Of a stretch of DNA of 64,000 nucleotides, positions 1 through 64,000 are shown piece after piece; positions within the stretch are counted from its first letter, which is position 1, and every line of letters begins with the position of its first letter. Origin of the DNA: Paracoccaceae bacterium (lineage in GTDB: Bacteria > Pseudomonadota > Alphaproteobacteria > Rhodobacterales > Rhodobacteraceae); contig CANHLE010000009.1 of assembly GCA_947461435.1 (NCBI GenBank), positions 1 through 64,000 on the forward strand, read 5' to 3'. A model generated the notes under the pieces. That model was not told the origin of the DNA. It saw only the letters and a list, made by a program, of their open reading frames with translations, and did no database searches. Made by a program: the position numbers and the translations under genes.

Positions 1-87
1 CCCCGTCACACCGGCAATCACCACCCAAGGCAGGATCAAGACACCAAGCCAACCGTGAATTGTCTTCAACAGGCGTTCGATTGACAT
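1..87 (-). CDS. PepSY-type membrane protein, N-terminal fragment (cut by window edge)
   Basis: The reverse strand starts at an ATG at 87 behind a strong GGAGGG ribosome site, and the frame stays open to the window edge. Only about 29 residues are visible: a short basic head, then a hydrophobic helix containing KTIHGWLG and VVIAGVTG. An R-x-x-H-x-W head followed by a helix that starts with G and ends in a TG motif is typical of PepSY-associated membrane proteins (iron-regulated or sulfite-reductase-like), many of which are linked to siderophore or flavin reduction. The family call rests on this first helix only. Confidence 0.5.
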   Translation of the reverse strand, partial: MSIERLLKTIHGWLGVLILPWVVIAGVTG

Positions 88-335
88 GTGACCCTCCTCG
101 CTCCTGCGCCTCATTGCCCAAGGAACTGATCGATGACCATAGGTCTTTGGTTACAAAGCCGCCTTCCCCTTCGTTCCCGCCCATCTATTTTTGGCAAATA
201 AGCAGGCGCCATTGACCACAGGCCATAATTCCTTTACGGCCAAGACGTTCTCGTTCGGAGAACTGACGCCGGGGCGCCCGGAACATGATGCGTCCCATTC
301 AAAACCGCGGACCGATTCCGCAACCAAGGACGCTT

Positions 336-1958
336 ATGATAAAATTTTCTGATCTCGCGCTTGACCCGCGCGTACTCCAAGCCGTTGCTGAGGCCGGCTA
401 CGAAACCCCAACGCCGATCCAGGCCCAAGCCATTCCGCATGCTTTGCAAGGCAAAGACGTTCTGGGCATTGCGCAAACGGGCACGGGAAAAACGGCAAGT
501 TTCACATTGCCCATGATCACCTTGCTGGGGCAAGGCCGCGCGCGCGCACGGATGCCCCGGTCTTTGGTGCTGGCGCCGACCCGCGAACTTGCGGCTCAGG
601 TTGCCGAAAACTTTGAAGTTTACGCCAAATATACCAAACTGACCAAGGCCTTGCTGATTGGCGGCGTGTCCTTTGGCGAACAAGACAAGCTGATCGATCG
701 CGGCGTCGACGTTCTGATCGCCACCCCGGGCCGGCTTTTGGATCATTTCGAACGCGGCAAGCTGTTGTTGACGGGCGTTCAGATCATGGTCGTCGACGAA
801 GCTGACCGCATGCTTGACATGGGGTTCATCCCCGATATCGAACGGATTTTCTCGCTGACGCCGTTCACGCGTCAAACCTTCTTCTATTCTGCCACCATGG
901 CCCCTGAGATTGAGCGGATTACCAACACCTTCTTGACCGGGGCGGTCAAAATCGAAGTGGCCCGCCAGGCAACGGCGTCAACCACCATCGAACAAAAACT
1001 TATCGCCTTTACCCCCACCCGCAAAGATCGCAGCTTTACCGAAAAGCGGGCTGTTCTGCGGTCGTTGATCAAGGAAGAAGGCGAATCCTGCACCAACGCC
1101 ATCATCTTCTGCAATCGCAAGATGGACGTCGATGTTGTCGCCAAATCGTTGAAATCGCACGGCTTCAATGCCGCGCCAATCCACGGCGACCTTGAACAGT
1201 CGCAGCGCATGAAAACGCTCGACTCGTTCCGTGATGGCTCGTTGCACCTGTTGGTCGCCTCCGATGTGGCTGCGCGCGGGCTCGACATTCCGGCCGTCAG
1301 CCACGTTTTCAACTTTGATGTGCCCTCGCACCCCGAAGACTACGTGCACCGCATTGGCCGCACGGGCCGGGCCGGACGGCTAGGCAAGGCCTACACCATT
1401 TCGGTTCCGTCGGATGCTAAGTATCTGGCCGCCATCGAATCCCTGGTGAAGATGGAAATACCGCGCGGCGAGGTTCCTGCCGGCGCCTTGGAGGATGTCG
1501 CAGATCGTCCGGATCGCCCGCGCGAAGAGCGTGGCAGCCGGGGGGCGGCGCCGCAGCGGGGCCGCAAGACAGACGAGCGGCGCGACCGCACACCGCGTCC
1601 GCCCAAAGATGCTGAACCCGCGTCGATGACGCCGATTGCCCAGCCTGTGGCAGAAGAGTTGGAACAGCGCGCAGAGGCCCCAAAGCGCGAGGAGCGTGTT
1701 CGCGACGACCGCCCTCGCGATGATCGCCCGCGCGAGCGTCGGGACGACACGCGCATGCCAGAGCGCAGCCATGACCGTGCGCCAGATCGCAGTCACGACC
1801 GCGCGCCAGATCGCCGCGATCGCGGGCAGCGGGATGATCACCGTGTCTTGGGCTTGGGCGACCATGTTCCAGACTTCATCTTGCGCAGTTTTGCGCTGAA
1901 GCCTTCCCTCGTCCGCGACGCGGATGAAGCGGATCAAACGGCCGAATCTGAAGCATAA
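336..1958 (+). CDS. DEAD-box ATP-dependent RNA helicase with Arg/Asp-rich tail
   Basis: This is an RNA-unwinding ATPase of about 540 residues. The RecA-like core occupies roughly residues 1-375 and carries the ordered motifs: a Q motif (PTPIQAQAIP), AQTGTGKT, PTRELA, TPGRLLDH, VDEADRMLD, SAT, SDVAARGLD and HRIGRTGRAG. The remaining 160 or so residues are a low-complexity Arg/Asp/Glu/Pro tail with near-repeats of RSHDRAPD, probably an RNA-contact region as in RhlE/CsdA types. I chose the ATG at 336 because AAGGA lies just upstream and the protein then begins directly with the helicase fold. An in-frame ATG at 285 would add 17 unusual residues. A likely role is ribosome assembly or cold adaptation. 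Confidence 0.95.
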   Translation: MIKFSDLALDPRVLQAVAEAGYETPTPIQAQAIPHALQGKDVLGIAQTGTGKTASFTLPMITLLGQGRARARMPRSLVLAPTRELAAQVAENFEVYAKYTKLTKALLIGGVSFGEQDKLIDRGVDVLIATPGRLLDHFERGKLLLTGVQIMVVDEADRMLDMGFIPDIERIFSLTPFTRQTFFYSATMAPEIERITNTFLTGAVKIEVARQATASTTIEQKLIAFTPTRKDRSFTEKRAVLRSLIKEEGESCTNAIIFCNRKMDVDVVAKSLKSHGFNAAPIHGDLEQSQRMKTLDSFRDGSLHLLVASDVAARGLDIPAVSHVFNFDVPSHPEDYVHRIGRTGRAGRLGKAYTISVPSDAKYLAAIESLVKMEIPRGEVPAGALEDVADRPDRPREERGSRGAAPQRGRKTDERRDRTPRPPKDAEPASMTPIAQPVAEELEQRAEAPKREERVRDDRPRDDRPRERRDDTRMPERSHDRAPDRSHDRAPDRRDRGQRDDHRVLGLGDHVPDFILRSFALKPSLVRDADEADQTAESEA

Positions 1959-1964
1959 GCGATG

Positions 1965-1987
1965 TCCGGGGGCTAATGGCCCCCGGA
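1965..1987. terminator. Hairpin between convergent helicase and DUF1499 genes
   Basis: A nine-base stem (TCCGGGGGC pairing with GCCCCCGGA) with a five-base loop lies between the helicase stop and the convergent DUF1499 stop. There is no clear T run on either side, so it may act as a weak bidirectional terminator or as an mRNA end stabiliser. Confidence 0.5.
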
Positions 1988-2003
1988 TCCATCCCAGTTT
2001 GGC

Positions 2004-2438
2004 TTACAGCGCATCCTTCCAGGCGCGCAGCCGCGCGGCGTTCACGCCCATATCCCCCTCGCCAAATCGCAGCCTTGCCCAAACAGCAATTGTGCCGTCC
2101 GGCATTTCTTGCGCCGTGGTAAAGTCAGGAAATCCCCAAAGCGCAGACCGCGTGATCCACGTGATCCGCCCCTCTGGCACAGAGCCCGCAAATACAGATG
2201 TGCGCGCCGTGGCGGACGCCGTTTCGGCAAGACGGTCCAAGGTCTGCCGCCCGCCGGACAAACGCATCACCGCGCCGCCCGTCAACGCCCGAACCTGCCC
2301 ATCAACGATTTCCGAAAGGGCAGCCGCCGGCTCCACGTTCCAGCGCGCCGGATCATTCTTTGAAAATCTGACAAAGCCCATGAACCCGACCAGAATCAGG
2401 ATCGTCAGAATGACCACCAGCTGCATGGAACCCCTCAT
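2004..2438 (-). CDS. DUF1499 family membrane-anchored protein
   Basis: This protein of about 144 residues has one N-terminal membrane segment (residues 6-23), followed by a soluble domain that resembles DUF1499. That family is common in alphaproteobacteria and has no established activity. Visible features include FAGSVPEGRITWITRS and a C-terminal FGEGDMGVNAARLR, which fits the conserved end of the family. Its start overlaps the stop of the agmatinase gene by four bases, so the two are translationally coupled. Nothing here shows a function. Confidence 0.75.
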   Translation of the reverse strand: MRGSMQLVVILTILILVGFMGFVRFSKNDPARWNVEPAAALSEIVDGQVRALTGGAVMRLSGGRQTLDRLAETASATARTSVFAGSVPEGRITWITRSALWGFPDFTTAQEMPDGTIAVWARLRFGEGDMGVNAARLRAWKDAL

Positions 2439-3400
2439 CGTTGTGTGCGCGCCCAGTGGTACAAACAGATCAACTCGTACCCGACATGGGCCCCGGCAAT
2501 CGCCGTGGCGCCAGTGGTATCATAGGGTGGGGAAACCTCAACCACGTCTCCGCCAACCATGTTGATCCCGGCCAAGTCCCGCAAGATGGCGGCGGCTTGC
2601 CAAGACTGCAACCCACCCCATACGGGCGTGCCCGTGCCCGGCGCAAAGGCCGGATCCAGCGCATCGATATCAAAGGTCACATAAGTCGCGCGGTCGCCGA
2701 CGATGTCTTTGATCTTGGCCACACAGGCGGCAATGCCCTTTTCATGCACCTCGCGTGCGTCAATCACGTTCACGCCAAGGTAATCTTCCGTCGTCGTGCG
2801 AATACCCACTTGGACAGACCTTTTAGGATCCACAAGACCCGTCTTGACCGCCTTGTACATCATGGTGCCGTGATCAATCCGGGTCAGATCGTCGTCTGGC
2901 CACAGGTCGGAATGGGCATCAAAATGGACCACGGACAGCGGTCCGAACTTTTCCGCATAGGCTTTGAGGATCGGGAAGGTGATGTAATGATCGCCGCCCA
3001 GCGTGATCGACCCTGCCCCGGCCTGCAAGATGGTGCGGATATGCGCCGTCAACGTTTCCGGAAAGTCAGCAACTTTGGCATAGTCAAATGCGCAGTCGCC
3101 GTAATCAACGATTGCCAACTCCTCCAACGGATTGGTGGGCCATCCATAGGGCGGATCATAGGGCATCAAAGACGAGGCTTCACGGATCGCGCGCGGCCCA
3201 AACCGTGTGCCAGCGCGGTGCGTCACCGCCTGATCAAAAGGAACGCCCGTGATCGCAAGGTCGACCCCGGTCAGATCCTTGCTATAGGTCCGCCTCAAGA
3301 AAGAGGTTGCCCCCCCAAAGGCGTTTTCAAAGGCATATCCGCGCAGGCCCGCGCGCGTGAAAGCGGTGTCCACTTGGGACTTGGCATCTTCCAAAGCCAT
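2435..3400 (-). CDS. speB: Agmatinase (ureohydrolase family)
   Basis: The 321-residue protein belongs to the arginase/agmatinase/formiminoglutamase family, which hydrolyses agmatine to putrescine and urea with a two-manganese centre. Metal-binding motifs are present in order: GGDHYIT, FDAHSDLWPD and FDIDALDPAFAPGTG, followed by GGDVVEVSPPYD. Position 4 of the first motif is Tyr where Ser is more usual. The class III aminotransferase gene lies upstream on the same strand (about 210 bp gap), which suggests a putrescine catabolic pair. Guanidinobutyrase is an alternative substrate assignment that sequence alone cannot exclude. Confidence 0.88.
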   Translation of the reverse strand: MALEDAKSQVDTAFTRAGLRGYAFENAFGGATSFLRRTYSKDLTGVDLAITGVPFDQAVTHRAGTRFGPRAIREASSLMPYDPPYGWPTNPLEELAIVDYGDCAFDYAKVADFPETLTAHIRTILQAGAGSITLGGDHYITFPILKAYAEKFGPLSVVHFDAHSDLWPDDDLTRIDHGTMMYKAVKTGLVDPKRSVQVGIRTTTEDYLGVNVIDAREVHEKGIAACVAKIKDIVGDRATYVTFDIDALDPAFAPGTGTPVWGGLQSWQAAAILRDLAGINMVGGDVVEVSPPYDTTGATAIAGAHVGYELICLYHWARTQR

Positions 3401-3610
3401 GATGTTGTGATCCGGAATATCTCGTCACGTCGTCATTGGTTTTGCCCCGGAGACGCCGCGGATCCGGATGCCCGCATTGGTCACGACATCGGGAAAAAGT
3501 CAAGTGTTGCGCTGGCGTGCAGACCAAGGGAATACGATTTTTCCTTATTCATCAATATCTTGCCTTCCACCTCTTGCACAAGTTGACGGCACACGACCGA
3601 CGCCGCACCC

Positions 3611-5023
3611 TCAGCCGATCTTGTAGCCTTCGCGTACCAGATCATCGGTCACCCGGCGGATCGCCTTCTCCAACGTCTCGACCACAAAATCAACTTCGGG
3701 TTCGGTGATCGTCAAGGCCGGGCTCATCACGTTCAAATGCCCGATGGGCCGAACCATAAGGCCCATGTCTTCGCATAGATCAGAGATTCGTTTGCTTTCG
3801 TTGACCCCGTCCGGCAAGGGCACCTTGGTCTCTTTGTTCGATACATTTTCGACGCAGAGCATCAGCTTTTTGCCCCGCGTGTCGCCCACAAGCGGCAAAT
3901 GGGCCAAATCCTGAAGGCGGCGTTCAAAATAGCTGCCCACGGATGCGGCATGGGCCAAAAGGCCCTCGCGCTCGATGATCTCGATGTTTTTCAGGGCAAC
4001 GGCACAGGCCACCGGATGGCCGGAATAGGTCAACCCTGAAGTAAACCAACGCTCACCGCCCTTTGCCATGACCTTCCAGATCCTGTCGGAAAAGATCATG
4101 GCGCCCAAGGGGATATAACCCGAAGTCAAACCCTTGGCCGTTGTCACGATATCGGGCTGAACCCCAAATTCGGCCAGGGACGCAAACCAATGACCCACGC
4201 GTCCAAAAGCCGTCACAACTTCATCGGCAATGAACAGGATGTCGTGCTTTTGACAAACCTGCCACATCCTGAAAAGATAGCCATCAGGCGGAATGATGAT
4301 CCCGCCCGACGCTTGGATCGGCTCAGCGATAAAGCCACCAATTCGGTCAGCCCCAACGCGGGCGATAAGCGCCTCAAATTCCGCAATCAGAAAATCAGTG
4401 AATTGCTCGGGACTCAGATGATCCGGCCGACGATAGGGATTTGGGCAAGTCAGGTGCCAAATTCCCTCTTCCTTGTACCGAAACTCCTCAATCCGATCGC
4501 CGTTTCTGTTGCCCACAGATTGCGTCAGATAGGTGGACCCATGGTACGAATTTTCGCGGGCCACGATGCCCGTTTTGTGCGGATTGCCGCGGGCATGATG
4601 GTAAAAGCTGACCATGCGCACCGCCGTGTCGACAGCCGTGGATCCGCCTGTTGTAAAATGCACCCGGTTCAGATCCCCCGGGGCCAATTCCGCCAATTTT
4701 GCGGCCAGTCGGGCTGCGGCATCGTTGGTGGTGTCCACAAAGAAGTTGGAATAGCCAAGCCGCATCGCCTGATCGGCCATGCAATCAGCAATCTCGCGGC
4801 GCCCAAGACCAATGTTGGTGCACCACATTCCGCCGACGGCATCCAGATAGCTGCGGCCAGCCGCATCCCAAAGCGTCACCCCTTCCCCGCGCGTCAAAAC
4901 CAAAGAGCCCTTTTCTTCAAACGGGCCAAAATTCGTCCATGGATGCATCACATGGGCGCGGTCCATCTCCCACAGGTCTTGATTGGGACGCGTCGGCGCA
5001 GATGTCACGGCAGGGGCAGACAT
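3611..5023 (-). CDS. Class III PLP-dependent aminotransferase, probably putrescine/omega-amine:pyruvate type
   Basis: The 470-residue protein is a fold-type I, class III aminotransferase. The PLP lysine lies in TTAKGLTSGYIPLGA, and the cofactor-binding aspartate in FIADEVVTAFGR. The N-terminal HPWTNFGPF and GGMWCTNIG resemble the SpuC/omega-amino-acid:pyruvate group. Being upstream of agmatinase on the same strand, it is a plausible next step: putrescine plus pyruvate giving 4-aminobutanal and alanine. Other members of the family use beta-alanine or taurine, so the substrate is inferred only from context. Confidence 0.85.
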   Translation of the reverse strand: MSAPAVTSAPTRPNQDLWEMDRAHVMHPWTNFGPFEEKGSLVLTRGEGVTLWDAAGRSYLDAVGGMWCTNIGLGRREIADCMADQAMRLGYSNFFVDTTNDAAARLAAKLAELAPGDLNRVHFTTGGSTAVDTAVRMVSFYHHARGNPHKTGIVARENSYHGSTYLTQSVGNRNGDRIEEFRYKEEGIWHLTCPNPYRRPDHLSPEQFTDFLIAEFEALIARVGADRIGGFIAEPIQASGGIIIPPDGYLFRMWQVCQKHDILFIADEVVTAFGRVGHWFASLAEFGVQPDIVTTAKGLTSGYIPLGAMIFSDRIWKVMAKGGERWFTSGLTYSGHPVACAVALKNIEIIEREGLLAHAASVGSYFERRLQDLAHLPLVGDTRGKKLMLCVENVSNKETKVPLPDGVNESKRISDLCEDMGLMVRPIGHLNVMSPALTITEPEVDFVVETLEKAIRRVTDDLVREGYKIG

Positions 5024-5096
5024 TTTGAATCTCCAGTCAATAGAAGATCAGGATAGTCTGCCGTGCCAAAAAGGCCAGCGGAATTTGATCAAAACC

Positions 5097-5504
5097 TTAG
5101 AACAGCTTTTGCTTTGCCTTCGACAGGGTAAATCCATGGCCTGCCGGGTTGATGCAGGTCAGCCCGGTCTTTTCCGATTGGCAGGTGATCCCTGCCAAGG
5201 TCACCTCTTCGCCATAGCCCAGTTCCAAACCGGCACTGTCGGCCACGACATCCGACACGCAAGCCAAATATCCCTTGCGGCTGTTTGGATCGAGACCAAA
5301 ACTGCTGCCCCAATCAAACTCACAGCCCTCGGGCATCGTGGTGTAGGTTGGTGTCAACTGCGCCATGTCACAGCGCACGCCCGCATAATCGCCCCCATAA
5401 AGGGCGCATTGGATATTTCCCGTCGGGGAATGAAACACGATATAATCCTGCGCAAAGGCACTGCCGGCACCAAAGCACAAGAAAAATCCGATCAATATCT
5501 TCAT
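5097..5504 (-). CDS. Small secreted DUF6636-like protein with six cysteines
   Basis: This is a protein of about 135 residues with a clear Sec signal peptide (residues 1-18, cleavage after SAFA). The mature part begins with FHSPTGNIQC and holds six cysteines, enough for three disulfides, so it is probably a stable periplasmic or secreted domain. It resembles the DUF6636 group seen in alphaproteobacteria and actinobacteria. It sits 11 bp from the upstream M20 hydrolase gene on the same strand and may be cotranscribed. No function can be read. Confidence 0.75.
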   Translation of the reverse strand: MKILIGFFLCFGAGSAFAQDYIVFHSPTGNIQCALYGGDYAGVRCDMAQLTPTYTTMPEGCEFDWGSSFGLDPNSRKGYLACVSDVVADSAGLELGYGEEVTLAGITCQSEKTGLTCINPAGHGFTLSKAKQKLF

Positions 5505-5515
5505 ATAAACCTCAT

Positions 5516-6679
5516 CTAAACAACAGGTTGCGCTCTTTCAACAAGACGGGCAAAAAAGCTTGCGCCGATCGGGGCGGCCTCATCGTTGAAATCGTAGGCC
5601 GCATGATGCAGCCCAGCGCCCGGCCCCGTACCCAAAAACAGATAAGCGCCGGGTCGTGCTTCCAGCATGTAGGAAAAATCTTCAGATCCCATTTCGCGTG
5701 GAGAGTCCCCATCCACCGCCTCAGCCCCCGCAACCTCGCCCGCCACATCGGTTGCAAAAGCCGCTTGCGCAGGGTGGTTGATTGTCGCCGGATAGCCCCA
5801 ATCGTAATCCACCTTTGTCTGCACACCATAAGCCAATCCATGGCCTTCGACGATCTCGAAGATTCGCTTTTTTAGCAAGGCGCGGACAGCGGGTTTGAAA
5901 CACCGGATCGTCGCGGTAAACGTCGCCTCTTCGGGGATGATGTTCGATGCGGTTCCCGCATGAACCATGGTCACCGAAATCACGGCCTCGTCCAGCGCAT
6001 AGACATTGCGCGGAATAATGGTTTGCACCGCACCCACCATGCCGATCAAGGCCACCACCGGATCTATGCATTCATGCGGCGTGGCCCCGTGGCCCCCGCG
6101 GCCCGTGATCGTGACGCAGGCCGTGTCCACCGACGCCATCAACGCCCCCGGATTGGTGTAGAAATGGCCAAAGGGCAAGTTCGGGGCGTTATGGATGCCG
6201 TAAACCTGTGTCACACCAAAGCGGTCCATGACCCCTTCCTTGACCATAACCATGCCCCCCGCCCCGTCCTCTTCGGCCGGTTGAAACAACAGGGCCACGC
6301 GCCCGGCAAAGCGGCGTGTTTCGCACAGATATTTGGCCGCCCCCAGCAACATCGTGACGTGGCCATCATGACCGCAGGCATGCATCTTCCCCGGAATGGT
6401 CGAGGCATGGTCGGCACCCGTCGTCTCAAGAATGGGAAGGGCATCCATATCGGCGCGCAGACCAATCGTTGGCCCCTCGCCTGTTCCGTTGATGATCGCC
6501 ACGATTCCGGTCTTTGCGATGCCCATGTGCACTTCGTCTACACCAAATTCGCGCAGACGTTCGGCAATGAAGGCAGCCGTGTTGTGGCAGTCAAAGGACA
6601 ACTCGGGATTTTGGTGCAGATGACGACGCCACGTCTTCATGTCCGCGGAAAAAGAGGCGATACGGTTCAAGACTGGCAT
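5516..6679 (-). CDS. M20 family amidohydrolase (hippurate/N-acyl-amino-acid hydrolase type)
   Basis: The protein is 387 residues, the usual length for M20D aminoacylase/hippuricase enzymes. Metal-site motifs are visible: HLHQNPELSF near the N terminus, GLRADMDALPI, MHACGHDGHV, QPAEEDGAGG and a late MGSEDFSYML. The dimerisation (lid) domain lies around residues 180-290 and contains GRGGHGATPH. It releases acyl groups from N-acyl amino acids or amides; the exact substrate is unknown. It is divergent from mazG across only 54 bp, so the two promoters must overlap or lie back to back. Confidence 0.9.
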   Translation of the reverse strand: MPVLNRIASFSADMKTWRRHLHQNPELSFDCHNTAAFIAERLREFGVDEVHMGIAKTGIVAIINGTGEGPTIGLRADMDALPILETTGADHASTIPGKMHACGHDGHVTMLLGAAKYLCETRRFAGRVALLFQPAEEDGAGGMVMVKEGVMDRFGVTQVYGIHNAPNLPFGHFYTNPGALMASVDTACVTITGRGGHGATPHECIDPVVALIGMVGAVQTIIPRNVYALDEAVISVTMVHAGTASNIIPEEATFTATIRCFKPAVRALLKKRIFEIVEGHGLAYGVQTKVDYDWGYPATINHPAQAAFATDVAGEVAGAEAVDGDSPREMGSEDFSYMLEARPGAYLFLGTGPGAGLHHAAYDFNDEAAPIGASFFARLVERAQPVV

Positions 6680-6733
6680 ATATGGCTCCTCGACATTGCC
6701 ATAGGATCAAACCGCAAATCTTGGGTGGCGACA

Positions 6734-7564
6734 ATGGCTTCTCCGCATTCTGACGACAGATCGCAGCAACTCGACGCCGATCAGGGCAGTGAAATCGCGC
6801 GATTGCGCAGGATCATGCGGCAGTTGCGCGATCCGGTCACAGGCTGTCCTTGGGACATCGAACAAAGCTTTGCCACGATTGCCCCCTACACCATCGAAGA
6901 GGCGCATGAAGTTGCAGACGCGATTGAACGGCAGGCTTGGCCTGAACTGCCGGGGGAACTTGGCGATCTGCTGCTGCAGGTCGTGTTTCATTCCCAAATG
7001 GCGGCTGAGGCAGGGCTTTTCGACTTTGACGATGTGACCACGGCAATCTGCGACAAGATGATTGCGCGCCACCCGCATGTTTTTGGCACCGAAAGCCGCG
7101 AGAAGACGTCCGAGCAACAGACCGCAGACTGGGAAAAGATCAAGGCGGCCGAACGGGGTCCGGCCCGGGTGCTGGACGGGGTGGCCTTGGGCCTTCCGGC
7201 ATTGACGCGGGCGGTCAAACTGCAAAAGCGCGCGGCCCGTGTTGGATTTGACTGGCCCTCGACAGATGAGGTCGTCGCTAAGATCGCCGAAGAAGCCGCA
7301 GAATTGGTCGAGGCGCGCGACACCCTGACCGCTGCCGAAGTCCACGAAGAATTTGGCGACCTGATGTTCGTCATGGCCAATCTGGCACGGCACCTGAACG
7401 TCGACCCCGAGGCGGCCTTGCGCGCGGCCAATGCCAAATTCTCGCGCCGCTTTGGCCGAATCGAAGATTGGCTGGCCGAGGATGGAAAAACCCCGGATCA
7501 GTCTGATCTGGCAGAAATGGATGCCCTTTGGAACCGCGCAAAAGCCGAGGAACGGCAAACTTAA
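6734..7564 (+). CDS. mazG: Nucleoside triphosphate pyrophosphohydrolase MazG
   Basis: The 276-residue protein hydrolyses NTPs and dNTPs to monophosphate and pyrophosphate, cleaning the pool and modulating the stringent response. It contains the duplicated all-alpha MazG fold. The first copy has CPWDIEQSF followed by EEAHEVADAI and ELGDLLLQVVFH; the second has KIAEEAAELVEA and EEFGDLMFVMANL, both with the ExxE/ExxD metal ligands. The reading frame is open far upstream, but I start at the ATG at 6734 because residues before it are antisense to the M20 gene and not MazG-like. Confidence 0.95.
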   Translation: MASPHSDDRSQQLDADQGSEIARLRRIMRQLRDPVTGCPWDIEQSFATIAPYTIEEAHEVADAIERQAWPELPGELGDLLLQVVFHSQMAAEAGLFDFDDVTTAICDKMIARHPHVFGTESREKTSEQQTADWEKIKAAERGPARVLDGVALGLPALTRAVKLQKRAARVGFDWPSTDEVVAKIAEEAAELVEARDTLTAAEVHEEFGDLMFVMANLARHLNVDPEAALRAANAKFSRRFGRIEDWLAEDGKTPDQSDLAEMDALWNRAKAEERQT

Positions 7565-7605
7565 GCACCGGAAAAAGCAATAGATGATTTTTTTACTCAG
7601 GATAT

Positions 7606-7619
7606 TGACGGGCTTGTCA
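7606..7619. promoter_or_regulatory. Inverted repeat and probable -35 region ahead of the iron-binding protein gene
   Basis: TGAC-N6-GTCA forms a perfect inverted repeat about 50 bp before the start codon. It overlaps a possible -35 hexamer (TTGACG, 7605-7610), with TCTAAA (7627-7632) as a weak -10. A second pairing of TTGTCAG (7614-7620) with CTGACAA (7649-7655) brackets the rest of the leader. This arrangement would suit an iron-responsive repressor, but it does not match a consensus I can name with confidence. Confidence 0.35.
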
Positions 7620-7667
7620 GATCGGGTCTAAAAGGGCTGGGATAATTCCTGACAAAAGGACTAAACT

Positions 7668-8669
7668 ATGCGCACTTCCCTTTTGGCCCTCGCATTCGTC
7701 GCCACCAGCCTGCCCGCCCTTGCTGAAGAAGTGAACATTTACTCGCACCGGCAGCCTGAATTGATCCAACCCCTGCTGGATGCGTTCACGGCCGAAACCG
7801 GGGTCACCGTCAATGTCGCCTTCGTGGACAAGGGCATGGCGGAACGCCTGATCGCCGAAGGCGACCGTTCGCCGGCAGATCTTGTTTTGACCGTGGATAT
7901 CGCACGCCTGACGGAAATCGTCGCGGCCGGCGTCACCCAGCCTGTGACATCCGCCATCCTCGACGCGAATATCCCTGCCGAATATCGGGATGCTGGCAAT
8001 CAGTGGTTCGGTCTGACAACACGGGCACGGATCGTCTATGCAAGCAAAGATCGCGTCAGCCCCGGCGAAGTGACGAGCTATGAAGATCTTGCGTCCGACA
8101 AATGGAAGGGACGGATCTGCACCCGCTCGGGATCCAACGACTATAACGTCGCGTTGACGGCGGGGATTTTGGCGCATCATGATGCGGCCTTTACCACCCA
8201 GTGGCTCGAAGGGGTCAAAGCCAACCTCGCCCGCAAACCTGAAGGCGGCGACCGCGACCAGGTCAAGGCGATCTGGGCCGGTGAATGTGATATCTCTGTC
8301 GGAAACACCTATTACATGGGTGAAATGCTGGCCGATCCGGAACAGGCGGAATGGGCAAACTCGGTCAACATCGTCTTTCCGGTGTTTGATGGCGGCGGCA
8401 CCCACATGAATGTCTCAGGCATGGCCATGACCAAATCCGCCCCGAACCATGATGCCGCGCTGAAATTGATGGAATGGCTGTCGTCAGATACGGCCCAGAA
8501 GATCTATGCCGAAACCAACCACGAATTCCCGGTCAAGCCGGGCGTGGCGCGGTCTCAACTGGTGCAAAGCTGGGGCACCTTCACGCCGGACACGTTGAAC
8601 CTGTCCGACCTTGCGGCTTTGCGCCCTCAGGCACTCAACCTGATTGAAACCGTGGATTTCGACGGCTGA
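7668..8669 (+). CDS. Fe(3+) ABC transporter periplasmic binding protein (FutA/FbpA type)
   Basis: The 333-residue protein has a Sec signal peptide (cleaved after LPALA), then the start typical of the FutA/FbpA group, EVNIYSHRQPELI. Further family features are RICTRSGSNDYNVAL, SVGNTYYMGEM and a C-terminal NHEFPVKPG. In this family tyrosines coordinate ferric iron; YYMG fits the paired-tyrosine site. A good AAAGGA site precedes the ATG. The permease and ATPase genes expected beside it are absent in this window: a terminator and a nucleoside hydrolase follow. The transporter partners must therefore be encoded elsewhere. Confidence 0.9.
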   Translation: MRTSLLALAFVATSLPALAEEVNIYSHRQPELIQPLLDAFTAETGVTVNVAFVDKGMAERLIAEGDRSPADLVLTVDIARLTEIVAAGVTQPVTSAILDANIPAEYRDAGNQWFGLTTRARIVYASKDRVSPGEVTSYEDLASDKWKGRICTRSGSNDYNVALTAGILAHHDAAFTTQWLEGVKANLARKPEGGDRDQVKAIWAGECDISVGNTYYMGEMLADPEQAEWANSVNIVFPVFDGGGTHMNVSGMAMTKSAPNHDAALKLMEWLSSDTAQKIYAETNHEFPVKPGVARSQLVQSWGTFTPDTLNLSDLAALRPQALNLIETVDFDG

Positions 8670-8694
8670 TCCACGCCAAAAGTTCTTCGGCGAA

Positions 8695-8719
8695 ACGGGG
8701 CCCTCGGGCCCCGTTTTTA
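8695..8719 (+). terminator. Rho-independent terminator after the iron-binding protein gene
   Basis: A perfect nine-base stem, ACGGGGCCC pairing with GGGCCCCGT, is followed directly by TTTT. It lies about 25 bp after the stop codon and separates the gene from the nucleoside hydrolase downstream. Confidence 0.85.
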
Positions 8720-8773
8720 TTGACCATCTGGACAAGATTGTTCACAAAGGGCAATCAAACAAAGGATCGTCCC

Positions 8774-9712
8774 ATGACCGCCCGCAAGATCATCATTGAC
8801 ACCGACCCGGGGCAAGACGATGCCTTTGCCATTTTGCTGGCCCTTGCCAGCCCAGAGTTGACGGTCTTGGGCATCTGCGCGGTTGCTGGCAATGTTCCCT
8901 TGCCCCTGACGGAAAAGAACACCCGCATCATTTGCGAATTGGCTGGAAAGCCGCAAACACGGGTCTTTTCCGGTTGCGATCGCCCCTTGAAGCGTCCGTT
9001 GGTGACGGCGGAACACGTGCACGGCAAAACCGGGCTGGACGGCCCGGCCCTGCCCGAACCGACGATGCCGCTTGAATCGCAACATGCGGTGGATTTCATC
9101 ATCGACACGCTGCGCCGCGAACCTGCACACAGCGTAACCTTGTGCCCGCTGGGTCCCTTGACCAACATCGCGGCGGCCTTCTTGAAGGCCCCCGATGTGG
9201 TGGGCCGCGTCCAGCAGATCGTCCTGATGGGCGGCGCCTATTTTGAAGTTGGCAACATCACCCCTGCGGCAGAGTTCAACATCTATGTCGATCCGGATGC
9301 CGCCGATGTCGTGTTCAAATCCGGGGTCAATCTGGTGGTCATGCCGCTGGACGTGACCCACAAAGTCCTGACCACCCGCAAGCGGGTCGAAGCGTTCCGC
9401 GCCATGGGCACGGAAGTGGGCCGCATGGCGGCCGAATGGGCCGATTTCTTTGAACGGTTTGATATGGAAAAATACGGCAGCGAAGGCGCACCGTTGCATG
9501 ATCCAACCGTCATCGCCTATTTGCTCAAGCCCGAACTTTTCAAGGGTCGGCATATCAACGTCGAAATTGAAACCACGTCAGAATTGACCATGGGCATGAC
9601 GGTGGCCGATTGGTGGGGCGTCACCGGGCGCCCGGCCAATGCCCTTTTCGTGGGGTCGGTCGATGCCGACGGCTTCTTTGCGCTGCTGACCGAAAGACTG
9701 GCCCGGCTTTAA
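8774..9712 (+). CDS. Inosine/uridine-preferring nucleoside hydrolase
   Basis: The 312-residue protein hydrolyses the N-glycosidic bond of ribonucleosides to base and ribose. The calcium-binding signature of the family, IDTDPGQDDAFA, is near the N terminus. Family landmarks CPLGPLTNIA, MGGAYFEVGNITPAAEFNIY and PLHDPTVIAYLL (catalytic HD) are all present. I chose the ATG at 8774 because of AAAGGA just upstream and because the signature then starts at residue 6. It ends six bases before the convergent phoB gene. Confidence 0.93.
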   Translation: MTARKIIIDTDPGQDDAFAILLALASPELTVLGICAVAGNVPLPLTEKNTRIICELAGKPQTRVFSGCDRPLKRPLVTAEHVHGKTGLDGPALPEPTMPLESQHAVDFIIDTLRREPAHSVTLCPLGPLTNIAAAFLKAPDVVGRVQQIVLMGGAYFEVGNITPAAEFNIYVDPDAADVVFKSGVNLVVMPLDVTHKVLTTRKRVEAFRAMGTEVGRMAAEWADFFERFDMEKYGSEGAPLHDPTVIAYLLKPELFKGRHINVEIETTSELTMGMTVADWWGVTGRPANALFVGSVDADGFFALLTERLARL

Positions 9713-9718
9713 CCCCGG

Positions 9719-10402
9719 TCACCCCAAGGCATAGCCTGACCCGCGGACGGTGCGCAGCGGGTCTTCGCCGCCGGTGGCCATCAGGGCCTTGCGCAGTCGG
9801 CCGATATGAACATCGACGGTGCGGCTGTCGACATAGATATCCCGGCCCCAAACCCGGTCTAACAAGGCTTCTCGGCTGAAAACCCGGCCGGGACGTTCCA
9901 GAAACGTCGACAACAACCGAAACTCCGTGGGCCCAAGTTTCAACTCGGCCCCTGCCCGCGTCACGCGGTGCGTCTCGCCGTCCAACCGCAGATCGCTCCA
10001 CTCCAGGATCTGACCGGCGGCAGCGGGGCGCACGCGGCGCAGCTGCGCACGCAAACGCGCCATCAGTTCCACCACGGAATAAGGCTTGATCACGTAGTCA
10101 TCAGCGCCCGTTTCCAGACCACGAACCTTGTCCACCTCTTCGGACCGCGCCGACAGCATGATCACCGGAATACCGCGTGTTTCCGTCTTCATACGCAACC
10201 GGCGGCACACCTCGATGCCCGACACATGCGGCAACATCCAGTCAAGCAAGATCAGATCGGGCAAACCCTCGGCCACCCGCTCCAGCGCCTCTTCCCCGTC
10301 CCGGGCAGAGACGACAACAAAGCCCTCCGCCTCCAGATTATAGCGCAAGACTTCGCGCTGTGCGGGTTCATCTTCGACCAAAAGAACCGTTGGCTGGGTC
10401 AT
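9719..10402 (-). CDS. phoB: Phosphate response regulator PhoB
   Basis: The protein is 227 residues, the normal PhoB length. The receiver domain (residues 1-120) has the acidic pair VEDEPAQRE and the phospho-acceptor aspartate in ILLDWMLP, with the conserved lysine in DYVIKPYS. The C-terminal winged-helix DNA-binding domain (about 130-227) ends with SRTVDVHIGRLRKAL and RGSGYALG, which are characteristic of PhoB. Its start overlaps the end of phoU by four bases, making it the last gene of the pst-phoU-phoB run. It presumably activates this run through the Pho box ahead of pstS. Confidence 0.97.
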   Translation of the reverse strand: MTQPTVLLVEDEPAQREVLRYNLEAEGFVVVSARDGEEALERVAEGLPDLILLDWMLPHVSGIEVCRRLRMKTETRGIPVIMLSARSEEVDKVRGLETGADDYVIKPYSVVELMARLRAQLRRVRPAAAGQILEWSDLRLDGETHRVTRAGAELKLGPTEFRLLSTFLERPGRVFSREALLDRVWGRDIYVDSRTVDVHIGRLRKALMATGGEDPLRTVRGSGYALG

Positions 10403-11109
10403 AAGTCTGACTCGCGTACAATGGCATCAACCTTGGGACGGGCATCCCCGGGCATCGATCCGGTGGCCAGGTAAATCACCTGTTCGGCGATCGATGTTGC
10501 ATGATCGCCGACGCGTTCCACATTCTTGGCGATGAAATGCAGATGCATGCAGGCCGAAATCTTCCGGGGATCTTCCATCATATGGGTCAGGAATTCGCGG
10601 AACAATGTATTGTACATCTGGTCCACATCGTGGTCGCGCTGACGCACTTCTTCGGCCAAAACCGGATCACGCGCGATAAAGGCGTCCAGCGCATCCTTCA
10701 AAAGCAAACCCACCAGACGCGCCATGCGGCGCAGCGATCCGCCAGCGCCGGGAATGGGCGTCAAGGTGGCCAGCACCTTGGACCGTTTGGCCAGATTCTT
10801 GGCATAATCGCCGCAGCGTTCCAGATTGCCCGCAATCTTGATCACCGACAAAACGACCCGAAGGTCAGACCCCATGGGCGCGCGCAACGCAATCAAGCGC
10901 GCGCATTCGCTGTTGATCTCTTCTTCGATCCGGTCAATCGCCTCGTCGTTCAAACGCACACGCTCGGCCAATTCGTCATCATTGGTTTCAAGGGCTTTGG
11001 CCGCATCGGCCAGAGCCGCTTCCACCATGCCGCCCATGCGGGTGATCAGGGCCTGAACCGTTTCAAGATCACGGTCATAGGCCGACAGAATATGTTGCGT
11101 ATTGGTCAT
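10399..11109 (-). CDS. phoU: Phosphate signalling protein PhoU
   Basis: The 236-residue protein contains the two three-helix PhoU repeats, each with acidic metal-binding patches (for example LNDEAIDRIEEEIN in the first and RDHDVDQMYNTLFRE in the second). PhoU links the occupancy of the Pst transporter to PhoR and keeps the Pho regulon off when phosphate is ample. It sits between pstB and phoB, nine bases after pstB, in the expected order. Confidence 0.97.
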   Translation of the reverse strand: MTNTQHILSAYDRDLETVQALITRMGGMVEAALADAAKALETNDDELAERVRLNDEAIDRIEEEINSECARLIALRAPMGSDLRVVLSVIKIAGNLERCGDYAKNLAKRSKVLATLTPIPGAGGSLRRMARLVGLLLKDALDAFIARDPVLAEEVRQRDHDVDQMYNTLFREFLTHMMEDPRKISACMHLHFIAKNVERVGDHATSIAEQVIYLATGSMPGDARPKVDAIVRESDL

Positions 11110-11118
11110 GTCGCCCCC

Positions 11119-11913
11119 TTAGCCGATCCGGCCGGTGATATAAGATTCCGTACGCGGGTCTTTCGGGTTGGTGAAGATCTGTGTCGTCTCGCCATACTCC
11201 ACTACATTTCCAAGGTGGAAAAAAGCGGTGCGCTGCGAAACGCGGGCGGCCTGCTGCATCGAATGTGTCACGATAACAACCGAAAACTGGCTGCGCAAAT
11301 CGTCAATCAGTTCTTCAACTTGCGCGGTTGCAATCGGGTCAAGGGCTGAACACGGCTCGTCCATCAGCAACACCTCGGGCGAGGTGGCGATGGCGCGGGC
11401 AATGCACAGACGTTGCTGTTGGCCGCCCGACAACCCGGTGCCCGGGGCCTGAAGGCGGTCTTTGACCTCGTTCCACAAGGCCGCCTTGCGCAGGCAGCTT
11501 TCCACCACGTCGTCCAGTTCGGCCTTGTTGCGCGTCAGACCGTGGATCTTGGGGCCATAGGCCACGTTGTCGTAAATGGATTTGGGAAAGGGGTTCGGCT
11601 TTTGGAACACCATGCCAACCTTGGCCCGCAGTTGAACCGGATCGACACGCGGATCGTTGATATCCTCGCCTTCGATGGTGATCAAACCTTCCACCCTGCA
11701 GGATGGAATCGTGTCGTTCATCCGGTTCAGACACCGCAGAAAAGTGGATTTTCCGCAGCCTGATGGGCCGATGAAAGCCGTGACGGTCTTGTCAAGAATG
11801 TCCACATCGACATCTTTGATGGCGTGGTTCGTGCCGTAATAGACCTGCACCTTGCGGGCTTCGATTTTGTTGGACTGGATCAAGACACGGGACTCCATGT
11901 TCATATCTTTCAT
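11119..11913 (-). CDS. pstB: Phosphate ABC transporter ATPase PstB
   Basis: This 264-residue ABC ATPase powers phosphate import. Its Walker A is GPSGCGKST, the signature is [14 protein letters not shown], Walker B is [13 protein letters not shown], and the switch histidine is in [10 protein letters not shown]. The PstB-specific stretch [13 protein letters not shown] follows Walker A. Three possible ATG starts lie within the first six codons; the first is used here. It is nine bases from pstA and shares its transcript. Confidence 0.97.
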
Positions 11914-11921
11914 ATCACCAC

Positions 11922-13223
11922 CTACCAGCGGCGTTCGAATTTGCGGCGCAGATAGATCGCAGCCGCGTTCATGACGATAAGGACGACCAGCAAAACGATG
12001 ATGGCCCCCGAGGCGCGCTCAACAAAGCCCGGATCGCCGCGCGTGGTCCAGGTATAAACCTGAACCGGCAGCGCCGAGGCCGGGTCAAACAATCCCCCCG
12101 GAAAGTCGCGCACAAAGGCCACCATGCCGATCAAAAGCAAGGGGGCCGTTTCCCCCAACGCCTGGGCCAGACCAATGATCATCCCGGTCAGAATTCCGGG
12201 CATGGCCAGCGGCAGAACGTGGTGAAAAACGGTTTGCAGCTTTGACGCGCCAACCCCCAAAGCCGCATCGCGGATCGATGGCGGCACGGCTTTCAGCGCA
12301 GCCCGGGTCGGAATGATGATGCGCGGCAGGGTCATCAAGGTCAGCACAAGACCGCCGACAATCGGGGCCGATTGCGGCAGGCCCGCAAAGTTGATGAAGA
12401 TTGACAGACCAAGGATGCCGTAAACAATCGACGGCACCGCCGCGAGGTTCGCAATGTTAACCTCGATCAGATCGGTCCAGCGGTTCTTTGGGGCGAATTC
12501 TTCAAGGTAAACCGATGCGGCCACCCCGATGGGCAAGGACAACAGCAAAACCACCATCATCATCATCAAGGATCCGATGATCGCAATGCCAAGTCCGGCC
12601 GCTTCAGGCCGCTTGTCAGAGGCGTCTGGCATCGTCACGAAGCCGGGGTTGAATTCGCTTTTCAATATTCCCGCCGCACGCAGATTATCCGCAAGGATCA
12701 GCTGTTCGGGCGAGGTATTTTTATCAAGCGCCGCCGATTCCATCGTCACGCGGCCTTTGAAGTAACCGTCAATGCGCCCCGAAGCGATGGCCGTAAACGG
12801 AATGGTTGTGCCAATCAGGCCGGGATTTGCCATCACCATATCCCGCAGGGTTGCCGATGATTCTTCCGAAATCATCTGGCCGATTTCCTTGGGCTTCATC
12901 GCGCCAAGATCTACGCCTTTGGCAGCAATTTCGGCCTCCAGCGAATGGGCCAGAATTTTGGCATAACCCAAGGTGGTCACCTTGGTCAGAACCGCCGGAT
13001 CACGGGTGCCTGACTTGTCAGCGATGCTTTCTTCGATCAGCACAGGAAACGTCAGAAAGGATTGGCGAAACGCCGGGCTTCCGGCCGACAGGATCGACAC
13101 CAAAAGCCAGACCAGCATCGCCAAGGCGACCAGAATGGCCACCAGACCATAGGCCTTGAATCGGGCCTCTGCCGCGTTGCGCTGTTTGGTGCGCTTGTCT
13201 TGGGTCAGCAGCGAGTTGTTCAT
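11922..13223 (-). CDS. pstA: Phosphate ABC transporter permease PstA, with long N-terminal insert
   Basis: The 433-residue protein is longer than the roughly 290-residue enterobacterial PstA. The first membrane helix (about 28-50) is followed by a soluble periplasmic segment of about 150 residues, as in the alphaproteobacterial PstA family with a DUF3333-like insert. The permease domain (about 210-430) contains the coupling loop [20 protein letters not shown] and [15 protein letters not shown]. It overlaps pstC by four bases. Confidence 0.95.
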
Positions 13224-14512
13224 TCGTATTGCTCCCGGTATTTGCGCACAATCACAAGGGCGACGACGTTCAGGCCCAAGGTTATGGTGAAAAGCGTCAG
13301 ACCCAAGGCGAAAGCGACGAGTGTTTCGGGGCTGGCAAATTCTGTATCGCCCGTCAATTGGCTGACGATCTTCACGGTGACGGTTGTCATCGCCTCAAAC
13401 GGGTTCAACGACAGTTTTGCCGCCGCCCCTGCCCCCATGACCACGATCATCGTCTCGCCAATGGCGCGGCTGGCGGCCAGCAAAATGGCCCCCACAATCC
13501 CCGGCAAGGCTGCGGGAATGACAACCGACCGCACGGTTTCTGACGGCGTGGCCCCCAGACCCAAGGATCCATCGCGCAGGGACTGCGGCACTGCGTTGAT
13601 GATGTCGTCGGACAGGGACGACACGAAAGGGATCACCATGATCCCCATCACCAAGCCCGCCGTCATCACCGAAGAGGAGCTGTCGCCAAATCCCAAAGGC
13701 TGGGCAAAGTAATCGCGCAGCAAAGGACCAACCGTAATCAGCGCGAAAAGACCATAAACAATCGTCGGAATGCCCGCCAGAATCTCGATCGCGGGTTTGA
13801 CCCAGGCGCGCACGGATTTGGATGCGTATTCCGCAAGATAGATCGCGCTCATCAACCCAATGGGAACCGCGACAACCAGCGCGATGGCGGACACATACAA
13901 GGTGCCCCAGACCAAGGGCAAAATACCAAGCGAGGATCCGCCGCCAAATCTGGGGTTCCAGACAGTGGAAAAGAAGAATTCTGAAGCGGGGTAAAGTTCA
14001 AAGAAATGCCCCGTTTCCACCACCAGCGATGCCACGATTCCAACCGTTGTCAGAACAGCGACCAGCGAGCACAGGATAAGGGCAACCATGATCGTGCGTT
14101 CGGTAAAAGTCCGCGCGCGAAAATCTGCCTTGATCGTGCTCAAGCCAAACAGGGCACCCGCGCCCCCCAGAACCAAAGAGGCGGCTACCGCCCCCCCAAG
14201 CCCCAAAGGACGGCCCAAAATCAGGTGTAAAACAATCGCCAACACGATCCCAAGGGCCGCATATTGCAAGGTGACCGCCCCATGAAACGACGGCAGCGAG
14301 TGCATTTCGGAAACCTTGCTGCGCATCGTCTTGGCGCGGTTGCGCCCAACGGTGAAGGCGGCGATCAAGAAGACCACAATGCCAAGCGCAAATATCAGCC
14401 GATACAAAACCGACGATGATGTGGCCTCAGCGACGGCTTGATCCTGCGAAAAAGCCGCCCCTGCGAAAAGCGTCAGGGCGGCAAACGGGAAAGAAAAGGC
14501 AGACTTCATCAC
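13220..14512 (-). CDS. pstC: Phosphate ABC transporter permease PstC, extended form
   Basis: The 430-residue protein has a hydrophobic N-terminal region with several extra helices (residues 1-150), absent from short PstC proteins but common in this group. The permease core follows, with IYLAEYA, GIPTIVYGLFAL, the EAA-like loop SLGLGATPSETVRSVVIPAA and SRAIGETMIVVMGAG. With PstA it forms the membrane channel for phosphate. It begins 63 bp after pstS, beyond a strong hairpin, so its expression may be lower than that of pstS. Confidence 0.95.
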   Translation of the reverse strand: MMKSAFSFPFAALTLFAGAAFSQDQAVAEATSSSVLYRLIFALGIVVFLIAAFTVGRNRAKTMRSKVSEMHSLPSFHGAVTLQYAALGIVLAIVLHLILGRPLGLGGAVAASLVLGGAGALFGLSTIKADFRARTFTERTIMVALILCSLVAVLTTVGIVASLVVETGHFFELYPASEFFFSTVWNPRFGGGSSLGILPLVWGTLYVSAIALVVAVPIGLMSAIYLAEYASKSVRAWVKPAIEILAGIPTIVYGLFALITVGPLLRDYFAQPLGFGDSSSSVMTAGLVMGIMVIPFVSSLSDDIINAVPQSLRDGSLGLGATPSETVRSVVIPAALPGIVGAILLAASRAIGETMIVVMGAGAAAKLSLNPFEAMTTVTVKIVSQLTGDTEFASPETLVAFALGLTLFTITLGLNVVALVIVRKYREQYE

Positions 14513-14537
14513 CAGTCATCACTTTCTGGAAAAGGCA

Positions 14538-14562
14538 GGGCGGGCCAAGTTCTGGCCCGCCC
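14538..14562 (-). terminator. Intercistronic hairpin between pstS and pstC
   Basis: A perfect ten-base GC-rich stem (GGGCGGGCCA pairing with TGGCCCGCCC) has a five-base loop and lies just after the pstS stop codon on the coding strand. The T run beyond it is short and delayed. It probably acts as an attenuator and 3'-end stabiliser, which would give excess binding protein over permease. Confidence 0.7.
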
Positions 14563-14575
14563 GATTTTACTCTGC

Positions 14576-15631
14576 TTATTCCAGCGGGCCCATTGGCGTT
14601 TCCGCTTCAACCGCAGCTTGGGTTGCGGCCAGTTCCGGATCGGGAACCAGACCGTAATCTGCCAAGGCGCCATCCGGACCAGCCATTTCGTCAGAAACGA
14701 AGAACTGGATGTACTCTTTCAGGCCGGGGATCACACCGATGTGCTGCTTCTTCACGTAGAAGTACAGCGGACGCGACACAGGGTATTCACCCTTCGAAAT
14801 CGTCTCAACCGACGGCGCAACGCCGTTCATTGTGGCGACTTTCAACTTGTCGGTGTTGTTTTCGTAGAAGGACAGACCGAACACGCCAATCGCCATCTTG
14901 TTGGCGTCGATACGCGACAAGGTTTCGGTATAATCACCGTCGATATCAACCGAAGCACCGTCCGCGCGCAGGGCGTGGCACTTTTCAATGGCTTCTTTCT
15001 TCTTTGCGTCATCGTCCGCCCCAGCCGAAGCGGCCAAGAACAGGTCATACGCGCCAGCAGCCTTGCAGCCCTCTTCCAGAACCTTGATGTCGAACACTTC
15101 GCGTGTGCCGTGCTTGGTTCCGGGGATGAAAGCCATGATGTCTTGTGCGGGCAATGCGGGGTTCACATCGGCCCAGGTCTTTGCGGCGTTTGCAACAACT
15201 GCGCCGTCCTTAACGGTCTCAGCGGCCAAAGCGCCCCAGATGTCCAGCGGCGTAAAGACGAAGTCAGCGCCAGCCACGTCCGAAGCGAAGACAATGCCAT
15301 CGTACCCGATACGCACTTCCATCAGGTCCGTCACGCCATTGGCGAGGCAATTGTCGATGTCCGACTGCTTGATGCGCGAGGAAGAGTTCGCGATGTCGAT
15401 CGTGGTTTCGCCCACGCCTTCGCATAGCATTTTGCGGCCAGCGCCCGAACCGCCACCTTCAACAACGGGGGTCCCGAATTCGAAGTTTTCGCCGAAAGCT
15501 TCCGCCACAATGGTCGCATAGGGCAAAACGGTCGATGATCCAGCAATTTGGATCTGGTCGCGGGCAGAGGCGGTCATCGCGGAAGCCGCGAGAATGGCCA
15601 GCGCCGAAGCGGACATTTTTGTGAATGACAT
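14576..15631 (-). CDS. pstS: Phosphate ABC transporter periplasmic binding protein PstS
   Basis: The 351-residue protein has a signal peptide (cleavage near AMTASA) and the phosphate-binding signatures IAGSSTVLPY, EGGGSGAGRKM and DIANSSSRI. The later segment IPGTKHGTREVFD also fits the ligand-binding family. The coding sequence has an even, highly expressed look. It is the first gene of the pst operon. A three-repeat Pho box lies about 80-107 bp upstream of its start codon. Confidence 0.95.
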   Translation of the reverse strand: MSFTKMSASALAILAASAMTASARDQIQIAGSSTVLPYATIVAEAFGENFEFGTPVVEGGGSGAGRKMLCEGVGETTIDIANSSSRIKQSDIDNCLANGVTDLMEVRIGYDGIVFASDVAGADFVFTPLDIWGALAAETVKDGAVVANAAKTWADVNPALPAQDIMAFIPGTKHGTREVFDIKVLEEGCKAAGAYDLFLAASAGADDDAKKKEAIEKCHALRADGASVDIDGDYTETLSRIDANKMAIGVFGLSFYENNTDKLKVATMNGVAPSVETISKGEYPVSRPLYFYVKKQHIGVIPGLKEYIQFFVSDEMAGPDGALADYGLVPDPELAATQAAVEAETPMGPLE

Positions 15632-15709
15632 GTGTAACTCCGTCTAAGAGGTTCAAAGGCCCCTGTGGCCTTCCTCTGTGCCCGTCTAGGACGCCAGTTC
15701 AAACATTTT

Positions 15710-15738
15710 GCGACGGTTTTGTAACAGTTCCATGACAA
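15710..15738 (-). promoter_or_regulatory. Pho box (three PhoB half-sites) ahead of pstS
   Basis: Read on the coding strand of pstS, three seven-base repeats follow one another with four-base spacers: TTGTCAT, GGAA, CTGTTAC, AAAA, CCGTCGC. The known PhoB consensus is two direct repeats resembling CTGTCAT separated by four A/T-rich bases. The spacing is exact, and the third repeat is the most degenerate. The box falls between the end of phoR and pstS, so pst would be induced separately from phoR. Confidence 0.8.
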
Positions 15739-15763
15739 AGCCCGGGGCCCGCACCGCGAAAAA

Positions 15764-16780
15764 TCAACCGATAGGAAGCATCACACTGAATTTGCTGCCT
15801 TTTCCCGGTTCGCTGTCTATGACAAGCCGCCCGCGGTGCCGACTGACGATATGCTTCACGATGGCAAGCCCAAGGCCCGTTCCCCCCTTTTCCCGCGATC
15901 TGTGGGAATCGACGCGGTAAAAACGCTCGGTCAGGCGGGGCAGATGCAAGGGATCGATTCCCTCGCCGTGATCCTTGACCGTCAGGCACAAGACCAGCCC
16001 CCGCAAGCCGATATTTTCGCGCAGGTCAATTTCAACCGCCGCGCCCGAGGCGGATCCGTATTTGATTGCATTCTCAATCAGGTTGGAAAGGACCTGTAAC
16101 ATCTGATCGCGATCTGCCCGCAGGATATGCGGCACCTCGGCGCCTGTCACATTCAAACCAATCCGGGCGGCCTCTGCCATCGGGCGCAGCGTGGCAACAG
16201 CCTGACCGACAAGATCAGACATGTCTTCCTCGCGGTCAGGGCGCACCCGTTCCTCCGCTTCAACGCGGCTTAGGTGCAGCAAATCGCGCACCAGTCGGTT
16301 CATCCGCTCGGCCTCACTGGCCATGATGTCCAGAAATCGCGCGCGGGCGGCCGCATCGTCGCGCGCCGGGCCGCGAAGCGTATCGATAAACCCCAAAAGC
16401 GATGTTAGCGGCGTGCGCAGCTCGTGGCTGACATTGGCCACAAAATCGCGCCGCATCTGGTCCATTTGGGCCATCGCGGTCAAATCCTGAAAGACAAGCA
16501 CGACACCGTTCTGCAACGCCGTCACATGCGCCTCATAGACGGTATCCTGGCTTGGGCCAGGCACGACCAACCGCGCCACCCGGGTTCCCGGCGATACCCG
16601 CACCGCCGTGATGGCCTCCAGAATTTCAGGTTGGCGCAGCGGAATCGCAAAATGCCGCCCCACGGACGTCACCCCAAACAAATCCTGCGCGGCAGGGTTC
16701 AAAAGCGCAATCCGATCGTCCGATCCGATTCTCAAGGCAGGGGTTGGCAAGGCAGACAAGATCAGATCATGGTCAGTCAT
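15764..16780 (-). CDS. phoR: Phosphate sensor histidine kinase PhoR, without visible membrane segment
   Basis: The 338-residue protein consists of a PAS-like domain (about 5-110), a HisKA domain with the phospho-acceptor histidine in VANVSHELRTPLTSLLG, and a HATPase domain with NLIENAIKYG, DHGEGIDP and KGGTGLGLAIVKHIV. I see no hydrophobic stretch long enough for a membrane helix, unlike E. coli PhoR. I begin at the second ATG of an ATGATG pair (16780), which has GAGGG five bases upstream; a GTG at 16810 is the alternative. Its place beside pstS and the kinase domains make PhoR the best assignment. Confidence 0.92.
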   Translation of the reverse strand: MTDHDLILSALPTPALRIGSDDRIALLNPAAQDLFGVTSVGRHFAIPLRQPEILEAITAVRVSPGTRVARLVVPGPSQDTVYEAHVTALQNGVVLVFQDLTAMAQMDQMRRDFVANVSHELRTPLTSLLGFIDTLRGPARDDAAARARFLDIMASEAERMNRLVRDLLHLSRVEAEERVRPDREEDMSDLVGQAVATLRPMAEAARIGLNVTGAEVPHILRADRDQMLQVLSNLIENAIKYGSASGAAVEIDLRENIGLRGLVLCLTVKDHGEGIDPLHLPRLTERFYRVDSHRSREKGGTGLGLAIVKHIVSRHRGRLVIDSEPGKGSKFSVMLPIG

Positions 16781-16839
16781 CATACCCTCATGCGGCTTTC
16801 GGCCGAACACTGGGTGAAGCCGCGTCTGCGCGCAAGCCC

Positions 16840-17655
16840 TTAGACAGCTGGTGTGTCGCGCTGAAAAATCCAGTCGTGATCTGGATCATTTTGAAATCGC
16901 CATTTGCGCAAAGGTCCGGCCATGACGTTCAGGTAATACAAATCATACCCATACGGCGCGCCGCACGGATGGTGACCCTTGGGTACCAAAACCACATCAT
17001 GGTTCTTGACGGCCATGGTTTCATCCAAAGACCCGTCTTCGGTATAAACCCGCTGCACCGCAAACCCTTGGGCGGGGTTCAGCCTGTGGTAATAGGTTTC
17101 TTCCAGATAGGTCATGCGCGGAAAATCGTTCTCGTCGTGCCGATGGCTGGGATAGGATGACCAGTTTCCGCCGGGCGTGAAAACCTCGGTCACCAGCAAA
17201 CTGTCGGCCACGTCAAGGGCCTCCATGGCGATGTTGTTGATATAGCGCGTGTTTTGTCCAACCCCGCGCTGGGTAAGGGTGATCCCATCAGGCCCCAGTC
17301 GCCGCGCAGGATGCCCCCCGCTGGCCGGGGCAGAGCAGACGGCCAACGTGCAATGCGTGGCCGCCGTCGCAGACCAAGACGCACCGCCGGGCAGATACAG
17401 GCAATGCGGCGGTGTTTTTTCAAACACGTCCATCCGATCGCCCATCACGCCCCAATCCTGGCCCGCGCCCGTCACATGCGCCTTGCCTTCGACCAAAACC
17501 AAAATCACTTCGCGCCCGTCGGTTGTGCCCCCGACATGATCCCCCGGTGCCAGACGATGCAGGGCAAACCCGACATAGCCCCAACCAGCGGACTCTGGCG
17601 TAATGTCATGCACAAGGCCCTGTGTGCCCATCGGTTTGCGAAGTAAATCTGCCAT
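16840..17655 (-). CDS. iolB: 5-deoxy-glucuronate isomerase IolB
   Basis: The 271-residue cupin-type protein converts 5-deoxy-D-glucuronate to 2-deoxy-5-keto-D-gluconate in myo-inositol breakdown. Family motifs are SAGWGYVGFALHRL, FTPGGNWSSYPSHRHD, LEETYYHRLNP and LVPKGHHPCGAPYGYDLYYLN; the His residues are likely metal ligands. I chose the ATG at 17655, with AAAGGAAAG upstream; the frame continues further upstream but is not IolB-like. It follows iolD by 82 bp and is the last inositol gene in the run. Confidence 0.95.
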   Translation of the reverse strand: MADLLRKPMGTQGLVHDITPESAGWGYVGFALHRLAPGDHVGGTTDGREVILVLVEGKAHVTGAGQDWGVMGDRMDVFEKTPPHCLYLPGGASWSATAATHCTLAVCSAPASGGHPARRLGPDGITLTQRGVGQNTRYINNIAMEALDVADSLLVTEVFTPGGNWSSYPSHRHDENDFPRMTYLEETYYHRLNPAQGFAVQRVYTEDGSLDETMAVKNHDVVLVPKGHHPCGAPYGYDLYYLNVMAGPLRKWRFQNDPDHDWIFQRDTPAV

Positions 17656-17737
17656 GTCCGTCCACTTTCCTTTGTCCAAGATACGCCCGCCTGCGCCGGG
17701 CAATTGGCCCGCCGCGCGCCCGTGCCTTGGTGCCGTC

Positions 17738-19561
17738 TCAGACCAGAATCTGACCCTTTTGCGCTGCCTCAAAGGCTTGCCGCGCGGCCTTGACCTCGCT
17801 GCGCGCAGACACTTCGGGCACGCCAACCTCCCACCAGCTTCCGCCAGCTTTGGTTGTGTGCCACGGGTCGCTGTCGATCACGATCACAACGGGACGGTCG
17901 GCAGTCTTCGCCTTGGCCAATTCCGTTTCCAATTCGGCAATCGAGCCGGCCTTCACGGCCAGCGCCCCCATGGCGCCGGCATGGGCGACAAAATCGATAT
18001 GCGACGGGTTGACGTGATACGACTCGTCCAGAAGGTTGTTGAACCCTGCCCCGCCTGTGCCCTTTTGCAAACGGTTGATGCACCCATAGCCGCGGTTGTC
18101 GGTGATCACGACGGTAAAGGGCACCCCCATCATCACGGCGGTCGCCAGTTCCGAATTGGCCATCATGTAACTGCCATCCCCAACCATGCAGATAACATCT
18201 GCCTTGGGACGGGCCATCTTGATCCCCAAAGCACCGGCAATTTCATAGCCCATGCAGGAAAACCCGTATTCCATGTGATAGCCGCCTTGGGCCGCATTCC
18301 AGATCTTGTGCAACTCGCCCGGCATCGTGCCCGCCGCGCCCATGACAATGGTGGCCGGGCCAGATGACCGCTGAACGGCCCCAATCACCTGCCCATCCGT
18401 CGGCAGCGCGTTTCCGTCCAAAGGCCGGGCTTTTTCGGCTTCCGTTGCGGCAAGCCAGTCGGTCTGCAGCGCAGGATCGGGTGACCAGGTTTTTGCCCCA
18501 AGCGCGGCACCAAAGGCCTCAAGCGCAACTTTTGCATCGCTGACAAGGTTCAGCGCACCATGCTTATAGGCATCATAAGCCTGCACATTCACAGACAAAA
18601 TCCGCAGGTCGGGATTTTTGAACAAGGACCAAGACCCTGTGGTGAAATCCTGCAGCCGGGTGCCCAGGGCCACCACGACATCCGCCGTTGCACAAAGCGC
18701 ATTGGCGCTGGATGATCCGGTCACGCCCACCGGGCCAAAATTCATCGGATGATCATGCGCCAGAACCGATTTGCCGGCCTGCGTTTCCACAACCGGTATA
18801 GCATGTTTTGCGGCAAAGGTGGCAAGACACGCCTCCGCCCCCGAATAGATCGCCCCGCCCCCCGCCACGATGACAGGGGTCTTGGCCGCCTTCAAAAGAT
18901 CGATCGCCGCGGCCAGTTCCTGCGCATCCGCCTCTGGCCGCCGAATTTTCCAAACCTTGGGCGCAAAAAAAGCCTCTGGATAATCATAGGCTTCGGCCTG
19001 GACATCCTGACAAAAGGCCAGCGTGACAGGCCCACATTCCGCCGGATCCGTCATCACCCGCAGGGCGCGGGGCAAGGCGGTCAAGATATGCTCGGGCCGC
19101 GAAATCCGGTCGAAATACCGCGATACCGGACGAAAGCAATCATTGGCAGACACGGTACCGTCGCCGAAATCCTCAACCTGCTGCAACACCGGGTCGGGCG
19201 CACGGCTGGCAAAGACATCGCCCGGGATCAGCAACACCGGCAGCCGATTGGCATGGGCCAAGGCGGCCGCCGTCACCATATTGGTCGCCCCCGGCCCAAT
19301 GGACGAGGTCACCGCCATGGCCCGGCGGCGCTTTGACGCTTTGGCAAAAGCAATGGCCGTGTGGGCCATGGTCTGTTCATTATGGCCGCGCCACGTGGGG
19401 ATCACGTCACGGTGGGCATACAGCGCTTCGCCCAGACCGGCCACGTTCCCATGCCCGAAAATCGCCCAGACACCTTCGATAAATCGATCACCCTCTTCGG
19501 TCATCTGAACGGAAAGCCATTTGACCATGGCCTGCGCGGCGGTCAGGCGAAGAGTCTTCAT
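17738..19561 (-). CDS. iolD: 3D-(3,5/4)-trihydroxycyclohexane-1,2-dione hydrolase IolD
   Basis: The 607-residue thiamine-diphosphate enzyme opens the inositol ring to give 5-deoxy-glucuronate. The N-terminal pyrimidine-binding domain contains GVWAIFGHGNVAGLGEAL and SIGPGATNMVTAAALAHANRLP. The central domain is around residues 215-340. The C-terminal cofactor domain has MEYGFSCMGYEIAGALG and the ThDP motif VGDGSYMMANSELATA. Length and order match IolD rather than acetolactate synthase. Its start overlaps the stop of iolC by four bases. Confidence 0.96.
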   Translation of the reverse strand: MKTLRLTAAQAMVKWLSVQMTEEGDRFIEGVWAIFGHGNVAGLGEALYAHRDVIPTWRGHNEQTMAHTAIAFAKASKRRRAMAVTSSIGPGATNMVTAAALAHANRLPVLLIPGDVFASRAPDPVLQQVEDFGDGTVSANDCFRPVSRYFDRISRPEHILTALPRALRVMTDPAECGPVTLAFCQDVQAEAYDYPEAFFAPKVWKIRRPEADAQELAAAIDLLKAAKTPVIVAGGGAIYSGAEACLATFAAKHAIPVVETQAGKSVLAHDHPMNFGPVGVTGSSSANALCATADVVVALGTRLQDFTTGSWSLFKNPDLRILSVNVQAYDAYKHGALNLVSDAKVALEAFGAALGAKTWSPDPALQTDWLAATEAEKARPLDGNALPTDGQVIGAVQRSSGPATIVMGAAGTMPGELHKIWNAAQGGYHMEYGFSCMGYEIAGALGIKMARPKADVICMVGDGSYMMANSELATAVMMGVPFTVVITDNRGYGCINRLQKGTGGAGFNNLLDESYHVNPSHIDFVAHAGAMGALAVKAGSIAELETELAKAKTADRPVVIVIDSDPWHTTKAGGSWWEVGVPEVSARSEVKAARQAFEAAQKGQILV

Positions 19562-21474
19562 ACCGGTTCTCCCTTGGTGCGGTGCTGGGCCCGCGCATCA
19601 TCCCAAATGCCGCACAGGCGGCGATAGTTGTCGGCCATGATCGCCGTTGCGTGTGCCGCGTCAATATCACCGGCCAGATAGGCGCGGCCCGTATCGGCGT
19701 GAATGGTTCGCCCCACCGCAAATCCCTTGACCAAGGGAAAGGGGGCGGCCAAGCGGAACGAGGCGGCCAATTCATCTTCGGTCTGGCCCAATCCCAAAAT
19801 CACGATGCCCTGAACATGGGGATCGCGCGTTTCGATCGCAGCGCAGGTCGCCGCCCAGGCTTGCGTGGTCTGCATCGGCTCCAGCTTCCACCAATCAGGA
19901 TAGATGCCAATGTCATAAAACCGCGTGATCAGCTTGGCCGTGGTCTGATCGTCAATCGGGCCCACCTTGGACGGGATGACTTCCAGCAGCATTTCCAAAC
20001 GATTGCGCCGACAGGCGTGAAACAGGCGCGTGATCGTTGCCTCTTGGGCGCTTTGCAGATCGGCCGCGTCATCGGGATGGCAAAAGCACAAGACCTTGAC
20101 GACATGTTCCAGCGGCCATTCGGACAGCCCGCCAAAATCGGGGCCCAATTCCGGCTCCAGCGTCAGCGGGCGTGATCCGGGCCATTCCACGGGCCGCCCG
20201 ATCCAAAGCCCCTGCCCGGCCGCCCGGTGCAGCGCGGTCTTGCCCAGACGATTGTCGCACAGCAGTCCATACCCCGGACGCCCCTCAGAAACGGCCAGCG
20301 CGGCATCCAGACACAATTCCTTGAACCGCCCGATGGACTCGGGCGTCGCGCCCGGCAGATCTTCAAGTTGGGACCGGTGATCAAAAGCAAAGGCTCGCAC
20401 CTCTGACCATTGTTTGCGCCGATTGGTCGACCAATGGATCTGCTCCAAAGCCGCATCCTTGCGAAGCGCCGGCGTCACCACGCCGCGGCGCAAAAAGAAC
20501 GCCAACTCCTCCCACGAGGGGTAGGCCGGCGTACAGCCATGACGGCTCACCGCAAAGGCGCCGCAGGCATTGGCGTATTTCAACGCGACGGGCCAGGATT
20601 CATCGTCCATCCAACCTTTGACCAGACCTGACATGAACCCGTCCCCCGCGCCCAGCACGTTGAACACTTCAATCGGAAAGCCCGGGCCCGACTGTCCCTC
20701 GTCCAGCGTGGCCGCAATATCGCCGGTAAAGGCAACAGCGCCCGCCGCCCCCCGTTTGCATACCAATGTGGCCTTGGACACCGCCCGAACGGCCCGCAAC
20801 GCGGCAATGGTATCGGTCGTGCCCCCGGCGATGTGAAATTCTTCTTCTGTGCCGACGATCAGATCGAAGAGATGCAAGGTGGCTTGCAGCTTTGCCGTCA
20901 CCTTTGCGCTTTCAATGAATCGGCTTTCGCCGTCCCCATGGCCCGCCAAGCCCCAAAGGTTCGGGCGATAGTCTATGTCCAAGGCGGTACGCGCGCCGGT
21001 TTTGCGGGCCAGGGTCAGCGCCTTCAAAACGGCGGCTTCGGTGCGCGGGTTCGACAGATGCGTCCCCGTGGCCACCACCGCGCGGGCCGAGGCGATGAAT
21101 TCTTCTTCGATGTCGTCTTCACACAGCGCCATGTCGGCACAGTTTTCCCGATAAAAGATCAAAGGGAAATGATGCTCATCGCGGATTCCCAGCAGAACCA
21201 AGGCCGTCAAACGCTCCGGGTCGGACTTGACACCCCGCACGTCCACGCCTTCGCGGATCAGTTCCTCGCGAATAAACCGCCCCATGTGTTCATTGCCAAC
21301 GCGCGTGATCAGGGCCGATTTCAATCCAAGACGCGCCATGCCCGCCGCCATGTTGGTCGGGCTGCCGCCAATATATTTTTGAAAGGACGCCATATCCTCC
21401 AAACGTCCCCCAACCTGCGCGCCATAAAGATCGACCGACGAGCGGCCTATGGTAATGACGTCAAGCAGTTTCAT
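19558..21474 (-). CDS. iolC: Fused 5-dehydro-2-deoxygluconokinase and DUF2090 aldolase-like protein (IolC-IolJ type)
   Basis: The 638-residue protein joins two parts. Residues 1-330 are a PfkB-family sugar kinase: YIGGSPTNMAAGMARLG near the start and the catalytic NVLGAGDGFMSGLVKG. Residues 340-638 match the DUF2090 domain, thought to act as the 2-deoxy-5-keto-gluconate 6-phosphate aldolase; REDVI-like motifs give way here to AFDHRSQLEDLPG and IVILGLGQ. Together they would phosphorylate the IolB product and split it into dihydroxyacetone phosphate and malonate semialdehyde. The aldolase role of the second half is from family knowledge. Confidence 0.93.
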   Translation of the reverse strand: MKLLDVITIGRSSVDLYGAQVGGRLEDMASFQKYIGGSPTNMAAGMARLGLKSALITRVGNEHMGRFIREELIREGVDVRGVKSDPERLTALVLLGIRDEHHFPLIFYRENCADMALCEDDIEEEFIASARAVVATGTHLSNPRTEAAVLKALTLARKTGARTALDIDYRPNLWGLAGHGDGESRFIESAKVTAKLQATLHLFDLIVGTEEEFHIAGGTTDTIAALRAVRAVSKATLVCKRGAAGAVAFTGDIAATLDEGQSGPGFPIEVFNVLGAGDGFMSGLVKGWMDDESWPVALKYANACGAFAVSRHGCTPAYPSWEELAFFLRRGVVTPALRKDAALEQIHWSTNRRKQWSEVRAFAFDHRSQLEDLPGATPESIGRFKELCLDAALAVSEGRPGYGLLCDNRLGKTALHRAAGQGLWIGRPVEWPGSRPLTLEPELGPDFGGLSEWPLEHVVKVLCFCHPDDAADLQSAQEATITRLFHACRRNRLEMLLEVIPSKVGPIDDQTTAKLITRFYDIGIYPDWWKLEPMQTTQAWAATCAAIETRDPHVQGIVILGLGQTEDELAASFRLAAPFPLVKGFAVGRTIHADTGRAYLAGDIDAAHATAIMADNYRRLCGIWDDARAQHRTKGEPV

Positions 21475-21544
21475 CCGAGTTCTCTTTCTTCAGCAGACAC
21501 TCCCCAGATTCGGGGAAGAAGACTCACAGTCTATTCAAATTTTT

Positions 21545-21558
21545 AGAATTTTTATTCC
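21545..21558. promoter_or_regulatory. Imperfect RpiR/IolR-type operator ahead of iolC
   Basis: AGAA-N6-TTCC lies in an AT-rich stretch about 70 bp before the iolC start. It differs at one base from GGAA-N6-TTCC, the motif I recall for the RpiR-type inositol repressor IolR of Sinorhizobium, and from the perfect copy ahead of the regulator gene. On the iolC coding strand it reads GGAATAAAAATTCT. Confidence 0.6.
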
Positions 21559-21585
21559 ATTTTTCGCCAAAGCAAAAGCAATTTC

Positions 21586-22410
21586 TTACCCGCGCGCCGA
21601 ACCGACAGCCACGGCCAAGGTGATCGCCATGGCAATGGTCGCCGACAAGGATCGAAACGCGCCGAAATCGACCTCGGGAACCGTCAGAACCGACTGGGCC
21701 GATTTTGCCAAGGGGCCGGACACACGATCGGTTAGGGCCACAACCGGAAGACGGCGGTCATGCGCATCCTGCGCCAAGGCGATGGTTTCTTCCGAATAGG
21801 GCGCAAAGGTGATGGCCAACAAGGCATCCCCGGGACGCAGCGCAAATCGGTGGTCCAGCTTGCCCACCCCATCGTGCAGCATGGCCGGAACTGACATTTT
21901 TTCAAAGACATATGCCAAATAGCAAGCCACCGGAAACGCCCGGCGCAGCCCCACCACATGAATGGTTTCAGCCTTTGCAAGGATCTCGACCGCCTGGTGC
22001 AACGACGCTTCATCCACCGACGAGGCCAAAGCCTCCAGCGAGGCGCGGCCCGCCTCAATAAACTCCCCCAGCAATGCCGAAGGAGAGCCCGCCCCCCCCT
22101 GCTTCAGATTTGTCAGGCGCGTGGCATAGTCTGGCCATCCCGGGGCATAGGCCCCCCGAAACAACCGCTGCATTTCCGAGAATCCCGAAAATCCCAAGAT
22201 TTGGCAAAACCGCATCAGCGCCGAAGGCGGCACATCGGCGCCGGCGGCCAATTCTGCCACGGTTGACACGGCAATTCGGTCCGTATTGGCGGCGATATAC
22301 TCGGCGCACTGCCGCAAACGCCGGGGCAAATCATCAATGACTTCGGTCAGACGCTCCCGAAACTCCTCGACCGAGGTTGGCGCAGCATCGTTGATCTCTG
22401 AAATATCCAT
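21586..22410 (-). CDS. MurR/RpiR family regulator, likely inositol repressor (IolR-like)
   Basis: The 274-residue protein has an N-terminal helix-turn-helix of the RpiR type (about 20-95; contains VSTVAELAAGADVPPSALM and FCQILGFSGFSEMQ) and a C-terminal SIS sugar-phosphate domain (about 125-265; contains IHVVGLRRAFPVACYLA and GDALLAITFAPYSEET). It is encoded immediately upstream of iolC on the same strand. Perfect and near-perfect GGAA-N6-TTCC sites lie ahead of itself and of iolC, so autoregulation plus control of iolCDB is likely. The inducer is probably a phosphorylated inositol intermediate. Confidence 0.9.
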   Translation of the reverse strand: MDISEINDAAPTSVEEFRERLTEVIDDLPRRLRQCAEYIAANTDRIAVSTVAELAAGADVPPSALMRFCQILGFSGFSEMQRLFRGAYAPGWPDYATRLTNLKQGGAGSPSALLGEFIEAGRASLEALASSVDEASLHQAVEILAKAETIHVVGLRRAFPVACYLAYVFEKMSVPAMLHDGVGKLDHRFALRPGDALLAITFAPYSEETIALAQDAHDRRLPVVALTDRVSGPLAKSAQSVLTVPEVDFGAFRSLSATIAMAITLAVAVGSARG

Positions 22411-22453
22411 CGGCTTCCCCAGCGGCGCGCTTTTGCCGAGAGGCTAACAAGGT

Positions 22454-22467
22454 GGAACAAATATTCC
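22454..22467. promoter_or_regulatory. Perfect GGAA-N6-TTCC operator ahead of the RpiR regulator gene
   Basis: GGAACAAATATTCC forms a perfect inverted repeat, extended by one more pair to TGGAA and TTCCA. It sits about 45 bp upstream of the regulator start codon, in the gap after coaD, in position for autorepression. Confidence 0.7.
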
Positions 22468-22480
22468 AACCCCTAAAGGC

Positions 22481-22978
22481 TTAGGTCTTGGGGTACCGCG
22501 ACTGCAAGGCAGCATCGATCGCGGGGGTCACGAATTTTGACACATCCCCCCCCAGACGCGCGATTTCCTTGACGAGTTTCGAGGCGATGGCTTGCCGGCG
22601 CGCATCTGCCATCAAGAAAACCGTCTCCACCGAGGCATCCATCGCCCGGTTCATGCCGACCATCTGAAATTCATATTCAAAGTCGGCCACGGCCCGCAGG
22701 CCGCGAATGATCATCGATGCGCCAACGTCCCGGGCACAATCGATCAGCAGGTTTTCAAACGGATGCACCACAATCTCTCCGCCGAACTTGGCGACGATCG
22801 GCGCACATTCCGCCTCAACCATGGCCACCCGGTCTTCCAGCGTGAACAAGGGCCCCTTGTCACGGTTGATGGCCACCCCAATGACCAACCGATCCACCAG
22901 CGTCAGGGCGCGCTGAATGATATCGATATGGCCCAGCGTGATCGGATCGAAGGTACCGGGGTAAAGACCAATCCGCAT
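22481..22978 (-). CDS. coaD: Pantetheine-phosphate adenylyltransferase CoaD
   Basis: The 165-residue enzyme adenylates 4'-phosphopantetheine, the penultimate step of coenzyme A synthesis. The nucleotidyltransferase signature GTFDPITLGHIDI is at the N terminus. IRGLRAVADFEYEFQM and the later SKLVKEIARLGGDVSKFV are diagnostic for CoaD. I start at the ATG at 22978, since the typical MRIGLYPGTFDP beginning follows immediately; the frame runs 12 codons further upstream without homology. Confidence 0.96.
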   Translation of the reverse strand: MRIGLYPGTFDPITLGHIDIIQRALTLVDRLVIGVAINRDKGPLFTLEDRVAMVEAECAPIVAKFGGEIVVHPFENLLIDCARDVGASMIIRGLRAVADFEYEFQMVGMNRAMDASVETVFLMADARRQAIASKLVKEIARLGGDVSKFVTPAIDAALQSRYPKT

Positions 22979-23068
22979 GGGGTGCTCCGCATTGAAGGTG
23001 GGGGCACGCAACATTATTGCGCAAGCCGTGGCAAGCCCGAAATTCGGACCAAACGCAAAAACCCGGCC

Positions 23069-23503
23069 TTAAAAGCCCTTGATCATTCCCTCCAACGCCT
23101 CTTTTTCCATGCCCAATTCCATCAGGCGCGCCTTGACCACATCACCGATGGAAATCAGACCCACCAGAACCGCGCCTTCCACAACAGGGATGTGGCGGAA
23201 CCGGCCGTCGGTCATTTTCTGCAGAACGGCGTCGGTTTGATCGGCCTTGCCGCAGGTGACGACCCGGGCCGTCATGATCGTGCTGACAGCCTCGGTCAGA
23301 CAAGACGGGCCGCGCCGCGCAATCTCGCGCACGATGTCCCGCTCTGACACGATGCCCGCCAGCGTCTTGCCATCGACCGAGATGACCAGGGCCCCGATCT
23401 TGCGTTGACTAAGCAGTTCGGCGGCCTGCGATACCGCAATTCCGGGGGCCACGGTCACCACCCCATCGGATCCTTTGGATTTCAAGATTTGACTGACAAG
23501 CAT
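23069..23503 (-). CDS. CBS-domain pair protein
   Basis: The 144-residue cytoplasmic protein consists of two tandem CBS motifs and little else. The first has VAPGIAVSQAAELLSQRKIGALVI and ends with GIVSERDIVREIA; the second has DAVLQKMTDGRFRHIPVV and GLISIGDVVKAR. Such Bateman modules bind adenosine nucleotides and regulate partner proteins. I prefer the ATG at 23503, six bases after GGAGGG. No partner gene is evident next to it. Confidence 0.9.
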   Translation of the reverse strand: MLVSQILKSKGSDGVVTVAPGIAVSQAAELLSQRKIGALVISVDGKTLAGIVSERDIVREIARRGPSCLTEAVSTIMTARVVTCGKADQTDAVLQKMTDGRFRHIPVVEGAVLVGLISIGDVVKARLMELGMEKEALEGMIKGF

Positions 23504-23584
23504 GGGCAACCCTCCCTGATTGTCCTGCTGATGCTCCGCTCAACGCAAGATTATGTCAATCGAATTCCCAATTTTAAACAATAG

Positions 23585-24475
23585 TTACCCAACGCTCGTC
23601 TCCAGCCGGGCCATCTCCGCTCTGGCGCGGCGGATCAACACCTCGGCAAAGCGGTTCAACCGCGATACCCGCGTATCATCCGCGTGCCGGATCAGCCAAA
23701 AGCTGCGGGTCAGGTGAATCTGCGTCGGCAGCACGCGAACCAGCTCTGGCGCGGCAGGCAGCGCAAAGTCGTGCACAACCCCCACCCCGGCCCCGGCCCG
23801 CAGGAAATTCAGCTGAACCGAGACAGAGTTAGAGGCCAAGGGCGGCGGGGTGATGCCAATCTCGGCCAGATAATCCAATTCCTTGTCAAAAATCATGTCA
23901 GGAATATAGCCGACAAAGCGATGTGCGGTCAGATCGGCTGCACTTCGGATGGGGGCGTGTTTGGCCAGATAGTCGCGCGATGCGGCCAGATGCAGGTGAT
24001 AATCGGTCAACTTTTGCACCGTCAGCCGCCCCGCTTCGGGGCGCGACACGCCGATCGCCATATCGGCCTCACGCTTGGACAGATTGAACACTCTGGGAAG
24101 AGCGACGATCTGCACCTCCAACCCGGGATTGTCATCGCAGATCCCGGCAAGGATCTGTGGCAGCAGATAATTGGCACATCCATCTGGCGCGCCGATACGG
24201 ACCTGTCCCGTCAATCCTTCCGGTCCCAGCATCACCTCGCCAGCCGCGCGCAGGGCAGCCTCGGCCTGTTCGGCATGCGGGATCAACCGAAGCCCCGCTT
24301 CCGTCACGGCATAGCCCTGCGGCGACTTTTGAAACAGCCGCGCGTCCAGACTGTCTTCCAACCGTCCAATCCGCCGCCCCACCGTTGCCGGATCGATTTT
24401 CAAGACCTTTGCAGCAGCAGACAGGCTTTCGCTGCGAGCTACTGCCAGAAAGATTCTCAGATCGTCCCAGTCCAT
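23585..24475 (-). CDS. LysR family transcriptional regulator
   Basis: The 296-residue regulator has an N-terminal winged helix (residues 1-60: DWDDLRIFLAVARSESLSAA and VGRRIGRLEDSLDARLF) and a periplasmic-binding-like effector domain (about 90-290). It is divergent from the semialdehyde dehydrogenase gene across 100 bp that hold TTGCA-type inverted repeats, so it is likely to control that gene and itself. I use the ATG at 24475; the frame upstream has no family similarity. Confidence 0.92.
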   Translation of the reverse strand: MDWDDLRIFLAVARSESLSAAAKVLKIDPATVGRRIGRLEDSLDARLFQKSPQGYAVTEAGLRLIPHAEQAEAALRAAGEVMLGPEGLTGQVRIGAPDGCANYLLPQILAGICDDNPGLEVQIVALPRVFNLSKREADMAIGVSRPEAGRLTVQKLTDYHLHLAASRDYLAKHAPIRSAADLTAHRFVGYIPDMIFDKELDYLAEIGITPPPLASNSVSVQLNFLRAGAGVGVVHDFALPAAPELVRVLPTQIHLTRSFWLIRHADDTRVSRLNRFAEVLIRRARAEMARLETSVG

Positions 24476-24484
24476 CGCGCAACC

Positions 24485-24498
24485 TTGCAAAACTGCAA
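24485..24498. promoter_or_regulatory. Candidate LysR-family operator between lysR gene and mmsA
   Basis: TTGCA-AAAC-TGCAA is a perfect inverted repeat and fits the T-N11-A LysR-box rule. It begins only ten bases from the regulator start codon. A further TTGCAA (24535-24540) lies about 50 bp away, on the mmsA side, and could be an activation site. Confidence 0.5.
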
Positions 24499-24575
24499 AA
24501 CCTCTTTGCCATATTTCTTCTTTGTCCGGCAATTTTGCAATGGTACACAGGATCATCAATTTGGGAGGACTTCCG

Positions 24576-26075
24576 ATGAAAGAAATCGGTCACTGGATCA
24601 ATGGCAAACATGTGGCGGGAACGTCGGGCCGCTTTGCCGATGTGTTCAACCCGGCCACCGGCGAGGTTCAGGCCCGCGTGGCGCTTGCCACCAAGGCCGA
24701 ACTGGACAGCGCCACAGCAGATGCTGCGCAGGCCCAAATCAAATGGGGCGCCACCAATCCACAGCGCCGCGCCCGCGTCATGATGGAGATGGTGCGCCTG
24801 ATCAACCGCGACATGGAAAAACTGGCTTTGGTCTTGTCGGCCGAACATGGCAAGACCGTGCCAGATGCCAAGGGCGATATTCAGCGCGGTCTGGAAGTGA
24901 TCGAATTCTGCATCGGCGCGCCGCAAATGCTCAAGGGCGAATTCACCGATTCCGCCGGTCCGGGCATCGATATGTATTCCATGCGCCAACCCATCGGGGT
25001 TGCGGCCGGGATCACCCCTTTCAACTTTCCGGCCATGATCCCGCTGTGGAAAATGGGCCCGGCCTTGGCCTGCGGCAACGCCTTTATCCTCAAACCGTCC
25101 GAGCGTGACCCCTCTGTGCCTTTGATGCTGGCAGAACTGTTCCAAGAGGCCGGCTTGCCCGACGGCGTCTTGCAAGTGATCAATGGCGACAAAGACTCGG
25201 TGGATGCGATTTTGGATAACCCGACCATCGCCGGCATCGGCTTTGTCGGATCCACGCCGATTGCGGAATACATTTATGGGCGCGGCTGCTCGAACGGCAA
25301 GCGGGTGCAATGCTTTGGCGGCGCCAAGAACCATATGATCATCATGCCGGACGCCGATCTGGATCAGGCGGCCGATGCGCTTGTGGGCGCGGGGTATGGC
25401 GCTGCGGGTGAACGCTGCATGGCCATTTCCGTGGCCCTGCCCGTGGGACAGAAGACCGCAGATGCCCTGATCGCCAAATTGATCCCCCGGATCGAAAAGC
25501 TGAAGGTCGGCCCTTACACGGCGGGCAACGACATTGACTATGGCCCGGTGGTGACCGCCGCAGCCAAGGCCAATATCCTGAAACTGGTTGAATCCGGCGT
25601 GGCGCAAGGCGCCAAACTGGTTGTGGATGGGCGCGGGTTCAAGCTGCAGGGCTATGAAAACGGGTTCTTCGTGGGCCCCCACCTGTTTGACCATGTCACA
25701 ACCGACATGGACATCTACCGCAAGGAAATCTTTGGTCCCGTCCTGTCCACTGTCCGGTGTGAGACCTACGAGCAAGCCTTGGGCTATGCGATGGATCACG
25801 AATACGGCAACGGCACCGCGATCTTCACCCGCGACGGCGACACGGCCCGCGATTTTGCCAACCGTATCAACGTCGGGATGATCGGCATCAACGTTCCGAT
25901 CCCGGTTCCGCTGGCCTATCACACCTTTGGCGGCTGGAAAAAATCAGCCTTCGGCGATTTGAACCAGCACGGGCCAGACAGCTTCCGGTTCTACACCCGG
26001 ACCAAAACGATCACCTCGCGCTGGCCCTCGGGGATCAAGGAAGGCGCAAGTTTGAACTTCAAGCAAATGGACTAA
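24576..26075 (+). CDS. mmsA: CoA-acylating methylmalonate/malonate semialdehyde dehydrogenase
   Basis: The 499-residue protein belongs to the CoA-dependent branch of the aldehyde dehydrogenases. It starts with GHWINGKHVAG, has GITPFNFPAMIPLWKM, the nucleotide-site GFVGSTPIAEYIY, KNHMIIMPDADLDQAAD and the catalytic cysteine in GAAGERCMAISVA. It oxidises methylmalonate semialdehyde (valine pathway) to propionyl-CoA, or malonate semialdehyde (inositol pathway, as IolA) to acetyl-CoA. A strong GGGAGGA site fixes the ATG. The nearby iolBCD genes make a dual role plausible. Confidence 0.94.
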   Translation: MKEIGHWINGKHVAGTSGRFADVFNPATGEVQARVALATKAELDSATADAAQAQIKWGATNPQRRARVMMEMVRLINRDMEKLALVLSAEHGKTVPDAKGDIQRGLEVIEFCIGAPQMLKGEFTDSAGPGIDMYSMRQPIGVAAGITPFNFPAMIPLWKMGPALACGNAFILKPSERDPSVPLMLAELFQEAGLPDGVLQVINGDKDSVDAILDNPTIAGIGFVGSTPIAEYIYGRGCSNGKRVQCFGGAKNHMIIMPDADLDQAADALVGAGYGAAGERCMAISVALPVGQKTADALIAKLIPRIEKLKVGPYTAGNDIDYGPVVTAAAKANILKLVESGVAQGAKLVVDGRGFKLQGYENGFFVGPHLFDHVTTDMDIYRKEIFGPVLSTVRCETYEQALGYAMDHEYGNGTAIFTRDGDTARDFANRINVGMIGINVPIPVPLAYHTFGGWKKSAFGDLNQHGPDSFRFYTRTKTITSRWPSGIKEGASLNFKQMD

Positions 26076-26081
26076 CCTAGC

Positions 26082-26107
26082 GGCGCGCCCTAGAGAGAGG
26101 GCGCGCC
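26082..26107 (+). terminator. Hairpin terminator after mmsA
   Basis: A ten-base perfect stem, GGCGCGCCCT pairing with AGGGCGCGCC, has a six-base loop and begins seven bases after the mmsA stop. The downstream base run is AATTCTT, a weak T tract. It abuts the ribosome site of the next small gene. Confidence 0.6.
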
Positions 26108-26124
26108 AATTCTTGAGGCACCGA

Positions 26125-26553
26125 TTGCCCGTTACCTTCAAAATCATTCCGAAACGACAACTGATTTTATTCACCTATTCCGGCTTGGTCACCTTGCAGG
26201 AATCGATGGATATCGTGGCGCAAAGCGCCCTCGATCCACAGCATCAGCCATGGCAACGGCATCTGTGCGACTTGTCGGCTGTGACGGAAGTCGAGCGTGA
26301 TTTTCTGCGTTTGATGCAGATGCAGGCCAAGATCGCCGAAACCTTCCAGCCCCAGGCGCATGACAAGATCGTGCTGTTTTATGCCCCCACCAAGGCCGGG
26401 CAGATGATGGCTGAAATGGCCCGAAAATCATGGGAAGGGCTGAATTCGGTCTTGGTCATGGTGCAACATAGCGAAGCACAAGCCTTGGCCATGCTGGACC
26501 TGCCGGAACAAAATTTGCAGGCCTTGCTTCAAATTGCCGAAAGTCCGGCCTGA
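26125..26553 (+). CDS. Conserved hypothetical protein, possibly a STAS/SpoIIAA-like fold
   Basis: This is a cytoplasmic protein of about 142 residues with no signal or membrane segment. The alternation of strands and amphipathic helices (FKIIPKRQLILFTYSGLVTL, then QESMDIVAQSAL, then RHLCDLSAVTEVE) recalls SpoIIAA/STAS-like proteins of alphaproteobacteria, but no motif proves it. I start at the TTG at 26125, six bases after GAGG; an upstream in-frame TTG at 26113 is possible. No function is assigned. Confidence 0.65.
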   Translation: MPVTFKIIPKRQLILFTYSGLVTLQESMDIVAQSALDPQHQPWQRHLCDLSAVTEVERDFLRLMQMQAKIAETFQPQAHDKIVLFYAPTKAGQMMAEMARKSWEGLNSVLVMVQHSEAQALAMLDLPEQNLQALLQIAESPA

Positions 26554-26655
26554 AATTTCCCTCCGGATATTGCGCCAAATCAAGGCGACGGCCCTTTTTC
26601 CGGGCTAGGGATAAGCGTCCTCGTCAATCGGGGCGGCTATTCAAAGGAACGCATC

Positions 26656-26865
26656 ATGTTCAAAACCAACGAAGGATCGATCGACCGCGCCCTGCGGGTG
26701 ATCGTCGGTCTGGCGTTGCTGGCGTGGTTTTTCGCCGACAAGGGTCAGGGAACTTGGCACTACGCCAAGCTGATCGGGATCATCCCCCTTGTCACCGGAC
26801 TGGTCGGCACCTGCCCGCTTTATTCTGTTCTGGGCCTGTCCACCTGTCCTGTGAAATCGGCCTGA
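26656..26865 (+). CDS. DUF2892 small membrane protein
   Basis: The 69-residue protein begins MFKTNEGSIDRALRVIVG and has two hydrophobic segments (about 15-27 and 38-56), followed by TCPLYSVLGLSTC with two cysteines. This is the inner membrane DUF2892 module, also found as the C-terminal half of the rhodanese YgaP. The ATG has AAAGGAACG upstream. The rhodanese half is encoded separately about 3 kb away, on the far side of uvrA. Confidence 0.88.
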   Translation: MFKTNEGSIDRALRVIVGLALLAWFFADKGQGTWHYAKLIGIIPLVTGLVGTCPLYSVLGLSTCPVKSA

Positions 26866-26874
26866 AGCCGCCTT

Positions 26875-26892
26875 GGGGGCGCGGCCGCCCCC
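26875..26892. terminator. Hairpin between convergent DUF2892 and uvrA genes
   Basis: GGGGGC pairs with GCCCCC around a GC-rich six-base loop, exactly filling the space between the two convergent stop codons. It probably serves both transcripts. Confidence 0.5.
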
Positions 26893-29751
26893 CTATTTGG
26901 CCGCAGCGGTCTTTGGCTTCAGCATATCTTTCAAATAGCGGCCCGTATGGCTGGCCTCGACCTTGGCCACCTGCTCGGGCGTGCCGACTGCAACAATCTC
27001 ACCGCCGCCGTCGCCCCCTTCAGGGCCGATGTCGATCAGCCAGTCGGCCGTCTTGATCACATCAAGGTTGTGTTCAATCACGACCACCGTGTTGCCCTGA
27101 TCCACCAGCGAATGCAGCACTTCAAGCAGTTTGCGCACATCTTCGAAATGCAAGCCTGTCGTAGGCTCGTCCAGAATATACAAGGTCCGCCCGGTCGCCC
27201 GGCGGCTCAGTTCCTTGGACAATTTCACCCGCTGCGCTTCGCCGCCTGACAACGTGGTCGCTTGCTGACCAACCTTGATATAGCCAAGCCCCACCTCGCA
27301 CAGCGCATCCATCTTTTCGCGGATCGACGGAACCGCCTGAAAGAAGTCTTTGGCATCTTCACAGGTCATATCAAGAACATCGGCTATGCTTTTGTTTTTG
27401 AACTTTATTTCTAATGTCTCGCGGTTATAGCGCTGTCCCTTGCACGTCTCGCAAGTCACATAGACATCGGGCAAAAAGTTCATCTCGATCTTCAAAAGTC
27501 CGTCGCCTTGGCACGCCTCGCAGCGCCCGCCCTTGACGTTGAACGAAAACCGCCCCGATTGGTACCCGCGTGCCTTTGATTCCGGCAGACCGGCAAACCA
27601 ATCTCGGATTGGGGTGAAGGCACCGGTATAGGTCGCGGGGTTTGACCTTGGCGTTCGGCCAATGGCCCGCTGATCGATATCAATCACCTTGTCCAGATGT
27701 TCAAAACCCTTGATCGTCTCGCAGGGCGCGGGCGTTTCATGGGCCCCGTTCAAACGCGTGGCGGCCGTCTTGAACAAGGTTTCGATGGTCAAGCTGGATT
27801 TGCCCCCGCCCGAAACACCCGTCACGCAAACGAACATGCCCAAAGGGAATTCGGCCGTGACGTTTTTCAGATTGTTTCCCGTCGCCCCGACAACCACAAG
27901 TTTTTTGCCGTTGCCCTTGCGCCGGGCCTTGGGCACGCGCACTTCGCGCTTGCCCGACAGGTACAGACCCGTCACCGAATTGGGATCATCGGCCACCTGC
28001 TGGGGCGTGCCATGGCTGACAACATGGCCACCGTGCACCCCCGCCCCGGGACCCATGTCAAAGACATAATCGGCTTCCCGGATCGCATCCTCGTCATGCT
28101 CCACAACCAAAACTGTGTTGCCCGCATCGCGCAAATTCTTCAACGTCGTCAGCAAGCGGTCATTGTCGCGCTGGTGCAGACCGATGGAGGGTTCATCCAG
28201 AACGTACAATACCCCCGTCAAACCCGATCCGATCTGGCTTGCCAACCGGATCCGCTGGCTTTCGCCGCCCGACAAGGTACCCGCGGCGCGTGACAGGGTC
28301 AGATAGTTCAGGCCCACGTTCACCAAAAATCCCAGCCGCTCGCGGATCTCTTTCAAGATTGCCTTGGCGATTTCGTTCTTTTGTGCTGTCAGATTGTCCG
28401 GAACGGTTTGGATCCAAGCCAAAGCCTCGGCGATGGACATCTGCACGACCTGGCCCGCATGCAGTCCCGCAATCTTGACCGCCAAAGCCTCGGGTTTCAG
28501 ACGATATCCCTGGCAGGTTCCGCAGGCCCGATTGTTTTGAAACCGCTCCATATCTTCGCGGCTCCAAGCCGAATCTGTCTCACGATAGCGCCGTTCCATA
28601 TTGGGAATGACCCCTTCGAACACACGGCTGACCTGATAGATCCGTCCCCCTTCGTCATAGCGAAAGGTAATCTCTTCCCCCTTGGATCCGCGCAGGAACA
28701 AATCCTTCACAGTCTCCGGCAAATCCTTCCATTTCGTTTTGCGATCAAAGCTGTAATGGGCAGACAAGGCTTCGATCGTCTGGGTGAAATAGGGGGATTT
28801 TGACTTGGCCCAAGGCGCCAGCGCGCCTTGCAGCAGGGTCAGGTTCTGATCGGGCACCACAAGGCGTTCGTCAAAAAACAACTCCATACCAAGACCGTCG
28901 CACACCGGGCAAGCCCCATAGGGTGCATTGAACGAAAACAGGCGCGGCTCAATCTCGGCGATGGTAAAGCCTGAAACCGGACAGGCAAACTTCTCGGAAT
29001 AGGTGGTGCGTTCGCCCACACCCTCGGCCGGGGCGGTTTCCAGGACCGCAATGCCATCCGCCAGATTCAACGCCGTGCGAAAGCTGTCGGCAAGCCGCGT
29101 CTCGATCCCGCTGCGCACCACGATACGGTCGACCACGACATCAATATTGTGCCGAAACTTCTTGTCCAATGTCGGCGGATCTTCCAATTCGTGAAAGGCG
29201 CCGTTCACCTTGACCCGTTGGAACCCCTGCTTGCGCAGTTCGATGAATTCCTTTTTGTATTCTCCCTTGCGGTCGCGAATGATCGGCGCAAGCAGATAGG
29301 CCCGTGTGCCCTCTTCCATGGCCATCACCGCGTCGACCATGTCTTGCACCTGCATCGCGGTGATCGGCAATCCGGTCGTCGGGCTGAACGGCGTGCCAAC
29401 GCGGGCAAACAACAACCGCAAATAGTCGTAAATCTCGGTCACCGTGCCGACGGTTGACCGCGGGTTTTTCGAGGTTGTCTTTTGTTCAATCGAAATGGCA
29501 GGCGACAGGCCGGAAATATGATCCACATCCGGCTTGCCCTGCATATCCAGAAACTGCCGGGCATAGGCCGACAGGCTTTCAACATAGCGTCGCTGCCCTT
29601 CGGCATAAATCGTATCGAAGGCCAGTGACGATTTGCCCGACCCCGACAATCCCGTGATCACCACCAACTGATCCCGCGGAATATCCACGTCGACGTTCTT
29701 CAAATTGTGCTCGCGCGCGCCGCGCACTTCGATGAACTTGTGTTCCGCCAT
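26893..29751 (-). CDS. uvrA: Excinuclease ABC subunit UvrA
   Basis: The 952-residue protein is the damage-recognition ATPase of nucleotide excision repair. It has two ABC modules with Walker A motifs [13 protein letters not shown] and [13 protein letters not shown], two signature sequences ([13 protein letters not shown] and [13 protein letters not shown]), and zinc-finger cysteines in [16 protein letters not shown] and CETCKGQRY. Full family length. The start is the ATG at 29751. An alphaproteobacterial LexA box lies about 65-80 bp upstream. Confidence 0.98.
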
Positions 29752-29814
29752 GACCTACCTCTAATTACTTGACAGATTTAGGGCCAATCCCTGCCGTTTC
29801 CAACCAGAAAATGT

Positions 29815-29829
29815 GAACGAAAAATGAAC
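29815..29829 (-). promoter_or_regulatory. Alphaproteobacterial SOS (LexA) box ahead of uvrA
   Basis: On the uvrA coding strand the sequence is GTTC-ATTTTTC-GTTC, a perfect match to the direct-repeat GTTC-N7-GTTC operator known for LexA of alphaproteobacteria. Its distance from the start codon (about 64 bp) suits a promoter operator. Confidence 0.85.
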
Positions 29830-29883
29830 ATTATGCGAGGATGACCGAAGAAGACGCAGATTTCGGGCCGGCAGCCTTTACAA

Positions 29884-29899
29884 ATTCATTTATATGAAT
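29884..29899. promoter_or_regulatory. ATTC-N8-GAAT operator, SqrR/BigR-like, ahead of the rhodanese gene
   Basis: ATTC-ATTTATAT-GAAT is a perfect inverted repeat, and it matches the ATTC-N8-GAAT motif I recall for the persulfide-sensing repressor SqrR of Rhodobacter. It lies between a possible -35 (TTTACA, 29877-29882) and -10 (TATATA, 29899-29904), 34 bp before the start codon. The regulator gene itself is not in the window. Confidence 0.65.
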
Positions 29900-29932
29900 A
29901 TATAGGGCGGGACTCATAGAAAGGGCCTATCC

Positions 29933-30289
29933 ATGTTCAACCTGTCCCGCGGCCCTGCTGCCGCAAAGCTGACCCTCAAAGACGCCATTGCCCGCTTGGC
30001 CAAGGGCGACATCATCGTGATCGACGTCCGAGAGGGGACCGAAGTCGCGGCCTCCGGTACGGCCAAGGGCGGTTTGCATATTCCGTTGTCGATGATCCCG
30101 CTGAAAGCCAACCCCAAGGGACCCGATTTTGACAGCCGGATCGATCCAGCCAAACCCGTGGCGGTGTTTTGTGCCGTGGGCGGGCGCGCGGGAATGGCGG
30201 TACAGGCGCTTCAGGGCCTCGGGTATGAGGCCCATAATCTGGGCGGCTTCAGCGACTGGGCCGCGGCCGGCGGTCCTGTCACGCGATGA
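29933..30289 (+). CDS. Rhodanese-like sulfurtransferase (single domain)
   Basis: The 118-residue cytoplasmic protein is one rhodanese domain. Landmarks are IIVIDVREGTEVA, GGLHIPLSMIP and the active-site loop VFCAVGGRAGMA with the catalytic cysteine, ending in GGFSDWAAAGGPV. It resembles the N-terminal half of YgaP and would move sulfane sulfur from persulfides. The ATTC-N8-GAAT site at its promoter supports a reactive-sulfur role. Its 3' end overlaps the convergent MFS gene by 11 bases. Confidence 0.92.
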   Translation: MFNLSRGPAAAKLTLKDAIARLAKGDIIVIDVREGTEVAASGTAKGGLHIPLSMIPLKANPKGPDFDSRIDPAKPVAVFCAVGGRAGMAVQALQGLGYEAHNLGGFSDWAAAGGPVTR

Positions 30290-31487
30290 TCCTGCGCCGG
30301 GCCTGAACGGCATGAACCGCAATCCCAAGCACCGAAAACAGCGACAAAAACACCGCAAGGCCGGTCGCGCCCGCTTGGGAAATCAGCCATATCAAGATCG
30401 GCGTGCCGCTGGTCGTGCCCAGATTGCCCAGCTGCGCAATGGCCCCAGCCGCGCGTGCCCGGGCAGCGGGTTCACGGTTCAACTGCGGGATCGCGGCAAA
30501 AGAGGCGCTTTGCACCAGCCCCAGCCCCGCAGCTACCCCAAAGGCGGCCAGAACGACCAGACCGGCCTGCCCCCAAGCCAATCCCAGCAGAACAGCGAAA
30601 ACCAAAGTCAACGCAAAACCCGCCTGAACCATTCCCACCGCGCTGACCCGCCGCATCATCCAAACACCAATGGTCAATGACACCGCAACGCTGACCAGGG
30701 GCATGAAGGAAGCCAGAATCGCCTGCTGGGGCTGCCCAAGAAACTGCTGCGGCATCAAAGTCAGAAACGCCACAAAAGTGACCGTATAGCAGACAAAGCC
30801 CATCGCCGGGGCAGCCTCGCGCGGGCTGGCATAGACCTGAGCATGGCTGACCAAAAGACCCCGCAGGGACAATTTTGGCATTTCAGAGCGCTGATCGCGC
30901 GGCAGTAACAGCGCCATACCCACCGCGCCCACCGCCATATAACCGCCATGCGCCAGAAAGACCGCAGGCAAACCGCCCCAGTCTGCCAGCGTAGGGCCAA
31001 AATAGCCCAAGGCGGCAAAGGAAACGGCAAAGAACGACGAATACAAGGTCATGGCCGCCGCCTGCCAACGCGGCGCGGCGATCTGCGCGGTCAGCACAGG
31101 CGCAGCCACCACAAGCGCCAGATGGGACGCACCCTCGGCAGCGCGCAGGGCCAACATCACTGGAACCGGGGGCAGCAACGCCTCAATCGTGGAAATCACC
31201 GCCCCGGCAATCAGCGCCGATACCATCACCCGCCGATAGCCCAATGCCGACACGAACAGCCCCGCCGTCGTGCCAAAAATCAGCCCGCAAATGCCCACCG
31301 TCGACACGATAAGCCCGACAATCGGCCCGGGTTGACCGGGATAGCTGGCGGCGATCCGGTCGAACAATACGGCAAACTTGCCAAACTGCGCCGCCGCCCC
31401 AAGGCAAACCAGCCAGATGCACACAATCGTCAAACTCGCGCGCATAAAGGCCCCTATCTCTGGATCCAGTTTTTGTCGGGCGCTCAC
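30279..31487 (-). CDS. MFS transporter (CynX/NimT-like)
   Basis: The 402-residue integral membrane protein has about twelve hydrophobic segments in two groups of six, with a longer loop around residues 195-215. The motif after helix 2 is LGYRRVMV, a loose form of the MFS loop motif. Substrate unknown; its neighbours give no clue. It overlaps the convergent rhodanese gene at the 3' end. Confidence 0.85.
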   Translation of the reverse strand: MSARQKLDPEIGAFMRASLTIVCIWLVCLGAAAQFGKFAVLFDRIAASYPGQPGPIVGLIVSTVGICGLIFGTTAGLFVSALGYRRVMVSALIAGAVISTIEALLPPVPVMLALRAAEGASHLALVVAAPVLTAQIAAPRWQAAAMTLYSSFFAVSFAALGYFGPTLADWGGLPAVFLAHGGYMAVGAVGMALLLPRDQRSEMPKLSLRGLLVSHAQVYASPREAAPAMGFVCYTVTFVAFLTLMPQQFLGQPQQAILASFMPLVSVAVSLTIGVWMMRRVSAVGMVQAGFALTLVFAVLLGLAWGQAGLVVLAAFGVAAGLGLVQSASFAAIPQLNREPAARARAAGAIAQLGNLGTTSGTPILIWLISQAGATGLAVFLSLFSVLGIAVHAVQARRRIIA

Positions 31488-31548
31488 CCGCGAAACCCAG
31501 TACGTCTATGGTCTTGGGGCGGCCCCCCCGCCGACAGCCGACCGCGCG

Positions 31549-32943
31549 CTAGATATGCAATGCCCGGCCGTAGGCGTCCAGCACGGATTCGTGCATCATT
31601 TCAGACAGGGTCGGATGCGGGAAGACCGTGTTCATCAGGTCCTCTTCCGTCGTCTCCAGGGTCCGGCCAATCACATAGCCTTGGATCAACTCGGTCACCT
31701 CGGCCCCAATCATATGCGCGCCCAAAAGTTCCCCGGTGGCCGCGTCAAACACGGTCTTGATCATGCCCTCCGCCTCGCCAAGGGCAATCGCCTTGCCGTT
31801 GCCGATAAAGGGAAAACGGCCAACCTTGACCGTATGACCGGCGTCCTTGGCTTTTTGTTCGGTCATCCCGACGCTGGCCACTTGCGGATAACAATAGGTG
31901 CATCCCGCAATCGAGCCGGGCTTGATCGGATGCGGATGGCCGCCCGCGATCAATTCGGCCACCATCACGCCCTCGTGGCTGGCCTTGTGCGCAAGCCAAG
32001 GGGCCCCGGCAATGTCGCCAATGGCAAAAAGCCCCGGCACCCCTGTGCGGCAGAATTCATCGGTCACCACATGGGTGCGGTCGATCTTCACGCCCAGCGC
32101 TTCCAGACCCAGCCCTTCCACATTGCCCACAATGCCTACAGCGGAAATCACCGTGTCAAAATCCTGCGTCTCGGTCTTTCCGTTCGCCTCCAGATGCGCC
32201 GTCACCCCGATACCGGGCTTGCGGTCCAGTTTCTTGACCGTGGTCTTCTCCAGAATCTTCATGCCCTGTTTGACAAAGGCCTTTTTGGCAAACGCCGAAA
32301 TCTCGGCATCTTCCACCGGCAGAACACGGTCCATCACTTCGCATACCGTGGTGTCTGCGCCCAATGTGTTGAAGAAACTGGCAAACTCAATACCAATCGC
32401 GCCCGACCCAATGACCAAAAGCCGCTTGGGCATCCGCTTGGGTTGCAAAGCATGCCGATAGGTCCACACCTGATCGCCGTCCGCCTCCAGACCGGGCAAT
32501 TCGCGCGCGCGTGCCCCTGTGGCCAGCACGATCGCCTTGGCGGTCAATTCTTCGGTCCCCGCGCCCGATGTAACCTGAACGGTTCCCACCTTGGGCAGGG
32601 TTGCCGCCCCCATGAAGACGGTGACCTTGTTCTTCTTCATCAAATGGCCAATGCCGCCTGACAATTGCTTGGCCACACCACGAGACCTTGCAACCACCGC
32701 GTTCAGATCAAAGGTGATGTTGTCCGCCGACAGTCCAAATTCCTTGGCCCGGTGCATCATGTGAAACACTTCGGCCGACCGCAGCAGCGCCTTTGTCGGA
32801 ATACATCCCCAGTTCAGGCAGATGCCCCCCAGATTTTCGCGCTCGATGATCGCGACCTTCTGGCCCAGTTGCGCCGCGCGGATCGCAGCAACATATCCTC
32901 CGGGTCCGGCCCCAATTACGATCAGATCAAAGGTCTCGCTCAC
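31549..32943 (-). CDS. lpdA: Dihydrolipoyl dehydrogenase (E3)
   Basis: The 464-residue flavoprotein reoxidises lipoyl groups of 2-oxoacid dehydrogenases or the glycine cleavage system. It has the FAD motif IGAGPGGYVAAIRAAQLG, the redox-active disulfide in GGICLNWGCIPTK, the NAD motif VIGSGAIGIEFASF, the second FAD site GLFAIGDIAG and the C-terminal catalytic HPTLSE. Two alphaproteobacterial variants exist; this form with GICLNWGCIPTK is common for the one near pdh/odh genes. No E1 or E2 gene is in the window. Confidence 0.96.
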   Translation of the reverse strand: MSETFDLIVIGAGPGGYVAAIRAAQLGQKVAIIERENLGGICLNWGCIPTKALLRSAEVFHMMHRAKEFGLSADNITFDLNAVVARSRGVAKQLSGGIGHLMKKNKVTVFMGAATLPKVGTVQVTSGAGTEELTAKAIVLATGARARELPGLEADGDQVWTYRHALQPKRMPKRLLVIGSGAIGIEFASFFNTLGADTTVCEVMDRVLPVEDAEISAFAKKAFVKQGMKILEKTTVKKLDRKPGIGVTAHLEANGKTETQDFDTVISAVGIVGNVEGLGLEALGVKIDRTHVVTDEFCRTGVPGLFAIGDIAGAPWLAHKASHEGVMVAELIAGGHPHPIKPGSIAGCTYCYPQVASVGMTEQKAKDAGHTVKVGRFPFIGNGKAIALGEAEGMIKTVFDAATGELLGAHMIGAEVTELIQGYVIGRTLETTEEDLMNTVFPHPTLSEMMHESVLDAYGRALHI

Positions 32944-33044
32944 AGTCTTCCCTCCCTCAAGAAAAGTAGTTTGGCCTTAAACTATAATTTGAAACCAAGC
33001 AATGAAGGCCGCGCCGTGGGCCCTTGCACAAATTGCATAGCTGC

Positions 33045-33608
33045 TCAGCCCCCCAACGCGCGCACCACCGCGCCATAGCCGCCCGCCGCCAAAAACGCCT
33101 CCTCGGCGGGGGTGTTCGCCCGCGACAGCGCGGCATTGCGCGTTGGAAACCGCCCATATCGCCGGATCACTTCACGGTGGGCATGGGCATGCAGAATATG
33201 GGACGAATCGGTCGTGCGCCGTTCAAACAGATCGACTGACCAATCTTGATCTCCCAAGGATTCTGAATGCTCGAAGGGCAGATAGAAGAAACTGCGCAGC
33301 GCGACGTCGGCCAACAGATCATGCCCGGCCAATACGGCAAAGCGCGCGGCAGCGCGGGCGACTTCGTCGGTTGAAAACGCCCGGGGGTCGCCGCGAAACA
33401 TATTGCGCGGAAACTGGTCGGCCACGATCAAATAGGCCAGGCACCCGGGCGGGGTGTCCCGCCACGCCGTGTGGCCGCCATCGCGCACCTCGCCCCAAAG
33501 CCCGCCAAATCGGGTTCGGATCTCGTCATCCACCTGCACATTGACATCAAACCAGCCCTTGGGGCCCAGTTGATGCCAAAAGTCCAACACCTGTGTGATC
33601 TGTGGCAT
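33045..33608 (-). CDS. DUF924 family protein
   Basis: The 187-residue cytoplasmic protein carries the motifs of DUF924: VLDFWHQLGPKGWF near the N terminus, YLIVADQFPRNMFRGD, FFYLPFEHSES and HREVIRRYGRFPTRNAALSR. The family is all-helical and TPR-like, widespread and of unknown activity. It lies between lpdA and an MFS gene on the same strand. Confidence 0.9.
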   Translation of the reverse strand: MPQITQVLDFWHQLGPKGWFDVNVQVDDEIRTRFGGLWGEVRDGGHTAWRDTPPGCLAYLIVADQFPRNMFRGDPRAFSTDEVARAAARFAVLAGHDLLADVALRSFFYLPFEHSESLGDQDWSVDLFERRTTDSSHILHAHAHREVIRRYGRFPTRNAALSRANTPAEEAFLAAGGYGAVVRALGG

Positions 33609-33685
33609 GGGCGCTCCTTGCGATCCCTGTGCATGCTAGGCGCTTTACCGCGAAAAACCAGCCCCTCTATCGCCCTTGGGTATCG

Positions 33686-34930
33686 TCACAGGCCCGCCGC
33701 GATCCCGTCTTTGGGCGCGTCCTCCACCGCCGCCTCTACCGCAACCGCCGATGCTGTCGGCGACAAAGCCCGGAACCGGCGGCGGAACAGCCGCACGCGG
33801 CCCCGCGACATGCGGTACAGGGCATAAAGGGCCGTGGCCGTAAACAGCAGCGCAATGAACAGGAAAAACCCCGACGGCCCGACAAGCGCCATCAACCAGC
33901 CGGTGATCAGCGGGCCCCCGATAGACCCCAGACCGTAAATGAACAAAAGCCCCGCCGAGGCCCCTGCCATCTGGTCCGATTCAAGATAGTCGTTCACATA
34001 GGCCACCATCAAGGAATACAAAGGGTTGGCGATCCCGCCGGCAAAAAAGGCGATGCTGGCCAGAAAAATCATGCTCCAGGGCAAGATCATTCCGGCAAAG
34101 GCCACAACCGCCCCCGCAGCCGATAAAACCATGATCAAGCTGCGCCGATCCTGCCGGTCCGAGACCCAGCCGATGGGATATTGCAACACCAAGCCCCCCA
34201 GATAGATCGATCCGATGAAAATCGAGATATTCTTCACCGACAGCCCGATCTCCGACCCCCAAACCGATGCCATTCCGAACAACGCCGAAAAGACGCCTCC
34301 CAACAAGAACAGCCCCACACAGCCCAAGGGCGAGGTGCGAAACAGGTGTTGTATAGGCAGGGGCGTGATCCGTTCAAAACTGGGGGCGGGGCTGGCCGAC
34401 AGAAGAATGGGCGTAAAGGCAACCGACACCAGAATGGACGAAATGACGAACAGATCAAATCCGCCCGGATCGCGCAGGTTCATCAGCCCTTGCGCCGCAA
34501 TGATGCCAATCATCTGGCAGATCATATAGGCCGACAAGGCCTGCCCGCGCGTTTCATTGCTGGCCGAGGCGTTCAACCAGCTTTCGGCCGTGATATAAAC
34601 GCCCGCAAAGGAAAAGCCGATCACAGCGCGCATCGCGGCCCAAGCCATCCAATCCGGGGCAATCGGAAACAAGATCAAGATCGCCGAGATCAGCGAGCCA
34701 AGCGCCGCAAAGACCCGCACATGCCCCACCCGGCGGATCATGTCCGGGGCAAACCGGCTGCCCAGCAGAAAGCCCGCCGAATAGGCCGACATCACATAAG
34801 ACATCTCAACCGCGCTGAACCCTTCGATCTTGCCCCGAATGCCCAGCAATGTACCCTGAATACCGTTGCCCAGCATCAAAAGCATCACGCCCAGCAACAA
34901 GGCCCAAGAGTTTCGAAGAACGGTCAGCAT
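33686..34930 (-). CDS. MFS transporter
   Basis: The 414-residue protein has about twelve membrane helices. The second-to-third helix loop (RFAPDMIRRVGHVRVF) and the later WVSDRQDRRSLIMV fit the family's conserved cytoplasmic loops. The C-terminal 30 residues are soluble, with an Arg-rich stretch after helix 12. The overall pattern resembles the YcaD-like group, but the substrate is unknown. Confidence 0.85.
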   Translation of the reverse strand: MLTVLRNSWALLLGVMLLMLGNGIQGTLLGIRGKIEGFSAVEMSYVMSAYSAGFLLGSRFAPDMIRRVGHVRVFAALGSLISAILILFPIAPDWMAWAAMRAVIGFSFAGVYITAESWLNASASNETRGQALSAYMICQMIGIIAAQGLMNLRDPGGFDLFVISSILVSVAFTPILLSASPAPSFERITPLPIQHLFRTSPLGCVGLFLLGGVFSALFGMASVWGSEIGLSVKNISIFIGSIYLGGLVLQYPIGWVSDRQDRRSLIMVLSAAGAVVAFAGMILPWSMIFLASIAFFAGGIANPLYSLMVAYVNDYLESDQMAGASAGLLFIYGLGSIGGPLITGWLMALVGPSGFFLFIALLFTATALYALYRMSRGRVRLFRRRFRALSPTASAVAVEAAVEDAPKDGIAAGL

Positions 34931-35019
34931 GCGGCATCACTCCATTTTCAACAGCCTAGGACAGTGGCGACAAGAAAACATTTACATTTAGCCCTTGGGC
35001 GAAATTCCCCCGCCCTGTC

Positions 35020-36051
35020 TCACGGCAAAAGCAGGGACGCATCGCCATAACTGAAAAACCGGTATGAGTTGGCCACGGCATGGGCATAGATGCGATCGAT
35101 CCGCTCTTTGCCCATCAGCGCCGACACCAGCATCATCAAGGTGGATTTTGGCAGGTGAAAGTTCGTCATCAAACCGTCGGCGATGGCAAATTTGAACCCC
35201 GGATAGATGAAGATATCGGTCGGCCCGCTCCACGGGGTCAGGGTTCCGCTGCGCGCCGCGGATTCGATCAACCGCAGGGCCGTGGTCCCCACAGGAATGA
35301 TTCTGCCCCCCGCAGCCCGCGTGGCGTTGATCTCTTGCGCGGCCTGCGCGGTAACCTCGCCCCATTCGGCGTGCATCTTGTGGCGGGTCACATCGTCAAC
35401 CTTGACCGGCAGAAAGGTTCCCGCCCCGACGTGCAACGTCACTTCGCTGAACTGCACGCCTTTGGCGGCCAAAGCGGCCAACAAATCGGTATCAAAATGC
35501 AAACTGGCCGTCGGGGCCGCAACCGCCCCCGCATGTTTGGCAAAAACCGTTTGATAATCGATCTTGTCTTGGGCATCTGCGGGCCGCTTGGCCGCGATAT
35601 AGGGTGGCAGCGGCATGACGCCGGCCAAGGTCAAGGCCGCCTCAAAATCGTCGCCCGTCACATTGAACGCCAACGTCAAATCCGTCTCGGATTTCGCTAC
35701 AACTTCGGCGCTCAGTTGACCCGAGATCCAGATCACTTCGCCCGTGTTGACCTTGCGCAGGGGCTTGGCCAAGGCCCGCCACCCCTGTGCCGCGGGTTCA
35801 AGCAAGGTCAACTCGATCTTTGCCACCGAATCCCCGCGCCGACGTTGGCCAAACAGGCGGGCCGGAATGACGCGGGTGTTGTTCAAAACCAACCTGTCTG
35901 TGGGCCGAAAAAGGGTCAAAAGATCATGCACATGCAGATCGCGGATCTCGTCCCCTTCGGCCACCAGCAATCGCGCCGCGGTTCGCGGTTGGGCCGGCCG
36001 GGTCGCAATCAGGGCCTCGGGCAGTTCAAAATCAAAGTCAGACAGTTTCAC
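35020..36051 (-). CDS. queA: S-adenosylmethionine:tRNA ribosyltransferase-isomerase QueA
   Basis: The 343-residue enzyme transfers the ribose of SAM to preQ1 at tRNA position 34, giving epoxyqueuosine. Diagnostic motifs are [15 protein letters not shown] at the start, [36 protein letters not shown] and [16 protein letters not shown] near the end. The start codon is GTG at 36051, inside the end of the AsmA-like gene (four-base overlap). Confidence 0.96.
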
Positions 36052-39000
36052 GGGGTCCCTCTTTCAGATTTGGGCGGGGGTCTGCGAAAAATTTCCCGAA
36101 ACATGCCGGGCGTCAGAATAGACAAGGGGTTCACCCCCACCCTTGGATCATCCGCCGTCCCGTCCAACCGATAGGTGAACCCAAAAAGCCCCTCTCCCTT
36201 GCGCGTCAAGATCGCCCCGATCCCGTTCAGCAAATAGATCGGCGACACCACCCCACCCATCCGCAAGGCCCCGGTTTCGGTCTGATAGGTCCCCTCCATG
36301 GATACCCCCATCGATGCCCCCACCGCCGAGGATCGGTTGATCTTCACCTGCGTGGGCGACAGAACAAAATCTGCCTCCGCCGTGTTGAACACGATGCCCG
36401 AGCCGTTCAACTGCTCCAGCAAACCAACCACCGATATGGCGTTCAGCAAATCTGCAAGGACATTGGCATTTTTCACCCGAAGATCGCTGATAACCGCCCG
36501 CCCATCATAAAACCCCTCTTCGGCGCGGGGCGTCAGGCGCAGATCCACCGTGCCGCCGCGGGCCGACTCAAACACACCGGCCGCCCGCAGCGCGCCCCCT
36601 GCATCGCTTGAGACAACCCGGATGCCGGTGCCAAAGGCTTCGGGGGCCACACCGCCTGAAACAGCCACCTCCCCGCCCAATTGGGCCGTGAACTGCCCGT
36701 TCACCCCCCGCGCGCCCAAGGTGAAATCCCCCCGAAACCCGTTCAGCCGGATCGTGTCGGTCACTCGAAACTCTTTCAGGTTCAACGCCAAAGGCGATCC
36801 GGCGGCGGCGCCGCCCCCCGCCGATGCACGCTGCTGTGCCGAGGGAAACTCGCGAAAATCAATTGCCCCCGAGGTGACCGCAAAAGACAGGGGCGCCGTC
36901 CCCCTGATCTCGACCGCGCCATCCAGCCAGCCCCCCATCGTCACCTTGTCAAACCGCGCAACATCCAGCCGTCCATTGTCCCGAAACCCAATCCGCCCTT
37001 CTGCCGACAATCCCGCGCTGGAAAAGTTCAGACGGCTGACCACCGGGGGCGACGACAAGGTTGCCTCAACCTCCAGCCGCGCCGTGCCCTGCGCGCCTTT
37101 CGTCCAGCCCAGATCGGGAATCGACAGGCTGGTGCCCTTCAAATCGGCGTTCAGGCGCATCTGCGGCGCCGCGCCCTTTGGCAGGGCGATGGTGATTTGC
37201 CCGGTTGACCGCCCTTTGACCATCCCCGCCGGAAGGCCCAGATCAAAGGCGTCCACCGTCAGGGGCGATACTTCAACCGTCCCGCTGACCGTGGCCACAC
37301 CGCCCGACGCCTGAAAGGGCAAACGATAGCTGCCGTCAAACGGCACACCGTCTATCGTGCCGGCCCCCGTGGCCGTCATGCCGGTGTTGTCCGCGCTGAC
37401 CTTGAGATCGGGAACCACAATCTGCCGTCCGCTGACCAGCAAGGACGATGCAAACCCAGCAACCTGCGCCTGCGCACTGAAGGTAACATCTTGCGGCTTT
37501 GATTTGGCCAAGGGCGTCAGAACCTCGGCCTGCATCACCGCCTCGCCGCTTCCAAGCGCCACAGGGCGCCCCGCCTTCTTCAGGTATTCAAACGGCTTTT
37601 GATCCAAGATCGACAGCATTGCCACCGCCGGCCCCCGGCCGCGCAAAGAAATCGCGGCCTTTGCCGGGATCTGCCAGATGTCCAGCACCTTCATGGACGA
37701 TCCGGCCAAATCGATCACACCGCCTTGCGGCGGGGTCAGGCGGCCTTGGGTCAGAACGATCGTGTTGACCTTGCCGTCGATCACGGAATAGCCTTTTCCC
37801 CCTTGTATGGGCGGCATATTGGCCATGAACTTGATCTCGGCATCGGCAAAATCATAGTCCAGATGCAATCGGGGCTCTGTCCCCGGTGCCAGTCTGATCG
37901 CGCCGTTGACATCGGTCATGTCCCCCGTCAACAGGTTCTTGGTGGCCCAGGCCCGGGTTTTGGGGACCAACCGCAAGGGCCAAAGCTGCATCAGCTTTTT
38001 GACCGACACTTGGTTCATCGCCATGTCAAAGGACGCGGTCCATCCGGCATCATCGGCACGTGCCTTGCCCGAAACCGTCAAGCGTTCGGATCCGTCCGAC
38101 AGGGTCAACTGCCCCACCTCCACCTGAAACGGATCTGCGATTAGACGCAGATCAAGCGCGCCGTTGGAAAATTCAATCGGGCTTTCAAACTGGCCCTCGG
38201 GGTCGATCTTGACCTCTGTCAGCGTCAATTGCCCCAAATAGGCCGAGGGGCGCTGCCCCGTCAAAACCCCTGTGAGGATGGTACCAGCACCGTCCAGCGA
38301 GTAAACCTGCCCTTCGGCCTTGGCGCGAAACGATTGGCTTTCAATCGTCAGATCGCTCAATCGCAAGCGCCCGTCCTTTGGATCATACGACAGTTTAAGC
38401 CCGGCCTTGTTAAAGGCGATGGGGGCGGCCTGCAGGCCCGGTTTCAATGCACCCGCCCCCAAGGTCAGTTCCGCCGTCAGCGCCTCGATCCCGTTTCGCG
38501 TCAGGTCGGCCAGGAAACGTCCGGAAAGGGGCGCATCCACAGCCCCCATCCACGCCAGAACCGGATTCTGCGCGGCAAGGTCGGCAGCGCGAACACCCGA
38601 AATTTCGGCCTGCAGCCGCGCCCGGCCAGACCCTTTGCTGACCACCGCCGTCATCACCGCACGCGCATTGGACGTGCCCAGAAACGAAATTGCCATTTCC
38701 GCAGCCACGTCTTCGGGCCGGTTTTCCGCGATCAGACGGCCATCCCCCAGCTCCCAGCGGCGCTGCTCGCGTTCATCGAACAACGAAAGGCTCAAGGCTT
38801 CAAACTCCACGGTTTTCAGCCGCACAAACTCGGGCGCGGCCATGGCCGTGTCCAACCGGTCGAAAATCTCTCCCAAACTTTGGATCGCCGGCGATGATCC
38901 CTGCCCCAAAGACAGATTAAGATGCCCCTCCAGATCGCGGCGAAGGTCAAGATGCGCGCCCGAAACGATCAATCTGCTGGGCTTCAGCGTCCCGCGCATC

Positions 39001-39437
39001 AGCGCCTCGCCGTCCAGCGTCATGCTGGCTGCCGGCAAATCCAGCAAAGTTTCGGTCCCCGCGCCTTGCAACAAGCGCAGATCTTGCAAACGAAACACCG
39101 GTGACCAGCTTTCGTCCAGCATCACCTCAATCCCGCCCAGCGACAATCGAACCCCCGGCAAGACCGGACCCGTCACACGGTTCATGCGCGATTCAACCTC
39201 GGCCACGGCAAAGATCGGCAAAGATAACGGCCTGATCTTCAACGAAAACCCGGCCGCCACGATGGAAAATCCCAACAAGACCAGAAAAAGCCGAAACCCT
39301 AAGGCGCGGTCACGCTTCTTGGCGCGCAGGGGCCTTACGCTCGATGCGGGCACCACTGCGGCATCATGCATGCCCGGGGTCAGCAACAGCGGATCCGGGG
39401 CGTCGCCCGGTCCTGCCTGTTGATCACTCCCTGCCAT
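36048..39437 (-). CDS. Large AsmA-like / YhdP-type envelope protein
   Basis: The protein of about 1129 residues has a short cytoplasmic head, one membrane helix (near residues 45-65, [15 protein letters not shown]) and a very long beta-rich periplasmic part. The C-terminal 300 residues contain the AsmA-like C-terminal signature ([46 protein letters not shown]-like ends). Proteins of this type form long bridges that move phospholipids to the outer membrane. I use the ATG about six codons inside the frame; a TTG precedes it. It is the last but one gene of a same-strand pair with queA. Confidence 0.88.
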
Positions 39438-39536
39438 TGTCACCCCGCACAAATTTTTTTCGTTGCCTTGCCTTTATCACGGACGAAAGGCAACTAGAAC
39501 GCAAAGAAATCGTGACCCACATGCAAGGATACGCCC

Positions 39537-39998
39537 ATGTTGACCCTTGGCCAAACCGCCCCGGATTTCACCCTGCCCTGCGACGGGGGGATCAGTTTCG
39601 TCCTGTCGGCGGCACAGCCCGCACCCGTTGTCGTGTTTTTCTACGGGCAAGATGGCACGCCCAGCTGCACCAATGAGGTGATGGAGTTCAACACCCTCCT
39701 GCCCGATTTTGCAGCGGCAGGGGTCAAGGTGATCGGGATCTCGAAAGACAAGGTCGCCGCCCATGACAAATTCAAGGCGAAGATGGGCATCGGCTTTGCC
39801 CTCGGCTCTGATTTTGGTGGGCAGATGATGGAATCCTGGGGCGCGTTCGGGGAAAAGCTGTTCTTTGGCAAGCAGGTGATCGGCGTCTTGCGGTCCACCG
39901 TCTTGATCGGCGGCGACGGAAAGATCGCGCAGATGTGGAAGGTCGACAAGGTCAAGGGCCACGCGGCCGAGGTCTTGGCCGCCGTTCGTGGCCTGTAG
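39537..39998 (+). CDS. Single-cysteine peroxiredoxin (BCP/AhpC-TSA family)
   Basis: The 153-residue thioredoxin-fold protein starts MLTLGQTAPDFTLP and has the peroxidatic cysteine in GQDGTPSCTNEVMEF. The second cysteine found five residues later in classic BCP is absent, so resolution must use another thiol, perhaps the N-terminal LPCDGG cysteine or a partner. It reduces hydroperoxides. The gene is divergent from the AsmA-like gene and ends only six bases before the DUF455 gene. Confidence 0.88.
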   Translation: MLTLGQTAPDFTLPCDGGISFVLSAAQPAPVVVFFYGQDGTPSCTNEVMEFNTLLPDFAAAGVKVIGISKDKVAAHDKFKAKMGIGFALGSDFGGQMMESWGAFGEKLFFGKQVIGVLRSTVLIGGDGKIAQMWKVDKVKGHAAEVLAAVRGL

Positions 39999-40004
39999 GG
40001 CAAC

Positions 40005-40874
40005 GTGCAACCCCCGCAGACATCCGCAATCGGCACCGCAGCGCTCCGTCCGATGACATCCTTGGCAGAATTGGCAGTGCAGGTGCTTTGCTGCGCAAAC
40101 GGACGCGAAAAGGCGGCGCTCAGCCGCAAGAATGCCGCGCTCTGGGTGGCATCGCGGGCCTCGGGCGCGCCCTTGCCCTTGGGTGTCTGTGCCCCGCCAG
40201 ATCAGCCCGCCCGCCCGGACAAGCCTGATTTGCTGGATCCAAAAGATGTGCCGCGCCGGCGCAGCAGCACGGCCTCTGGCCGGATCGCTCTTCTGCATTC
40301 GCTGGCTCATATCGAACTGAATGCCATCGATCTGCATTGGGATATCATCGCCCGCTTCACAGACCACCCCATGCCCTTGGGCTTTTACGACGATTGGGTG
40401 AAAGCGGCAGACGAAGAATCCAATCATTTCAATCTGGTCAGCGATTGCCTCGAGGCAATGGGCAGCCATTACGGCGCCTTTGCGGCCCATGCGGGCCTGT
40501 GGCGGGCCGCGGCCGATACGGCGCAAGATTTCAAGGGTCGTCTTGCCGTCGTGCCGATGGTCCTCGAAGCGCGCGGTCTGGACGTCTCGCCGCAGATGAT
40601 TGCCCTGTTCGAAAAAACCGGGGAAACGCAGGCCCTCGCGGCGCTGCATGTGATCTACGCCGAAGAGGTGGCCCATGTCGCCTATGGGTCCAAATGGTTC
40701 AACTGGCTGTGCGGGCGCGATGGCGAAGACCCCAAAGAGGTGTTTCACCGTCTTGTACGCATGTACTTTCACGGCAACCTCAAACCGCCCTTCAACGAGG
40801 AAAAGCGCGCCGAAGCCGGTATTCCCCCCGATTTTTACTGGCCCCTCGTCGATGATCCGAAGGACCGGCATTAA
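40005..40874 (+). CDS. DUF455 ferritin-like protein
   Basis: The 289-residue protein has an all-helical core. The pattern of carboxylates and histidines fits a ferritin-like di-metal site: HSLAHIELNAIDLHWD, DEESNHFNLV, MVLEARGLDVSP and YAEEVAHVAYG. DUF455 proteins are widespread in proteobacteria and have no agreed activity; a metal-dependent oxidase or hydroxylase is plausible. The six-base distance from the peroxiredoxin gene suggests cotranscription. The first 35 residues are a variable extension. Confidence 0.85.
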   Translation: MQPPQTSAIGTAALRPMTSLAELAVQVLCCANGREKAALSRKNAALWVASRASGAPLPLGVCAPPDQPARPDKPDLLDPKDVPRRRSSTASGRIALLHSLAHIELNAIDLHWDIIARFTDHPMPLGFYDDWVKAADEESNHFNLVSDCLEAMGSHYGAFAAHAGLWRAAADTAQDFKGRLAVVPMVLEARGLDVSPQMIALFEKTGETQALAALHVIYAEEVAHVAYGSKWFNWLCGRDGEDPKEVFHRLVRMYFHGNLKPPFNEEKRAEAGIPPDFYWPLVDDPKDRH

Positions 40875-40996
40875 CCTTATCGGCGGGTTTTTGCCGATCC
40901 AATGGGGTTCACGGCAGGCAATGGCCCATCCCCCACCTTCAAGCTTGCCCCGCAGATGCCCGCTTTGTAATCAAGGATAGGACAAAAAGGCGGTTC

Positions 40997-42373
40997 TTGC
41001 CTTTGCCTTCAGACAAAGACCGGAACCAAAGATTGCTCACGCGCCTGAATCAACGCATCAACGCAGCGCTTGAACCGCATCTGCCAGAGCAGCGGCTGTT
41101 TCTGAAATCGGATACCGAAACGCGGTTTATCCGTCTGCGCCCCCTGACCCAAGCCATCACCATCTGCGTGGCCTCTCTGGCCTTGGGCTGGATGATCTTT
41201 GCAACCGCGCTGATCTTGCTGGATTCCATTTCTGCCGGCTCGTCGCGCGAACAGACGCTGCGCCAACAGGCCCTGTACGAAGACCGGCTCAACGCCCTGT
41301 CCGTCGACCGCGATCTGCGCGTCGAAGAGGCCGCCTCGGCCCAGATGCAGTTCAACGCGGCCTTGGGGCAGGTGTCCTTGATGCAGGCGCGGCTTCTGGC
41401 CTCTGAAGACAGCCGGCACGAGTTGGAAATCGGGATCGACGTGATCCAGAACACCCTGCGCCGCACCATCAAGGAACGCGATGAGGCGCGCAACAGCGCC
41501 GCCCTAGCCTCGGCCGAACTGGAAAACCAGACCGGAACCGAACGCACAGAAACCGGCCGTATTCGCGATACCGAACTGACCTTGGATCTGATCACCTCAA
41601 CGCTGGACAACACGGCGCGCCAACGCGATCTGGCCTTGGGCGCGGCCGACCGCGCCGCCGCCCGCGTCGAAGACATATCAAAACAAAAACGAGAGCTTGA
41701 GGCCCGCAACGACCGCATCTTCACCCAGTTGGAAGAGGCGCTGACAGTGTCGGTCGAGCCCTTGGAAAAGATGTTCAATCAGGCCGGTCTGTCCCCTGAC
41801 GATCTGCTCAAATCCGTGCGCGAGGGCTATTCAGGTCAGGGCGGCCCCCTGACACCCATCGTCTTGTCAACTGCCGGTCAGGCGCCCTTCCCCGAAGAGT
41901 CCCGCGCCAACGCGATCTTGGAGGGTCTGGACAAGATGAACCTCTACCGCATCGCGGCCTTCAAGGCGCCTTTTGACATGCCGGTAAAAGATTCCTTCCG
42001 CTGGACCTCGGGCTTTGGCAACCGTCAGGATCCCAAAGGCTGGGGCACCCGGATGCACGAAGGCACCGATCTGGCTGGTGCCTATGGCACCGCGATCTAC
42101 GCCACCGCAGACGGCGTGGTTGAATTTGCCGGCTGGTCCAACGGCTATGGCCGCCTGATCAAGATCAAACACGCCTACGGAATCGAAACCCGTTACGGCC
42201 ACCTTTCGCAGATCAGGGTCGATGTCGGACAAAGGGTATCGCGCGGCGACCGGATCGGTGATATGGGGAACTCTGGCCGGTCCACCGGAACACACCTTCA
42301 CTACGAGATCAGGCTTGGCGGTCGTGCCGTCAATCCGATGACCTTCATAAAGGCAGCGAACAATGTTTTCTAA
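40997..42373 (+). CDS. Membrane-anchored M23 peptidase with coiled coil
   Basis: The 458-residue protein has a cytoplasmic N-terminal head, one membrane helix (about 55-77), a long charged coiled coil (about 85-265, for example KQKRELEARNDRIFTQLEEAL), and a C-terminal LytM/M23 domain. Zinc ligands are visible in GTRMHEGTDLAG, and in RYGHLS and GTHLHYEIR. It likely cleaves peptidoglycan peptides at the division site or pole. The start is a TTG (40997) with AAGG upstream; a TTG six bases later is possible. The stop overlaps the bactofilin start. Confidence 0.9.
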   Translation: MPLPSDKDRNQRLLTRLNQRINAALEPHLPEQRLFLKSDTETRFIRLRPLTQAITICVASLALGWMIFATALILLDSISAGSSREQTLRQQALYEDRLNALSVDRDLRVEEAASAQMQFNAALGQVSLMQARLLASEDSRHELEIGIDVIQNTLRRTIKERDEARNSAALASAELENQTGTERTETGRIRDTELTLDLITSTLDNTARQRDLALGAADRAAARVEDISKQKRELEARNDRIFTQLEEALTVSVEPLEKMFNQAGLSPDDLLKSVREGYSGQGGPLTPIVLSTAGQAPFPEESRANAILEGLDKMNLYRIAAFKAPFDMPVKDSFRWTSGFGNRQDPKGWGTRMHEGTDLAGAYGTAIYATADGVVEFAGWSNGYGRLIKIKHAYGIETRYGHLSQIRVDVGQRVSRGDRIGDMGNSGRSTGTHLHYEIRLGGRAVNPMTFIKAANNVF

Positions 42374-42875
42374 AAGCCGAATCAACGAAGCCGGCCCCGC
42401 AAAACCCGAGACGGAGAAGCCCAAAGTGCCAGAAACGACCGCCACAAAACCGTCGATGGAATTCACAGCATCTGCGCCCAAGGGCAAAGTGGCTGCTTCC
42501 GTGCTGTCGGCAGATCTAACTGTTGTGGGTAATCTGCGGACGACAGGCGATATTCAGGTTGAAGGCACCGTCGAAGGCGACATTCGCGCCCATCTGCTGA
42601 CCGTTGGCGAAAGCGCCACCGTGCGCGGCGAAATCGTGGCCGATGATATCGTGGTCAATGGCCGCGTCGTGGGCCGCGTGCGCGGTTTGAAAGTGCGCCT
42701 GACCTCCACCGCCCGCGTCGAAGGCGACATCATCCACAAGACAATCGCCATCGAATCAGGGGCGCATTTCGAAGGGTCGGTTCAGCGCCAAGACGACCCG
42801 CTGAACAACGGCCGCAGCCCCCTTCCGCCGCAATCGCGGATGGAATCGCCCATTGTGCCGGGTGAAAGCCTGTAA
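42363..42875 (+). CDS. Bactofilin (polymer-forming cytoskeletal protein)
   Basis: The 170-residue protein has a disordered N-terminal tail (about 1-40), a central right-handed beta helix of short repeats (about 45-145; for example VVGNLRTTGDIQVEGTVEGD and VNGRVVGRVRGLKVRL) and a Pro-rich C-terminal tail. Bactofilins form filaments that position peptidoglycan enzymes and set cell shape. It overlaps the M23 peptidase by 11 bases, so the two are translationally coupled; a filament-peptidase module of this kind is known in other bacteria. Confidence 0.94.
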   Translation: MFSKSRINEAGPAKPETEKPKVPETTATKPSMEFTASAPKGKVAASVLSADLTVVGNLRTTGDIQVEGTVEGDIRAHLLTVGESATVRGEIVADDIVVNGRVVGRVRGLKVRLTSTARVEGDIIHKTIAIESGAHFEGSVQRQDDPLNNGRSPLPPQSRMESPIVPGESL

Positions 42876-42918
42876 GACAGCCGCGCTGCACCCGAATGTG
42901 TGGCGGCGATCTTTTGTC

Positions 42919-42949
42919 GGCGGGCCTGATCCTCAGCGCCCGCCTTTTT
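42919..42949 (+). terminator. Rho-independent terminator after bactofilin gene
   Basis: GGCGGGC pairs with GCCCGCC around a twelve-base loop, followed at once by TTTTTC. It lies just before the stop of the convergent GNAT gene. Confidence 0.8.
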
Positions 42950-42956
42950 CATGGCT

Positions 42957-43427
42957 TTAGGGTAACGGCCGGCTCCACAAAACCAATGCGCCATCCTCCG
43001 CGTCCATCCGTGTTCCGATCTGCTGAAATCCAGCCTTTTCCAACACGCGCCCCGACGCCGGATTGCCAACCGATGTTTCCGCCGTGGCGCGGGTCACACC
43101 GCGTTCCATCAGGTCTTGCAAAACCGCCAAGACGGCCTTTGTGGCAAGGCCTTGGCCCCGCCGTGCAGGCGCTGTCCCGTAACCGATTTCCACGCTGCCC
43201 TCCACCGGCGGTGACTTGACCGCCAGCGACACCACAGCCTCACCCCCCGATACCGCAATCCAGCTTCCCCAGCCTTGGGCATCGTTCAGGCGCTGGGACC
43301 AGCCGACCAACATCTGCAAAACCTCGTCGGGTTCCAGCCCGCCTTCGGGCACGGCATATCCGCGCCAAACCCCCGCCCCGCGCAGCGCCGCATAGTCTTG
43401 CGGCCCGGTGGGGATGATCTTGATCAC
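42957..43427 (-). CDS. GNAT family N-acetyltransferase
   Basis: The 156-residue protein has the acetyl-CoA binding pattern of GNAT enzymes: [18 protein letters not shown], with the arginine/glycine pyrophosphate loop, and a C-terminal [17 protein letters not shown] typical of RimJ/RimL-like members. Its substrate cannot be read. It overlaps prfB by four bases. Confidence 0.9.
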
Positions 43428-44551
43428 TCTTCGGCCCAGGTGTCTTCGCGCCCTTTGCCCGATACGCCAAGCGCCAAGGTCGCGGCCATGAACTTGTCCA
43501 GATCCCCGTCCAGCACACCGCCGGTATCGCTGGTTTCCACCCCGGTGCGCAGGTCTTTGACCATCTGATAGGGCTGCAAGACATAAGACCGAATCTGGTT
43601 GCCCCAGCCCGCATCGCCCTTGCTTTCATGCGCTTCCAAAATGGCCGCGTTGCGCTTGTCCAGTTCCTGCTGATACAGCCGCGATTTCAGCGCCTGCATC
43701 GCGATGTCCCGGTTTTGGTGCTGCGATTTCAGCGATGACGTCACCACGATCCCACTGGGAAAGTGCGTGATGCGCACGGCCGAATCCGTCTTGTTCACGT
43801 GCTGACCACCGGCCCCCGAAGACCGATAGGTATCAATCCGAATGTCCTTGTCCTGCACATCGATTTCAATGTTGTCATCGACCACAGGATAAACCCAAAC
43901 CGACGAAAAAGACGTGTGTCGCCGTGCGGCGGAATCATAAGGCGAGATGCGCACAAGCCGGTGCACGCCCGATTCCGATTTCAGCCAACCATAGGCGTTA
44001 TGACCTGAAATCTTGTAAGACACCGAACGAATTCCGGCCTCTTCACCCGCTGTTTCAGATTGCATTTCAACGGTATAGCCCTTCTTCTCGGCCCAGCGAA
44101 CATACATCCGCGCCAAGATGCTGGCCCAATCACAGCTTTCCGTACCGCCCGCGCCCGCGTTGATTTCCAAGAAGGTATCGTTGCCATCGGCCTCGCCGTC
44201 CAGCAAAGCCTCCAACTCTTTTTGCCGCGCTGTTTCGACCAAGGCCTTCAACGCCGCTTCGGCCTCGGCGACGATTTCAACATCGCCCTCCATCTCGCCC
44301 AGTTCGATCAATTCGGAATGGTCCTTCAACCCGCCCGAGATCAACTTGTACGTCGAAATGCCATCCATCAACTGCTGACGATCCTTCATCAGCTTTTGCG
44401 CCTTGGCCGGATCATTCCACAGCGCCGGATCTTCGATCAGCGCCTCGAATTCTTCCAAACGGTGGGGCGCAGTTTCCCAATCCAACCGCTGGGCCAAAAG
44501 CTTCAGCGACTTTTCAATCAGGTCGATATGGTTCTGCGTCTCAGCGCGCAT
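43424..44551 (-). CDS. prfB: Peptide chain release factor 2
   Basis: The 375-residue class I release factor has the catalytic GGQ motif in [18 protein letters not shown] and an anticodon-like loop reading [13 protein letters not shown], in which the usual SPF is SPY. Length matches RF2. The frame is continuous, so the programmed +1 frameshift that controls E. coli prfB is absent. It releases peptides at UGA and UAA. Its downstream overlap with the GNAT gene hints at cotranscription. Confidence 0.97.
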
Positions 44552-44617
44552 TTGGCATTACCTTTTGGTCTATCAGGCGCGGGTGATATCGAAAGCAACG
44601 CGGGGCGGCAAGCGCCG

Positions 44618-47161
44618 CTAATACAGTCCGCCGGAACTCAGCGTTCCAAAGTTGGCTTTTTTGGGCACCTTCTTTGTCAAACCGTCTGACGTCACCACCG
44701 TGTCGCCCCCCTGCCCCGTGTCAACCTCGCCCTCGGCAAACAGGGGCAGATTTTCGCCCATGGCAAATCCGCCATCGATCAACGCTGCCAAACCAAAGAC
44801 CGGCTCTTCGCCTTCGCGGAAATATTCCTGCACCACATTGTCGCCCGTTGTGCCGTCGGCAAGCCGCGCCCCGGTAAAGCGGTCAATGCTCAGGAAATAG
44901 CCGCCGGGCGGAACCGCGAAATCCGTGCCGCCATATTTCTTGATCGCCTCTTTCATGAAGGCCTGGAACACCGGAACGCACAAGGTTCCGCCAAAGGCAT
45001 TCTCGCCAAGGCTGCGCGGCTGGTCAAAGCCGATGTAACAGCCCGCAACGATGTTCGACGAATAGCCGATGAACCAAACGTCCTTGGCATCATTGGTCGT
45101 GCCGGTCTTGCCCGCGATCGGGATCGGCAATTTCAAACTTGCGGCAGACCCGCGTTGAACCACGCCCTGCATCATCGACGTCAACTGATAGGCGGTGATG
45201 GCATCCATCACACGTTCCCGGTCGGCCTTGATCCTTGGACCCGCGCCCTGTGGCCAGACCGTATCGGTGCAGTCTTCGCAGACCCGTTGGTCGTGCCGAT
45301 ACACCGTATCGCCATAGCGGTCTTGAACGCGGTCCACCAAGGTCGGCTCCACCCGCTCGCCGCCATTGGCAAACATGGCATAGGCCGCGACCATCTTGAA
45401 CAAAGTGGTTTCCTGCGCGCCCAAGGCATTGGCAAGGAAGGGGTTCATCTTGTCATAAACCCCAAACCGTTCGGCATAGCCCGCGACGGTTTCCATGCCG
45501 ATCTCTTCGGCGATTCGAATGGTCATCAGGTTCCGCGATTGCTCGATCCCGGTCCGCATCGGTGTCGGGCCATAGAACTTGTTGGACGCGTTCTTTGGCG
45601 TCCACAGTCCTTGCGGCGTGTTGATCTCGATCGGGGCATCCACCACGATGGTCGCAGGCGTAAACCCCGAATCCAGTGCGGCCGCATAGACAAAGGGTTT
45701 GAACGACGATCCGGGCTGACGGGTGGCTTGTGTGGCGCGGTTGAACACCGAATCCATATAGGAAAAACCGCCCTGCATGGCAAAGACGCGGCCCGTGTTC
45801 ACGTCCATCGCCATGAACCCGCCCTGCACTTCGGGCACTTGGCGCAGCGACCAGCGCACAAAGGATCCGTCCTCATCCGAGGTGATGGCGCGCACCATCA
45901 CGATATCGCCCACCTCCACAAGATCCGCCGGAACCTGCGCCTTCTTGCCCAAACTGCCATCTGCGTTGCGTTTGCGGGCCCAATTCACATCTTCGGCGGT
46001 GATGGCCCCAAGGTCGGGCTCCAACTCGATCCCAACCGTAGCCGTCTCCGCGCCCAATTCCAGAACCACGGCCGCCTTCCAACCCTCGACGTCGCGCGGC
46101 AGGTTCTCCTCGGCCACCAAGGCCGTGCGCCAATCCGCAAGCGCACTGTCCGCCAATTTGCGGCCGGTGCCGCGCCAGATGCCCTGCCCCCGGTCATATT
46201 TTTCAAGCCCCGCCCGCAGCGCCTTGGCCGCCATGGCCTGCAAATCCGGCTCGACCGTGGCACGGATTGCCAGACCCCCGCCAAAGAACTCTTCCTCGCC
46301 AAAGCTGCCCGAAAGCTGCCGGCGGATTTCGTCCGTGAAATAATCGCGCGGCGGCAAGGCGTTGCGGAACGCCGGGAAATCCCCGTTTTGCACCGACAGC
46401 AGCGGCTTTGCCTTTTCCGAGGTATAGGCCGCCTCGCTCAGGTAACCGTTCTGGAACATTTCGTTCAGAACGTAATTCCGCCGCTCCAGCAGTCGTTCTT
46501 TTCCGCGCACCGGGTGAAATTCGCCCGGCGCCTTGGGCAAAGAGGCCAGCATCGCGGCTTCGTGCGGCGCCAGTTCGTCAAGGGACTTGTTGAAATAGGT
46601 CTGCGCCGCCGCCGCAACCCCATAGGAATTCTGGCCCAGAAAAATCTCGTTCAGATACAGTTCAAGGATCTTCTCCTTGCTCAGCGTCTCTTCCAACCGC
46701 GTGGCCAGAATGATTTCCTTGATCTTGCGCTCGCCCGTCCGGTCGCCCGACAGAAGAAAATTCTTCATCACCTGCTGTGTGATGGTCGAGGCACCGCGCA
46801 CATTCTTGCCCCGCGACAAGATGGCATCGCGAAACGCCCCGATCATGCCCGCCACGTCATAGCCTTTGTGGGTGTAAAAATGCTTGTCCTCGGCGCTGAT
46901 AAAGGCCTGCTTCACCAGTTCGGGGATATCTTCGATGGGCACGAACAAACGGCGTTCCTGCGCAAATTCGTCAATGATCCGCCCTTCGCCGTTGTAAATG
47001 CGGCTGATGGTCGGGGGGGTGTATTGCGCCAACCGTTCATGACTGGGCAAGTCATTGGCATACATGTAAAAAATGCCGCCAACGGTCAGGGCCGTGAACA
47101 AGATGCTCATGGTGACCATCGTAAAGATGCCACCCAAAACTGATCCGACAAAACGCAGCAC
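44618..47161 (-). CDS. mrcA: Penicillin-binding protein 1A (bifunctional)
   Basis: The 847-residue protein has a membrane anchor (about 10-32), then a glycosyltransferase domain with AEDKHFYTHKGYD and ASTITQQVMKN, an OB-like insert (about 300-430), and a transpeptidase domain with the active serine in GSSFKPFVYA, the SxN-type SRNLM motif and KTGTT. It polymerises glycan and crosslinks peptides in the periplasm. The start is GTG at 47161. It follows the amidase gene by 114 bp in the same direction. Confidence 0.96.
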   Translation of the reverse strand: MLRFVGSVLGGIFTMVTMSILFTALTVGGIFYMYANDLPSHERLAQYTPPTISRIYNGEGRIIDEFAQERRLFVPIEDIPELVKQAFISAEDKHFYTHKGYDVAGMIGAFRDAILSRGKNVRGASTITQQVMKNFLLSGDRTGERKIKEIILATRLEETLSKEKILELYLNEIFLGQNSYGVAAAAQTYFNKSLDELAPHEAAMLASLPKAPGEFHPVRGKERLLERRNYVLNEMFQNGYLSEAAYTSEKAKPLLSVQNGDFPAFRNALPPRDYFTDEIRRQLSGSFGEEEFFGGGLAIRATVEPDLQAMAAKALRAGLEKYDRGQGIWRGTGRKLADSALADWRTALVAEENLPRDVEGWKAAVVLELGAETATVGIELEPDLGAITAEDVNWARKRNADGSLGKKAQVPADLVEVGDIVMVRAITSDEDGSFVRWSLRQVPEVQGGFMAMDVNTGRVFAMQGGFSYMDSVFNRATQATRQPGSSFKPFVYAAALDSGFTPATIVVDAPIEINTPQGLWTPKNASNKFYGPTPMRTGIEQSRNLMTIRIAEEIGMETVAGYAERFGVYDKMNPFLANALGAQETTLFKMVAAYAMFANGGERVEPTLVDRVQDRYGDTVYRHDQRVCEDCTDTVWPQGAGPRIKADRERVMDAITAYQLTSMMQGVVQRGSAASLKLPIPIAGKTGTTNDAKDVWFIGYSSNIVAGCYIGFDQPRSLGENAFGGTLCVPVFQAFMKEAIKKYGGTDFAVPPGGYFLSIDRFTGARLADGTTGDNVVQEYFREGEEPVFGLAALIDGGFAMGENLPLFAEGEVDTGQGGDTVVTSDGLTKKVPKKANFGTLSSGGLY

Positions 47162-47275
47162 GCGGTCCCCGCCAATGGCATCTTCACGCCCGCTATATAG
47201 GCAAGGTTCAGGGCAAGGTCAAAACACCATCGCCCACGATCCGCCCATTCAGCGCGCTTTGCTGTAATATTTTCG

Positions 47276-48478
47276 TTAGTTCCCCCCAAGTCCCGTGATC
47301 GATCGGTCTTCGGCCGCCCATGCCACCAATCCGTCACGGATCGCCCCGGCCATTTTGACCCGCCATTGCGCATCGGCCAAACGGGCGCGGTCCCGCTCCG
47401 ACGACAAGAACCCAAGTTCGATCAGCACAGACGGAATGTCAGGTGATTTTAGAACCGAAAACCCGGCCTCTTGCCGGGGTTGCCGGTGCATCTTGATCCC
47501 GGCCGTTGTCATCGCCGCCTCAAGGGCGGCCGACAAACGGTCAATGCGCGGCGCGGTTTCGGTGCGGGCCATGTCCATCAACACCGTGGCCACAAGGTCA
47601 TCTTGTTGGGTCAGATCAACGCCCGCCAACAGGTCATCGCGGTCGTGCCGCTCGGCCAAGGCGCGCGCGGCCTCATCGCTGGCATCCTGCGCCAAGGTAT
47701 AAATCGTGGCCCCCACGGCCTCGCCCTCGGCCAAAGCATCGGCATGCAGCGAGACGAACACACCCGCCCCCGCCGAACGCGCCAAGGTAGAGCGTTCTTC
47801 CAACGGGATAAACGTGTCGGAATCGCGCGTCAGCACAACCTCAAAGTCGCCCGTGCGCAGCAAAACCTCTTTCAACTCTCGCGCAAAGGTCAGCATCACC
47901 TCGGCTTCTTTCAGACCGCCGCGTTCTGCCCCCGGGTCAATACCGCCGTGCCCCGGATCCAGGATCACAACCATGGGTCCGTCTTTCTTGGCAGGCGGCG
48001 CCTCCAGCCGTGCCGGGGCCGGCAGGGCCCAATTCGCCGGCTCGGGAAGGCCGGCCTTCTGGGCAAACTCCTCTTGTGTGGCCGCGCGAAGCGTGACCGA
48101 AAGCTGCACATCGCCGCCCGTGGTCATGCCCGCCTGATCCACGATCATGGGTTGATCCAACTGCATCACCAACCGCGACCAACCCGGCCGAAACGGCCCC
48201 GCGCGCAGGGTCACCACGTGGTCCGACAATTCGGCCAGATCCCCCACCCCCGACCAATCCGCTTCGCGCATGTCCAAGATCACGCGGGGCGGCGCATCCA
48301 GAACGCGCACGCGCCACGGCACCGGCTGGCTCAGCGCAAAGGTCGCCACAACCTCAGATCCGTTATCATCAATGACCGACTGGTCCATATCCACGCGGGC
48401 CAGCGCGGTGAACTCTTGCGCCAAAACCGGCACGGCCCAAAGCACAAGCCCTGCAACAGCCGCAACACCGCGCCTCAT
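47276..48478 (-). CDS. Periplasmic N-acetylmuramoyl-L-alanine amidase (AmiC type)
   Basis: The 400-residue protein has a signal peptide (cleavage near VPVLAQ), an N-terminal AMIN-like beta domain (about 35-135) and a zinc amidase domain starting at VVILDPGHGGIDPGAE. The second ligand motif is FVSLHADAL, and the catalytic glutamate lies in SVLIELGFLSS. A helix between them may be the autoinhibitory element of divisome amidases. It cleaves peptides from glycan at the septum. It overlaps the upstream aminotransferase by four bases. Confidence 0.94.
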   Translation of the reverse strand: MRRGVAAVAGLVLWAVPVLAQEFTALARVDMDQSVIDDNGSEVVATFALSQPVPWRVRVLDAPPRVILDMREADWSGVGDLAELSDHVVTLRAGPFRPGWSRLVMQLDQPMIVDQAGMTTGGDVQLSVTLRAATQEEFAQKAGLPEPANWALPAPARLEAPPAKKDGPMVVILDPGHGGIDPGAERGGLKEAEVMLTFARELKEVLLRTGDFEVVLTRDSDTFIPLEERSTLARSAGAGVFVSLHADALAEGEAVGATIYTLAQDASDEAARALAERHDRDDLLAGVDLTQQDDLVATVLMDMARTETAPRIDRLSAALEAAMTTAGIKMHRQPRQEAGFSVLKSPDIPSVLIELGFLSSERDRARLADAQWRVKMAGAIRDGLVAWAAEDRSITGLGGN

Positions 48479-49620
48479 ATCCGGTCCGCCATAAAGGCCC
48501 GCAACCGCGCCAAGCCCTCAAGGATATCCGCAGTGCCGCGGGCATAGGAAAACCGCAAGGTCTGGGCGCCCCGCAGCGGATCAAAATCCAAACCCGGGGT
48601 CACGGCCACGCCGGCACCGTGCAAAACCTGCTTGGCAAAGGCCAAACTGTCCTGCGTCAGATCCGACACATCGGCATAAACATAAAACGCCCCATCGGGC
48701 GGCGCGATCTTGGAAAAGCCGGCCTTTGGCAGACCTTCCATCATCAACCGGCGGTTTTCGGCATAAACGGCCCGGTTTTCCTCCATCTCGTCGATGGCCT
48801 CCAGCGCCGCCAAGGCCGCAACCTGGGCCACATGGGGCGCGCAGATGAACATGTTCTGCGCCAAACGCTCCACCGTGCGAATATGCCCTTCGGGAACCAC
48901 CATCCAGCCCACACGCCAGCCTGTCATGCTGAAATACTTGGAAAAGGAATTGATGACATAGGTGTCGTCGCTGATTTCCAACGCCGAAACGGCCCGCGCC
49001 CCATAATGCAGACCGTGATAGATTTCATCCGACACAAAGGAAATGTCGCGGTCCTGCGCATGGTCGATCAGGGCCTTCAGATGCGCATGATCCAGCATCG
49101 TCCCCGTCGGATTTCCCGGTGAGGCAACGATCAGCCCCTGCATGTCCACAGCCTGCAGATCGGCAGGCACGGGCTGAAATCGGTTCTGTGCCGACGTGGC
49201 AATGCCCACAGGCACCAAGGACAGCGCCTTGAGGATCTGGCGATAGCTTGGATACCCCGGCTCTCCCAGCGCAACGCGGTCCCCCGCATCAAACAGCGCC
49301 GAAAATGCCAGCAAAAAGGCCCCCGAAGATCCGGAGGTCACCACCACCCGGTCGGGGTTCAAGGCGATACCATACCAGCGTTGATACAGATCTGCGATCG
49401 CGCGCCGCAGATCGGGGATCCCCAAAGCCACCGTATAGCCCAGCGATGACCGCTCCATCTGCCGGGCCGCCGCCTGCCGCGCAAGGGCGGGCGCGGCCGT
49501 GCCCGGCTGCCCCACCTCCATATGAATGATGCTACGCCCGGCCGCTTCCAACTGCCGCGCCTCTTCGACCATATCCATCACAATAAAGGGATCAACCTGG
49601 CCCCGTCTTGAACTCTTCAT
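48475..49620 (-). CDS. Class I/II PLP-dependent aminotransferase
   Basis: The 381-residue fold-type I aminotransferase has the PLP lysine in INSFSKYFSMTGWRVGW, the substrate-site ASPGNPTGTM, and YIDEIYHGLHY-like VSDEIYHGL. It belongs to the AspC-like branch that includes many alanine/aspartate and arogenate enzymes. The actual substrate is unknown. It overlaps the amidase gene by four bases and is divergent from the DsbA-like gene. Confidence 0.88.
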   Translation of the reverse strand: MKSSRRGQVDPFIVMDMVEEARQLEAAGRSIIHMEVGQPGTAAPALARQAAARQMERSSLGYTVALGIPDLRRAIADLYQRWYGIALNPDRVVVTSGSSGAFLLAFSALFDAGDRVALGEPGYPSYRQILKALSLVPVGIATSAQNRFQPVPADLQAVDMQGLIVASPGNPTGTMLDHAHLKALIDHAQDRDISFVSDEIYHGLHYGARAVSALEISDDTYVINSFSKYFSMTGWRVGWMVVPEGHIRTVERLAQNMFICAPHVAQVAALAALEAIDEMEENRAVYAENRRLMMEGLPKAGFSKIAPPDGAFYVYADVSDLTQDSLAFAKQVLHGAGVAVTPGLDFDPLRGAQTLRFSYARGTADILEGLARLRAFMADRI

Positions 49621-49701
49621 GCCTGCCTCTATGCTGATCGCTCACAGTGTCCCCGCCGGGTGCCCAAGGTCAAGCCCGCGCGCCCAGTTTACAGGTCTTC
49701 C

Positions 49702-50451
49702 ATGCGCCCCTTCCTTGCTGCCCTTGGTCTTTGCCTTGCCCTTGCCGCCCCCGCTGGCGCTGACGGATTGACCGACATGACCGATGCCGAAAAGGCCGCT
49801 TTTGGCGAGGCGGTCCGCGCCTATCTGCTTGAAAACCCTCAAGTTCTGGTCGAAGCCATGACCATCTTGCAAGACCGTCAGGCCGAGGCCGACGCGCTGG
49901 CCGATGATGAATTGGTCGCCCAGAATGCCAGCCTGATCTTTGATGACGGGGTTTCGTGGGTCGGCGGCAATCCCGAAGGTGACATCACCGTGGTGGAATT
50001 CATGGATTACCGCTGCGGCTACTGCAAGAAGGCTTTTGCCGAAGTCGAAGATCTGGTCGCATCAGACGGCAATATTCGGTTCATCCTCAAGGAATTTCCG
50101 ATTTTGGGCGAAGAGTCGATCATCACCTCGCGCTTTGCCGTGGCAGTGCAGCAACTCCACGGGGCAGAGGCCTACAAAGCGGTTCATGATCAGTTGATGG
50201 AACTGCGCGGCGCCCCGGACGAGGCCACCTTGTCACGCATGGCCACAGATCTGGGGCTGGACCCGGCCCCGATCCTTACCCGGATGGGCAGTGACGATGT
50301 GACAGCCGTGATTGCCGCGAACCATGCCTTGGCCGATACCCTGTCGATTGCAGGCACGCCGACCTTCGTGATGGGCGGAACGCTGCTTCGCGGCTACGTT
50401 CCGCTGGACGCCATGAAGCAGATGGTGGCCGACGCGCGCGCCGCCAACTGA
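49702..50451 (+). CDS. Periplasmic DsbA-family thiol-disulfide protein
   Basis: The 249-residue protein has a signal peptide (cleavage after AAPAGA) and a thioredoxin-fold with the active site MDYRCGYCKKAF (a CxxC motif), followed by ILKEFPILGEES and the cis-proline region SIAGTPTFVMG. Residues 35-85 are an N-terminal helical stretch often seen in ScsC/BdbD-like members. It probably oxidises or isomerises disulfides. I start at the ATG at 49702, which gives a proper signal peptide; the longer frame does not. Confidence 0.92.
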   Translation: MRPFLAALGLCLALAAPAGADGLTDMTDAEKAAFGEAVRAYLLENPQVLVEAMTILQDRQAEADALADDELVAQNASLIFDDGVSWVGGNPEGDITVVEFMDYRCGYCKKAFAEVEDLVASDGNIRFILKEFPILGEESIITSRFAVAVQQLHGAEAYKAVHDQLMELRGAPDEATLSRMATDLGLDPAPILTRMGSDDVTAVIAANHALADTLSIAGTPTFVMGGTLLRGYVPLDAMKQMVADARAAN

Positions 50452-50468
50452 CGCGCGCCTGCGGCGGG

Positions 50469-51605
50469 TCACACCGCCGCCTGCGCCGCCTCTTCAGCGG
50501 CCTTGGCTTCGATGTCGGCCGCCTTCTTTTCCACCAGATCGACGATGTGGTCCACCATCTTGTCATTGCCGAGCTTGTGGCTTTGCTTGCCGGCCAGATA
50601 GACCATCCCAGACCCGGCCCCGCCGCCGGTAAAGCCGATGTCGGTCATCAACGCCTCACCCGGGCCGTTGACCACACAGCCGATGATCGACAGGCTCATC
50701 GAGGTGGTGATATGGGCCAAGCGGTTTTCCAGCGCCGATACCGTCTTGATCACATCAAACCCCTGCCGCGCGCAGGACGGGCACGAGATGATGGTCACCC
50801 CCCGGTGCCGCAGGCCCAAGGATTTCAAGATCTCAAAGCCAACCTTCACCTCTTCCACCGGATCGGCCGACAGCGACACCCGGATCGTGTCGCCAATTCC
50901 GAACCACAACAACGACCCAAGGCCAATCGCCGATTTCACGGTGCCTGACATCAGCCCGCCCGCTTCGGTGATCCCCAGATGGATCGGCGCATCGGTGACA
51001 CCCGCCAATTGTTGATAGGCCGCCGCCGCCATGAACACATCCGATGCTTTCACCGAAATCTTGAATTCGTGAAAATCGTTGTCCTGCAACAACTTGATAT
51101 GGTCCATCCCCGATTCAACCATGGCATCGGGGCAAGGCTCTCCGTATTTGTCCAGAAGATGCTTTTCCAACGATCCGGCGTTGACCCCGATGCGGATCGA
51201 ACAGCCATGATCCTTGGCCGCCTTCACCACTTCGGCCACACGCTTGGCATCACCGATATTGCCGGGGTTGATGCGCAGACAGGCCGCGCCTGCCTCTGCC
51301 GCCTCGATCGCGCGTTTGTAATGGAAATGTATGTCGGCCACGATCGGAACCGGGCTTTCCGCCACGATTTCCTTCAGCGCGCGGGTGCTTTCCTGATCGG
51401 GCGTCGACACCCGAACGATATCAGCGCCGGCAATGGCACAGCGCTGAATTTGTTCAATCGTGGCAGCGACATCAGTGGTCAGGGTGTTGGTCATGGTTTG
51501 CACCGAGATCGGCGCATCCCCCCCCACCAAAACCTTGCCCACCCGAATCTGGCGGCTGACGCGGCGATCAATATTGCGCCAAGGACGGATGGGATTGTGG
51601 CTCAT
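50469..51605 (-). CDS. ispG: 4-hydroxy-3-methylbut-2-en-1-yl diphosphate synthase IspG
   Basis: The 378-residue iron-sulfur enzyme works in the MEP isoprenoid pathway. N-terminal TIM-barrel motifs are [15 protein letters not shown] and [12 protein letters not shown]; the cluster cysteines are in [12 protein letters not shown] and [11 protein letters not shown]. The start chosen is the ATG at 51605 with GAGG six bases upstream, giving the typical [12 protein letters not shown] opening; an ATG four codons earlier is possible. Confidence 0.96.
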
Positions 51606-51666
51606 GTCTGACCTCATGGTTGCCCCCTATAAATAGGGCGCAGCGCCACAAAGAGCAATCGCCGGA

Positions 51667-52896
51667 TTATTCCGAAATGGGCGCGGTTGGATCAAACACT
51701 GGCGCAGCGGGTTCCGAAGAGGCCACAAACTTTGCCAGATCGCCATCTGCCGACGGATCTGCCGCCGCATAGGTTTGCGTCAAAGACGCCGCTTCCAGAC
51801 TGACGTTCTTCACAACCTGCGCGCCGGGTGCGGCCGGACCAAAGGTTTTGCCGTCAATCACGAAATAGACCGATCCAGAATTGCCCGACCGCAGCATCGG
51901 GGCCTGCGCCAAGGCCGGAACCGCGTATGTCTCGCCCGCATCAAGGATCTTTTCAAAGATCACCGTGCCATCCAGCGCCGAAACACGCACCCAAGATGGC
52001 CGCACGGCCATGATCTCGACGCCCTTGTTTTCCGCCAGAACCTGAACTGTATCGCCTTCCACCACATCTTGCGGCGTAACCGGATCGGCAGGCAATGCGC
52101 TTTGCGCCAAAGCCCCCGTCACACGCGGATCGATCGCCGAAATCGGGCCGTCGCGGGCCGTCATCACCGGAACTTCAAGCGCTTGGGGCCGATACAGTTC
52201 CAACGGATCCACGGACACGCCGCTGACGCCCTGCGTTCCGGCATCCGCCACCTGATCGGGGGCAGAGCGTACCGATGTCGCCTCGCCGTCGATGTTGCCC
52301 AAGGGGTCAATTTCGGCCACCACGGCGGGCGCTTCGTTCACCGGGGCTAACTGCACGCGCTGCACTTCTTGCACAACCCACCAGCCGCCATATCCAATAC
52401 CGATCAGCAGCGCCAAAAGAACCGATATAGACCCCACGGCCCCCGGTTCGATCCGCGCAAAGGCGCTTTCCGCGCGCGGCACAAAACTTGCATTGGGATT
52501 GGCAAAGGGATCGCCCTTTTCAAGCCCCGAGGTGCGGGCCCGCTGCGCCACCATCGATGCGGTGGAAGCGGCGGCCGACATGCCATGCGCCACTTGAAAT
52601 CCGCTTTCGGCGCAGAACCGGGCAAAGGCGGCTTCCGGCTCCATCCCAAGATAGCGCGCATAAGACCGCACGTATCCGGCAATGAACCCCGGCGTTTCAA
52701 AAGCGCCCACATCGGCGTTTTCAATGGCCGCAACATAGGTCGCCTTGATCTTCAACTCGCGCTGAACGTCCAGCAAAGACTTACCCAGGGTCGCGCGTTC
52801 TCCGCGCATCAGGTCACCCAGACGCATGTCAAAGTCGTCAAAACCCTTGGGCTTTGCCTCCTCTTGCAGTGTGGATTTGCCCCACCGCCCGATCAT
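51667..52896 (-). CDS. RodZ-like helix-turn-helix membrane protein (DUF4115)
   Basis: The 409-residue protein has an N-terminal Xre-type helix-turn-helix (about 25-95: SLLDVQRELKIKATYVAAIENADV and FIAGYVRSYARYLGM), a membrane helix (about 178-197), a variable linker and a C-terminal beta domain like DUF4115 (about 290-360). This layout matches RodZ, which links the MreB cytoskeleton to the wall-building machinery. It is 62 bp upstream of ispG, the order seen in several alphaproteobacteria. Confidence 0.85.
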   Translation of the reverse strand: MIGRWGKSTLQEEAKPKGFDDFDMRLGDLMRGERATLGKSLLDVQRELKIKATYVAAIENADVGAFETPGFIAGYVRSYARYLGMEPEAAFARFCAESGFQVAHGMSAAASTASMVAQRARTSGLEKGDPFANPNASFVPRAESAFARIEPGAVGSISVLLALLIGIGYGGWWVVQEVQRVQLAPVNEAPAVVAEIDPLGNIDGEATSVRSAPDQVADAGTQGVSGVSVDPLELYRPQALEVPVMTARDGPISAIDPRVTGALAQSALPADPVTPQDVVEGDTVQVLAENKGVEIMAVRPSWVRVSALDGTVIFEKILDAGETYAVPALAQAPMLRSGNSGSVYFVIDGKTFGPAAPGAQVVKNVSLEAASLTQTYAAADPSADGDLAKFVASSEPAAPVFDPTAPISE

Positions 52897-53009
52897 ACGA
52901 AAGCCCTCATCACTGCCCCACGGAATCGATCATGTCCCCACACGATCTTTTGATGATCCTATTGTTGATAACTCAATCTCCGGCAAGGTTTTTTTTACAC
53001 CATTTCGCC

Positions 53010-54233
53010 TTATGCCGACGCCTCGGCACGATTCAGCGCACATTCGTGCCACAGCGAATCCATGGCCCGAACCAGCGCGTCAATTTCGGCCGTGCCGTGC
53101 AGGGGCGACGGGGTGAACCGCAGCCGCTCCGTTCCGCGCGGAACGGTCGGAAAATTGATCGGCTGCGCATAAATCCCATGATTTTCCAACAACATATCCG
53201 ACAGCATCTTGCAATGCACTGGATTGCCAACATGCACCGGAACAATATGGCTGCCATGGTCGATGATCGGCAAACCCAGTCCTTTCAGGCGCAACTTCAA
53301 GATGCGCGCGTTCAATTGCTGCGCATCGCGCAGCGGCTGGGACGTCTTCAAGATCTTGACAGACTGCGCCGCACCGGCCGCAACAGCGGGCGGCAAGGAC
53401 GAGGTAAAGATAAATCCCGGCGCATAAGACCGAATCGCATCCACCATTTTGGCCGAGGCCGCGATATAGCCGCCAAAGACACCATAGGCCTTGGCCAGCG
53501 TGCCGTTGATGATATCGATGCGCCCCATCTGCCCATCACGCTCTGCCACCCCGGCGCCGCGCGGACCATACATGCCCACGGCATGCACCTCGTCGATATA
53601 GGTCAGCGCGCCGAATTCCTCGGCCAGATCGCAAATCTGCGCGATCGGCCCAAAGTCACCATCCATCGAATAAATCGATTCAAAGGCGATCAGTTTTGGC
53701 AGCGCCGGATCATCGGCCTGCAGCAGCGCGCGCAGATGGGCCACATCATTGTGGCGGAAAATCCGCTTGCCCCCCCCACTGCGCCGCACCCCTTCGATCA
53801 TGGACGCGTGGTTCAAGGCATCCGAATAGATGATCAGCCCCGGGAACAACTTTGGCAGGGTCGAGAGGGTCGCATCATTGGCCACATAGGCCGACGTGAA
53901 CAGCAAAGCCGCCTCTTTGGCGTGCAGATCGGCCAGTTCCGCTTCCAATGCGCGGTGATGGCGCGTGGTGCCTGAAATGTTGCGCGTGCCGCCAGATCCC
54001 GCGCCAGTACCTACAAGCGCCTCTTGCATGGCGCGCAGAACCTCGGGGTTTTGGCCCATGCCCAGATAATCATTGCCGCACCACACCGTGATGGGCGCCT
54101 TGGTGCCATCTGGGCGCGTCCAGGTCGCGCGGGGAAAGTCGCCCCGGTGCCGCTCGATGTCGATGAAGGTGCGATAGCGGCCTTCGCCATGCAACTGCGA
54201 CAGGGCCGCATCCAGACCAGCCTCGTAATTCAT
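53010..54233 (-). CDS. hemA: 5-aminolevulinate synthase (C4 pathway)
   Basis: The 407-residue PLP enzyme condenses glycine and succinyl-CoA, the first committed step of tetrapyrrole synthesis in alphaproteobacteria. Key features are [46 protein letters not shown] and the PLP lysine in [12 protein letters not shown]. The start is the ATG at 54233 behind AGGAGAAC; a much longer open frame upstream is not coding. A perfect FNR-type box lies 67-80 bp upstream. Confidence 0.97.
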
Positions 54234-54299
54234 CTTGTTCTCCTGTCGCCGCGCGAACTGACCCGTCGGCTGTGTTTCACAGCCCGGCCGCAGCCTGCG

Positions 54300-54313
54300 T
54301 TGATCTGGATCAA
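54300..54313. promoter_or_regulatory. FNR/FnrL-type box ahead of hemA
   Basis: TTGAT-CTGG-ATCAA is a perfect match to the FNR consensus (TTGAT-N4-ATCAA). Its centre is about 73 bp from the hemA start codon. A CTGTG-TTT-CACAG inverted repeat (54270-54282) follows, closer to the gene. FnrL control of hemA under low oxygen is established in Rhodobacter. Confidence 0.85.
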
Positions 54314-54330
54314 TACAAGCGCGGCGAACA

Positions 54331-54350
54331 GGGGGCAATTTGCCGCCCCC
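54331..54350 (-). terminator. Possible hairpin after the small gene upstream of hemA
   Basis: GGGGGC and GCCCCC pair around an eight-base loop, between the small gene's stop and the FNR box. There is no good T run, so termination is uncertain. Confidence 0.35.
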
Positions 54351-54389
54351 CCGCCGGGCCAAATCGCCCGACCTTGGTCTGGCCCCGCG

Positions 54390-54785
54390 TCACTTCGGCG
54401 GGCTGATTTCCATCACGATCACACAGTCCGCGGTGCCCGTCCGCGCCGCGTTGCAGGTTTCCAGCGCCTTGGCCGCCGCCGAAGCGGCATCGGGCATCTG
54501 GGCAATCGCCGAGGCTGACGCGGCAGGCTTGCCCCCGCGAATGAACCCATCATCCGGTGACAGCGCAATCGCCGCGAACCCTTCGTTCGAGGGGACAAAC
54601 AGTTTCAAGGCCTGCTCTTGCGTGGCCACCAGCCGAAGCGTCGCCAACTCTGTGTCATCCAGGAACGGCTGAACATAAAATGTCACCTTCGCGCCGTTGA
54701 TTTTTGACACTTCCGTCGGCACCTCGGCCAAGGCCACCCCGGAAAGACCCACAAAACCGATCGCCGCCCATCCCAAAACACGCAT
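54390..54785 (-). CDS. Small exported hypothetical protein next to hemA
   Basis: The 131-residue protein has a signal peptide (about 1-20, ending LSGVALA), followed by EVPTEVSKINGAKVTFYVQPFL and a C-terminal RTGTADCVIVMEISP. It contains two cysteines in the C-terminal third that may form one disulfide. I start at the ATG at 54785, with AAGGAG eight bases upstream. It recurs beside hemA in Rhodobacteraceae in my memory, but I know no function. It precedes hemA on the same strand. Confidence 0.75.
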   Translation of the reverse strand: MRVLGWAAIGFVGLSGVALAEVPTEVSKINGAKVTFYVQPFLDDTELATLRLVATQEQALKLFVPSNEGFAAIALSPDDGFIRGGKPAASASAIAQMPDAASAAAKALETCNAARTGTADCVIVMEISPPK

Positions 54786-54807
54786 TGCGCACGCTCCTTG
54801 CTGCATT

Positions 54808-54825
54808 TTGCGCTGTCTAGCGCAA
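54808..54825. promoter_or_regulatory. Inverted repeat in the divergent region before the M20 dipeptidase
   Basis: TTGCGC-TGTCTA-GCGCAA is a perfect six-base inverted repeat with a six-base spacer. It is 22 bp upstream of the small gene and 82 bp upstream of the dipeptidase, so it could be an operator for either or a hairpin in a leader. Confidence 0.35.
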
Positions 54826-54907
54826 GCCTGCGCCACTGGACAGCCCCCGGCCCTGCCCCTAGGCTTGAAATTGCCGTGAACAATCGCGGCCTGCACCAGG
54901 AGTTCCC

Positions 54908-56278
54908 ATGTCGCTGGACACCGTCCTTGCCCGCGTAGACGCCGATCTGCCCCAAGCCCTTGATCGGCTGATGGATCTCTTGCGCATCCCGTCCATCTCC
55001 ACCGATCCGGCCTTCAAGGCCGACTGCGACCGCGCGGCGGACTGGCTGGCGGCCGATCTGCAAAGTCTGGGCTTCACGGCCTCTGCGCGCCCGACACCCG
55101 GCCATCCGATGGTTGTCGGACATGGCGGGTCGGGCGACAAACACCTGCTCTTTTACGGCCACTACGATGTGCAACCGGTCGATCCTTTGTCCCTGTGGGA
55201 CCGCGACCCCTTTGATCCCGAAATTCAAGACACCCCCAAGGGCCGCGTGATCCGCGCCCGCGGCGCCTCGGATGACAAGGGCCAGTTGATGACCTTTCTG
55301 GAGGCCTGCCGTGCCTGGAAGGCCGTTCATGGCACCCTGCCCGGCCGTCTGACGATCTTTCTGGAAGGCGAAGAGGAATCCGGCTCGCCCTCGCTGGTGC
55401 CGTTCATGAAAGACAATGCTGCCGAGTTACGGGCCGACATCGCCCTGATTTGCGATACCGGCTTGTTTGATGATGAAACGCCCGCCATCACCACCATGCT
55501 GCGCGGGCTTTTGGGCGAAGAAATCACCATCCACGGCCCCAACAAGGATCTGCATTCGGGCATGTATGGGGGGGCCGCCATCAACCCGATCCGCGTCTTG
55601 ACGAAAATCCTTGCAAATCTGCACGATGCCACTGGGCGTATCACCATTCCCGGCTTTTACGACGGGGTCACCGAATTGCCCGAGGCGATCCGCGCACAGT
55701 GGCAATCGCTGGCCTTTGATCACGCCAAATTTCTGGGCGATGTCGGCCTGTCCGTCCCCGCCGGCGAACATGACCGCACCCCGCTTGAGATGATCTGGTC
55801 GCGCCCGACAGCCGAAGTGAACGGCATCTGGGGCGGCTATACCGGCGACGGGTTCAAAACCGTTCTGCCCGCGCAGGCCCATGCCAAGGTCTCGTTTCGT
55901 CTGGTGGGCGATCAAGACGCCCTTGCGCTGCGCGATGCCTTTCGCGCTTGGGTGCAAGATCAACTGCCGCCCGATTGTACCGTTGAATTCAAGGGGCACG
56001 GCGCCTCACCGGCCGGAACCATGGCCATCGCCGATCCGGCGTTTGACGCGGCCCGCAAAGCGCTCACCGACGAATGGGGCAAGCCTGCGGCCTATGTCGG
56101 CTCGGGCGGCTCCATTCCGATTGCCGGGCTGTTCAAGACGATCTTGGGCATGGATGCCATGCTCATCGGCTTTGCCCGGGACGATGACCAGATCCATTCT
56201 CCCAACGAAAAATATGATCTTGACTGCTTTCACAAAGGCATCCGGTCTTGGGTGCGCATTTTGGCAAAACTGGCATGA
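54908..56278 (+). CDS. M20 family dipeptidase (CNDP/DapE-like)
   Basis: The 456-residue metallopeptidase has the M20 motifs FYGHYDVQPVDPLSLWD, GRVIRARGASDDKGQLM, FLEGEEESGSPSL, LICDTGLFDDE, and a late GSGGSIPIAGLF with PNEKYDLDCF. The lid domain lies near residues 200-310. It cleaves dipeptides or N-acyl amino acids; exact substrate unknown. A GGAG site precedes the ATG. It ends inside the start of the GNAT gene (ATGA overlap). Confidence 0.92.
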   Translation: MSLDTVLARVDADLPQALDRLMDLLRIPSISTDPAFKADCDRAADWLAADLQSLGFTASARPTPGHPMVVGHGGSGDKHLLFYGHYDVQPVDPLSLWDRDPFDPEIQDTPKGRVIRARGASDDKGQLMTFLEACRAWKAVHGTLPGRLTIFLEGEEESGSPSLVPFMKDNAAELRADIALICDTGLFDDETPAITTMLRGLLGEEITIHGPNKDLHSGMYGGAAINPIRVLTKILANLHDATGRITIPGFYDGVTELPEAIRAQWQSLAFDHAKFLGDVGLSVPAGEHDRTPLEMIWSRPTAEVNGIWGGYTGDGFKTVLPAQAHAKVSFRLVGDQDALALRDAFRAWVQDQLPPDCTVEFKGHGASPAGTMAIADPAFDAARKALTDEWGKPAAYVGSGGSIPIAGLFKTILGMDAMLIGFARDDDQIHSPNEKYDLDCFHKGIRSWVRILAKLA

Positions 56279-56718
56279 CCCTGTCGATCCACGATGCCAC
56301 CCCCCGCGACGAAGCGGCCTTTCGCCGCCTTTGGGCGGGGTTTCAAGCCCATTACGACATGGCCTTGCCGCCCGAGGTGACTAACAGCACCTGGGCACGC
56401 ATCCTGTCCCCGGACAGCCCCATGTCGCTGCGGCTGGCATGGATGCAAGGGGTTGTGGTGGGGTTCGTGTTGTACCAACACCACCCGTCATCTTGGGTGG
56501 TGGGCGATGATTGCTATCTGGAAGATCTGTTCGTCATGCCAGACCTGCGCGGCCAAGGGGTGGGCCGCGCCTTGATCGAGGATTTGAAATCCATCGCCAA
56601 ATCGCGCGGCTGGACACGGCTTTACTGGCTGACCGACCAAGACAACACGGCGGCGCGCGGCCTTTATGACACGCTGGCACCGAACGACAACCACATCCGA
56701 TATCGCGTCACCTTGTAA
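56275..56718 (+). CDS. GNAT family N-acetyltransferase
   Basis: The 147-residue protein is a single GNAT domain: YLEDLFVMPDLRGQGVGRALIED holds the acetyl-CoA loop, and YWLTDQDNTAARGLYDTLA the C-terminal helix. The true start is the ATG at 56275, which shares bases with the dipeptidase stop codon, so the two are coupled. Substrate unknown. Confidence 0.92.
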   Translation: MTLSIHDATPRDEAAFRRLWAGFQAHYDMALPPEVTNSTWARILSPDSPMSLRLAWMQGVVVGFVLYQHHPSSWVVGDDCYLEDLFVMPDLRGQGVGRALIEDLKSIAKSRGWTRLYWLTDQDNTAARGLYDTLAPNDNHIRYRVTL

Positions 56719-56741
56719 CCCGCCCTGCCGCTGGTTGCCCC

Positions 56742-56963
56742 TTACCCGGCGCGCAGGCCGGCGCGGGCCAGCTTGGCGGCGAGCAGAACAAAGGGCGCGG
56801 CATGCATCACCAGATCGGCGATATCGACCGGTTTGATCAGCGTGCCCGCCATCAGCATCTTCAGTTTTTCCAAAACATGCGGCTCGGGCACAAAGGGCGC
56901 AAGCCCCAGCGTCAGACAGGCAATGATCAGAATATTCAGCGGGATTTGATCCAAAAATGACAT
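56742..56963 (-). CDS. Small two-helix membrane protein
   Basis: The 73-residue protein has two hydrophobic segments (about 8-26 and 50-66) around a short charged loop (EPHVLEKLKMLMAG). GGAGG lies seven bases ahead of the ATG at 56963. Similar small proteins in Rhodobacteraceae carry vague labels; I assign no function. Confidence 0.7.
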   Translation of the reverse strand: MSFLDQIPLNILIIACLTLGLAPFVPEPHVLEKLKMLMAGTLIKPVDIADLVMHAAPFVLLAAKLARAGLRAG

Positions 56964-57022
56964 GATACCTCCAAGGTTTCCTTGCGGTATCATACATTCA
57001 AATTAATGCATATGGGATAAAG

Positions 57023-57099
57023 TGGCGCGGTGGACGGGGCTCGAACCCGCGACCCCCGGCGTGACAGGCCGGTACTCTAACCAACTGAGCTACCACCGC
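57023..57099 (-). tRNA. tRNA-Asp (anticodon GTC), copy 1
   Basis: A 77-base cloverleaf is encoded on the reverse strand. The acceptor pairs GCGGTGG with CCACCGC, the anticodon loop CTGTCAC gives GTC, and the T-loop is TTCGAGC. The gene carries its CCA end. It is identical over its length to the copy 37 bp away. Confidence 0.96.
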
Positions 57100-57136
57100 G
57101 CGCTTTATCGTTCGGGCTTTGCGTCTTTGAATTGCA

Positions 57137-57213
57137 TGGCGCGGTGGACGGGGCTCGAACCCGCGACCCCCGGCGTGACAGGCCGGTACTCTAACCAACT
57201 GAGCTACCACCGC
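57137..57213 (-). tRNA. tRNA-Asp (anticodon GTC), copy 2
   Basis: Second 77-base copy with the same acceptor, anticodon loop and encoded CCA. It is upstream of copy 1 on the reverse strand, and the two are probably one transcript. The spacer holds no repeated sequence. Confidence 0.96.
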
Positions 57214-57297
57214 GCGAAGCAATCCAAAGCGACAGCCTTGGCGTGGGGGGGTATTACGCAAGGGGCCAAGCCGCGTCAAGCAAGAAGGCGCGAATTT

Positions 57298-58236
57298 TCA
57301 CCGATCGGGCGCAGGGATGAACTCTTCTCGATCCCCCGGCGGCAACTGAAACCGCCCATATGCCCAATCCCCCGCCCGCCAAGCCTCTTTGGCCGCCTCG
57401 ATCCGCTCTTTCGACGAGGCGACGAAGTTCCACCACAAATGCCGCGGCCCATCCATCGTGGCGCCCCCCAGCACCATGATGCGCGCGCCCCGCTCCCCGG
57501 CCCGCACCGAAATCTGGTCACCGGGGCGGAAAATCAGCATCGTTCCCGCCTCATAGCTTTGCCCGCCCTGCGACACCGACCCGTCCAGCACATAGACCCC
57601 GCGATCTTCGTGATTGTCCGGCAGCGGCAAGGCGGCACCGGGCGCCAGCCGCGCATCGGCATAAAACACCTCATGGGGCACATCCAAGGCCACCCGCGCG
57701 CCCCAGGCCTGCCCCAGGATCAGGCGCACCTCTTTTCCCTCGCCCTCAAGCAGGGGCAAGGCCTCCCCCCCCTTGTTGTGAAACGAGGCTGCGCTGTCTT
57801 CGTGCGATTTGGGCAGCGCAAGCCAGGTCTGCAAGCCAAACAGGCTTTGCGGGGCCTCTCTGGCCGGGCCGTCCATCCGCTCCGAATGGGTAATGCCCTG
57901 CCCTGCCGTCATCAGGTTCACCTCTCCCGGCGCAATCCAGGCATCCGTGCCCAGGGAATCACGATGATGGATACGCCCTCGGATCATATAGGTCACGGTG
58001 GACAGGCCGATATGGGGATGGGGACGCACATCCACCCCATGCCCCGTCAAGAATTCCGCCGGGCCCATCTGATCGAAAAAGATGAAGGGGCCCACCATCT
58101 GCCGGGCCACGGAAGGCAGCGCGCGGCGCACTTCAAAGCCGCCCAGATCGCGCGCCCGCGCGATGATGACATGGTCAATCCCGTCAACGGCATCGCCAAT
58201 CGGGATCGTGGGGTCAAGAAGGGGGGACCAGCTCAT
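57298..58236 (-). CDS. Pirin family protein
   Basis: The 312-residue bicupin has the metal-binding histidines in DVRPHPHIGLSTVTYM and in the MTAGQGITHSERM motif. Other pirin landmarks are GPFIFFDQMGPAEF and FGLQTWLALP. Some pirins act as quercetin dioxygenases, others as redox-sensing regulators; nothing here decides between them. Confidence 0.93.
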   Translation of the reverse strand: MSWSPLLDPTIPIGDAVDGIDHVIIARARDLGGFEVRRALPSVARQMVGPFIFFDQMGPAEFLTGHGVDVRPHPHIGLSTVTYMIRGRIHHRDSLGTDAWIAPGEVNLMTAGQGITHSERMDGPAREAPQSLFGLQTWLALPKSHEDSAASFHNKGGEALPLLEGEGKEVRLILGQAWGARVALDVPHEVFYADARLAPGAALPLPDNHEDRGVYVLDGSVSQGGQSYEAGTMLIFRPGDQISVRAGERGARIMVLGGATMDGPRHLWWNFVASSKERIEAAKEAWRAGDWAYGRFQLPPGDREEFIPAPDR

Positions 58237-58357
58237 CTTCGGCTCCTATGCGTCTGTCTGCCCTACATAGGGCATTTTCCGGAAAGGTCCTCAGATACCT
58301 GCGCGCAGACACCCTGCGCCAGTTCACACAGGCGGCTGCCCCCGCCCAAACGTCCCG

Positions 58358-60265
58358 CTAGATTACGGTAAAGTCTGACGCGCCCATGACTAGGCCCGCG
58401 CTGATCTGCGCAAACACAACGGCCGCCGCCCCGCCCAAACCGTCGCTGTCAAATCGCAGCAAACCGGTAAGGGGATCATACAAGATGCGATCATCAGCCT
58501 CGGTGGCAAAAACGCCCTCCGCAAAAGCGCCGCCCGTCAGCGCGCCTTTGGTCAGACCCGTAAAGATGGCATTGTCGATGCGAATCTTGTCGGCGGCCGG
58601 ATCGTAATCCACAATCGTGTCGGCCGCCGCCAGATCCGTGACAAAGTCGAAGAAATCCGTCCCGCTTCCGCCCGTCAGCCAGTCCTGGCCTGCGCCGCCG
58701 CCCAAGGTATCGCGGCCCGTGCCGCCAATCAGAATATCCGCGCCATCGCCGCCGACCAAAAAGTCGTTGCCCTCGGCGCCGTCGATCCCATCGGCCTTCG
58801 CGCCGCCAGTGACATTGTCATTGCCCGCGCCGCCGATGAAACTGATCTGCTCGATATTGCGAATTTGGGTGCCGTCCGCCAAGGTGACCGGCGCGCCCAG
58901 CACAAAGACAAAGGTTTCCGCCGACAGGCTGCGATCCAGAATCATAAAGTCCACACCGCTGCCCCCGTCGATGGTATCAATGCCATCCCCGGCCTCGATC
59001 ACGACAATATCGTCCCCCGCGCCGGCCAGAATGCTGTCGCCGCCCGCCCCGCCGCGGATCGTCTCGTTCCCGTCGCCGCCCGCGATCGTATCGCTTCCGC
59101 CCTCCCCCCACAGCTCGTCGTTGCCGATCCCCCCGTTCAGCGAATCCGCGCCATCGCCGCCAAGAATCACATCATACCCGCTGCCCCCCAGCAGCAATTC
59201 CGCGCCGCTGCCGCCGAGGATGCTGTCATCCTGATCGCCGCCGTACAAACCGTTCTGCCCCTCATCGCCCGTCAGCGTGTCGTTCCCGGCATCGCCGTAA
59301 ATCTCGTCGGCCGAATCCCCTCCGAACAGATTGTCATTGCCATTTCCGCCATAGATTTCGTCCGATCCCACCTCGCCCAGAACGGAATCGTTGCCATCGT
59401 CGCCAAAGATCACATCCGCGCCCGCCCCGCCGCCAAGGGTGTCCTCGTTCAGCCCCCCGTACAGCCGATCGTTGCCCTCGTCGCCCAGAACGGAATCGTT
59501 GTTTCCATCGCCAAATACCTTGTCATCCCCGGATCCCCCGGTAACCGTATCGGCGCTGTCCCCGCCGCGCAGGGTATCGTTGTTGGTTTCTCCGTTGATC
59601 TGATCACTGCCAGACTGGCCCAAAACGGAATCATTCCCCGCGCCGCCCAAAAGGGAATCATCGCCGATCCCCCCCGACAAAACGTCATCGCCATTCCCCC
59701 CGGTCAGGGTGTCGGCTCCGTCGTCACCCGAGAGCGAATCGTTGTCATTGTCGCCGTTTATCTGGTCATCGTCAGATCCTCCAGTAATCTCATCCCGGCC
59801 CGATCCGCCAAACAGGCGGTCATTGCCCGCGTCGCCAAAGATCAGGTCGTCCCCGGAACCGCCGTCCAGCGAATCCGCCCCATCTCCCCCCGTCAAACCA
59901 TCATTGCCGTCGCCGCCGCTCAGCGTGTCCTTGCCGTTCTCGCCCACCAAAAGGTCATCGCCGCTGCCCCCGACAACATCGTCATTGCCCGACCCGGCAT
60001 AAATCAGATCATTACCCGCGCCGCCGGAAACAGAATCGTTTTCCGTCCCCCCTTCCAGACGGTCATCGTCATTTCCCCCATACAGGCTGTCGTTGCCCGC
60101 GCCCCCTTGAACCAGGTCGTTTCCGTTCCCCCCCGTGATCGAATCGTTGTCCGTGGTGGGGCCCAGAAAGCCGGGCACATTCAAAGGATCCCACCCGAAC
60201 AAGGTATCGTTGTCGGTGGTCCCCAAAAGGATGTCGGGCAGGTTACTTCCGGAAAACGATGGCAC
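58358..60265 (-). CDS. RTX calcium-binding repeat protein with type I secretion-type C terminus
   Basis: The 635-residue, very acidic protein is built almost entirely of GGxGxDxLx nonapeptides, more than forty of them (for example GGAGNDSLYGGNDDD). One linker of about 55 residues interrupts the array (near residues 430-485; LDRSLSAETFVFVLG and RNIEQISFIGG). The last 90 residues (FDFVTDLAAADTIVDYDP to SDFTVI) are the repeat-free end typical of type I secreted Rhodobacteraceae proteins. No catalytic domain and no Sec signal are visible. I prefer the GTG at 60265 with GCGAGG upstream; a TTG 18 codons earlier is open. Confidence 0.9.
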   Translation of the reverse strand: MPSFSGSNLPDILLGTTDNDTLFGWDPLNVPGFLGPTTDNDSITGGNGNDLVQGGAGNDSLYGGNDDDRLEGGTENDSVSGGAGNDLIYAGSGNDDVVGGSGDDLLVGENGKDTLSGGDGNDGLTGGDGADSLDGGSGDDLIFGDAGNDRLFGGSGRDEITGGSDDDQINGDNDNDSLSGDDGADTLTGGNGDDVLSGGIGDDSLLGGAGNDSVLGQSGSDQINGETNNDTLRGGDSADTVTGGSGDDKVFGDGNNDSVLGDEGNDRLYGGLNEDTLGGGAGADVIFGDDGNDSVLGEVGSDEIYGGNGNDNLFGGDSADEIYGDAGNDTLTGDEGQNGLYGGDQDDSILGGSGAELLLGGSGYDVILGGDGADSLNGGIGNDELWGEGGSDTIAGGDGNETIRGGAGGDSILAGAGDDIVVIEAGDGIDTIDGGSGVDFMILDRSLSAETFVFVLGAPVTLADGTQIRNIEQISFIGGAGNDNVTGGAKADGIDGAEGNDFLVGGDGADILIGGTGRDTLGGGAGQDWLTGGSGTDFFDFVTDLAAADTIVDYDPAADKIRIDNAIFTGLTKGALTGGAFAEGVFATEADDRILYDPLTGLLRFDSDGLGGAAAVVFAQISAGLVMGASDFTVI

Positions 60266-60382
60266 GATGTCGACCTCGCTCAATAAGTTTTGAAAATGAC
60301 ATGAATCTATGGCGGACAAATGGCCGCTGTGTTGGCAGCATCCCCCAAACGAGAGGTCTGATCAATAGCTTTGATGGAAGAA

Positions 60383-60458
60383 TGGTGGGCGGTGAGGGAC
60401 TCGAACCCCCGACATTCTCGGTGTAAACGAGACGCTCTACCAACTGAGCTAACCGCCC
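60383..60458 (-). tRNA. tRNA-Val (anticodon TAC)
   Basis: A 76-base cloverleaf on the reverse strand: acceptor GGGCGGT with ACCGCCC, anticodon loop TTTACAC giving TAC, T-loop TTCGAGT, CCA encoded. It decodes GUA and GUG/GUU by wobble. Confidence 0.96.
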
Positions 60459-60538
60459 GACGCGCACATCGGCTGCGCGCAGGGTTTACGCGGGCAAACT
60501 TGTGGGTGCAAGATGATTTGTGACCTGCCGCCAAACAA

Positions 60539-60566
60539 AAACGCCCCCGGTTTCCCAAGGGCGTTT
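60539..60566 (-). terminator. Rho-independent terminator after tRNA-Val (CAC)
   Basis: On the reverse strand AAACGCCC pairs with GGGCGTTT, followed by a T-rich run. It is about 6 bp after the tRNA end and separates the two valine tRNA genes. Confidence 0.75.
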
Positions 60567-60572
60567 GTAAGA

Positions 60573-60647
60573 TGGTGGGCGATAACGGATTTGAACCGCT
60601 GACATCTTCGATGTGAACGAAGCGCTCTACCGCTGAGCTAATCGCCC
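60573..60647 (-). tRNA. tRNA-Val (anticodon CAC)
   Basis: A 75-base cloverleaf on the reverse strand: acceptor GGGCGAT with ATCGCCC, anticodon loop TTCACAT giving CAC, T-loop TTCAAAT, CCA encoded. It reads GUG only. Its body differs considerably from the TAC isoacceptor nearby. Confidence 0.95.
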
Positions 60648-60666
60648 GCTGGACGGGCTTCTAGCC

Positions 60667-61059
60667 TTACTCGCGGGCCTCTGCAAGCGCCTCTTTTTCC
60701 TCTTTGACCTTGGGAACACCGCCGCGCTTCAGCTTGATCACAAACGAAGAACTGCCATCGGCCTCTTCGTTGCGGCGCGCGACGCGGCCTTTGCCGAAGT
60801 CGGGCAAATTCAGCCCATCCCCCCGGTCCAAGGCGGCCCCAAGTTCCACCAGCGTGGCCAATACGATCTCGCGAACATCCTTTGGCTTGCCACCCACAGA
60901 CTTGAGCACGAGGTCCACAAGGTCCTTGACGCGCAGCTGTCCAGACGCGCCCTCCGGCTTTGCCTCGTTGCCGGCCTCAACCGATTGGTCAACAGCCGCA
61001 GCCGAACCGGCGGGGGGGGGCTTGGTCGCGTCAGATGGTTTTGCAGGCGATTTTGCCAT
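60667..61059 (-). CDS. HU/IHF-like DNA-binding protein with extended tails
   Basis: The 130-residue protein contains an HU-like core (about 42-110): RVKDLVDLVLKSVGGKPKDV, then LVELGAALDRGDGLNLPDFGKGRVA. The proline at the arm tip is not in its usual sequence context, so the arm is unusual. A low-complexity N-terminal tail of about 40 residues (Pro/Ala/Lys/Glu) and a charged C-terminal tail flank it. Both are absent from standard 90-residue HU. I start at the ATG at 61059; a TTG precedes it. It lies just downstream of lon, the usual place for an HU gene. Confidence 0.72.
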   Translation of the reverse strand: MAKSPAKPSDATKPPPAGSAAAVDQSVEAGNEAKPEGASGQLRVKDLVDLVLKSVGGKPKDVREIVLATLVELGAALDRGDGLNLPDFGKGRVARRNEEADGSSSFVIKLKRGGVPKVKEEKEALAEARE

Positions 61060-61161
61060 CAAGTATTGCCCTTTTCAAAGCGCTCCAATTTCTTCTTTGG
61101 AACAAGTTTATCCATTTGCAGAACATTACCCGCGAAATCGATACAATAAAAGTGGGTTCAA

Positions 61162-61196
61162 GGCCCGCGCCTGAACAATCCTGACAGGCGCGGGCC
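61162..61196. repeat. Long perfect inverted repeat between lon and HU gene
   Basis: A twelve-base arm, GGCCCGCGCCTG, pairs perfectly with CAGGCGCGGGCC across eleven bases. It has no T run. It could be a second barrier to read-through from lon, a hairpin in the HU gene leader, or a protein-binding site. Confidence 0.65.
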
Positions 61197-61204
61197 TGCC
61201 GATG

Positions 61205-61232
61205 AAAAAGGGGGCGCAAAACCTGCGCCCCC
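61205..61232 (-). terminator. Rho-independent terminator after lon
   Basis: On the reverse strand GGGGGCGCA pairs with TGCGCCCCC around a five-base loop, followed directly by TTTTT. It lies 17 bp after the lon stop codon. Confidence 0.9.
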
Positions 61233-61248
61233 TCCCCTGTTTTTCGCC

Positions 61249-63660
61249 TTAGTGCGCGATCTGCGTCGGCGGCTCATCGGTCGGTTTCATCCGCGCCAAG
61301 GCCGCCGCTTCTTCGGCCGCCTCATCCCATTCAATGGGCTCAGGTTGCCGCACAAGCGCCAGTTTCAAAACCTCGCGCACGTGACTGACCGGAATGATCG
61401 TCAGGCCTTGCTTCACGTTCTCAGGAATTTCCACCAGATCCTTGGCATTTTCCTGCGGAATCAAAACCGTCGTGATCCCGCCGCGCAGCGCCGCCAGCAG
61501 TTTTTCCTTCAGGCCACCAATCGGCAAGGCATTGCCGCGCAGCGTGACCTCGCCGGTCATCGCCACATCCTTGCGCACCGGAATCCCCGTGATCACCGAC
61601 ACGATCGAGGTGACCATGGCCAGACCCGCCGACGGGCCATCCTTGGGCGTCGCCCCCTCAGGCAGGTGCAAGTGGATGTCCATGGTTTCGAATTTTGGCG
61701 GTTTCACCCCAAGTTCGGGGCTGATCGACCGCACATAACTCGCCGCCGCGTCGATGGATTCCTTCATCACATCGCCCAGCTTGCCGGTGGTTTTCATCCG
61801 CCCCTTGCCGGGCAGTTTCAGCGCTTCGATATGCAGCAACTCCCCCCCGACAGAGGTCCAGGCCAGACCCGTCACAACGCCCACCTGATCTTCGGTTTCC
61901 GCCAGACCAAACCGATGGCGCTGCACACCCAGATATTCTTCTACCTTGGCCTCATCGACATCCACCCGCTTGGTCTTTTTCTTCAAGATCTCGGTCACGG
62001 CCTTGCGGGCCAGTTTCGCGATCTCGCGCTCCAGATTCCGCACGCCCGCTTCACGCGTGTAATACCGGATCACATGGGTCAAAGCCGCGTCAGACAGGCT
62101 GAATTCATCTTTCTTAAGCCCGTTGGCCGCGATCTGCTTTTGCAGCAAATGGCCCTTGGCGATCTCGCGCTTTTCGTCTTCGGTATAGCCGGCCAGCGGA
62201 ATGATCTCCATCCGGTCCAGCAGCGGGCCGGGCATATTGTACGAATTGGCCGTGGTGATGAACATCACATTCGACAGATCGTATTCCACCTCAAGATAGT
62301 GGTCGACGAAGGTGTTGTTCTGTTCCGGATCCAGAACCTCCAACAAGGCCGATGCCGGATCCCCGCGGAAATCCTGTCCCATCTTGTCAATTTCATCCAG
62401 CAAGATCAACGGGTTCGTCGTCTTGGCCTTTTTCAGCGCCTGAATGATCTTGCCCGGCATCGACCCGATATAGGTCCGGCGGTGGCCGCGGATTTCGCTT
62501 TCGTCGCGCACCCCGCCCAATGAAATCCGGATAAACTCACGCCCCGTCGCCTTGGCCACCGACCGCCCAAGCGAGGTTTTGCCCACACCCGGAGGGCCCA
62601 CAAGGCACAGGATCGGCCCCTTCAACTTGGCCGACCGCGCCTGCACGGCCAGATATTCCACGATCCGCTCTTTGACCTTGTCCAGACCATAGTGATCGCC
62701 GTCCAGCACCTTTTGGGCTGCGGCCAGATCCTTTTTCACGCGGCTTTGCGTGCCCCACGGAACGCCCAAAAGCCAGTCAAGATAGTTGCGCACAACCGTG
62801 GCTTCGGCACTCATCGGGCTCATGGATTTCAGCTTTTTCAGCTCTCCATCGGCCTTCTCCCGCGCCTCTTTTGACAGTTTTGTCGCCTTGATCCGCGCTT
62901 CCAACTCGGCCAACTCGTTGCCGCCATCCTCGCCGTCGCCCAGCTCCTTCTGAATGGCCTTCATCTGCTCATTCAAATAATACTCGCGCTGGGTCTTCTC
63001 CATCTGGGTCTTGACCCGGGATTTGATCTTCTTTTCCACCTGCAAGACCGACAACTCGCCCTGCATGTGGCCGTAAACCTTCTCCAGCCGCTCCGCCACA
63101 TCCAGCGTTTCCAGCAGCGCCTGCTTGGGCGCAACCTCGATGCCCAGATGCCCGGCCACAAGATCGGCCAGACGGGCCGGCTCTGTGGTTTCGGCCACCG
63201 CCGACAGGGCTTCTTCGGGAATGTTCTTCTTCACCTTCGAATACCGCTCAAACTCGTCGCCCACCGCGCGGATCATCGCCGCGGCGGCCGCCTTGTCGCC
63301 GTCCAGCTCGTTCAGAACCTCGGCATGCGCTTCAAAGAACGACGGGTTGGTCAGGAATTCGGTGATCTTGACGCGCGTCTTGCCCTCGACCAGCACCTTG
63401 ACCGTGCCATCGGGCAGTTTCAGCAGTTGCAGCACATTGGCCAAGACACCAACGCGGTAAATCCCGTCCGCCGTCGGGTCATCAACAGCCGGGTCCACCT
63501 GGGCGCACAAAAGAATTTGCTTGTCGTCGCCCATGACTTCTTCAAGGGCCCGCACCGATTTTTCGCGCCCTACAAACAGCGGCACGATCATATGCGGAAA
63601 CACAACGATATCCCGCAGCGTCAGCACGGGATAGCTTGTGGTCGCTTTTTTCTCTGTCAT
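61249..63660 (-). CDS. lon: ATP-dependent protease Lon
   Basis: The 803-residue protein is full-length Lon. Its N-terminal substrate domain begins YPVLTLRDIVVFPHM; the AAA+ domain has Walker A VGPPGVGKTSLGRS and Walker B PLILLDEIDKMG; the protease domain has the catalytic serine in PKDGPSAGLAMVTS and the catalytic lysine in GGLKEKLLAALRGG. It degrades misfolded and regulatory proteins in the cytoplasm. I start at the ATG at 63660 (AGGAAACGCG upstream). Lon of related bacteria begins at about this residue. Confidence 0.98.
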   Translation of the reverse strand: MTEKKATTSYPVLTLRDIVVFPHMIVPLFVGREKSVRALEEVMGDDKQILLCAQVDPAVDDPTADGIYRVGVLANVLQLLKLPDGTVKVLVEGKTRVKITEFLTNPSFFEAHAEVLNELDGDKAAAAAMIRAVGDEFERYSKVKKNIPEEALSAVAETTEPARLADLVAGHLGIEVAPKQALLETLDVAERLEKVYGHMQGELSVLQVEKKIKSRVKTQMEKTQREYYLNEQMKAIQKELGDGEDGGNELAELEARIKATKLSKEAREKADGELKKLKSMSPMSAEATVVRNYLDWLLGVPWGTQSRVKKDLAAAQKVLDGDHYGLDKVKERIVEYLAVQARSAKLKGPILCLVGPPGVGKTSLGRSVAKATGREFIRISLGGVRDESEIRGHRRTYIGSMPGKIIQALKKAKTTNPLILLDEIDKMGQDFRGDPASALLEVLDPEQNNTFVDHYLEVEYDLSNVMFITTANSYNMPGPLLDRMEIIPLAGYTEDEKREIAKGHLLQKQIAANGLKKDEFSLSDAALTHVIRYYTREAGVRNLEREIAKLARKAVTEILKKKTKRVDVDEAKVEEYLGVQRHRFGLAETEDQVGVVTGLAWTSVGGELLHIEALKLPGKGRMKTTGKLGDVMKESIDAAASYVRSISPELGVKPPKFETMDIHLHLPEGATPKDGPSAGLAMVTSIVSVITGIPVRKDVAMTGEVTLRGNALPIGGLKEKLLAALRGGITTVLIPQENAKDLVEIPENVKQGLTIIPVSHVREVLKLALVRQPEPIEWDEAAEEAAALARMKPTDEPPTQIAH

Positions 63661-63737
63661 CTCGCGTTTCCTATCTGGCAAGAAGCCCCGGCCCCGCTCG
63701 TCGGCAGCCTATGGGTCTTCCCCTGTTCAGGCACTGT

Positions 63738-63766
63738 ATCTGGGGTGCCCCCCCCGGGGTGTCAAC
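63738..63766 (-). promoter_or_regulatory. RpoH-like (heat-shock) promoter ahead of lon
   Basis: On the lon coding strand TTGACA, fourteen bases of mostly C and G, then CCCCAGATA resemble the sigma-32 pattern (CTTGAA, 13-14 bases, CCCCATNTA). It ends about 78 bp before the start codon. A sigma-70 reading is weaker because no TATAAT follows. Confidence 0.5.
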
Positions 63767-64000
63767 CACGCCACCCAGTCACGTCTCGGTGTAAATCATG
63801 CGCCGGGGCCGCGGCAGGGGCAAGGCGAGAACGCACAAAATTGCCGGGAATTTCGTGACAGAATGTTTCCCTTTGCCGCGCGTTACAGCTATGGCATGGC
63901 AAGGATGGGCTACTCAACAACCGGCGCTCCTGCAGTAGCAGGGACTCGATATCTCGATGGCTCAATACTTGAGGCGTTACGGCAATGACAGGTAAACTTG
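63767..64000. other. Right-end region: no gene recognised; possible start of a further gene
   Basis: With the lon promoter just before it, this stretch holds no gene I can name. A small open frame on the plus strand (about 63863-63988, starting ATGTTTCCCTTTGCC) runs to a TGA that overlaps an ATG (63985) followed by ACAGGTAAACTTG. That could be the start of a plus-strand gene cut by the window edge, but there is no convincing ribosome site. The base composition is less GC-rich than in neighbouring genes. Confidence 0.3.

Follow-up and report, generated by a model that had tools for sequence, protein, structure and literature searches.

A single-domain rhodanese (sulfurtransferase) of 118 amino acids is encoded at 29933..30289 on the plus strand of the window, the whole 64-kb stretch of DNA that was analysed. 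The protein matches Pfam Rhodanese (1.6e-10) and carries the loop CAVGGRA with Cys80; the active-site loop C-x-x-G-x-R-[SA], intact here, is present in 70/70 family homologues. Its divergent neighbour is uvrA (26893..29751, minus strand; NCBIfam UvrA, 1586 bits), which serves as a marker of the orthologous rhodanese locus and is separated from the rhodanese gene by a gap of 181 bp. At the other end, the 3' ends of the rhodanese gene and a convergent MFS transporter gene overlap by 11 bases (30279-30289).

The divergent gap contains, at 29884..29899 on the plus strand, the sequence ATTCATTTATATGAAT, a predicted SqrR-type operator of the form ATTC-N8-GAAT, in which the palindrome arms extend to 6 bp (ATTCAT-TTAT-ATGAAT). 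A probable -35 hexamer, TTTACA (29877..29882, plus strand), is kept in the closest relatives, and a probable -10 hexamer, TATATA (29899..29904, plus strand), has its TATAT conserved both in relatives and in the columns of the site matrix. The two hexamers are 16 nt apart, and the palindrome fills this gap, abutting or overlapping the -10. The perfect inverted repeat with an eight-base spacer between a possible -35 and -10, described in the initial annotation, is therefore present as stated. The rhodanese ATG (29933) lies 33 nt downstream of the operator and the uvrA start 132 nt away. A generic scan for sigma-70 promoters and terminators made no call in this region and missed the hexamers; TATATA is skipped because the rule of the scanner needs a T at the last position.

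A further element of the same gap is the direct repeat GAAC-N7-GAAC at 29815..29829, recognised by its sequence pattern, which we take from general knowledge of alphaproteobacteria to be a LexA-type SOS box. It is separate from the operator, probably belongs to the divergent uvrA, and recurs in 51/70 upstream regions of family rhodanese homologues. A single short intergenic gap would in this way hold elements of two unrelated stress regulons.

The bare motif within the window is not beyond chance, with 1 match observed vs 1.33 expected (52 matches occur in the 3.78 Mb of the genome); it is position and conservation that make it non-random. In a sample of 298 genomes from the family, exact ATTC-N8-GAAT was looked for up to 300 bp upstream of the 70 rhodanese genes that matched best, and it was found in 45/70. 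About a third of the homologues are without an exact site, and many of the inexact sites differ from it by one letter. Spacers of 2-7 and 9-14 between the same half-sites gave 0-2 matches each in these 70 regions, and Markov-1 resampling of the regions gave 0.65 matches on average and at most 3. Across homologues, the spacer letters vary while the half-sites are kept. The significance of the palindrome rests on this comparative evidence: its frequency, its spacer specificity and the resampling control.

In the nearest named relatives (L024-L026), whose rhodaneses are 61-64% identical, half-sites and hexamers are kept and the spacer letters are changed; the -35 region reads CTTTACA in L024 and L025 and TTTACT in L026. 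The site of Rhodobacter capsulatus (L029) is ATTC-N8-GCAT, one letter off, and that of Marivivens (L027) is more degenerate. Upstream regions of 20 further, divergent rhodanese homologues were also examined. Five of these 20 are uvrA-adjacent, and all five have an exact (G074, G044, G101) or near (G086, G286) site; the members of this set without uvrA alongside have no good site except G116. The operator thus follows the uvrA-adjacent rhodanese gene.

The genome has 8 HTH_5 matches, none of them on the contig of the window (C9), in agreement with the earlier statement that the regulator is not encoded nearby. On another contig, an orphan ArsR-type protein is encoded (G000:C157:2084-2365) that shares 67% identity with R. 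capsulatus SqrR across 91 residues. It matches Pfam HTH_5, its best PDB matches are 6o8k-6o8o (E 1e-35), both of its sensing/redox cysteines align with those of SqrR and BigR, and it has the recognition-helix core RQAAVSQQLARLR in common with R. capsulatus SqrR. Its score against the NCBIfam BigR equivalog is 97 bits, below the cut-off of 155, which makes it SqrR-like rather than a BigR equivalog. The search for an SqrR/BigR homologue proposed in the initial annotation has in this way been answered, and an ArsR-type sulfur regulator, whose absence was to count against the proposal, is encoded in the genome. Because the gene stands among unrelated genes, control would be exerted in trans, as had been suggested. 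No site indicative of SqrR autoregulation was found near the gene. Across the family, SqrR-family matches at E<=1e-20 occur in 243/298 genomes, and, among the 70 rhodanese loci, the exact site accompanies a strong SqrR in 43/62 cases vs 2/8 without one (Fisher p=0.02, kinship ignored).

Other candidate sites in this genome were ranked with a matrix derived from 44 sites in other genomes, the ranking covering pattern searches and selected sequence stretches. Among the stretches scanned, the window operator scores highest (35.0), followed by a site at G000:C83:12935-12950 (L055; 21.4). The latter directly precedes a metallo-beta-lactamase-fold gene of the Blh/ETHE1 type, persulfide-dioxygenase-like and matching only the dioxygenase half of Blh, which is followed by a Sulf_transp gene. 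Divergent from this pair, across the site, is a small ORF whose end resembles a CxxC zinc finger (CAKCGADIG...CRNC). Dioxygenase homologues had no exact site upstream, some of them having a degenerate palindrome of related form, and the C83 site therefore carries less weight than the one at the rhodanese gene. It is suggestive only, since the dioxygenases of R. capsulatus are reported to lie outside SqrR control (PMC9995734). Elsewhere in the window, a site-like palindrome, ATTCAAATTAATGCAT, with a score of 16.8, lies at 56996-57011, flanked by a small ORF on one side and a probable tRNA gene on the other.

No site of the ATTC-N8-GAAT type was detected at the genome's own sulfide-quinone reductase gene, sqr (in locus L017, G000:C42:798-3935), and the regulon therefore differs here from that of R. 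capsulatus. Between sqr and a divergent ArsR gene whose product is cysteine-less, a different palindrome, ATACAT-CAAC-ATGTAT, is present. In this host, a different ArsR protein may control sqr.

The most serious alternative is that the palindrome at 29884-29899 is the operator of another ArsR-family or unrelated regulator, with an inducer other than reactive sulfur. Similar palindromes are common among ArsR proteins, and the eight HTH_5 matches supply other candidates; only one ArsR-like protein among those examined, however, falls in the SqrR/BigR group, and the remaining short ArsR proteins are without the spacing of the SqrR cysteine pair. The target gene is, moreover, a sulfurtransferase, and the motif equals the deduced SqrR site as quoted in a paper on YgaV (PMC9774250). 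This alternative is accordingly improbable. Still less credible is the idea that the conserved element serves uvrA, in SOS response or DNA repair, rather than the rhodanese gene: uvrA does diverge from the same gap, but the separate LexA-type box stands between it and the operator, which is 33 nt from the rhodanese start vs 132 nt from uvrA and overlaps the rhodanese -10. Least probable of all is that the palindrome arose by chance in an AT-rich promoter, as one expected match per window might suggest; this is contradicted by the prevalence of the eight-base spacer over other spacers and over resampled sequence and by half-sites that persist while spacer letters vary.

The element at 29884-29899 is thus, with high probability, an operator for a persulfide-sensing repressor of the SqrR type: the motif lies in a promoter, it is conserved at orthologous promoters and SqrR is encoded in the genome, as would be expected of an SqrR-controlled promoter. 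The SqrR of R. capsulatus is reported to repress both sqr and the rhodanese gene rcc01557, which rise >10-fold with sulfide or upon sqrR disruption, and to leave the promoter once persulfide has linked its cysteines through a tetrasulfide (PMC9995734). The rcc01557 rhodanese shows activity as a thiosulfate sulfurtransferase, and the response lasts longer when this enzyme is lost (PMC9995734). By analogy, in a resting cell of the present host, SqrR made from the distant orphan gene would occupy the ATTC-N8-GAAT site that separates the two promoter hexamers and block transcription of the rhodanese gene. Oxidation of sulfide to persulfides or polysulfides would lead to sulfur bridging the two SqrR cysteines and to departure of the protein from DNA; the rhodanese would then be made, move sulfane sulfur and also help to end the response. 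We infer that repression, tetrasulfide bridging, induction and damping carry over from R. capsulatus in this form, and sulfide very probably induces the rhodanese gene, as it does there. The initial proposal of a reactive-sulfur response gene gains support from the SqrR homologue, the family-wide operator, the near-match on C83 and the rcc01557 precedent, and the assignment of the gene as an additional member of the already known SqrR regulon is well supported by sequence comparison.

Variation of the half-sites provides a further lead. Three genomes (G133, G203 and G243; loci L220, L221 and L223) lack SqrR proper and retain just a BigR-type paralogue, whose recognition helix is altered (SQSYVSGQLARMR), and their rhodanese half-sites read ATTA-N8-TAAT (G133, G243) or ATTT-N8-CAAT (G203). 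It is conceivable, though rather doubtful, that the operator co-evolves with its regulator and that a handover from SqrR to the BigR type has brought a recognisable change of specificity. This remains a lead because few genomes are involved and because G164 carries ATTT-N8-TAAT despite having both regulators.

The main added value of these observations is a family-wide footprint of a known regulon. They indicate the uvrA-adjacent rhodanese gene as a widely conserved SqrR target in Rhodobacteraceae, its site persisting even here, where none was detected at sqr. A sulfide-response regulon should thus be readable from sequence in many related bacteria, and the half-site variants amount to a small natural experiment in how ArsR regulators recognise their operators.

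Among known systems, E. coli YgaV is a homologous regulator, and an ATTC-N8-GAAT-like sequence has been reported in its operator (PMC9774250); unlike the regulator proposed here, YgaV acts on its own operon and on genes for anaerobic respiration. The BigR operon of Xylella and Agrobacterium (bigR, blh and a transporter gene) resembles the present system in having the operator over the promoter, and the C83 pair of persulfide-dioxygenase-like and Sulf_transp genes has a related site. The two systems differ in that the regulator here lies outside the operon, no ArsR gene having been found on contig C9, and in that the C83 dioxygenase corresponds to one half of Blh, while the rhodanese is a separate gene. 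The closest parallel is the SqrR regulon of R. capsulatus, where the rhodanese gene L029 is also divergent from uvrA. From its best match and this adjacency, we infer that L029 is rcc01557, an identity short of certainty because no paper found in the literature searched gives the gene neighbours of rcc01557 (rcc01556/rcc01558). The present system differs from that of R. capsulatus in its sqr gene, which is without a detectable site, and in its perfect ATTC-N8-GAAT vs the ATTC-N8-GCAT of L029; it shares with it the deduced motif, a rhodanese target, a two-cysteine SqrR and control in trans.
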